Shown here piece after piece: positions 1 through 30,307 of a DNA stretch of 30,307 bases. The number at the start of each line of letters is the position of its first letter. The first letter of the stretch is position 1. The DNA lies in IMG/VR virus record IMGVR_UViG_3300035661_000253, positions 1 through 30,307 of that record. One strand, given 5' to 3'. A model generated the notes under the pieces. The model ran no database searches and was not told where the DNA came from. It saw nothing but the letters and a program-made list of their open reading frames with translations. The translations under genes were made by a program, and so were the position numbers. The DNA comes from a virus.

Positions 1-108
1 GGTCTTGTCCTCGACCATCTTCAGGCGCAAGGCCAGAGTGCCGAAGAACGGGCTACCCATCACGAGGTTCGCGCGGGCCTTGACCATCTTTTGAGCAGCG
101 TTCGACAT
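1..108 (-). CDS. Probable VWA-like / DUF2201 metallopeptidase, N-terminus only
   Basis: The first 36 codons of a gene that runs off the left edge. The visible residues include MVKARANLVM and FFGTLALRLK, which resemble the N-terminus of DUF2201-type putative metallopeptidases with a C-terminal VWA-like domain. In that family an HExxH motif follows shortly after, but it would lie outside this window. The start at 108 is supported by an AAGGAG Shine-Dalgarno 8 nt upstream that overlaps the stop of the preceding membrane-protein gene. Proteins of this type are commonly encoded with a MoxR AAA+ ATPase, and one lies upstream in this same operon, which supports the call. The assignment rests on a short N-terminal match plus context, so the catalytic motif is inferred and not seen. 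Confidence 0.6.
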   Translation of the reverse strand, partial: MSNAAQKMVKARANLVMGSPFFGTLALRLKMVEDKT

Positions 109-113
109 GTAAG

Positions 114-587
114 TCACTCCTTGGTTTCACAGTACAGACGGCGTGCGATTCTGATCAGCATGCAGCTGACCAAGAACGAAGCTGCTTTGAATATCGCGAG
201 GATCGGATGGCCAGCGATGATCAGCAGCGCCCATATAGCAATGTCGGTCAGCCCGTGGTAGATCAGAAAGGCGTTTGAATACGCGAGACGGTTGATCATT
301 TCCCCAGACCAGAGCTTGGCAAAGCCTTCTTCAGTCTTGGTGACAATTTCTTTGGCTGTCTCGCTTTCAAAAGGAAGCCCTTTGAGTTGTTCCTTGAGTG
401 TTTTGTTGGTAGCTGCAAGGATGATCAGGCCGATGACGATATCGAAGATTGAAAGCCACCACAGAACGAACACTGACACTTTGAGCGCGTAGGGCACGTG
501 GAAGATGACGCCGGCGACGAGTGTGCCGATGAGGATGCTGTCGATAGCGATGAAACGTGCCCACGTTTTGCGGCTGGTGTTGTACAT
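114..587 (-). CDS. Membrane protein with four predicted transmembrane helices, unknown function
   Basis: A 157-residue protein with hydrophobic segments near residues 12-30, 34-58, 105-124 and 127-145, separated by a charged, helix-prone stretch (about 60-100). I chose the ATG at 587 because GGAGA stands 7 nt upstream. An in-frame GTG at 641 would add 18 residues but has no ribosome binding site. The gene lies 5 nt before the probable VWA metallopeptidase, and its last codons contain that gene's Shine-Dalgarno, so the two are probably co-translated. I do not recognise a family. It is not near the lysis genes, which argues against a holin. It could anchor the MoxR/VWA pair at the membrane, but that is only inferred from position. 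Confidence 0.75.
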   Translation of the reverse strand: MYNTSRKTWARFIAIDSILIGTLVAGVIFHVPYALKVSVFVLWWLSIFDIVIGLIILAATNKTLKEQLKGLPFESETAKEIVTKTEEGFAKLWSGEMINRLAYSNAFLIYHGLTDIAIWALLIIAGHPILAIFKAASFLVSCMLIRIARRLYCETKE

Positions 588-646
588 GGAAGTTCTCCGA
601 AAAGGTACTTGGCTGAGGTTGTGAGGAATTTGTTGATACACATGAG

Positions 647-1042
647 TCAGTTCAAAGCGCGGAAGTCATTCAGGCTGAGGTGCATCACTTGCAGGTCTTC
701 GGGATAGCCTGACTCGTTGATGAGCCAGAGGGCCATTTCTTTCAGGCCTTCGCAGGTTGCCAAGTCACCCCAGCCATTGTGTTTGGCCTGTTGAATCTCG
801 GGGGCATACTCGAGTGCAATGTTGACGCTGGGGTACCGCTTGTGATGGTAAAAAGGGATGCCTAGCAGAGGGATGCGATGTACGCACTCCTCTTCCATGC
901 ACTCCTTGAGCTGTTCGCGTACTGCGACAGCGCGATTGTTTTCGATCTCGGCGATTGCGTTGTGGGCCATGGTGACCACATCGCGAGCTTTCACAGTAAT
1001 GTACGTGCCGCCGTTGGCGTACACAGGTAAGATGGCTGTCAT
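647..1042 (-). CDS. Hypothetical protein, 131 aa
   Basis: No recognisable domain. The protein is soluble, with a helical middle part rich in Glu/Arg (residues about 25-55) that includes a CMEEEC motif. The start at 1042 is chosen because GGAGTG stands 7 nt upstream; a GTG five codons earlier lies inside the end of the preceding gene. It follows the Nmad5-like gene with a 4-nt gap and belongs to the same leftward operon. Confidence 0.65.
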   Translation of the reverse strand: MTAILPVYANGGTYITVKARDVVTMAHNAIAEIENNRAVAVREQLKECMEEECVHRIPLLGIPFYHHKRYPSVNIALEYAPEIQQAKHNGWGDLATCEGLKEMALWLINESGYPEDLQVMHLSLNDFRALN

Positions 1043-1046
1043 TGCT

Positions 1047-1691
1047 TCACACTCCACTAAGCATGCGGGCTTTCATCAAGAGCATCTTGGCTTGGTCGTC
1101 GACCTCTTTGATGACCTTGGTTCCCCTCTTGGTTGGTTCGGTTTTCTCAGCGTGCCGGGCCTTCACTCCGTCAGGCATGAAGTCCAGCGCCGTGGGCCAT
1201 TTCTCCAGCACTTGGCGCAGCGTGCTGCAGGAGTCGAGCAACTCAGTGATCGATTCACGCAGCGTGTCACGTTCTTTGACCAGACGATCTCGTTCCAGCA
1301 GCACGTTGACACAGGGCTGGTAGCACGCCAGCGACGGATGAACGACGTTTTTAGCGTTGTTGTGGTTGTGGTTGTAGCCGTGAAAGTTGACCGGTGCAGG
1401 GACAGGTGGGTTGAACGGCACCGAAAAGGCAACCTTCTTCAGAGTGCCATCGTCGCCTACGTACTCAACGTAAACCGCCAATGAGTTGATTTCGGACACC
1501 CATTTGTCCTTGGCGTTGAGCCTCTGCGCAAGAGCGAACTCTTCATGGTCGATACGATGCATGAAGACTTGCATGGCGATGTCGAGGTTTTGCAGTTCCG
1601 TCTCTTTCTTGTTGATCCGCTCATTGAAGAGGGAATCAATCTTGCGACGAACATACAGGCGAATTTCGTGGGTGATTCTCACAGTTGCCAT
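1047..1691 (-). CDS. Nmad5-like (nucleotide-modification-associated domain 5) protein
   Basis: A 214-residue protein. The N-terminus (about 1-60) is a helical charged region starting with a ThrHisGluIleArg-type segment. The middle holds a His/Asn-rich stretch (GYNHNHNNAKN). The C-terminal half has a long helix followed by LRQVLEKWPTALDFMPDG. The order of a charged N-terminal helix, a variable middle, then a helix ending in (T/S)hRxhLExWP is what I recall of the Nmad5 family found in proteobacterial phages. That family was named for genomic association with nucleotide modification; its biochemical role is not established. GGAGATTAGCA stands before the ATG and overlaps the end of the upstream gene. 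The call rests on remembered sequence pattern only. Confidence 0.5.
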   Translation of the reverse strand: MATVRITHEIRLYVRRKIDSLFNERINKKETELQNLDIAMQVFMHRIDHEEFALAQRLNAKDKWVSEINSLAVYVEYVGDDGTLKKVAFSVPFNPPVPAPVNFHGYNHNHNNAKNVVHPSLACYQPCVNVLLERDRLVKERDTLRESITELLDSCSTLRQVLEKWPTALDFMPDGVKARHAEKTEPTKRGTKVIKEVDDQAKMLLMKARMLSGV

Positions 1692-1693
1692 TG

Positions 1694-2080
1694 CTAATCT
1701 CCGTAAAGTAAGCGACGCTTGGCAAGCGTCTTGATAGCTTTCAGGTGAAGGGGATCTCCGGTTTCTATTCCGGTTAGTACGTGTGTTTGCGCAGCTTCGT
1801 TGTTGGGAAATCTCACAGGGCTGCGCGGAAGGATTTCGCTATAGGCGAGGTACCAGCCTTCTTCGAAGGACATCTGGTCATCGATGTCGTTCCATGGAAG
1901 ATTCATGTAGACGTCGCGGTGCCAATCAGAAGTCTTGCCCTTCGCTCGAAGGAACCGAACAATCTCTGACGTGTTGTTGAATGGACACTGACCTTTAGCG
2001 TTGTACGCTTGGGCTACGAATCCGCTGACGATCTTCCACCCTTCTTTCTTGGCCAGAAGTTGTTGGTCGAGAGTGAGCAT
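1694..2080 (-). CDS. Hypothetical protein, 128 aa
   Basis: A soluble protein rich in aromatic residues (several Trp and Tyr, for example DWHRDVYMNLPW and FEEGWYLAYSE), with no family I recognise. A GAGAGG Shine-Dalgarno lies upstream of the ATG at 2080. The last codons (TyrGlyAsp-stop) supply the Shine-Dalgarno of the following Nmad5-like gene. It sits between the MoxR ATPase and the Nmad5-like gene in the same leftward operon. Confidence 0.65.
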   Translation of the reverse strand: MLTLDQQLLAKKEGWKIVSGFVAQAYNAKGQCPFNNTSEIVRFLRAKGKTSDWHRDVYMNLPWNDIDDQMSFEEGWYLAYSEILPRSPVRFPNNEAAQTHVLTGIETGDPLHLKAIKTLAKRRLLYGD

Positions 2081-2152
2081 GTAAAGCCTCTCGTTGTGCC
2101 GTTTTTGGGGGGTGGCCCGTACGCCGGGACCATGCGGACCAGTCGAAACTGA

Positions 2153-3172
2153 TCAGAATAGGACGCTGCTGTTCTTGGCGGCCCATTCGTTGAACGACTT
2201 GGTGTTCGTCAACGAGTTGTCACGAGTCACAGCGTCCTTGACCAGCAGGACTTGGAACTCAGCCGGCATGCGCAGTGCATACTTGACCACGCGCTCCATG
2301 TTGTCCGGCGTGGCCTTGGACGCAAGTCCGGTAGCCAGTGCGTAGAGCACAGCAGGTTCTTCCGGCACCTTGGCCTTGTCGGGCGCCATCAGCAGTGCGT
2401 CGAGGTTGGGCAGGTTGCGGTGGTACTTCAGGTAGCCCATGAACTCGGCTGCGCAGCCTTCGCCAACGATGCCCGAGTACAGCTCGTACTCGATATCGGG
2501 CGACGGCTGCTGTTGCACCACCTTGGACATGAACTCCCACGAACGCGGAGTAGCGAAGGCCTGAGCGTCCTTCAAGCGCTGCACGCGCTCCTTTTCTTCC
2601 TTGGTCTCGTTGCGCTGTTCGAACTCGTTCAGCAGCATCGGACGGAAGCGGATGAAGCCGAGGACCTCGATCGCGATGTTGTGGGTCAGAGCCCATTCAC
2701 ACCAGTCCTCGTTGTTCACTTCGTAGTTGATGTGGGTGAAGCGGTTCTTCAGAGCCGTGGACATCGCGTTCACGATGGCACGGTCAGTCGAGCGGTTACC
2801 AGCAGCGATGATGGCCCAGCCCGGAGGCAGCTCGTAGTCGCCCAGCTTGCGGTCGAGCACCAGTTGGTAGGCAGCAGCCTGCGTGGCTTGAGCGGCCGAG
2901 TTGATCTCGTCGAGGAACAAGATGCCGCTGCCCTCGGTAGGCAGGAACGAAGGAACGTTCCACTCGGTCTTTTTGCGACTGACGCTGGGCACGCCGCGCA
3001 AGTCGACCGGATCGAGTTGCGACAGGCGCAGGTCGATCATATCGATGTCGAGTTTGTCAGCGACTTGTTTGACCACCTGAGACTTGCCCACACCGGGGCT
3101 GCCGTGCAGCATGACGGGCTGTTTGGCTTTGATCAGGTACTCGAGGGCTTGAACTACTTGAGAAGGACGCAT
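2153..3172 (-). CDS. MoxR-type AAA+ ATPase
   Basis: A 339-residue AAA+ ATPase of the MoxR/AAA_5 type. Visible motifs in order are Walker A GSPGVGKS (residues 24-31), Walker B ILFLDEIN (84-91), sensor 1 AAGN (123-126) and a probable arginine finger in LKNRF (144). MoxR proteins act as chaperone-like remodelling ATPases that work with VWA-domain partners, and a probable partner starts at 108 in the same operon. The region after residue 200 (helical lid and C-terminal part) is lineage-specific. A GGAGT sequence lies 9 nt upstream of the chosen ATG. An out-of-frame ATG five bases upstream opens a 7-codon mini-ORF across the start (see findings). The ATPase fold is very secure; the substrate is unknown. 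Confidence 0.93.
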   Translation of the reverse strand: MRPSQVVQALEYLIKAKQPVMLHGSPGVGKSQVVKQVADKLDIDMIDLRLSQLDPVDLRGVPSVSRKKTEWNVPSFLPTEGSGILFLDEINSAAQATQAAAYQLVLDRKLGDYELPPGWAIIAAGNRSTDRAIVNAMSTALKNRFTHINYEVNNEDWCEWALTHNIAIEVLGFIRFRPMLLNEFEQRNETKEEKERVQRLKDAQAFATPRSWEFMSKVVQQQPSPDIEYELYSGIVGEGCAAEFMGYLKYHRNLPNLDALLMAPDKAKVPEEPAVLYALATGLASKATPDNMERVVKYALRMPAEFQVLLVKDAVTRDNSLTNTKSFNEWAAKNSSVLF

Positions 3173-3189
3173 TTCATTGACTCCGTGCG

Positions 3190-3408
3190 TTAGGGTTGGG
3201 GGGAAAGAGGTTGGAAATGAACGACGCGTTGCTGCGCATTGAAGAACGAGTAGACGGCGATTGCAGTCACTTCGCCATTTTCTTGTAGCCTTTTCAGTTG
3301 CTGGGCTAGCTCGTCTTCAGTGCTCACAAGCTGAGTACTGGCTACAGATGAGCGAGTGGTCCAGAACAAGATGACGAAGCGCGGGATAGTCGGCTTGGTT
3401 TCGGACAT
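3190..3408 (-). CDS. Small hypothetical protein, 72 aa
   Basis: A short protein with a central charged helix (STEDELAQQLKRLQENGE) flanked by hydrophobic strands (RFVILFWT, VTAIAVYSFF), which suggests a small alpha/beta fold. No family is recognised. AAGG stands 8 nt before the ATG, overlapping the end of the upstream small gene. It lies 17 nt before the MoxR gene. Confidence 0.55.
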   Translation of the reverse strand: MSETKPTIPRFVILFWTTRSSVASTQLVSTEDELAQQLKRLQENGEVTAIAVYSFFNAQQRVVHFQPLSPQP

Positions 3409-3411
3409 GGT

Positions 3412-3609
3412 TCAAGCCTTGTAGTTGTGATGATCAGGCCCGGGGCTGACGACGTAGCGTAGGTTACGGCCATCGCTTTCATCGCCGTTCAGCTCTCGAC
3501 GCTTGGCTTTCGCCAGCTTCTTATCGCTGAAGTAGGCTCCGGGGACGGTACGGTCCTTGCCCTGTGCGGCGGTGTCCGTGATCTGGTAGAGACGCAGGGC
3601 GGAGGGCAT
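3412..3609 (-). CDS. Small basic hypothetical protein, 65 aa
   Basis: A 65-residue protein starting MPSALRLYQITD and rich in Lys/Arg/Asp (KKLAKAKRRELNGDESDGR). The start is chosen because the ATG at 3609 overlaps by one base the TAA stop of the upstream gene, and GAGG stands upstream. A longer in-frame reading to 3762 only shadows the upstream gene. No family is recognised. Confidence 0.55.
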   Translation of the reverse strand: MPSALRLYQITDTAAQGKDRTVPGAYFSDKKLAKAKRRELNGDESDGRNLRYVVSPGPDHHNYKA

Positions 3610-3887
3610 TACTGAAGTACCTCGTTGTTGGGGTTGGATGGTGACTCGGCCTGTTCGATGCCATTGCGTGCCACGGTTGCCACGGTCATGAGCATCTTGG
3701 TGATGTCCGTGTCCGAGCCGAGGATGCCGACCTTCACCGTGTTGTTCTTGGTGACGGCGCACAGCAGCAAACAGCGCAAGTCTTCGGGAAGCACAGCCTT
3801 GATCTCACTGAGAACTTGGTTGGCACGTGCTACGAAAGCGGCGTCGTCGCCGTCTTCGATGATGTTGATTTCAGAACGTTCAGTCAT
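3609..3887 (-). CDS. Hypothetical protein, 92 aa
   Basis: An acidic N-terminus (EDGDDAAF), then a helix and LLLCAVTKNNTVKVGILGSD, a beta-rich segment, then a helix. No known domain. The ATG overlaps the TGA of the upstream gene (ATGA) and its stop overlaps the next start, so it is translationally coupled on both sides. The neighbouring 131-residue protein has a similar alternation (CVVANDSADD...ICSFGAGD), so the two might be distantly related members of one small-protein family. That is only an impression. Confidence 0.6.
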   Translation of the reverse strand: MTERSEINIIEDGDDAAFVARANQVLSEIKAVLPEDLRCLLLCAVTKNNTVKVGILGSDTDITKMLMTVATVARNGIEQAESPSNPNNEVLQ

Positions 3888-4279
3888 TGCTTGGGCTCCT
3901 TGGTTTTCAGTTTTTTAATGATCGCGTCAGCTTCGGGCTTGACCGCTTCCATGCCTTTGGCTTCGATGGCTTCCATCACATCGTCGATTGCCGATTGCAG
4001 TCGCTTGGCGCGCAGAGCTTTGACCCATGCTTTTTCGAAGCCAGAGACCTCTTCGATCGCGGATTCGATTGCCATGATCATGATCTGCGCCAGCACCTCA
4101 GGATCGCCAGCGCCGAAACTGCAGATGTGCATGGACTCGCCGGGGTCGTCGGCTGAGTCGTTGGCGACCACGCACAGTGCAGCGTGGACGCCTTCTTCGT
4201 CGTGAGAGGTTACGTGCTCGAAGAAGCCGCGTAACGCAGTTCCCAGTTTGCGCTGGGGGATGTATCGTTTGTTTTCCAT
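3884..4279 (-). CDS. Hypothetical protein, 131 aa
   Basis: The N-terminal part contains HAALCVVANDSADDPGESMH and ICSFGAGDPEVLAQIM, followed by a long amphipathic helical region (about 70-131) rich in Ala, Glu and Lys. No catalytic motif is recognised. The start at 4279 is preceded by GGAG (GGAGTTGACATG). The stop overlaps the start of the 92-residue gene as ATGA. Confidence 0.6.
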   Translation of the reverse strand: MENKRYIPQRKLGTALRGFFEHVTSHDEEGVHAALCVVANDSADDPGESMHICSFGAGDPEVLAQIMIMAIESAIEEVSGFEKAWVKALRAKRLQSAIDDVMEAIEAKGMEAVKPEADAIIKKLKTKEPKQ

Positions 4280-4302
4280 GTCAACTCCGGGTTTTTGAGG
4301 GG

Positions 4303-4539
4303 TTAGGTGCTGTCTTTGTGATTGAGTCCACGGTCGTTCGCTTCATCCTCCATATAACGAAGAGACAATAGGCTGAGGCTGGTTTGCCCCGTTTGTAGCT
4401 TCAGCGTTGCGATGCGACGACGAAGCAGTGCGATTGAGTTGAGAAGGTGCGTGTCTGACATCATGTTGACACTGACCATCTTCCCTTCACTGGTCATCCA
4501 AGCTAGGTCTCGCTTGGATATCCATTTCTTGTTGCCCAT
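4303..4539 (-). CDS. Small hypothetical protein, 78 aa
   Basis: A protein with basic and hydrophobic stretches (GNKKWISKRDLAWM, LLNSIALLRRRIATLKL). I chose the ATG at 4539 because GAGG stands 5 nt upstream. A further in-frame start at 4599 lacks a ribosome binding site and would deepen the overlap. Even so, this start overlaps the upstream gene by 53 nt. A later ATG near 4464-4461 would remove the overlap, so the true start is uncertain. The C-terminal helix could be a small dimerisation segment. Confidence 0.5.
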   Translation of the reverse strand: MGNKKWISKRDLAWMTSEGKMVSVNMMSDTHLLNSIALLRRRIATLKLQTGQTSLSLLSLRYMEDEANDRGLNHKDST

Positions 4540-4801
4540 GTAGTCCTCGTCTGAAGAGCAGTTCAGCAGTGAGTCCTGCTGCATAGCGGAAGTTGTCAAA
4601 CGGGTTAGTGCGGGCTAGTAGCTTTTCAGCTATCAGCCCAGCCACTGCGTCTTTGTGTGCTGCGAGCAGACGCTCGTTGTCGAGCGTCTGCAGCAGCATA
4701 GCCAGCGGAAACGTGGTGTAGGTATCTGCGAGTGGCAAGTGAGTTTCCTTCCAGCGCTGGTACTTCTCTTCGAGCGCTAAGGCGGGTCGGGCGGTGTCCA
4801 T
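4487..4801 (-). CDS. Hypothetical helical protein, 104 aa
   Basis: A mostly helical protein, with FPLAMLLQTLDNERLLAAHKD and LIAEKLLARTNPFDNFRYAAG among its segments. No family is recognised. The start at 4801 lies inside the end of the upstream 71-residue gene (25-nt overlap) and has only a weak purine-rich stretch before it, so translation is probably coupled. Confidence 0.55.
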   Translation of the reverse strand: MDTARPALALEEKYQRWKETHLPLADTYTTFPLAMLLQTLDNERLLAAHKDAVAGLIAEKLLARTNPFDNFRYAAGLTAELLFRRGLHGQQEMDIQARPSLDDQ

Positions 4802-4992
4802 GACGGCTTGTCTTTCTCACTGCTCGTGACTGCGTAGACGTAGTAAGGCAACCACTTAGGGTTGTCTACAGGAGCCCACCAACCGGGGACGTACTTGTGG
4901 TTGAGTTCAAACCCTGCGTTCCAGCGCCAGCACTGAAGCTTAGGGTTCAGCTTCATGGCGGCTTGAAGGTTAAGGTGTGGTATTTCAGTCAT
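4777..4992 (-). CDS. Small Trp-rich hypothetical protein, 71 aa
   Basis: A 71-residue protein rich in Trp, Pro and Tyr (QCWRWNAGFELNHKYVPGWW, then LPYYVYAV and a proline-rich tail SWTPPDPP). The start at 4992 is set by an ATGA overlap with the stop of the primase/helicase gene. No family is recognised. It is compact, and conserved aromatic small phage proteins of this kind are often of unknown function. Confidence 0.6.
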   Translation of the reverse strand: MTEIPHLNLQAAMKLNPKLQCWRWNAGFELNHKYVPGWWAPVDNPKWLPYYVYAVTSSEKDKPSWTPPDPP

Positions 4993-7355
4993 ACTGCTCC
5001 GGCTGCAATCTCTTGCTGTGCCTGCGCCAACCATGCAGGGTCCACCTTCCAGTTCACCTCGATACCACGCACTGAGCGGTTGTACTTCCACACGGGCTTG
5101 AGGTGCAAGCGATGGTGCTTCAACGTGCTGGTCAGCTTGTTGGGGCTGGTTGGCATGTTACCCACGGTGTACTCGAAGATCGTGTACAGCTCGTCGCGCG
5201 TCAGTTTGTCGTGGGCGCTGATGTCACTGACTATGTTCACGATCAGATCGCGATACCCTTGTGCCTTGGCTTGGATCAGGGCGTTGCCGGGAGTCAATGA
5301 CTTCTGGCTTGGCAAGTGGTCCCAGAGAGTCTGGAGATCACCTTTGAGTAACGCATCACTGACCGTATCGATCGCAGTACGGCTGATGTCGATCAAAGTG
5401 CTACGAGACGTCGAGATCAGCGGTGTGCGGGCGCGGTCAGGGTCTGCTGGGTAGTGCATCAAGAATGCGTAGAAGTCGGGCAGCTCTTTCTCGATCTGGT
5501 CAATCTCGTGGCTAGTGATCTGCAGCTTGTTTTCTTGGTAAGCACCCACGTTGAAACGACGATCGTCGGGTGCCACTTCGACTGAGCTAGGCTTGTTCGA
5601 CGCGAAGATCATCGAAGTGAAGTTCGGAGCGATGTACGCAGGGCGATACATGTTCCGAATGCTGATCATGGGCTCCACGATCAGGTTCTTCAGTTTGGCG
5701 GTGACCTTGGTGTGGTACAGCGATTTGCCAGCCTCGATCTCGTCGATGAAGACGATGAACTTGTTCTCCATGAACTCAGTGAACTGTGACTCCAGCTCTT
5801 CCATCCGTTTAGCGGCTACGTTCTCATAGCCGAAGAGCGGAGTGAGGATGTTGTGCATGAGCAAGCCCTTGCCGGTGCCTTGTGTGCCTTGCAGCACCCA
5901 TGCTGTACCGGCACGAGTTTTGTACTGCACGATCACAGCCAGCCAGTTGTAGAAGTGGTCGAGCGTGGCTTTGTCGTTTCCTAGCACGTGGTCGATGATC
6001 TTGTTGACTACGCTGGGGGGTGAGGCGACATAGGGCGGTGTCGGGTTCTTCATCAGCTCGGATGGGTTGTAGATGTTCACCGTTTGAGCTTGACGATCGA
6101 TCACGTTCGGGTTGTTGGGCTCGAACACGCGCTTCCAATCGGGGATGGACTCTCCGAGTGGCATCTTGTTGTTCTTCATGAAGTGGCGCAGTTGTGTCTC
6201 GGACTTGGCTGGGTACAGTTCCAACTTGTCGGTGCTGGTGTCGTAGATGCCATTCCAGTACACACCGGATGTGAACTCGCGAAAGGCGAGGTAGATCCGG
6301 CCGTTGGCATCAGGAGCACCGGACGCAGCTTGTTGGGTCAGCTTGGCCCAGTATTGCGGCAGCAGATCCTGCGTCTTGTACGCGGGCTCGCCTTTGAAGT
6401 TGTAGATGAACTCAGGGCTCTCTACAGGATGGTAGTAGGCCCATGAATCTCCGCCGTTCAGGTTGAAGTAGACGAACCCACGTTCTTCCTTCATGTCGGT
6501 GATTGTGGCTTGGCCCGGATTGGCCATGTACTCAACCGTGCCGTCGAACTTGTACTTCACGGCTTTCATCTTGGGTAAGCCTGCTGCGACACGAAGTTCG
6601 GAGACCTTCGCATGGGTGCGATCGCGTAGCGCTTCCTGAAGGATCAGGTTGGTCGGTAGCGTTAGCTTCTTGTGAACACGCTGTTCGAACGAGATTCGTG
6701 GGATGGCGGGTTTGCCGCGCGTGCCCTTGTCCGGAAACGGGTCGGCGATACCCTTGCCGAGGACAGGTGGGGCGATGTACAGCAGCTTGTCGTTCTGACA
6801 TGTGGTGATGTCAAGAGGCCAGCGCAGCGAGTTGCCGGTCTTGGTGAGTTGAAGCTGACCGCTCAGAGTAGGGCGGCTCAGGTTCAGATCTTGGAGCCAG
6901 TTCTTCAGTTGCTGAGGACGTACGGCTTTGTCCAGCTGCATGAAGATATGGCAGCGGAAACCAGCCTTGTTCTCGATGCCCATGGACGAGGACCACTGAA
7001 GGATGTAGTCAGTCTCTGCGCATCCGATGTCGGACAGGAAATGGTCCACGGATTGATAGCCCTCGATGCCGTCGAGGTCGAGACAGATCCACTCAGTCAG
7101 ATCTTCGCTGTTGGTCGCACCTTTGCGGGATTCAGCGACCAGCTGGCGTCCAAGCTTACCCTTGACCATGCAGTCACCACGTGCAGCGTACTTCTGGATG
7201 TGTCCGTAGAGGTCGTAGAGCGTGTGGCAGGTCTCTTGGCTCGAAGTGACCTCGTACACAAAGGGATAGGGATGCTTGACCAGTTCGTTGTTCACGAGCT
7301 CGTAGCGCTTGACGATCGGCCTGTCTGCGGTTAGGAAGAAGACATCGAAACTCAT
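4989..7355 (-). CDS. Replicative primase(-polymerase)/helicase, NrS-1-like
   Basis: A 788-residue fusion. The N-terminal third has features of an archaeo-eukaryotic primase: CLDLDG with the metal-binding DxD (93-95), GFRCHIFM with a conserved His (136), and SLRWPLD (177-182). The C-terminal half is a superfamily 3-like helicase of the DUF5906/NrS-1 polymerase type: Walker A GTQGTGKG (490-497), Walker B FIVFIDEIE (533-541), sensor Asn in SMIFASNKP (587) and an arginine-finger candidate DDRR (597-600). A C-terminal region of about 120 residues may be a winged-helix or DNA-binding lid. The start at 7355 is set by an ATGA overlap with the upstream XRE gene; longer in-frame starts lie inside that gene. 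It probably initiates or drives phage DNA replication. Polymerase activity is inferred from family resemblance. Confidence 0.88.
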   Translation of the reverse strand: MSFDVFFLTADRPIVKRYELVNNELVKHPYPFVYEVTSSQETCHTLYDLYGHIQKYAARGDCMVKGKLGRQLVAESRKGATNSEDLTEWICLDLDGIEGYQSVDHFLSDIGCAETDYILQWSSSMGIENKAGFRCHIFMQLDKAVRPQQLKNWLQDLNLSRPTLSGQLQLTKTGNSLRWPLDITTCQNDKLLYIAPPVLGKGIADPFPDKGTRGKPAIPRISFEQRVHKKLTLPTNLILQEALRDRTHAKVSELRVAAGLPKMKAVKYKFDGTVEYMANPGQATITDMKEERGFVYFNLNGGDSWAYYHPVESPEFIYNFKGEPAYKTQDLLPQYWAKLTQQAASGAPDANGRIYLAFREFTSGVYWNGIYDTSTDKLELYPAKSETQLRHFMKNNKMPLGESIPDWKRVFEPNNPNVIDRQAQTVNIYNPSELMKNPTPPYVASPPSVVNKIIDHVLGNDKATLDHFYNWLAVIVQYKTRAGTAWVLQGTQGTGKGLLMHNILTPLFGYENVAAKRMEELESQFTEFMENKFIVFIDEIEAGKSLYHTKVTAKLKNLIVEPMISIRNMYRPAYIAPNFTSMIFASNKPSSVEVAPDDRRFNVGAYQENKLQITSHEIDQIEKELPDFYAFLMHYPADPDRARTPLISTSRSTLIDISRTAIDTVSDALLKGDLQTLWDHLPSQKSLTPGNALIQAKAQGYRDLIVNIVSDISAHDKLTRDELYTIFEYTVGNMPTSPNKLTSTLKHHRLHLKPVWKYNRSVRGIEVNWKVDPAWLAQAQQEIAAGAV

Positions 7356-7579
7356 GTTTGTGGTACTTCGAAGATCAGTTGTTGGACCTCGACATTGAGG
7401 GCTTGGGCCAGCGCACACATTGTGGAGAGACGAGGGTCTCGGGTCTTGCCTGCCTCGATGAGCAAGACGTTTCTTGCGCTCAGCCCGGTGCGGTCTGCCA
7501 GTCCACGATAGGACAGACCCATGCGTTCGCGTAGCATGCGAACCATCAGGCCGTTGAACTTGAATTGACGTGCTTTCAT
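7352..7579 (-). CDS. XRE-family helix-turn-helix regulator (second of tandem pair)
   Basis: A 75-residue protein that is almost entirely one HTH_3/Cro-C1 domain: LRERMGLSYRGLADRTGLSA (helices 1-2), recognition helix around ARNVLLIEAGKT, then the RLSTMCALAQALNVEVQQLI tail. It is basic at the N-terminus. The start overlaps the TGA of the first XRE gene and its own stop overlaps the primase start (both ATGA), so the three are translationally coupled. It lacks any C-terminal peptidase or dimerisation domain, so it would not be RecA-cleavable like lambda CI. It may act as a Cro-like repressor, possibly as a heterodimer with its neighbour. Confidence 0.85.
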   Translation of the reverse strand: MKARQFKFNGLMVRMLRERMGLSYRGLADRTGLSARNVLLIEAGKTRDPRLSTMCALAQALNVEVQQLIFEVPQT

Positions 7580-7827
7580 TTGGTGGCCGTGATGAGGAGC
7601 TTGCAGATGGCGTCGTTGGCCGGTTGCTTGGCGGGTGGTTCGAGGAGATCACGGTAGTCGACGTGGAACACATCAGCTACGGCAAGCAACGTTTCGAGGG
7701 TGGGAGTGTGCCCACGCTCGATGGCTGTGATGGTTGAGAGCGAGACCTTGGCGTTGTGTGCGAGTTCAAGCTGGGTGAAGTTGAAGCGTTCGCGGAGCTT
7801 ACGAATGATGCCTTGTCTGAGGATCAT
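7576..7827 (-). CDS. XRE-family helix-turn-helix regulator (first gene of early operon)
   Basis: An 83-residue protein with an HTH_3 domain: IIRKLRERFNFTQLELAHNA, KVSLSTITAIERGHTPTLET, LLAVADVFHVDYRDLL, then a short unique tail. The start at 7827 has AGGA 6-7 nt upstream; a GTG five codons earlier is less likely. Together with the next gene it looks like a diverged duplication (same core pattern RKLRER...ERGxT...LLAVADVF). It is the first gene of the leftward operon, and the inverted repeat at 7863-7889 lies directly upstream with a further half-site over its ribosome binding site, so autoregulation is likely. Confidence 0.85.
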   Translation of the reverse strand: MILRQGIIRKLRERFNFTQLELAHNAKVSLSTITAIERGHTPTLETLLAVADVFHVDYRDLLEPPAKQPANDAICKLLITATK

Positions 7828-7835
7828 GACGGTTC

Positions 7836-7889
7836 CTAGCACGTAGAAAAATGGAACTGAAATTCTAGCACAAAATCTGGGTGCTAGAA
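7836..7889 (-). promoter_or_regulatory. Operator and candidate leftward early promoter
   Basis: TTCTAGCAC (7863-7871) and GTGCTAGAA (7881-7889) form a perfect 9-bp inverted repeat around a 9-nt spacer. A third copy of the half-site, CTAGCAC (7836-7842), overlaps the ribosome binding site of the first XRE gene. On the minus strand TAGAAT (7867-7862), overlapping the left arm, matches a sigma-70 -10 box at five of six positions. A weak -35 (TTTCTA) lies 17 nt upstream. A repressor bound to the repeat would cover this promoter. The repeat is seen; the binder (the XRE pair) is inferred. Confidence 0.6.
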
Positions 7890-7891
7890 AA

Positions 7892-7990
7892 GTACATGCT
7901 CAGAGCAGGGTACATGGGGGGTGATCGCAAGGAACGTGGGGCAGAGTGTAAGGTGCTTTCCCCTATGTACTACTACCTTTCTTACACTCT
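7892..7990. promoter_or_regulatory. Second cluster of inverted repeats in the early control region
   Basis: AGAGTGTAAG (7943-7952) and CTTACACTCT (7981-7990) are a perfect 10-bp inverted pair 28 nt apart. GTACAT occurs at 7892-7897 and 7910-7915, with its complement ATGTAC at 7965-7970. The outer pair extends to GTACATGGGG against CCCCTATGTAC with one bulge. The two inverted repeats interleave, so they cannot both form as hairpins. They could be binding sites for a second regulator, or part of a replication origin. No strong rightward promoter was identified here. Confidence 0.4.
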
Positions 7991-8138
7991 TTCATTCCTT
8001 ACAAAATAAAAACTCATTCTGAAGAAAAATAAAAAGACAAGTAGTTAAGTAATAGAGAAGATAGATTTCTAGAGGAGGTTTAGTCGGCCGCCTCGGATCG
8101 AGAGAGCGTAAGACTTGGTCACGTGATACCATCTACCC
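7991..8138. other. AT-rich non-coding stretch before the rightward RHH gene
   Basis: About 80 bp (7991-8070) is far richer in A and T than its surroundings, with runs such as AAAATAAAAAC and GAAAAATAAAAAG. It is followed by a strong Shine-Dalgarno-like AGAGGAGGT (8071-8079) that has no ATG, GTG or TTG at a usable distance, and then a GC-rich segment containing CGGCCG and the palindrome CACGTG. This could be an easily melted origin region or a promoter upstream element. No gene was found in it. Confidence 0.35.
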
Positions 8139-8357
8139 ATGAACATGTCTGACGCCCGTTGGTTCCTGAAGTACGAGTCCGTAGGGGCGTCGGCGCGCTT
8201 GCTGCTGTCCTTGCCACAACCCATGCTTGACGATGCTCATGCAGCAGCTAGGTTGCAGGGCATCAGTGTTGCGGAGCTCGTTCGTCGTGCCATGACACAT
8301 CACATGTCGGAGCTCGCACGTGTGCACCCGGAGCTGGTGTTGAAGGGGCAGGCCTAA
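8139..8357 (+). CDS. Small ribbon-helix-helix-like protein, 72 aa
   Basis: A 72-residue protein whose central part, LLSLPQPMLDDAHAAARLQG then ISVAELVRRAMTHHM, follows the strand-helix-helix spacing of CopG/Arc-type DNA-binding proteins. The C-terminus is short. There is no Shine-Dalgarno immediately before the ATG, and a second ATG follows two codons later. An in-frame TGA lies just upstream, so the frame cannot extend further. It is the only rightward gene between the early operon and the terminase, and is convergent with the accessory operon that ends at 8415. It may regulate the switch between blocks, but that is inference. Confidence 0.6.
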   Translation: MNMSDARWFLKYESVGASARLLLSLPQPMLDDAHAAARLQGISVAELVRRAMTHHMSELARVHPELVLKGQA

Positions 8358-8396
8358 AAAGAAAAACGGCCAGCCGGATTGCTCCAGCTGGCCGTT
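8355..8396 (-). terminator. Intrinsic terminator for the leftward accessory operon
   Basis: AACGGCCAGC (8365-8374) and GCTGGCCGTT (8387-8396) form a perfect 10-bp stem with a 12-nt loop. On the minus strand the stem is followed by a T tract of the form TTTTTCTTTTT (8366-8356), the signature of a rho-independent terminator for leftward transcripts ending after the gene at 8415. On the plus strand there is no T tract. Confidence 0.85.
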
Positions 8397-8417
8397 GTGC
8401 TTAGTGCTTAGTGCTTA
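8397..8417. repeat. Three tandem copies of a 7-bp unit
   Basis: GTGCTTA is repeated three times without a gap (8397-8403, 8404-8410, 8411-8417). The last copy includes the TAA stop codon of the leftward 272-residue gene. It lies between that stop and the terminator. Confidence 0.9.
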
Positions 8418-9233
8418 GGCGCGCAGATCCTCAAGCGTGCGGACGTTTACACCGCGTTCGATTGCTTCGCTGATCTCATCGCGGTGCTGCTTCTCGAACT
8501 CGTTGACCCACTTGGCCGTTTCGCTGATGCCTTCTTCAATCAGCGGAATGCTGGCAAGGTCGGTCAAGCGGCGGCTGCGCATAACTCGCAGCAGCACTTG
8601 ATCGCGAGCCTTGAGCAACGCTTCCGCTACCTTCACACCCAGTTGGTGTTGAGCGATGATCGGCAGATCAGTCACGCTGCTCTCGTAGCCGTTGTCACCG
8701 AATCCGTTGAACGTCTGGATGATCGCCGGCATCATCTCCTTCAGCCGTTCCCGGTCCCGACGTTCTTGCAGCTCGTGCAGTTGCGCGATGGTCTTCTCAT
8801 CCGTGCGTGCAGCTTCGGCCAGAGCTTTCACCAGCGTCTTGTCGAGCGGCTGAGCCTTATCGGTCATAAACCGCAGCATTCCATCGAGCGACAACGGTTC
8901 ATCCCATTTGGACGTAGTGATCGTTTTGAGCTCGCTGTTTGCCCAGTCATACACCGCGTGCCAGATGCTGGCTTGCTTGATGGCTGGCACGTTCTCGCTG
9001 AAGCCCATTTCACGTGCGATTTCGTCCACGCTGCGTGTGTTCTCGTCTTGCTCGTTGCGCTGATCGAGTGCAGTCGTTTGCGATTCCTCATCGCGTTCTG
9101 TGCGTTCTTGTTCACGCAGGTGCTGACGGATTGCGCCAATGCACTTGGCCATCGCGCTGTGCGTGACTGCGCGCAGTGCGGGGATACGTGCCGAGTTGTC
9201 GAGGTTGCTGATGACGTCAAAGATCGTGTTCAT
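8415..9233 (-). CDS. Hypothetical helical protein, 272 aa, last gene of accessory operon
   Basis: A 272-residue, mostly helical and charged protein: an N-terminal MNTIFDVISNLDNSARIPAL, a polar segment (about 35-65), then long helices up to the C-terminal VNVRTLEDLRA. No known catalytic motif or membrane segment was recognised. The start at 9233 is set by GGAG 5-6 nt upstream; the longer in-frame reading to 9350 runs through the structured spacer and is not credible. It is the largest gene of the leftward accessory operon and is preceded by a densely folded leader (9241-9370), which suggests regulated translation. Confidence 0.7.
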   Translation of the reverse strand: MNTIFDVISNLDNSARIPALRAVTHSAMAKCIGAIRQHLREQERTERDEESQTTALDQRNEQDENTRSVDEIAREMGFSENVPAIKQASIWHAVYDWANSELKTITTSKWDEPLSLDGMLRFMTDKAQPLDKTLVKALAEAARTDEKTIAQLHELQERRDRERLKEMMPAIIQTFNGFGDNGYESSVTDLPIIAQHQLGVKVAEALLKARDQVLLRVMRSRRLTDLASIPLIEEGISETAKWVNEFEKQHRDEISEAIERGVNVRTLEDLRA

Positions 9234-9240
9234 AACTACT

Positions 9241-9370
9241 CCAGTTGGTTTGTTGCAGCAGACAGCCGGTCTGCAAGCGGTGGGTGAGATCACCCAGTGA
9301 ACGCCGCACGCGACGCTCACTGGGTGGCAGTCTTGACGACTGCCACACACTCACTAGTCGCGACTAGTGA
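9241..9370 (-). promoter_or_regulatory. Densely structured leader upstream of the 272-aa gene
   Basis: In transcription order on the minus strand there are five elements. First is a perfect 20-bp palindrome (9370-9351, half TCACTAGTCG) that contains the stop of the preceding gene. Second is a 9-bp hairpin, GTGGCAGTC with GACTGCCAC (9346-9324). Third is a 13-bp hairpin (9324-9312 with 9305-9293). Fourth is GGGTG with CACCC (9295-9282). Fifth is GCAGAC with GTCTGC (9274-9258). The third and fourth share bases, so they compete. In the third, the two non-Watson-Crick positions are G-U wobbles in minus-strand RNA but A-C mismatches in plus-strand RNA, which points to the minus-strand transcript as the functional form. 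Confidence 0.55.
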
Positions 9371-9521
9371 AGTCCTTAATTAGTTGGGCAACTTCCTCTT
9401 CGGTTAGCTCGCCGTCTTCTAGTTGCTGCTCCAGATCGGCGAGGAATTCCTCTGGAGACTGCGCGTACTGTTGGTACAGCGCATCTAGCGCTGCACCCTC
9501 GAATCCGTAGACGATCATCAT
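9354..9521 (-). CDS. Small acidic hypothetical protein, 55 aa
   Basis: A 55-residue, very acidic protein (LADLEQQLEDGELTEEEVAQ) ending in FTSRD. The start at 9521 overlaps the TGA of the upstream membrane-protein gene (ATGA); the next codon is also ATG. The short acidic helical form recalls small anti-host or anti-restriction proteins, but there is no specific match. Confidence 0.55.
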   Translation of the reverse strand: MMIVYGFEGAALDALYQQYAQSPEEFLADLEQQLEDGELTEEEVAQLIKDFTSRD

Positions 9522-9817
9522 TTCAGTTCGTCCTCGCGAAGCTTCAACTGCCAGATCCGGCCCTTGAAGTATTGTTTGTTCTTGATGTAGCCGAACGCAT
9601 AACGCGCGACTGACGTGAATCCTGAGCACATGAGCCCAGCGACCGCAGCAGCCATCACACCGCTGAACGTCCCGTAGTGCATGATGTACGCAAGCACGGA
9701 GACGCTTAAATCCAAGGCCAATGGATGGCCTAGCAGCTTTAACGAGATGTGTCTCGGGAGCTTGATGCCTAGCAACAGCATCCCGAGAAATATGATGACG
9801 CCGCTCTCAACAATCAT
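9518..9817 (-). CDS. Small membrane protein, 99 aa
   Basis: A 99-residue protein with a hydrophobic N-terminal segment (about 5-18), a longer hydrophobic region (about 36-72, room for two helices), and a basic C-terminus (YIKNKQYFKGRIWQLKLRED) that would face the cytoplasm. The start overlaps the upstream gene by 11 nt and the stop overlaps the next start. It resembles a holin-like or inner-membrane phage protein, but a separate holin sits in the lysis cassette at 21421, so holin is not the preferred call. Confidence 0.6.
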   Translation of the reverse strand: MIVESGVIIFLGMLLLGIKLPRHISLKLLGHPLALDLSVSVLAYIMHYGTFSGVMAAAVAGLMCSGFTSVARYAFGYIKNKQYFKGRIWQLKLREDELK

Positions 9818-10181
9818 CGTCGTCCTCTACCAAGTCACTGAGTGCTTCGGCAAACTCTTCGATGTACAACTGAAGCTTAGGATCAGCATTGACCTCGTCC
9901 ATCGTTTCCATCAGCGCATCGAATTCCAGTTTCAGCGCCGGACCGTAGTGCTTAGTCACTGCTTTCGCAGCCGCGATGAACTGAAGCAGCGGTTCTGGGT
10001 CCTGCTCGGTCTTGTCGATGATCGCAATAGCGCAGCTACGGTAGAACGCAAGACCCAGCGGTATGGTTTTGCGTGCCTGATATTCCACGACGTCGAGATA
10101 CCTAGCGACCGTCTTCCGCGCCTTACGCGCTTTGTGCTTAGCAACGAAGTTGGTGACGCACGAGGTAACGAATTCAAACAT
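9807..10181 (-). CDS. Hypothetical protein, 124 aa, with duplicated structured leader
   Basis: A 124-residue helical protein with a basic N-terminal third (AKHKARKARKTVARYLDVVE) and a very acidic C-terminus (EEFAEALSDLVEDDDD). No known family. The start at 10181 has AAGGAG 9 nt upstream; that Shine-Dalgarno lies in the 3' arm of a conserved leader hairpin. The longer reading to 10256 crosses the leader and is rejected. Confidence 0.65.
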   Translation of the reverse strand: MFEFVTSCVTNFVAKHKARKARKTVARYLDVVEYQARKTIPLGLAFYRSCAIAIIDKTEQDPEPLLQFIAAAKAVTKHYGPALKLEFDALMETMDEVNADPKLQLYIEEFAEALSDLVEDDDDC

Positions 10182-10186
10182 TTCAA

Positions 10187-10246
10187 GATCTCCTTCAAAC
10201 TGAGCAACATCGCTCAAAACACAAAGGGCCTGCGTGCGAAGCACGC
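10187..10246 (-). promoter_or_regulatory. Leader element B: two hairpins, second hides the Shine-Dalgarno
   Basis: Read on the minus strand: hairpin 1 is GCGTGC, TTC loop, GCACGC (10246-10232). It is followed by GCCCTTTG. Hairpin 2 has an apical stem TTGAGC with GCTCAG and an outer stem CCTTTG with TGAAGG that includes part of the AAGGAG Shine-Dalgarno of the 124-residue gene. It matches leader A (10527-10583) in order, spacing and linker. Confidence 0.55.
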
Positions 10247-10256
10247 AAGCCGCCAA

Positions 10257-10520
10257 TCACGCAACTTGTCTGTGAACGTACGTGTTCCAGCCCGTACGTA
10301 TCTTTGCCCAGCGCGTACCATCGCGCTTCGTGTACTCGGACACGGTTTGTCCGACACCCTGCGGCTGCGCACGCGGATCCAAGCGCTGCGCACGCAGTTC
10401 TTCGAGCTGCGTGAGCAGCTCACCGTGCTTAGCACATAGATCCCAAAGCTGCTTGTCCAGATCTGCGCACTTCGTACGCAGCTCTTCGTTTTCCTTCTCA
10501 AGTTCCTCAAGCCGAATCAT
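10257..10520 (-). CDS. Coiled-coil protein, 87 aa, first gene of accessory operon
   Basis: An 87-residue protein. Residues 1-45 (RLEELEKENEELRTKCADLD, then KQLWDLCAKHGELLTQLEEL) have clear heptads of a coiled coil. The C-terminal part is basic with a conserved-looking TKRDGTRWAKIRTGWNTYV stretch that could bind nucleic acid. AAAGGAG stands 5 nt upstream of the ATG and is embedded in the leader A hairpin. It is probably a dimer. Family unknown. Confidence 0.7.
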   Translation of the reverse strand: MIRLEELEKENEELRTKCADLDKQLWDLCAKHGELLTQLEELRAQRLDPRAQPQGVGQTVSEYTKRDGTRWAKIRTGWNTYVHRQVA

Positions 10521-10526
10521 TTACAA

Positions 10527-10583
10527 CTCCTTTGCAAGCGAGCGAAATCGCTCACAAGCAAAGGGCAAGCACGCGAAGCGTGC
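10527..10583 (-). promoter_or_regulatory. Leader element A: two hairpins, second hides the Shine-Dalgarno
   Basis: Read on the minus strand: hairpin 1 is GCACGC, TTC loop, GCGTGC (10583-10569). The linker is TTGCCCTTTG. Hairpin 2 pairs CCTTTGC (10564-10558) with GCAAAGG (10535-10529), has a symmetric TT/TT internal loop, then GTGAGCG (10555-10549) with CGCTCGC (10544-10538) and an ATTT loop. The 3' arm contains most of the AAAGGAG Shine-Dalgarno of the 87-residue gene. In hairpin 1 the third and fourth pairs differ from leader B by compensating changes (A-U to G-C, C-G to U-A), which supports a real RNA structure. Confidence 0.6.
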
Positions 10584-10640
10584 AAAAAATCAAAAGCCGC
10601 CGAGGTAGGAGTTCCAAGACACTCCTTTCCCAGCGGCGGC
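10583..10640 (-). terminator. Nested hairpin with U-rich tail: terminator or attenuator on the minus strand
   Basis: GCCGCCG (10596-10602) pairs with CGGCGGC (10634-10640), enclosing AGGAGT (10607-10612) paired with ACTCCT (10621-10626). On the minus strand the hairpin is followed by TTTTGATTTTTT (10595-10584). It lies directly upstream of leader A, so it would stop leftward transcripts before the accessory operon unless read through. No clear promoter was found between it and leader A, which favours an attenuator role. Confidence 0.5.
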
Positions 10641-10790
10641 GAACCGAAACCGAAGCCACCCCTCGCCGAGGGGCGAAGGGGGGAGGGGGTGTCACTCGGT
10701 AACATAGCCCCTCGCACCATGTTTTTTGGCCCCCTGCTATCAAAACCGAAGTGCCCCCACCCCCTGTTTTCAGTCCCGAGCCCCAAAAAA
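10641..10790. other. GC-tract-rich non-coding junction upstream of the terminase
   Basis: No gene was found here. It contains a hairpin CCCCTC with GAGGGG (10659-10673), a purine tract of G runs (about 10668-10689) and, on the minus strand, four G runs within 10754-10784 with loops of 1, 10 and 3 nt. The strong strand asymmetry and the position between divergent blocks, next to terS, would suit a packaging or replication signal, but nothing specific identifies it. Confidence 0.35.
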
Positions 10791-10819
10791 TTGCGCCAAA
10801 ATTTTCCTAGGACTACAAT
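10791..10819 (+). promoter_or_regulatory. Candidate sigma-70 promoter for the terminase genes
   Basis: TTGCGC (10791-10796), a 17-nt spacer and TACAAT (10814-10819). The -10 box matches at five of six positions and the -35 at three. The expected start of transcription is about 10826, only a few bases before the terS ATG at 10829, where no Shine-Dalgarno exists. Confidence 0.55.
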
Positions 10820-10828
10820 CGATATCAA

Positions 10829-11413
10829 ATGGCTACCAAGACACCGAAAAAGTACCGTTCCAACATTTCGCAGGCTCCGGAAAATCTCCCGAGCCGCAGC
10901 GAAAGCGCGAAAAACGGTAACTTGAACCCCGACGCACCGTTGACAGAGATGCAGCGGCAGTTCGTCGTGAATTTGGTGGACCACAGCATGACCCAGACGG
11001 CAGCGGCGCGTGCTGCAGGTGCTTCACATCCCGGAACTACGGCCTATGAGTGGATGAGGCACCCGAAAATCGAGCGCGCCATCGCAGAACGTCGTGCTGA
11101 GTACGCAGCGGCGAGCCAACTGACCAAAAAACGGGTCATCGACGGCTTCTTGGAGTCGATCGCGATGGCCAAGATCAAGGCTGACCCACTCACGATGATC
11201 GCCGGCTGGCGCGAAGTGGGCAAAATGTGCGGTTTCTACGAGCCGACGAAGGCAAAAATCGAAGTTTCGATGAAGGGTCAGGTGTTGATCCAGCACCTGA
11301 ACGCCTTGAGCGACGAGGAGTTGCTGAGGTTGGCCGAGGGAGACTCCAGCGTGTTGGAAGGCGACGTTACGGTGATCGAAGAGGTGCCAGTAAATGGCCT
11401 CCCCGAAGCCTAA
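10829..11413 (+). CDS. terS: Terminase small subunit
   Basis: A 194-residue protein. After a basic, disordered N-terminus (1-38) comes a helix-turn-helix typical of small terminases: LTEMQRQFVVNLVDHSMTQT, AAARAAGASHPGTTAYEWM and PKIERAIAERRAEY. A helical oligomerisation region (about 95-150) and an acidic C-terminus follow. It recognises the packaging site and feeds DNA to the large subunit, encoded directly downstream with a 20-nt overlap. There is no Shine-Dalgarno before the ATG and the likely promoter starts only about 3 nt upstream, so the mRNA may be leaderless. Confidence 0.85.
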   Translation: MATKTPKKYRSNISQAPENLPSRSESAKNGNLNPDAPLTEMQRQFVVNLVDHSMTQTAAARAAGASHPGTTAYEWMRHPKIERAIAERRAEYAAASQLTKKRVIDGFLESIAMAKIKADPLTMIAGWREVGKMCGFYEPTKAKIEVSMKGQVLIQHLNALSDEELLRLAEGDSSVLEGDVTVIEEVPVNGLPEA

Positions 11414-13004
11414 TCCCGCCGCTGCGAAGCTCCTCGCCGACCGGATTCTGGCCCGTCGGCGCCTTCTGCATTTCACGAAGCTGACTCACCCCAACTACAG
11501 CGCGGGTTGGGTCCACGATGACATCTGCCGTCGCCTCGAACGGTTCAGCCGCGAGGTCGCTGAGGGCAAAAGTCCGCGTCTCATGCTGCTGATGCCGCCC
11601 CGGCATGGCAAATCTGAGCTGGCGTCGATTCGTTTTCCGGCATGGCACCTTGGCCACTACCCCAACCACGAGCTGATCAACGTGGGGTACAACCTCGACC
11701 TGCCAATGGGCTTCAGCCGCAAGGTTCGGGAGGTGTTTCGTGACCCACAGTTCCAAGCCATCTTCCCCGACGCCGTTCTCGACCCAGATTCGCAGTCTGT
11801 CGAGAAGTGGAACACCACCAAAGGGGGCGGATTTACGGCAGCTGGCCGTGGCGGCGGTATCACCGGCAAGGGCGCCCACATCCTCATCATCGACGACCCC
11901 ATCAAAGACCAAGAAGAAGCCGACTCAGCCCTAGTGCGCGAGAAGCTGTGGGATTGGTATCAGTCCACGGCGTACACGCGTCTCGCCCCCGGCGGCGGGG
12001 TGCTTGTCATCCAGACGTGGTGGAACGACGACGACCTCGCCGGTCGGCTGCAGCAGGCAATGGCCTTGATCGGTAAGGAAGACGCGCCGGAGGGCATCGA
12101 CAACTTCGAGATCATCAAGTACCCGGCGCTGAGCACGTCGTACGAGTACCGCGACGATTCTGACCCGGACAACCCCGGTCCAATCGTTCGCACTGATGAG
12201 CCGATCGAGAACCCCGGCCCCAATCTGACGCTGCTGCGCCCCAAGGATTTCTGCCTCCACGAGGACCGGTACCCGACCGAAGCGCTCAAGCGTATCCGCG
12301 CCAACCTGCAGCCGCGCATCTGGTCGGCGCTGTACCAGCAGAACCCGGTACCCGACGAGGGCATGTACTTCCACAAGGAGTACTTCCGCTACCAGCGCCA
12401 GCTCCCGTCGCCCGCAGGGCTGCGCATCTACACTGCGTGGGACTTCGCCATCGGCGAGAAGCAGGCCAACGACTGGACCGTGGGCGCGACGATTCTGCAG
12501 GACGAGGTGGATCAGCTCTATGTGCTGGAGATCTTCCGGATGAAGGGTGACAGCTTCCAGATCGTCGAGGCCATGCTTGACACAGCCTTGCGCTGGGGGT
12601 CCATGCCCGACACCGGCTATCTAATCGGTGCTGAGGACGGTCAGATCTGGCGTGCCATCGAGCCGTTGTTCAAGAAACGCATGGCTGAGCGCCGACAATA
12701 CCTGCCGTATGAGGTGCTGCGGCCAATGACGGATAAAATGGCGCGTGCTCGCCCTCTGCAGGGGCGCATGCAGCAGGGCCGCGTGATCTTCCCCGAGGAA
12801 GCTGCGTGGCGTACACAAGCTGAACAGGAGCTTCTTCGCTTCCCAGCCGGTGTCCACGACGACGTGGTCGACGCGCTGGCTTGGGCAGTGCAGTTGTGCA
12901 TGGGTAAAGAGCCGCCGCGAGCATACGTACCCCCGCCACTGAAGAGCTGGCGGGATAAGCTGAGTGAGAGTTTCGCCGGCAGTGGTAGCCACATGTCGGC
13001 ATAG
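11394..13004 (+). CDS. terL: Terminase large subunit (ATPase/nuclease)
   Basis: A 536-residue DNA-packaging motor. ATPase motifs are Walker A MPPRHGKS (67-74), Walker B ILIIDDP (163-169) and coupling motif VIQTWWNDDDL (205-215). The C-terminal RNase H-like nuclease has Asp in YTAWDFA (350) and D360, GAEDG (412-416) and HDDVVDALAW (488-497). Length is normal for the family. The start has GAGGTG upstream and overlaps terS. It docks on the portal encoded two genes downstream. The packaging mode (headful or end-specific) cannot be judged from this alone. Confidence 0.95.
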   Translation: MASPKPNPAAAKLLADRILARRRLLHFTKLTHPNYSAGWVHDDICRRLERFSREVAEGKSPRLMLLMPPRHGKSELASIRFPAWHLGHYPNHELINVGYNLDLPMGFSRKVREVFRDPQFQAIFPDAVLDPDSQSVEKWNTTKGGGFTAAGRGGGITGKGAHILIIDDPIKDQEEADSALVREKLWDWYQSTAYTRLAPGGGVLVIQTWWNDDDLAGRLQQAMALIGKEDAPEGIDNFEIIKYPALSTSYEYRDDSDPDNPGPIVRTDEPIENPGPNLTLLRPKDFCLHEDRYPTEALKRIRANLQPRIWSALYQQNPVPDEGMYFHKEYFRYQRQLPSPAGLRIYTAWDFAIGEKQANDWTVGATILQDEVDQLYVLEIFRMKGDSFQIVEAMLDTALRWGSMPDTGYLIGAEDGQIWRAIEPLFKKRMAERRQYLPYEVLRPMTDKMARARPLQGRMQQGRVIFPEEAAWRTQAEQELLRFPAGVHDDVVDALAWAVQLCMGKEPPRAYVPPPLKSWRDKLSESFAGSGSHMSA

Positions 13005-13012
13005 GAGAGATC

Positions 13013-13375
13013 ATGTCGAAACTACAAGCAGAGCTCGCGGTTCGCGTCTTGCACATGGGCACCTTCGCCCACCTTGAGCACTTCAAGACCTCGAGCTACT
13101 CCGCCCACAAGGCGCTGGAGACCCTATACACAGACCTGCCCGACGTTATCGATAGCTTTGTCGAGCAGTGGCAGGGCAAGAACGAGAGGATCAGCACCTA
13201 CCCCGCGTGGTCTCCAGTCATTCGCCCTTGCGTCAAGATGTGCGAGGACCTCGTCGCTTGGATCGACGAGAATCGCGATGACCTGACGGACGGTGACATC
13301 TCGCTGGACAACGCCCTCGCGGATATCCGTACAGTGCTGCTGCAGGCCATGTACCGTCTCAACGATTTGAGCTGA
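13013..13375 (+). CDS. DUF5856-like four-helix protein, 120 aa
   Basis: A 120-residue helical protein. HFKTSSYSAHKALETLYTDL then PDVIDSFVEQWQGKNERI match what I recall of the DUF5856 family, phage proteins with a ferritin/Dps-like helical bundle whose role is unknown. AGGAG stands upstream of the ATG. It lies between terL and the portal, spaced 8 and 10 nt, so it is part of the packaging operon. Confidence 0.65.
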   Translation: MSKLQAELAVRVLHMGTFAHLEHFKTSSYSAHKALETLYTDLPDVIDSFVEQWQGKNERISTYPAWSPVIRPCVKMCEDLVAWIDENRDDLTDGDISLDNALADIRTVLLQAMYRLNDLS

Positions 13376-13385
13376 GGAGATCAAT

Positions 13386-15593
13386 ATGCCTGTAGACACC
13401 GCTCTGGCCACCCAAGTCTGGAACCGCTACACGTGGCTCCGTGACAACGGCCACCTCGACTACGTGAAGAAGGCCGCCAAGTGCGAAGACTTCTTCTCTG
13501 GCCTGCAGTGGGATCAGAACGATCTGGCCCTGCTCAAGGCGCAGCGCCGCCCCGCTCTGACGATCAACAAGATCGTCTCGACCATCTCCAACGTGATGGG
13601 CGAGCAGATCTTCAACCGCACCGACATTGCCTTCAAGCCTCGCAACGAGGGGGCCACGTCCGAGGTGGCAGACGCCCTGACCAAGGTGTTCATGCAGATC
13701 GCGGACAACAACCAGCTCGACTGGGTCCGCTCCGACGTGTTCACTGACGGTATCGTGACGTCCCGTGGCTTCTTCGACGTGCGGCTGGATTTCACCGACT
13801 CCCTGCGCGGAGAGGTCCGCATCGAGCAGCTGAATCCCAAGAATGTGCTGATCGACGCCGACGCGGACGAGTACGACCCGGACAAGTGGAACGACGTGAT
13901 CATCACCAAGTGGATGAGTCCCGACCAGATCGAGCTGCTGTACAGCAAGGCCGACGCCGATCTGCTGCGCTCGCGCACGGATTCGTACTATCCATACGGC
14001 TATGACTCGATCGACATCAACCGCGACCGCTTCGGCACCTCGCGTGCTGTCGGCTGGCCGAACAACACGGTGACGCAGCAGGAGTACGACAACGTCCGCA
14101 ACATCCGCGTCATCGAGCGCCAGTGGAAGAAGTTGGATAAGGTGCTCCATTTCGTCGATCTGGAGACCGGCGACACGCGCCAAGTGCCTGACGACTGGGA
14201 CGACGAGCGCATTTCTCAGTACCTCGCCGCCAACCCGCACCTCGCCACGACAAAGAAGCTGGTCCAGCGTATCCGCTGGACGGTCATCGCCGACAACGTG
14301 GTCCTGCATGACGACTGGAGCCCGTACAAGCACTTCACCGTGGTGCCGTACTTCCCGTACTTCCGCCGTGGTCGCACCATCGGTCTGGTGGAGAACCTGC
14401 TCGGCCCGCAGGAGCTGTTGAACAAGGTGTCGAGCCAAGAGCTGCACGTCGTGAACACCTCGGCCAACTCCGGCTGGAAGGTGAAGCGCAACGCGCTGAC
14501 CAACATGTCCACTGCTGAGCTGGAGCAGCGCGGTGCGCAGTCTGGCCTTGTGGTCGAGCTGGACGATATCAACAACATCGAGAAGATCCAGCCCAACCAG
14601 ACCCCCACTGGTCTGGACCGCATCTCGTACAAGGCCGAGGAGCACATCAAGAGCATCTCGGGCGTGTCGGACTACATGCAGGGCTTTGCACGCGAGGACG
14701 TGGCGGCCAAGAGCATCCAGACGAACAAGCAGAGTGGTCAGGCGAACCTCGCCAAGGTCATGGACAACATGAACCGCTCCGACTTCCTGCTGGCGCGCGC
14801 CGTGTTGGACCTCGTACAGGAGTACTACACCGAGCAGCGCCTGATGTTCATCACAACCGATCGCCTGATGAACACCACTGAGCAGATGACGGTGAACCAG
14901 CCCACCCCGGAAGGCCGCATCGTAAACGACCTGACGCTGGGTGAGTACGCCATCGTGGTGACGAACCAGCCTGAGCGCGACACGTTCGAGGACACGCAGT
15001 TCGACCAAGCCGTGCGTCTGCGTACCGAGGCCGGTGTGCAGATCCCTGACAAATACATCCTGCAGTCGAGCCGCCTCAAGGATAAGGCCCAGATCATCTC
15101 CGAGATGGAGCAGGCTGGTCAGACCCCCGAGGCTCAGCAGCAGGCTCAGTTGCAGATGCGTGCGCTGGCGGCAGACGTCGCCGTGAAGGAGGCCGAGGCC
15201 ACTCAGAAGGGTTCCGACGCCCAGCTCAAGCAGGCCAAGGCTCATAAGGAGCTCGCGATGGCCAGTGCGAACTCTGGTCAGGACGAAACCGCACTGGAGC
15301 AGCAGAAGCTGGAGGCCGAGATGGCCATGGAGCAGCAGAAGCTCAATCAGGAATTCCAGCTCAAGCAGGAACAGATGGCCCGAGAGTTCGAGCTCAAGCG
15401 CGAACAGCTGCAGATGGAGATGGCCCTCAAGCGCGAGCAGGCCACCGCCGAAGCAGCCATCAAAGCCACCGTGGCGAAGGAGCAGGCTAAGGCCGCTCGC
15501 GTCGCTGCGATACACAACGCACAACCCCCGGGAGAGGCGTCTCCCACTTCGCCAGTGCCGGGCGCCCCGGCTAAACCCAAGCAAGGAGCTTGA
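13386..15593 (+). CDS. Portal protein (P22-type)
   Basis: A 735-residue protein, close in size to the P22 portal. Diagnostic segments include RPALTINKIVSTISNVMGEQ (about 56-75), a conserved portal-core feature, and WNDVIITKWMSP. Residues from about 560 to 715 are a long Gln/Glu/Ala/Lys-rich helix (for example ALEQQKLEAEMAMEQQKLNQ), comparable in position to the P22 portal barrel, then a Pro-rich tail. It forms the dodecameric channel at one head vertex, binding TerL and later the adaptor. GAGGAG stands before the ATG. The identity is secure from sequence and context; the barrel-like role of the tail is inferred. Confidence 0.9.
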   Translation: MPVDTALATQVWNRYTWLRDNGHLDYVKKAAKCEDFFSGLQWDQNDLALLKAQRRPALTINKIVSTISNVMGEQIFNRTDIAFKPRNEGATSEVADALTKVFMQIADNNQLDWVRSDVFTDGIVTSRGFFDVRLDFTDSLRGEVRIEQLNPKNVLIDADADEYDPDKWNDVIITKWMSPDQIELLYSKADADLLRSRTDSYYPYGYDSIDINRDRFGTSRAVGWPNNTVTQQEYDNVRNIRVIERQWKKLDKVLHFVDLETGDTRQVPDDWDDERISQYLAANPHLATTKKLVQRIRWTVIADNVVLHDDWSPYKHFTVVPYFPYFRRGRTIGLVENLLGPQELLNKVSSQELHVVNTSANSGWKVKRNALTNMSTAELEQRGAQSGLVVELDDINNIEKIQPNQTPTGLDRISYKAEEHIKSISGVSDYMQGFAREDVAAKSIQTNKQSGQANLAKVMDNMNRSDFLLARAVLDLVQEYYTEQRLMFITTDRLMNTTEQMTVNQPTPEGRIVNDLTLGEYAIVVTNQPERDTFEDTQFDQAVRLRTEAGVQIPDKYILQSSRLKDKAQIISEMEQAGQTPEAQQQAQLQMRALAADVAVKEAEATQKGSDAQLKQAKAHKELAMASANSGQDETALEQQKLEAEMAMEQQKLNQEFQLKQEQMAREFELKREQLQMEMALKREQATAEAAIKATVAKEQAKAARVAAIHNAQPPGEASPTSPVPGAPAKPKQGA

Positions 15594-15595
15594 TC

Positions 15596-16606
15596 ATGCC
15601 TTTCGCAATCCAACAACTCATCCATCGTGGCTATTGGGCTCCCGCCGGTGACGACGGCGCTGCCAGCGGCGGCGGTGCTGATGACAAGAATCCGCCCGTA
15701 GACCGTGGCGACGACGTCAAGTCGCCGCTGGACAACGCTGGTAAGGGCGACGAGTCCAAAGACAAGGGCGATGACAACGAAAAGGTCGACCTCGACAAAG
15801 AGAGCGAGGAAACCGAAGAAGAAAAGGCCGAGCGCCTTCGCCTCGAAGCCGAGGAAGAGAAGAAGAAGCGCATCCGCATCCCGAAGTCGCGCTTCGACGA
15901 GGCCATCAACAAGGCCAAGCAGCGCGAACAGACGCTGTTGGAGGAGATCGAGAGGCTCAAAGGCGGCCTGCAGGCATCGGTCACGGTCAAGGCGGTCAAT
16001 GAGATGCGTGCCAAGATCGATGAACTGCAGGACAAGTACGAGGATCTGATCCTCGACGGTAAGAAGGACGAAGCCCGCAAGGTGCGCCGTCAAATCGACG
16101 GGCTGCGCGATGACCTGACCGAGTATCAGACCAACACCAAGTCGGAGGCGGCCCGCAGGGCAGCCATCGAGGAGATGAGCTACAACGCTCAGCTGGCTGG
16201 CTACGAGGCCAAGTACCCCGCACTGAATCCTGAGCACGAGGATTTCGACGAGGACAAGACCAATGAGGTAGCCACGCTGTTGAACGCCTTCGTGAAAGCG
16301 GGCATGAAGCGTGCCGATGCGCTGGCCAAGGCTGTGAAATACGCGCTGGGTAGCCCGCCAGCTGCCGGCAAGGGCGACGGCGGCGACAAGGCTAAGGAGC
16401 TGGCCGAGCAGCGCGCAGCCGAGGCCCGCAAAAAGGCGGCCGAGGCCAGCAAGAAGCAGCCCCCGGACGGCAAGAACGTGGGGCTGGACTCCGACAAGGC
16501 CGGTGGTGGCAAAGGCGGGGACTTGGACGTACTGCGCCTGTCGCAGGACAAGTTCGCCAAGCTGGACGAGGAGACCAAAGCCAGATTGCGCGGCGACGTA
16601 ATCTGA
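15596..16606 (+). CDS. Scaffolding protein
   Basis: A 336-residue, highly charged protein. Residues about 15-95 are Asp/Glu/Lys-rich and probably disordered, followed by helical segments and a Lys/Ala/Gly-rich C-terminus ending in a helix-turn-helix-like DVLRLSQDKFAKLDEET. Composition, position between portal and capsid, and lack of any enzymatic motif fit a capsid scaffold whose C-terminal helices bind the coat. I use the ATG at 15596, with GGAG 8 nt upstream; a TTG six bases earlier overlaps the portal stop. Confidence 0.8.
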   Translation: MPFAIQQLIHRGYWAPAGDDGAASGGGADDKNPPVDRGDDVKSPLDNAGKGDESKDKGDDNEKVDLDKESEETEEEKAERLRLEAEEEKKKRIRIPKSRFDEAINKAKQREQTLLEEIERLKGGLQASVTVKAVNEMRAKIDELQDKYEDLILDGKKDEARKVRRQIDGLRDDLTEYQTNTKSEAARRAAIEEMSYNAQLAGYEAKYPALNPEHEDFDEDKTNEVATLLNAFVKAGMKRADALAKAVKYALGSPPAAGKGDGGDKAKELAEQRAAEARKKAAEASKKQPPDGKNVGLDSDKAGGGKGGDLDVLRLSQDKFAKLDEETKARLRGDVI

Positions 16607-16626
16607 TATAAGATCAGTGGACCTCG

Positions 16627-16649
16627 AAGGGCCCTTCGGGGCCCTTTTT
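16627..16649 (+). terminator. Intrinsic terminator after the scaffold gene
   Basis: AAGGGCCC (16627-16634), a TTCG tetraloop and GGGCCCTT (16639-16646), followed by a short T run. This separates the packaging/portal/scaffold operon from the next genes, which then need read-through or their own promoter. Confidence 0.88.
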
Positions 16650-16662
16650 CGTGGAGAAAAGC

Positions 16663-17016
16663 ATGCAGACCACCAAAGAAGAGATCGCCCGCGTTTGTCA
16701 CGAAGTGAACCGCGCCTACTGCCAAGCCCTCGGGGATATGTCCCAGCCTGCGTGGGAAGACGCCCCCATGTGGCAGCGCGACAGCGCACGCCTTGGTGTT
16801 GAGTTCCATCTGTCCGGCGACTACGGCCCCGAAGCGAGCCATGAAAGCTGGGCAGCCCAGAAGATCGCCGATGGCTGGAAATACGGCCCCGTGAAGAACC
16901 CTGAAGCCAAAGAGCACCCTTGCCTTGTGGCATTCGACAAACTCCCTCCCGAACAGCAGGCAAAGGACTTTCTGTTCCGTGCTGTGGTCCATGCGATGAA
17001 GCACGGGGTAACGTAA
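16663..17016 (+). CDS. RyR-domain protein
   Basis: A 117-residue protein made of a single RyR (ryanodine-receptor repeat-like) domain: IARVCHEVNRAYCQALGD, QPAWEDAPMWQRDS, then the diagnostic SHESWAAQKIADGWKYGP, and HPCLVAFDKLPPEQQAKD. RyR domains occur in phage proteins and in bacterial stress and defence contexts, where nucleotide-ligand sensing has been proposed. I use the ATG at 16663 because GGAG stands upstream; an in-frame GTG four codons earlier is part of that site. It lies just after the scaffold terminator and overlaps the next gene by one base. Confidence 0.82.
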   Translation: MQTTKEEIARVCHEVNRAYCQALGDMSQPAWEDAPMWQRDSARLGVEFHLSGDYGPEASHESWAAQKIADGWKYGPVKNPEAKEHPCLVAFDKLPPEQQAKDFLFRAVVHAMKHGVT

Positions 17017-17366
17017 TGGCTAAAGAGATCGACCTCGAAGCGGTCCTCCGCGCTTATCTTTGTACCGACCCCGAAAAACCGGTGGACGTGACCATGCGAA
17101 TCAACGACGAAGGCCGCATCGTGGCCAAGATCGGCTCTGGCGTTGATGCCCCCGAGTACGTCGTGTTTGGGAACAATGTCTGTCAGTACCCGCCCCCTAA
17201 ACCCCCAACCCAGCGCGCTGCTGTGCAGGGTTTCGACTCACACAAAGGAATGGGAGAACGTCAATGCCAACCCCAACCGAGTTTGTCCTATGGCTCAACG
17301 GTGCCGTTGATGTCATGGGTGATTCCCCCACACCAGAGCAGTGGGGGACCATCAAAGAAAAGTTGA
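17016..17366 (+). CDS. Hypothetical protein, up to 116 aa, with long 3' overlap
   Basis: The first 80 residues (MAKEIDLEAVLRAYLCTDPE, then VTMRINDEGRIVAKIGSG) look like genuine coding sequence with strand-like patterns. The last 34 codons are shared, in another frame, with the next gene (17264-17566), which has a good ribosome binding site. The tail is low-complexity and could be incidental. The start overlaps the TAA of the RyR gene. Function unknown. Confidence 0.6.
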   Translation: MAKEIDLEAVLRAYLCTDPEKPVDVTMRINDEGRIVAKIGSGVDAPEYVVFGNNVCQYPPPKPPTQRAAVQGFDSHKGMGERQCQPQPSLSYGSTVPLMSWVIPPHQSSGGPSKKS

Positions 17367-17566
17367 GCGAGTCCCTTGGCTTCATTGCGGCCAAGAAACT
17401 GCTGGAGCACGCCGAGGACCAGCTTCAGATTGCCCGCGACCCCATGAATACGTACCCCAGTCAGCCGTTTTGGGGTGGCTACAACCCGCCGATCCCTACA
17501 CTGGCGCCCGGGCCTGAGTATCAGGTAATAAGTATGGCGGCCCAGTGTGCGCAGCAGGGGAGGTAA
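17264..17566 (+). CDS. Small phage protein, 100 aa (first of paralogous pair)
   Basis: A 100-residue protein. The N-terminal 35 residues, FVLWLNGAVDVMGDSPTPEQ then WGTIKEKLSESLG, match the next gene (YYLKGFVDLTNEPPSRDQ, WGIIRAKVKEAF) and a small family of phage proteins with the pattern WLxGhxxh...PTxxQWxxIKxxL. GGAG stands 7 nt upstream of the ATG. The C-terminal half is Pro/Tyr-rich (FWGGYNPPIPTLAPGPEYQV). Function unknown. Confidence 0.7.
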   Translation: MPTPTEFVLWLNGAVDVMGDSPTPEQWGTIKEKLSESLGFIAAKKLLEHAEDQLQIARDPMNTYPSQPFWGGYNPPIPTLAPGPEYQVISMAAQCAQQGR

Positions 17567-17567
17567 A

Positions 17568-17819
17568 GTGAACTCAAATGACCTGATGTATTACCTGAAG
17601 GGCTTCGTCGACCTGACAAACGAGCCTCCTTCGCGCGACCAGTGGGGGATTATCCGCGCGAAGGTGAAGGAGGCTTTCCCAGTTGAGACATTCGTGGTTG
17701 ATACGCCCCCGATGCACAACCCAATCAACGACCACCGGCTCCGTCGCAGTACGGACTGGCCGGTATTCGCGCCAACGAGTGGCGATTGTGGTTGCGGCGG
17801 CGCAACATCTGCGAGATAA
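17568..17819 (+). CDS. Small phage protein, 83 aa (second of paralogous pair)
   Basis: An 83-residue protein with a GTG start at 17568, preceded by GGGGAGG 4 nt upstream. The N-terminal domain is a paralogue of the gene before it. The C-terminal half differs and ends in a Gly/Cys-rich segment (TSGDCGCGGATSAR). It follows with only one base between stop and start codons. Function unknown. Confidence 0.7.
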   Translation: MNSNDLMYYLKGFVDLTNEPPSRDQWGIIRAKVKEAFPVETFVVDTPPMHNPINDHRLRRSTDWPVFAPTSGDCGCGGATSAR

Positions 17820-17835
17820 TCCAGTCTCGAAGGCT

Positions 17836-17900
17836 GTTGAGGTCTGCAAGCGGCGCAACCTCAACATTTTGGGGGGACAGTTGATGTCCTCCCATTTTTT
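17836..17900 (+). terminator. Tandem hairpins ending in an intrinsic terminator before the capsid gene
   Basis: GTTGAGGT (17836-17843) pairs perfectly with ACCTCAAC (17858-17865). A second hairpin follows: GGACA (17875-17879) with TGTCC (17885-17889), extended by G-C pairs around one bulged T, and then ATTTTTT (17894-17900). The second is a convincing rho-independent terminator; the first has only a short T run. Confidence 0.7.
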
Positions 17901-17910
17901 CGTCTATACT
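17881..17910 (+). promoter_or_regulatory. Promoter for the capsid gene, overlapping the terminator
   Basis: TTGATG (17881-17886), an 18-nt spacer and TATACT (17905-17910): four of six and five of six matches to the sigma-70 consensus. The -35 box lies inside the terminator hairpin. It is followed by a 129-nt leader up to the capsid Shine-Dalgarno (AAGGAGG). It would give the capsid its own strong transcript. Confidence 0.6.
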
Positions 17911-18045
17911 TCGCAGCATTCGGTAGCAGACCCGACAGCTCTGCGGAGTCCCGACCTCCTTAAAAGCCGACCTGCGCTGGCCCCAGAGCGTGATCTGAGA
18001 GCATCAACGGTTTGACTTTTCATTTCTGTCTTAAGGAGGCACAAG

Positions 18046-19158
18046 ATGCTTACCAATTTCGCTCTGCTTACCAACGAGCAGAAGACCGTTTGGTCGATGG
18101 ACACGTGGCGCATGGCCCGGAACTATTCCTTCGTGAACAAGTTCCTCGGCAACGACTCGAACTCCATGATTCAGCACATCACCGAGCTGAAGAAGTCCGA
18201 GAAGGGCGCCCGCGCAGTCATCACGCTGCTGGCTGACCTCGAAGGCGACGGCGTTGCGGGTGACCGTACGCTGGAAGGCAACGAAGAGGCGATGAAGTCG
18301 TACGATCAGGTGATCCGTATCGATCAACTGCGCCACGCCAACCGCCACGAAGGTCGCATGGCTGACCAGAAGTCGGTCGTCGAGTTTCGCAACAACAGCC
18401 GCGATATCTTGGCCTACTGGCTGGCCGAGCGTATCGATCAGCTGGCGTTCCTGACCATGTCGGGCGTGAGCTACGCGATGCACAACAACGGTGCTCCGCG
18501 TGTGGGTTCGGACTTCCCGTTCCTCGAGTTCGCTGCGGACGTGTCTGCCCCGACCAGCCTGCGCAAGCTGCGCTGGAACGGCACCAACAAGGCGCTGGAA
18601 GTCAACGGCGCCACCAGCTCGATCACGACTACCGACACCCCCATGTGGGAGCTGTTCGTGCAGCTGAAAGCCTACGCCAAGGACCAGTATCTGCGCGGCA
18701 TCAAGGGCGAGGGCGGCGATGAGGTGTTCCACGCCTTCCTGACCCCGCAGGCGATGGCCAAGCTGAAGCTGGACCCCACCTACATGCAGAACGTGCGTAG
18801 CGCGATGCAGCGTTCGAGCAGCAACCCGCTGTTCACCGGTGGCGATGCGGTCATGATCGACGGCATTGTGTTCCACGAGTACCGCAACGTGTACAACACT
18901 GCGGGCGCTGCCAGCGGCTCGAAGTGGGGCGCGTCGGGCACCGTGGACGGCTGCCAGATCCTGTTCTGCGGCTCCCAAGCGCTGGCGATGGCCGACATCG
19001 GCAACCCCGAGTGGGTCGAGAAGGGTTTCGACTACGAGAATCAGCAGGGCATCTCGGTTGGGAAGATCCTCGGCTTCCTGAAGCCGAAGTTCAACTCGAT
19101 CTACGCCGGCAACACCACGCAGGACTTCGGCGTGATTTCGGTGTACGCGGCCCAGTAA
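18046..19158 (+). CDS. Major capsid protein (DUF4043/PF13252 type)
   Basis: A 370-residue protein. The segment DRTLEGNEEAMKSYDQVIRI, DQLRHANRHEGRMADQKS and SRDILAYWLAERIDQLAF is characteristic of the DUF4043 phage capsid family (related to N4 gp56-type coats). An Ala/Gly-rich later region and FHEYRNVYN fit the coat fold. The strong Shine-Dalgarno AAGGAGG, its own promoter/terminator stack and position after the scaffold support the main coat protein. Confidence 0.88.
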   Translation: MLTNFALLTNEQKTVWSMDTWRMARNYSFVNKFLGNDSNSMIQHITELKKSEKGARAVITLLADLEGDGVAGDRTLEGNEEAMKSYDQVIRIDQLRHANRHEGRMADQKSVVEFRNNSRDILAYWLAERIDQLAFLTMSGVSYAMHNNGAPRVGSDFPFLEFAADVSAPTSLRKLRWNGTNKALEVNGATSSITTTDTPMWELFVQLKAYAKDQYLRGIKGEGGDEVFHAFLTPQAMAKLKLDPTYMQNVRSAMQRSSSNPLFTGGDAVMIDGIVFHEYRNVYNTAGAASGSKWGASGTVDGCQILFCGSQALAMADIGNPEWVEKGFDYENQQGISVGKILGFLKPKFNSIYAGNTTQDFGVISVYAAQ

Positions 19159-19200
19159 TCGGGATCATCCGCAACTCGCAACTTCCTAAGGAGAAATTCC

Positions 19201-19641
19201 ATGGCTCAGAAACTTGCGGCTCGCGGTGGTCAATACCCGATCACTGCTGAGTTCACCTTCGATGTGGCAAACGACACCATGAAGAACACGTCCGGCGCGG
19301 ACGACAACTTCAAGGTAGTGGGTAGCCACGTGTTTGACGTGATCCTTCTGCCCACCAATGCCATCGTGGTTGGTGGTGAAGTGGTCACCGAGACGGCTGT
19401 AAGCGGTTCCACCGCCTACAACGTCTCGGTCGGCGACAGCGGTAACACGGCGCGCTACCTCGGCGTGACCGACAAGACCACTGCCGGCCGCACTGCCCTC
19501 ACTCCCACCGGCTATGTCGGCGGCGGCGAACAGATCCGTGTGACCGTGGCACCCACCGTGGCTGACTCGACGGCTGGCAAAATTACCGTCCGTGTGAGTT
19601 ACGTCATCCGCAACCGCATGAATGAGGTCCAGACCCACTAA
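19201..19641 (+). CDS. Probable head decoration or minor structural protein, 146 aa
   Basis: A Gly/Thr/Val-rich, beta-strand-prone protein (AYNVSVGDSGNTARYLG, GGGEQIRVTVAP, GKITVRVSYVIRN) directly after the capsid gene with AAGGAG upstream. The position and beta composition fit a cement/decoration protein that stabilises the head. No specific family is recognised, so the role comes from context. Confidence 0.6.
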   Translation: MAQKLAARGGQYPITAEFTFDVANDTMKNTSGADDNFKVVGSHVFDVILLPTNAIVVGGEVVTETAVSGSTAYNVSVGDSGNTARYLGVTDKTTAGRTALTPTGYVGGGEQIRVTVAPTVADSTAGKITVRVSYVIRNRMNEVQTH

Positions 19642-19655
19642 ACCGGGTCCGGTAG

Positions 19656-19675
19656 GCGGGGGCTTCGGCCCCCGC
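19656..19675 (+). terminator. UUCG-capped hairpin after the capsid/decoration genes
   Basis: GCGGGGGC (19656-19663), TTCG loop, GCCCCCGC (19668-19675): a perfect 8-bp stem. The tail TCCTCTATT is only weakly T-rich, so it may be a partial terminator or an mRNA-stabilising end. Confidence 0.65.
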
Positions 19676-19707
19676 TCCTCTATTACCACCACTGAAGGAG
19701 AGTCGTC

Positions 19708-20121
19708 ATGGCTGGAGCCAAGAGCAAAACCCTGCTTGTCCTGAATCGTAACCACGTCCTGACCACGACCAAGGGGCATTCCGTGTCCTTCAAGAAGGGC
19801 GAACCCACCCACGTACCGCCTGCCATCTACCAAGAGGCGCTGGCCATCGGTGCTATCCCGCCTGACGGCGAAGAGCCGCAGGTCGAAGACGTGACCACGA
19901 CCGACAACGCCCCCGCCGACCCTGCCGAGCGCGCGCCACTGATCCTAGCTGCCATCGAAAAGCTGGTTGCTGAGAACGCACGCGACAATTTCACTGCTGC
20001 TGGCAGCCCCGCCGTGGGTGCTGTGTCCGACGTCGTCGGCTTCAAGGTGCAGGCGAAGGAAATCGCAACTGTGTGGCAGCAGTATCACGACAAAATGGCT
20101 GCTGAAAAGCTCGCCAGCTAA
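19708..20121 (+). CDS. Hypothetical structural protein, 137 aa
   Basis: The N-terminal part, RNHVLTTTKGHSVSFKKGEP then THVPPAIYQEALAIGAIP, is a pattern I associate with small phage head-region proteins. A Glu/Ala/Pro-rich linker follows, then a helical C-terminus. AAGGAGAG stands upstream of the ATG. Function unknown; likely virion-associated from position between the decoration protein and the adaptor. Confidence 0.6.
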   Translation: MAGAKSKTLLVLNRNHVLTTTKGHSVSFKKGEPTHVPPAIYQEALAIGAIPPDGEEPQVEDVTTTDNAPADPAERAPLILAAIEKLVAENARDNFTAAGSPAVGAVSDVVGFKVQAKEIATVWQQYHDKMAAEKLAS

Positions 20122-20133
20122 TCGAGGTCTGAG

Positions 20134-20832
20134 ATGACCCCCACCCAGCTCAAGGACCTCTTCCGCAGTGATGTCCGCGACGAAGCCTCCCCGCCCCTTT
20201 GGACGGATACGGAGATCTTCGCATACATGGACGACGCTCAGAAGATGTTCTGCCGTGAAGGTGGAGGCATCGCTGACTCCACGGCCCCGGTCTGCACGCT
20301 ACAGGTCGCTGCAGGGGACACGTATCTCAACTACGACCCCCGCATCCTTAAGCTCCGCGACTTGCGCCGTATGTCTGACGGCCACAACGTCGACATCCTG
20401 AACTTTGAAGACCTTGGCCGCCCCGGTTTAGCGCAGGGCGACTACGGTCAGTCTATGTCCTTCGGTACGGGCGGTATCAAGTTCACCGACCGCCCCGCAC
20501 CTGTCACGGCCGTGATTGTCGGTATGGACGCGAACAAGCTTCGCCTGCTCGCGCCCGCTGTGGCGAACGACACGCTCCAAGCGATTGTCTACCGCATGCC
20601 CCTCGAAGACATTACCGCTTCCTCAACTGCCTTCGAAATCGACGCCCAGCACCATCGGCACTTGCTGAACTGGATGAAGCATCTGGCGCACGAGAAGCAA
20701 GACGCGGAGACCTATGACCGTGGCCGCTCTATGGAGTTTCGTGACAAGTTTCTGGCGTACTGTGATCAGGCGAAAGCCGAGCGCGAGCGCCGGGAGCACA
20801 AGTACCGTACCGTCGTCTACGGCGGCATCTGA
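20134..20832 (+). CDS. Head-tail adaptor protein (DUF6682-like)
   Basis: A 232-residue protein. The N-terminus, LKDLFRSDVRDEASPPLWTD then TEIFAYMDDAQKMFCREGG, matches phage adaptor/connector proteins (pattern R(D/S)xxxD...W(S/T)DxEIxxYhNxA). The later helical part (HHRHLLNWMKHLAHEKQDAE) is typical of adaptors that bind under the portal. The order capsid, decoration, adaptor supports this. GAGGTC stands before the ATG. Confidence 0.78.
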   Translation: MTPTQLKDLFRSDVRDEASPPLWTDTEIFAYMDDAQKMFCREGGGIADSTAPVCTLQVAAGDTYLNYDPRILKLRDLRRMSDGHNVDILNFEDLGRPGLAQGDYGQSMSFGTGGIKFTDRPAPVTAVIVGMDANKLRLLAPAVANDTLQAIVYRMPLEDITASSTAFEIDAQHHRHLLNWMKHLAHEKQDAETYDRGRSMEFRDKFLAYCDQAKAERERREHKYRTVVYGGI

Positions 20833-20842
20833 GAGGACTGAG

Positions 20843-21373
20843 ATGGGAACATTCGACTTGGCGTGGGGGCAGAAGGTCAGCCCGACGTTTCGTGCCAAAG
20901 TGCTCGAAATCTGTCGTAACTTCGGCTGGACCAACGACCATGCATCGTGGCTCATGAGCTGCATGGCCTTTGAGTCCGGCGAGACCTTCAGCCCGAGGGT
21001 ACGAAACGCGGCGGGCAGCGGCGCCGTTGGCCTCATTCAGTTCATGCCCAACACTGCGCATGACATGGGCACCACCACAGATGCGCTTGCGGAGATGAGT
21101 TCTGTTCAGCAGCTGGATTATGTCCAGCGCTACTTCAAGCCGTACGCTGCCCGCATTGAGTCTCTGTCCGACATGTACATGGCTATCCTATTGCCGAAGT
21201 ATGTCGGGCAGCCGGATGATGCGGTTCTCTTCTCTGGCGGCATCGCATACCGGCAGAACGCTGTTCTGGATGCCGACAGCGACGGTCAGGTGACCAAAGC
21301 CGAAGCGGCCGACAAAGTCACTGAGAAGTACATCAAGGGGCTGGCTTTCTCTACTGAGGAGCCCAGCGTCTGA
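20843..21373 (+). CDS. Endolysin: lytic transglycosylase-like with EF-hand-like site
   Basis: A 176-residue lysozyme-like cell-wall enzyme. Catalytic Glu44 lies in CMAFESGETFSP, followed by GSGAVGLIQFMPNTA (58-72), the SLT-type motif. Near the C-terminus DADSDGQVTKAE (143-154) matches an EF-hand calcium loop. No signal peptide, so release depends on the holin. The ATG at 20843 is preceded by AGAGGA; an upstream in-frame extension shadows the adaptor gene. It opens the lysis cassette. Confidence 0.85.
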   Translation: MGTFDLAWGQKVSPTFRAKVLEICRNFGWTNDHASWLMSCMAFESGETFSPRVRNAAGSGAVGLIQFMPNTAHDMGTTTDALAEMSSVQQLDYVQRYFKPYAARIESLSDMYMAILLPKYVGQPDDAVLFSGGIAYRQNAVLDADSDGQVTKAEAADKVTEKYIKGLAFSTEEPSV

Positions 21374-21420
21374 TTCTCTGGCAGGGCAGGGCCCTCGCAC
21401 ATTTTAGGTAGGGCTCTATC

Positions 21421-21795
21421 GTGGATGACTTGACTTCTTTGTGGGCGCGCTGGTGGGCGAAAGCAATCCTGTACGCCGCACTTGCCGCGTTCGGCGGCTT
21501 TTTGGGGCACGTGATGCGCGCTTTGGACGAGTCGGCTAATATCAGCTACGGCCGTGCATGTATCGAGGGGCTTGCGGCCGGCTTCGTCGGTCTGCTCGTG
21601 ATGCTGATGTGCAGCGCCACCAGCTTTTCCGACCAATGGACCGGTGTCATCGTCGGCGTGTCGGGGTGGTTGGGCGCAAACGCTTCGATCCGCATGTTGG
21701 AGAAGCTCGTATTCAAGAAGCTTGGGATCTCGAACGACCTGCAAGCACCTGCGCCCATCGATGAGAGTCCGTCGAAGGAGAAGAACGATGCTTAA
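21421..21795 (+). CDS. Holin (three transmembrane helices)
   Basis: A 124-residue membrane protein with hydrophobic segments at about 14-32, 45-66 and 72-90 and a charged C-terminus (KLGISNDLQAPAPIDESPSK). Size, topology and GFLG/GLLxxLLV-like texture fit the phage_holin_3 type. It forms the inner-membrane hole for the endolysin. It starts with GTG at 21421 after AGGTAGG and lies between the endolysin and the spanin genes; its end overlaps Rz. Confidence 0.78.
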   Translation: MDDLTSLWARWWAKAILYAALAAFGGFLGHVMRALDESANISYGRACIEGLAAGFVGLLVMLMCSATSFSDQWTGVIVGVSGWLGANASIRMLEKLVFKKLGISNDLQAPAPIDESPSKEKNDA

Positions 21796-22309
21796 CTTCC
21801 TCGAAAAGGTGCCGTTCCTCGGCACCGCTGTCACGTTCGTCACAGGTAACGTGCGGCTGGTGATCGAGTACGCCTTGATCGCGCTCACCATCGTCAGTGC
21901 AGCGACCGCAATTGCGCTGTGGTACCGCACGAACTACCTCGAAGCGCGCAATGACGAGCTGCGCGAGCGCGTAGTCAACGTGGAGCTGATCAACGAGGCT
22001 CAGGACAAGACGATCTCTGATCTCCAAGAGACGCGGGAGCAAGATGCTGCTGTTCTGGCTGGACTGATCGCTGACTATGACAAGCTCTCGAAGGCAGACA
22101 CGGCAGCCCGAAAGAAACTGTCGAATTTGGAGAAGCGAAATGCGAAAGTTCATGGCTATCTCGATGAGTCTCTCCCTCCTGAGCTTGGCTGCATGCTCAA
22201 CGATTCCTGCACAGCAACTCAAACCAGTGGTGCAGGTGGTCAAGGTAGTGCCGCCGAGTCCTCTGCTGGAACCGTGCAAGGAGCCCGAACCACGGGAAAT
22301 CCAAAATAA
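21788..22309 (+). CDS. Rz: Inner-membrane spanin (Rz-like)
   Basis: A 173-residue protein with one N-terminal transmembrane segment (about 24-46) and a periplasmic coiled coil (about 50-120), the layout of i-spanins. The end of the helical domain (VHGYLDESLPPELGCML) resembles Rz C-termini; beyond it the Ser/Gly-rich tail is in the region overlapped by Rz1. It starts 8 nt before the holin stop, with AAGGAG upstream. It works with Rz1 to fuse inner and outer membrane. Confidence 0.8.
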   Translation: MLNFLEKVPFLGTAVTFVTGNVRLVIEYALIALTIVSAATAIALWYRTNYLEARNDELRERVVNVELINEAQDKTISDLQETREQDAAVLAGLIADYDKLSKADTAARKKLSNLEKRNAKVHGYLDESLPPELGCMLNDSCTATQTSGAGGQGSAAESSAGTVQGARTTGNPK

Positions 22310-22466
22310 CCGTGATCTGGTGGATAGCCGACAGGACTGGATTACCCAGTTCGGGCTGTGCGCCAAGCGCATTGAACGGCTGCGTCAGTGGTACGAGCAG
22401 CCGGATGAGAATGTGCAGCAGTCCCAGCCGGAGGTGGGCGCACATGTCGGTCCGCTTTCCGACTAA
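22140..22466 (+). CDS. Rz1: Outer-membrane spanin lipoprotein (Rz1-like), nested in Rz
   Basis: A 108-residue lipoprotein in another frame within and beyond Rz. The signal peptide ends with lipobox LAAC (Cys19), followed by a proline-containing stretch (VVPPSPLLEPC). GGAG stands 9 nt upstream of the ATG. It overlaps the last 170 nt of Rz and continues about 50 codons past it, longer than classical Rz1. The nested Rz/Rz1 arrangement is characteristic of Gram-negative hosts. Confidence 0.82.
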   Translation: MRKFMAISMSLSLLSLAACSTIPAQQLKPVVQVVKVVPPSPLLEPCKEPEPREIQNNRDLVDSRQDWITQFGLCAKRIERLRQWYEQPDENVQQSQPEVGAHVGPLSD

Positions 22467-22477
22467 AACACCGGCAG

Positions 22478-22513
22478 CTGAGGCGTACAGGCGGCTCTCC
22501 AGTACGGCCTCAG
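22478..22513 (+). other. Hairpin after the lysis genes, with nearby TATACT
   Basis: CTGAGGC (22478-22484) pairs with GCCTCAG (22507-22513), extended by GTAC with GTAC after one bulge. It lacks a T tract. TATACT at 22518-22523 matches a -10 box like the one before the capsid gene, but no convincing -35 is present. It may be a processing site or weak promoter. Confidence 0.35.
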
Positions 22514-22565
22514 CACCTATACTCTCATTCATGGCCCAACCGTCCGCACCGTTAGGAGATAGATC

Positions 22566-22973
22566 ATGGCAAACGCACTCTTCGACAAGGCCCGTCAGCG
22601 CTTCCTCGAAGGCCAGTTCAACTGGAACACGGATACGATCAAGGCTGTCCTCGTCGACACCGGTACGTACACCGTGAACCTATCGGCCCACGAGTTCCTG
22701 TCGGACATCGGTACCGGCGCCCGCGTCGCTACGTCTGGCGCCTTCACCGGCAAGTCCACGGCTGGTGGCGCCGCCGACGCCAACGACGTTACTTTCACCT
22801 CCGTGACTGGTGCGTCGATCGAGGCCATCGTCCTGTACAAGGACACCGGCACTGATTCGACCTCGCCCCTGATTGCGTTCATCGACACGGCTACTGGCCT
22901 GCCCATCACACCGAACGGCGGCGACATCATTGTCACGTGGGATAACGGCGCGAATAAGATCTTCAAGCTCTGA
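22566..22973 (+). CDS. Conserved phage structural protein, 135 aa
   Basis: A 135-residue, beta-rich protein. NWNTDTIKAVLVDTGTYTVN, then LSDIGTGARVATSG, EAIVLYKDTG, LIAFIDTATGLP and TPNGGDI are the recurring features of a phage protein family that is widespread but functionally uncharacterised. AGGAG stands upstream. It opens the tail/adsorption block. Confidence 0.75.
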   Translation: MANALFDKARQRFLEGQFNWNTDTIKAVLVDTGTYTVNLSAHEFLSDIGTGARVATSGAFTGKSTAGGAADANDVTFTSVTGASIEAIVLYKDTGTDSTSPLIAFIDTATGLPITPNGGDIIVTWDNGANKIFKL

Positions 22974-22999
22974 CCTCTGTGTGGATAGTTCGGGTGGTT

Positions 23000-23013
23000 G
23001 GGGCTTCGGCCCC
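23000..23013 (+). other. UUCG-capped hairpin between structural genes
   Basis: GGGGC (23000-23004), TTCG, GCCCC (23009-23013). There is no T tract, so termination is unlikely; it may protect the end of the upstream mRNA. Confidence 0.5.
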
Positions 23014-23045
23014 TCCGTCGATTGGCATGCCCAGAGGAGAAAAAA

Positions 23046-24296
23046 GTGGCGATTAAGGTCTACCACAGCGACCAGACCGGTGCACCTACATTGAGCGGTA
23101 CGGTCGGCGCGCTGATCACGGTGCTGGACGCCGTCCTAGTCAACGGCTACAACCAAGTCAATGTCTCGTCGATGACTCGCTCGGGCTCGACGGTTACCGT
23201 TACCTGTGCCACTTCGCACGGGTATGACAACCCAAATACTCGTTACTGGAACCGCAACGGGATCGGCAACGTCTGCACAATCGCCGGCGCCGATCAGGTG
23301 GAATACAACGGCGACTGGCCCATCAGCTACGTCTCTGATACCGTCTTTACTTTCGACATCGGTACGGCTACTCCTGTCACGCCAGCGACCGGCGCCATCA
23401 CCACTAAGCGCGCAGGAGGTGGGTTCTCGAAGGTCTTCGTCGACACGAACCGTGGTGTGTATCGCTCTAACGATCTCACGAGCCGCCGCCACTTCTTGCA
23501 GGTGAACGACATTGCCAACTGCCCGAACGGTCAGGGCGCGCGGTACGCTGGCTGGCGTGGGTATGAGAACATGCGCGGCATCGACGATGGGGATTTTCCA
23601 TTCCCCACGATCGTAGCAGCCGGCACGTTTGGGCAGTACCTGTGTAAGTCCACCGCAGTCGATACTTCTTCCCGCGCGTGGACGATCATCACGGACGGCA
23701 AATTTTTCTTCCTGTGGCTGAGCCCCAACCGCAGCGGAACGGACTTCACACCTGACGGATACTCCAGACTCTTCGGTTTCGGTGATTTCAAGGCGACCGT
23801 GCCCGACGCCTACGCCACACTGATTTCAGGCGGTGATGTGGAGTCGACTTACAGTTCAGTTACGAACTCTGGGCTCATGCGCCCAACTCAAAGCCGGTGG
23901 ACTCAGGGATACATATACGGTTCTGGGGTGACGTGTATCGCTCGCCGGTACAACGGTCTGGCTAGCCCTGTTCTGTCGGCTGGGCTCATCGCGGGAGTTA
24001 TCGGGGATGGACAATATTGCTTTGGGTACTACGGCATGCTGCCGTTTCCGAACCCAATCGATAGCCGCTACTACCTCGAGCAAATCAAAGTGACGGAGGA
24101 CAGTAACATTCGCGGCACACTGCCGTACTACCAAGGTCTGCACGGCACAGTTCACGGCCATCGAGAACTGATAGACAATGTGATTGGCCTTGAGGGGCGT
24201 ACGCTCATGTATCTGCGCGCTACACCGGTCTCTTCCTCGTATCTCGGCGGCGTCTATATCGACATCACTGGGGACAGCAACGGAAAGTGGAGCTGA
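23046..24296 (+). CDS. Probable tail/adsorption protein, 416 aa (paralogue 1)
   Basis: A 416-residue protein with a GTG start at 23046 preceded by AGAGGAG. The N-terminus, AIKVYHSDQTGAPTLSGTVG then LITVLDAVLVNGYN, is shared with the next gene and with phage structural proteins. Next comes a domain (about 45-115: STVTVTCATSHGY, then AGADQVEYNG) resembling the E1-FCCH-like repeat seen in phage virion proteins. The long C-terminal part is unique, ending DITGDSNGKWS. It is probably part of the tail/baseplate; the exact role is unknown. Confidence 0.7.
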   Translation: MAIKVYHSDQTGAPTLSGTVGALITVLDAVLVNGYNQVNVSSMTRSGSTVTVTCATSHGYDNPNTRYWNRNGIGNVCTIAGADQVEYNGDWPISYVSDTVFTFDIGTATPVTPATGAITTKRAGGGFSKVFVDTNRGVYRSNDLTSRRHFLQVNDIANCPNGQGARYAGWRGYENMRGIDDGDFPFPTIVAAGTFGQYLCKSTAVDTSSRAWTIITDGKFFFLWLSPNRSGTDFTPDGYSRLFGFGDFKATVPDAYATLISGGDVESTYSSVTNSGLMRPTQSRWTQGYIYGSGVTCIARRYNGLASPVLSAGLIAGVIGDGQYCFGYYGMLPFPNPIDSRYYLEQIKVTEDSNIRGTLPYYQGLHGTVHGHRELIDNVIGLEGRTLMYLRATPVSSSYLGGVYIDITGDSNGKWS

Positions 24297-24297
24297 C

Positions 24298-25506
24298 ATG
24301 GCCATCAAGGTTTTCCATGCCGGGCAGGCAGGCGCGCCACAGTTGATAGGCGCGAACGGTTCGTTGATCACCGTGCTGGACGCGGTGCTCGTCAACGGCT
24401 ACAACTCGGTTAGCGTCGCCAGCATCACTCGTAGTGACAGTACTGCTACGGTGACAACTAGTGCTGCACACGGGCTCTCTACCGGGGATTCAGCCAGAAT
24501 CACCGGTGCAGATCAGGCTGACTACAACGTTGAAGCTGTGGTCTCGGTGATCGATCCTACGCACTTTACATACACCGTGGCAAACGCACCTGCCACGCCT
24601 GCGACAGGCACTATCACCGTGACCCGCGCCCCTGCGGGGTTTGATAAGGTCTACATCGCTACCAATAAAGCGGTGTATCGCTCGAAGGATACAAGCGGTT
24701 CGCGTCCGTATCTTCAGGTCATCGACGACGGTTCCACCGCCGGCGCTGCGCGCGAGGCCAAGATTCGCGGTTACCTAACCATGTCGGACGTGAACACGGG
24801 TACCGAGCCATTCCCTACTTCCACACAGTACACCAACGGGCTGATGGCGTACAAATCAGCCACAATTTCTAGCGACGTTCGGCCGTGGGTGCTGATCACT
24901 GACGGCAAGACGATCTACTTCCAAGCATGTATGGACCAATCTCCGCCCGGCATGCAGGCGTCGGGCGGGTATCTGTGGTGGGTGGCCTTTGGCGACATCA
25001 TTTCTACGCGCGCGAATGATCAGTACACAGCGTTTCTAGCCGGCTGTCACTCTGAGGGCTATCAGACCAGCTCGGCTACCGGCGCGTGCCATAACGGTCT
25101 CAGCGTTCCAGCAGTTCGCACGGCGAACCCCGCGTCTGGTTCGTGCTACATCGTCCGTTCGTTCAACCAGACGCTCGGTGCAGCCATCATGAATCAGATG
25201 GGTCACGGCTGGGACCAATACGGGCTCGGTCAGGCTGCGATACTTCCGTATCCGCATCCGCCGGACAACGGTTTTATGATGACTCCGCTCCTGTGTATGC
25301 AGGGCGGCGTTCTGCGTGGCCGGATGCCGGGTGTGTTCGAGCCGCTCCACGGCCGCTGTTTGAATCAGTTCGACATCGTTGAAAACGTCGATGGCTACCC
25401 CGGTCGCAAGTTCATGGCGCTGTGGGCTTATGCCTTGAACTCCAATGCCAGTACCGGAATGCTCGTGTTCGACATCACTGGTGATAGCAACGGGAAATGG
25501 AGCTGA
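24298..25506 (+). CDS. Probable tail/adsorption protein, 402 aa (paralogue 2)
   Basis: A 402-residue paralogue of the preceding gene: same N-terminal block (MAIKVFHAGQAGAPQLIG, LITVLDAVLVNGYN), same FCCH-like domain (TATVTTSAAHGLSTGD, ITGADQADYN), the shared KVYIATNKAVYRS/KVFVDTNRGVYRS motif and identical DITGDSNGKWS at the end. The middle has diverged. It starts one base after the previous stop, using GGAG within that gene's last codons as its Shine-Dalgarno. Confidence 0.72.
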   Translation: MAIKVFHAGQAGAPQLIGANGSLITVLDAVLVNGYNSVSVASITRSDSTATVTTSAAHGLSTGDSARITGADQADYNVEAVVSVIDPTHFTYTVANAPATPATGTITVTRAPAGFDKVYIATNKAVYRSKDTSGSRPYLQVIDDGSTAGAAREAKIRGYLTMSDVNTGTEPFPTSTQYTNGLMAYKSATISSDVRPWVLITDGKTIYFQACMDQSPPGMQASGGYLWWVAFGDIISTRANDQYTAFLAGCHSEGYQTSSATGACHNGLSVPAVRTANPASGSCYIVRSFNQTLGAAIMNQMGHGWDQYGLGQAAILPYPHPPDNGFMMTPLLCMQGGVLRGRMPGVFEPLHGRCLNQFDIVENVDGYPGRKFMALWAYALNSNASTGMLVFDITGDSNGKWS

Positions 25507-25509
25507 TCT

Positions 25510-26379
25510 ATGGCAGCGCATCGCTACTGGCGCCTTCAGGTGCGTGGTAATGGTGGGTCCAATTACGTCGGCGTCGGCGAGCTGCAGATGCGCACGTCCA
25601 TCGGCGGTGTGAACGTAGCTACTGGCGGTACTGCGTCGGCCAGCAGTACATATAACACTAGCTACACCGCAGCGAAGGCTTTTGACGGCCTCACATCAGA
25701 TACCGGCGCGGGCAACGGCTGGGATTCTGCATCCCTCTACAATGGTGGCGATGGCATCAGTGGCTTAGGCTCCTTTCCGTGGCTCATGTACGACTTTGGG
25801 TCTGGTAACGCCAAGGACATCCAAGAAATCGCTATATTTGCTCCCGGTACCGGGGGCGTTGCTGTCGCCGAACTCCCAACAGCGTGGAACTTCCAGTACA
25901 GCGATGACAACGTGTATTGGGCGACGCAGCGCTCGTATGCGTTCGATGCATCCACCCCCGCATGGACACTAAACTCTTCGCGCGTGTATGACGTTCGTCC
26001 GCTGGGGCCGATCGACATCCACAACTACACGCTACTCAATAAGGTCAAGGCGGCATATACACCACCGCGTGGTGACCCATTGCATCCGAACCAAACAAAC
26101 AAACCGCTGCTCGGCTGCACACTCCTTTCCCAACGGAATTGGCATGCAGGCCCCTACAAGGTTGCTGGTACAACCACAGTGCTGGGCAACCCTGCGCCAC
26201 GTCGCGTTCGTCTGTATGCTCAGAACGATGGTCGTATCTACGCAGAACAGATCACGGGGCCCGACGGTCTCTTCGAGTTTCGCAACCTCGATATCGGCCC
26301 GTGGACGGTTGTGGGTGTCGACGACACCGGCACCCAGAACGGGGTCATCTTCACGCACATAAACGCGGTACCGATGTAA
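25510..26379 (+). CDS. Discoidin (F5/8 C)-like protein, probable receptor-binding component
   Basis: A 289-residue protein. Residues about 1-160 look like an F5/8 type C (galactose-binding) fold: YWRLQVRGNGG, then TASASSTYNTSYTAAKAFDG with the usual W-containing GNGWDS, and IQEIAIFAP. A short linker follows, and residues about 215-285 (RRVRLYAQNDGRIYAEQITG, then GLFEFRNLDIGPWTVVG) resemble a carboxypeptidase-regulatory-like beta domain. Carbohydrate or surface binding is the likely role. It starts 3 nt after the previous stop, with GGAG in the last codons of that gene. Confidence 0.75.
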   Translation: MAAHRYWRLQVRGNGGSNYVGVGELQMRTSIGGVNVATGGTASASSTYNTSYTAAKAFDGLTSDTGAGNGWDSASLYNGGDGISGLGSFPWLMYDFGSGNAKDIQEIAIFAPGTGGVAVAELPTAWNFQYSDDNVYWATQRSYAFDASTPAWTLNSSRVYDVRPLGPIDIHNYTLLNKVKAAYTPPRGDPLHPNQTNKPLLGCTLLSQRNWHAGPYKVAGTTTVLGNPAPRRVRLYAQNDGRIYAEQITGPDGLFEFRNLDIGPWTVVGVDDTGTQNGVIFTHINAVPM

Positions 26380-26389
26380 GGAGGAGTCT

Positions 26390-29300
26390 ATGGCGGCTCC
26401 TCCCGGCAACCGCTTGAATCTGAACTTTAGCGATTCGCTGGCACCGCCGGCGGGCGGTAATGTCGCGCTCAACTTCACAGGGCTGTCGCTACAGCCGTCG
26501 TTGGTTGGGCTGGGCGATACCTCGAAGTTCGGTGTTACCTTCGTCGGTCTAAAGTCCCGGTTCCTGAAACCCGTGGGGTGGGAGGACGGCGTGCCCCCGG
26601 CATGGCCCCCCTCCAAGCCGCCGAGTGTCGGAAGACCGAATCGTAGTATCTTCCCGTCGCCGTGGGTGGACGGTGTTATGCCGAGGCCGACCTATGTCAG
26701 CTGGCGGCAGTACCTGAGCCCTACCGGGTTCATGAACTACGGCGTCTTTATCGAGCAGGTGCCGCTTGTCCACGCGCGCTATTTCGGCGGCTACATTACG
26801 CCTCCGGGCGGCCCGAACCTGATTCTGAACTTCTCCGAACCGCTGGTATCGCCTCCCGGCGGCAGTGTAGTTCTGGAGTTCGGCGCCTTCGGCGCCGGTG
26901 ACATCCTTGGAGCAACTCTTGGTCAGCAGGGAGGTTTCGGCACGGTTGCGCTGAGACAAGCCTCGCAAGTCCGACCACCGAGCATCGCACCTGCCCTCGC
27001 GTTCGGTGCGACCAAGGTAGAAGGCAACATTCGCTACGTTCAGCTGAGCACCGGCATCGACGCGCAGGCGTTCGGCACCGCTGTAGTCAAAAAGGCCGCA
27101 CAGGCCATCGCCTCACCGGCTGTCACACAGACCGGTGACGTCGGGACACCGTGGGTAAGCTTCCGCGTCCGCTATCTGACCCCCAGCGGCATCTACGCGA
27201 CTGCCATACCGAATACGCACAGTGTCACGCCGGATGTTCAACACGTCGATATCGCTGGGCGCGGCATCACTCCGCTTGATGTAGGTGCTGGTAGCAACAT
27301 CCAGTTTCGCCAACGCGAGATTTTTCCGATATCCGTTCTCGGGCCGTACTGGGGCGTCGCGACGGTCAAACGCCGCATCTTCGTTGAGCCTACCGGCTGG
27401 GATTCGTCGTTCATCAGCGAGAACGCTGAGCTGCTGGTCAACACGAGCCGCGTGTATGTCTATACCGGCGAGGCTGACCCAGCGCAGTATGGTACCGCTA
27501 CGATCTTCAACTGGCGGCAGGACGTCAACCTGCACAACAACGGGTGGTATGACACGCAGTGGAACTTCCCCATTGTCTACAACCTGAAGCAAGAGGTCGT
27601 CGTCGCTCCGTTCGCGGACAACCTCGACCCCGACCAGTGGCCGCACTACTCCCCGTTCGTCGAGAACAAGGACCGAGTGCTGGGTACGTTCGGCCACATC
27701 TCGTCGCGCGTCGGCCTTAGCACGTGGATTCGCAACAACGCAGATCCTGTCAAGCCCGATGGCACTGACATGACGCTGTGGGGCGCGGGTACGTTCATCA
27801 CCCACCGCAACCGCACTGTGCAAGCACAGGGATGGGACTCGTTCTACAACGAGCGCTACACGGTGGTGTGGAACAAGGCCGTTGCGCTCGGCCCGGCCGG
27901 CATCGGTGACACGTCTGCGTTCGGTCGCCCCAACCCCGTCGCCAATTTGAACCGCGAGGTGAAGCACCACAGCGGCTGGACCGGCCCTGAGTGGGGTGTA
28001 CCGTTTATCGCCTTCGCCCGCCGCTTCATCACCCCGGGATTGTTCTACGACGTGCCGGCCTCGTTTCCCGAGGTACGCTACAACCCATTCCCGATCGCTC
28101 CGGTGGGTATTCCGTGGCAGGGCCAAGTTGGTGGTCACGAAGTTAGGATCTTCCGCCGTGAGGTGTTCCCCAAGTCGACGAATGTCCACAGCGTGGAGTG
28201 GGTTGGCGAGCCTATCGTCCAGAACCGCAATCTTACCGTCGGTCCGTACGGCTACGACCAGAGCTTGTTCGGCCGCACTGACATCCAGAATCTGGTGCGC
28301 TACGTTGCGCCGGAGTGGGTCAACCCGGACTACTTCACCCCTCCACTTATCACCTACCGCACGCGGACGGTGTATCCGGCGCCGATCTCAGTACCGCTGA
28401 TCACGGTGCTGCACCGCATCCGTAAGGACTCTCCGGACCCGCCGTCTCAGCAGCGTATCGCGCTGAATGACCAGAACGGAGACGGCAATGAGTCCGACGG
28501 GCTCGGCATCGCGCCGCCGAACATGAGTTCGCCTACGCTGAGGCTGGCTACGATCTACCCCGAGGGTATCGATGCAGTAGCCAAGTTCGGAAACCACAAG
28601 ATCCAGTCGAACGGTATCACTGTAGGCTTCATCTTCGAGGACGGGCTCGTTGGCACCCCCATGCTTGTCTTCACACAGATCGTGCGGGCGCAGGGTTGGA
28701 GGAACAACGTCGTAGTTTCCGACGGCATCCGCATGACGCCGTGGAACATCTACGCCCCCGGTGGTGACCAGATGCCGTTCGGCTACACCCCCGTCAGGTA
28801 CACCGCACATGTCATTCGCTCCGAGGTTGTGTTCGGCACGCCCACGGTGACAAACCAGCACCGCGCCATCGGTCCTGTGCCAGCCCGGATCTACGGTGGT
28901 GATCCATGGTTCGACTCGTTCCCGATGTTCGGAACGGCCACCTTCACTTTGCGCCGCCAGTACGTCGCGCCGAACGGCATACGCTCGCTGCGCTTCGGGC
29001 AGATCGTTTTTCTGAACGTGCCGCAGTACGTGAATCTGGATGACGAGACGAACCATCAGGGCATCGGACCGAGCACGCAGTGGGGGGATAACGTCATCGG
29101 ATATCCGCCTGTACAGCCGTCGCTGAACCGCCCGGTGTACCCGGTCGGCCTCAACGCTGCGCTCTGGGGTGCGCACGACGCTGAGCTGCTGAACCGCACG
29201 ATCGCGGTAAGTGGCATCCCGCACCGTGGCAACCCGCAGCAGAACCTCACGACCCCGTGGGGCACCCCGCTTGTGGGCTACCCACGTCGGTACACGATCG

Positions 29301-29893
29301 GCATGGATGTTCAGACCCTGTGGGGCAACGCGCTGATCGAGTTCAAGAACCGCCCGGTGTATCCGGTGGGGTGGAACAGCAGCTCGTTGGAGGACGGTAA
29401 CTTCGATAATTACCGCTTCCCAATGAAGGTCGTGCGCAAGAACCTACCCGTCCGCACGCCGTCGCTACCGACCGGGGAGGCCTTCGGTACCTGCATGATC
29501 TCTCTATTTGCTCGGACGGTGTACTCTCGGGGCGTCAGCGGCTACAATAGCGGCAGTCACTCTGTCAAGACGTCTAGCACAATTGGTGTGCAGGGTTGGG
29601 AGAGCCTGCTGATCGGCGACATTGATCGCTGGGAGGCCGGCAAGATCAAGGCTCATGGTGATGACATGAGCACGGTCGGAACCCCACGTCTGCTTCATCC
29701 ACTGCGCCCCAGCGGCTTCGACAGTTGTGTGGTGGCAACGCCGAACACCGCCCGCTGTTTGTCGCCGGTGGGGATTCCGAACATCGCTTTCGATGGCCCG
29801 AGTGTGACGAACCCCCACGGCTGTACGAACCGTGTGGTGACTCCGCTGCCAATCCTGTCCACCCAGACCGTACCATCACCGGTCGTCGCTTGA
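26390..29893 (+). CDS. Large repeat protein of the virion (1167 aa), probable tail protein
   Basis: A 1167-residue protein built of about twenty degenerate repeats of the form R-x-V-x-P-x-G-[W/I/F]-[D/N]-[S/T]-x-x-[F/W]-G-x-x-x-[V/I], for example FVEPTGWDSSF, TVQAQGWDSFYNE, TVGPYGYDQSLFG and VYPVGLNAALWG. The unit is beta-rich. A motif near residue 9 (LNFSDSLAPPAGG) recurs near 146 (LNFSEPLVSPPGG). AAGGAGGAG stands before the ATG. It is probably a long tail fibre-like or baseplate component, inferred from size, repeats and neighbours; no named family is certain. Confidence 0.72.
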   Translation: MAAPPGNRLNLNFSDSLAPPAGGNVALNFTGLSLQPSLVGLGDTSKFGVTFVGLKSRFLKPVGWEDGVPPAWPPSKPPSVGRPNRSIFPSPWVDGVMPRPTYVSWRQYLSPTGFMNYGVFIEQVPLVHARYFGGYITPPGGPNLILNFSEPLVSPPGGSVVLEFGAFGAGDILGATLGQQGGFGTVALRQASQVRPPSIAPALAFGATKVEGNIRYVQLSTGIDAQAFGTAVVKKAAQAIASPAVTQTGDVGTPWVSFRVRYLTPSGIYATAIPNTHSVTPDVQHVDIAGRGITPLDVGAGSNIQFRQREIFPISVLGPYWGVATVKRRIFVEPTGWDSSFISENAELLVNTSRVYVYTGEADPAQYGTATIFNWRQDVNLHNNGWYDTQWNFPIVYNLKQEVVVAPFADNLDPDQWPHYSPFVENKDRVLGTFGHISSRVGLSTWIRNNADPVKPDGTDMTLWGAGTFITHRNRTVQAQGWDSFYNERYTVVWNKAVALGPAGIGDTSAFGRPNPVANLNREVKHHSGWTGPEWGVPFIAFARRFITPGLFYDVPASFPEVRYNPFPIAPVGIPWQGQVGGHEVRIFRREVFPKSTNVHSVEWVGEPIVQNRNLTVGPYGYDQSLFGRTDIQNLVRYVAPEWVNPDYFTPPLITYRTRTVYPAPISVPLITVLHRIRKDSPDPPSQQRIALNDQNGDGNESDGLGIAPPNMSSPTLRLATIYPEGIDAVAKFGNHKIQSNGITVGFIFEDGLVGTPMLVFTQIVRAQGWRNNVVVSDGIRMTPWNIYAPGGDQMPFGYTPVRYTAHVIRSEVVFGTPTVTNQHRAIGPVPARIYGGDPWFDSFPMFGTATFTLRRQYVAPNGIRSLRFGQIVFLNVPQYVNLDDETNHQGIGPSTQWGDNVIGYPPVQPSLNRPVYPVGLNAALWGAHDAELLNRTIAVSGIPHRGNPQQNLTTPWGTPLVGYPRRYTIGMDVQTLWGNALIEFKNRPVYPVGWNSSSLEDGNFDNYRFPMKVVRKNLPVRTPSLPTGEAFGTCMISLFARTVYSRGVSGYNSGSHSVKTSSTIGVQGWESLLIGDIDRWEAGKIKAHGDDMSTVGTPRLLHPLRPSGFDSCVVATPNTARCLSPVGIPNIAFDGPSVTNPHGCTNRVVTPLPILSTQTVPSPVVA

Positions 29894-29900
29894 GGTAACG

Positions 29901-30307
29901 ATGAGCGTAACCCGCCCATACCCGCTGCCAGCCGCTGGGATCGACTCCCTGAGCGACGAGACCGCCCTCTTGAAGGGGGCGGTCCGCAAGGCCGTCAATG
30001 TGGACATCGGACGCGCCGGCTGCTTCTCTCGCCGTGTCGGCCAGACCCTCCGCCTGCCCGGCTCGGACTACCACAGCATCTGGGGCGCCCAGCAGCGCGG
30101 CACCATGCTGGTGGCCAAGGGCAACCAGCTTCTGCGCCTGAACGACGACCTCAGCACCACGCCCCTCGCTACGCTGAACTCAGCTGATCCGCTCTCCTAC
30201 ACCGAGTACAACGGTAACGTGTACTGGACCAACAAGAGCACCATTGGCTGGCTCCCGTCTGATTCTGATACTGCGCGCCCAGTCGGCGTACCTACCCCCG
30301 AGATCGT
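29901..30307 (+). CDS. Probable head-closure / tail stabilisation-like protein, 3'-truncated
   Basis: The first 135 residues of a gene that runs off the right edge. MSVTRPYPLPAAGIDSLSDE, then AVRKAVNVDIGRAGCFSRR and GAQQRGTMLVAKGNQLLRLN, resemble the N-terminus of beta-propeller phage proteins that seal the portal channel (P22 gp10-like stabilisation proteins and relatives). GAGG stands 5 nt before the ATG. The identity rests on partial sequence and gene order. Confidence 0.6.
   Translation, partial: MSVTRPYPLPAAGIDSLSDETALLKGAVRKAVNVDIGRAGCFSRRVGQTLRLPGSDYHSIWGAQQRGTMLVAKGNQLLRLNDDLSTTPLATLNSADPLSYTEYNGNVYWTNKSTIGWLPSDSDTARPVGVPTPEI

What the first reader, a model, noticed from the sequence alone, without database searches (positions are those of the whole stretch)
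10187..10583. Twin RNA leaders that appear to hide the ribosome binding site of two accessory genes
The genes at 10257-10520 and 9807-10181 each carry the same 5' module on the minus strand. It consists of a TTC-capped 6-bp hairpin, a GCCCTTTG linker, a GAGC-type apical hairpin, then AAGGAG. In both, CCTTTG of the linker can pair with the strand containing the Shine-Dalgarno (7 perfect pairs in A; 6 with two wobbles in B). Hairpin 1 differs between copies by compensating changes at two pairs. The conserved order, the covariation and the Shine-Dalgarno occlusion together suggest a cis-acting translational switch, such as a thermosensor, a protein-binding autoregulatory site or a small-RNA target. 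I know of no described family that matches.
Basis: partly seen in the sequence, partly recalled or inferred. Interest (0 to 1): 0.72.

Follow-up and report, generated by a model that had tools for sequence, protein, structure and literature searches.

The report
Twin hairpin leaders of phage genes
A bacterial virus carries the same small two-hairpin element in front of its first two early genes; related viruses have it too, often in front of unrelated genes, so it is probably a real control element of the messenger RNA, but the idea that it generally hides the ribosome binding site is not borne out.

Summary
On the minus strand, genes A (10257-10520) and B (9807-10181) each follow a 47-nt module: a TTC-capped hairpin, GCCCTTTG, then a GAGC/GCTC hairpin. 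A covariance model finds only these two copies in the window. Outside its training set it finds it only at the start of the leftward early operon in relatives of the same phage clade (L008b, L078, L032b, L033). Both hairpins covary (5 of 11 pairs changed on both sides; 0 of 500 shuffles reach the score) and the second tolerates G-U, as expected of RNA. The genes behind it are often unrelated, so gene-specific autoregulation is unlikely.

Shine-Dalgarno occlusion is strong in copy A (7 bp) and kept by a compensatory change in its ortholog L008a (CCGTTG/CAACGG). It is weak in B and absent in L018b, L078a and others. It is not above dinucleotide-shuffled leaders (combined p=0.09), and matched linker/SD pairs do not beat mismatched ones over all leaders (p=0.34). 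No Rfam family matches; the layout differs from HK022 put. A DNA-hairpin (N4-type) promoter is unlikely: no virion or T7-type RNA polymerase domain is detected in relatives. Best reading: a new clade-specific structured leader RNA of early genes; the switch remains unproven.

The parts
10538..10584 (-). copy A of the two-hairpin module (hairpin 1 + GCCC linker + hairpin 2)
   Evidence: covariance model hit 61.6 bits, E 9e-15 in the window (part of the training set); fold z -3.0
10569..10583 (-). hairpin 1 of A: GCACGC-TTC-GCGTGC
10559..10566 (-). linker GCCCTTTG of A; CCTTTGC (10564-10558) pairs with GCAAAGG (10535-10529)
10538..10555 (-). hairpin 2 of A: GTGAGCG-ATTT-CGCTCGC
10527..10535 (-). 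SD region of A, GCAAAGGAG, predicted paired with the linker
10257..10520 (-). gene A, 87 aa, coiled-coil-like small protein
   Evidence: orthologs L008a (E 1e-11) and, through L008a, L011 (E 3e-5)
10200..10247 (-). copy B of the module
   Evidence: covariance model hit 65.3 bits, E 1e-15 in the window (part of the training set)
10231..10247 (-). hairpin 1 of B: TGCGTGC-TTC-GCACGCA
10222..10229 (-). linker GCCCTTTG of B
10200..10217 (-). hairpin 2 of B: TTGAGCG-ATGT-TGCTCAG
10190..10198 (-). SD region of B, TTGAAGGAG, weak pairing with the linker
9807..10181 (-). gene B, 124 aa, unknown
10584..10640 (-). terminator-like hairpin GCCGCCG...CGGCGGC followed by TTTTGATTTTTT, directly upstream of copy A
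   Evidence: sequence; fold -27.3 kcal/mol

Best explanation
The module is a structured RNA element made as part of the early leftward transcript of this phage clade. It sits in the 5' leader of the first early gene, next to a probable genome end, and in copy B just after the gene A stop codon. Its conserved parts are two short hairpins at a nearly fixed distance, a C(UNC)G cap on hairpin 1, a GCCC linker and, in part of the family, a purine-AU hexaloop on hairpin 2. I think it acts post-transcriptionally on whichever gene follows, setting translation and/or stability of that stretch of mRNA, possibly as a landing site for a phage or host RNA-binding factor that acts on both copies. In gene A, and probably its ortholog L008a, the linker also zips up the Shine-Dalgarno, which would keep translation low until something opens it. 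Shown: the structure, conservation, covariation, position, portability, and the A-type SD pairing as a prediction. Inferred: that it acts as RNA, that it affects translation or stability, and any trans-acting factor.
For: Covariation in both helices: 96% of cells paired, 5 of 11 pairs changed on both sides, covariation score 0.463 against 0.182 in shuffles, 0/500 reaching it, and at most 0.143 when the partners are slid. U-A/U-G variation at a hairpin 2 pair and G-C/G-U/A-U at the apical pair fit RNA of the coding strand. The model, built from 7 copies, also finds L008b (E 9e-8), L078 (4e-4), L032b (0.011) and L033 (0.014) at leftward early-gene leaders, and nothing convincing in 0.84 Mb of more distant relatives and prophages. 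Each copy lies upstream of a start codon, save the upstream member of the tandem pair in L018. A, L008a and L011 are orthologous; the other downstream proteins (B, L012, L013, L018b, L033, L078a) show no or only marginal similarity to them or each other. SD pairing with the linker in A, B, L008a and L039a: 0.76, 0.69, 0.65, 0.83. Against 200 other starts in the same or related loci, SDs here are paired upstream more often (0.56 vs 0.28, p 1e-4).
Against: The excess of SD pairing disappears against dinucleotide-shuffled leaders, so it may follow from pyrimidine-rich linker composition. No transcript, promoter or binding factor is known. Hairpin 1 alone could act as DNA. Only about 8 genomes carry clear copies, and the first copies were collected with a search that asked for a perfect TTC-type stem, which inflates hairpin 1 conservation.
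Confidence: 0.5

Rival explanations
1. Shine-Dalgarno-occluding translational switch in both copies: linker CCTTTG pairs with the SD and a signal (heat, protein or small RNA) releases it.
For: 7-bp pairing in A, 6 with wobbles in B; compensating change in the ortholog L008a (CCGTTG/CAACGG) and different but complementary strands in L039a and L019; p=0.025 for matched versus mismatched linker/SD in the GCCC subset.
Against: Not conserved: L018b, L008b, L032a, L035, L078a lack it; p=0.34 over all leaders; no excess over shuffled leaders.
Confidence: 0.22
2. Antitermination or transcription-elongation element of the early transcript, in the manner of HK022 put: the two hairpins bind RNA polymerase and let it pass terminators downstream.
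For: Two-hairpin RNA at the start of an early operon; a terminator-like site at 8396-8365 lies downstream on the same strand before the HTH and primase genes.
Against: putRNA is about 70 nt with two long, bulged stems that meet at one point (PMC9378689); this module is 47 nt with two short stems separated by a 14-15 nt single strand. Copies sit next to SDs, one right after a stop codon.
Confidence: 0.1
3. DNA-hairpin promoter: hairpin 1 extrudes on the template strand as d(GCGNAGC), as at phage N4 virion RNA polymerase promoters, with transcription starting near the GCCC.
For: C(TNC)G cap constant in coding orientation (CTTCG 15 of 128 triloop hairpins in leftward leaders, next best 4), i.e. 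template GNA; N4 P2 has GC-TCC-GC; about 10-11 nt from loop centre to the G of GCCC is close to the N4 spacing (centre at -11, PMC4496689); position at the early end of the genome as in N4.
Against: No N4 virion RNA polymerase catalytic domain in any of the non-N4 records searched, the apparently complete 63.8-kb relative G004 included; only weak N-terminal hits in giant virion proteins; no T7-type polymerase in the 24 non-N4 records tested; no motif B in the G004 giant protein; a covarying hairpin 2 with G-U pairs is not needed for a promoter.
Confidence: 0.06
4. mRNA-stabilising or processing hairpins only (RNase barrier or cleavage punctuation between early genes), with no regulation.
For: Stems vary freely while caps and spacing stay; tandem copies and intercistronic position.
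Against: Would not demand a conserved GCCC linker and hairpin 2 loop.
Confidence: 0.12

Closest known systems
SD-occluding translational operators and riboregulators of phage mRNAs (e.g. those of phage T4; review PMC3014915, abstract seen only)
   Same: hairpin leader directly before the SD of an early gene; in copy A the SD is in a helix
   Different: occlusion is not conserved in the family; module precedes unrelated genes; no binding protein known
HK022 put antiterminator RNA
   Same: two-hairpin RNA near the start of early phage transcripts
   Different: 47 nt against about 70; short bulge-free stems separated by 14-15 nt; sits at SDs; tandem or repeated per gene (compared with PMC9378689)
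Phage N4 virion RNA polymerase promoters
   Same: short stem with template-strand C(GNA)G triloop, near the early end of the genome, similar distance to a possible start
   Different: no virion RNA polymerase detected in relatives; second covarying hairpin with G-U pairs; conserved GCCC

Membership tests
SD-occluding translational switch | SD of the regulated gene paired with an upstream leader strand | tested here: inconclusive
   linker-SD pairing strong in A, B, L008a, L039a, L019, L032b by probability (B with few and wobble pairs), absent in L018b, L008b, L078a
SD-occluding translational switch | pairing conserved through compensating changes in relatives | tested here: inconclusive
   A/L008a compensation; p=0.34 over all leaders, 0.025 in the GCCC subset; no excess over shuffles
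SD-occluding translational switch | a signal that opens the helix and changes expression | not testable with these tools
   needs a reporter experiment
HK022 put RNA | two long bulged stems that meet at a bifurcation, about 70 nt | tested here: not met
   short regular stems, 14-15 nt linker against the description
HK022 put RNA | suppresses termination via the RNA polymerase beta' zinc-binding domain | not testable with these tools
   needs a transcription assay
N4-type DNA-hairpin promoter | template-strand hairpin, 5-7 bp, GNA triloop with C-G closing pair | tested here: met
   hairpin 1 in A, B and relatives; some relatives have longer stems
N4-type DNA-hairpin promoter | phage encodes a virion RNA polymerase | tested here: not met
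   phrog_2206 catalytic part and PF00940 absent from the relatives searched, including a 63.8-kb record whose ends overlap; the window itself is a fragment
described RNA family in Rfam 15 | match at gathering score | tested here: not met
   no matches at gathering score; only chance miRNA matches at relaxed threshold

The most novel reading that the evidence does not exclude
A phage clade outside the N4 group uses template-strand d(GCGNAGC) DNA hairpins as early promoters for a still unrecognised RNA polymerase entering with the genome, the GCCC linker being the transcript start and hairpin 2 its 5' stem.
Probability: 0.05. Interest if true: 0.75.

Novelty: new member of a known kind. Interest (0 to 1): 0.36.

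Why it matters
It adds a previously undescribed, covariation-supported structured leader RNA to the short list of cis-acting RNAs known from phage early operons, and shows a module reused in front of unrelated early genes. If it controls translation or stability it would be a portable part with a defined boundary (47 nt) that can be tested with simple reporters.

Tried and rejected
Close relatives by gene A or B protein gave only one near-identical contig and one coiled-coil chance hit. blastn against phage records: no match. N4-type promoter idea: followed because of the GNA loop, not supported by polymerase searches. SD occlusion as general rule: not supported; note that alone would have suggested it (p 1e-4), the shuffle control removed it. 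Repressor operator: considered because stems are identical within some genomes (L039, L018, L113), but stems differ between copies in the window and in L032 and the loop orientation is constant, so unlikely. Sigma-70 promoter inside the module: none found; the only leftward sigma-70-like site near gene A is weak, at 10828-10801. Intrinsic terminator reading of hairpin 1: B scores as terminator-like and L078 has a 14-bp stem with TTTTTG, but the CCC after the stem in most copies makes a poor U-tract. Patterns for the whole module in IMG/VR found no members outside the clade.

Full report
What is in the sequence. The window is a 30,307-base IMG/VR virus record with terminase, P22-type portal and an early region on the minus strand. 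Upstream of gene A (10257-10520) and gene B (9807-10181), on the minus strand, lie two copies of one module: hairpin 1 capped by TTC, GCCCTTTG, hairpin 2 with GAGC/GCTC, then AAGGAG and ATG. Copy A folds better than all 200 shuffles (z -3.0); copy B is weaker (z -1.84).

Relatives. Gene A and B proteins have almost no close relatives, so I used the large terminase, which brought in 45 and then 80 viral loci and 80 bacterial-genome loci. The module recurs at the leftward early genes next to the terminase in L008 (two copies), L012, L013/L048, L018 (two in tandem before one gene) and L032, with looser forms in L011, L033, L039 and L078. Scans of the whole viral collection with three patterns found it only in this clade.

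Is it a real structure? On seven copies 96% of paired cells are standard pairs, five of eleven pairs change on both sides, and no shuffle of 500 reaches the covariation score; sliding the partners destroys it. A covariance model built from these finds four further leaders (L008b, L078, L032b, L033) and nothing convincing in distant relatives. Hairpin 2 varies as GAGC/GCTC, GTTC/GAAC, GGTGA/TCACC, GTGTC/GACAC, AGGC/GCCT, with G-U pairs allowed, as expected of RNA with the coding sequence. One caution: the first collection of copies asked for perfect TTC-type stems, so the perfection of hairpin 1 is partly selected. An unbiased count of triloops in leaders still gives CTTCG 15 times out of 128 on the leftward strand, the next most common 4.

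Does it hide the Shine-Dalgarno? In A yes by prediction, and in its ortholog L008a the linker and SD strand have both changed so that they still pair (CCTTTG/CAAAGG against CCGTTG/CAACGG). But L018b, L008b, L032a, L035 and L078a do not pair there. Across 20 leaders the linker of a leader pairs no better with its own SD region than with those of others (p=0.34; 0.025 in the GCCC subset, chosen after the fact). SDs of these leaders are more often paired upstream than those of 200 other starts in the same or related loci (p 1e-4), but not more than in leaders with dinucleotide-shuffled upstream sequence (combined p 0.09). So occlusion is plausible for gene A and unproven as the function of the module.

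What follows the module. The proteins encoded behind the module are mostly not related to each other: A, L008a and L011 form one family and L008b and L032b a weak second, while B, L012, L013, L018b, L033 and L078a stand alone or nearly so. A leader kept while the gene is exchanged speaks for a general expression role and against autoregulation by the encoded protein.

Promoter idea. The constant C(TNC)G cap means C(GNA)G on the template strand, the hairpin class read by the N4 virion RNA polymerase (PMC4496689; N4 P2 hairpin seen), and the distance to GCCC resembles the N4 start. I tested for the polymerase: no catalytic virion RNA polymerase domain in any of the non-N4 records searched, and no T7-type polymerase in the 24 non-N4 records tested for it; the 63.8-kb relative G004, whose record ends overlap, lacks both; only the N-terminal part of giant virion proteins matches weakly, and the G004 giant protein has no polymerase motif B. 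I keep it as an unlikely but interesting reading.

Context. Upstream of copy A lie a terminator-like hairpin (10640-10584) and a conserved CTTCGG(A/T)TTCGGTT element with a partly palindromic motif found in 14 relatives; one contig ends exactly in that motif and G004 has overlapping ends there, so this is a candidate packaging site and the module sits at a genome end. The leftward promoter was not identified.

Verdict. A genuine, clade-restricted, covarying two-hairpin leader module without Rfam match; probably a cis-acting RNA of early mRNAs.

Noticed in passing
window 10616-10655 (minus-strand sense): Conserved element CTTCGG[AT]TTCGGTT followed by an AAGGAGTCTCTT-like, partly palindromic motif in 14 loci including the window (perfect palindromes GTAAGGGATCCCTTAC in L032, TGGGGCCCCA in L039); contig L034/L099 starts exactly at AAGAGACTCCTT and the ends of the 63.8-kb record G004 overlap here: candidate cos/packaging site.
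   Followed up: partly
window about 10790-10820, plus strand: Candidate rightward promoter TTGCGC-17-TACAAT before the small terminase gene; the stretch is also present in L006 and L007.
   Followed up: no
window 7352-7842, minus strand: Two adjacent small helix-turn-helix (Cro/CI-like by eye) regulators in overlapping frames before the primase/helicase-like gene; suggests a lysogeny or early switch.
   Followed up: no
G004:26000-37000 (L063 1048-7527 minus), phiA008 45222-51374: Giant virion proteins of about 2,050-2,160 aa with weak similarity only to the N-terminal part of the N4 virion RNA polymerase family (phrog_2206), no catalytic part.
   Followed up: partly
L113 about 2045 and 1397 (minus): Two early genes each preceded by a near-identical block of about 70 nt: terminator-like hairpin CCAATAGCCG...CGGCTATTGGTTTT, then AAAGAC-TTC-GTCTTT; a parallel case of twin leaders with different sequence.
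   Followed up: partly
L053 (KPP25) 17112 and 17413: Two 9-bp hairpins with TCC loop (GGA on the other strand) in intergenic stretches around the divergent region; similar in form to N4 P2.
   Followed up: no
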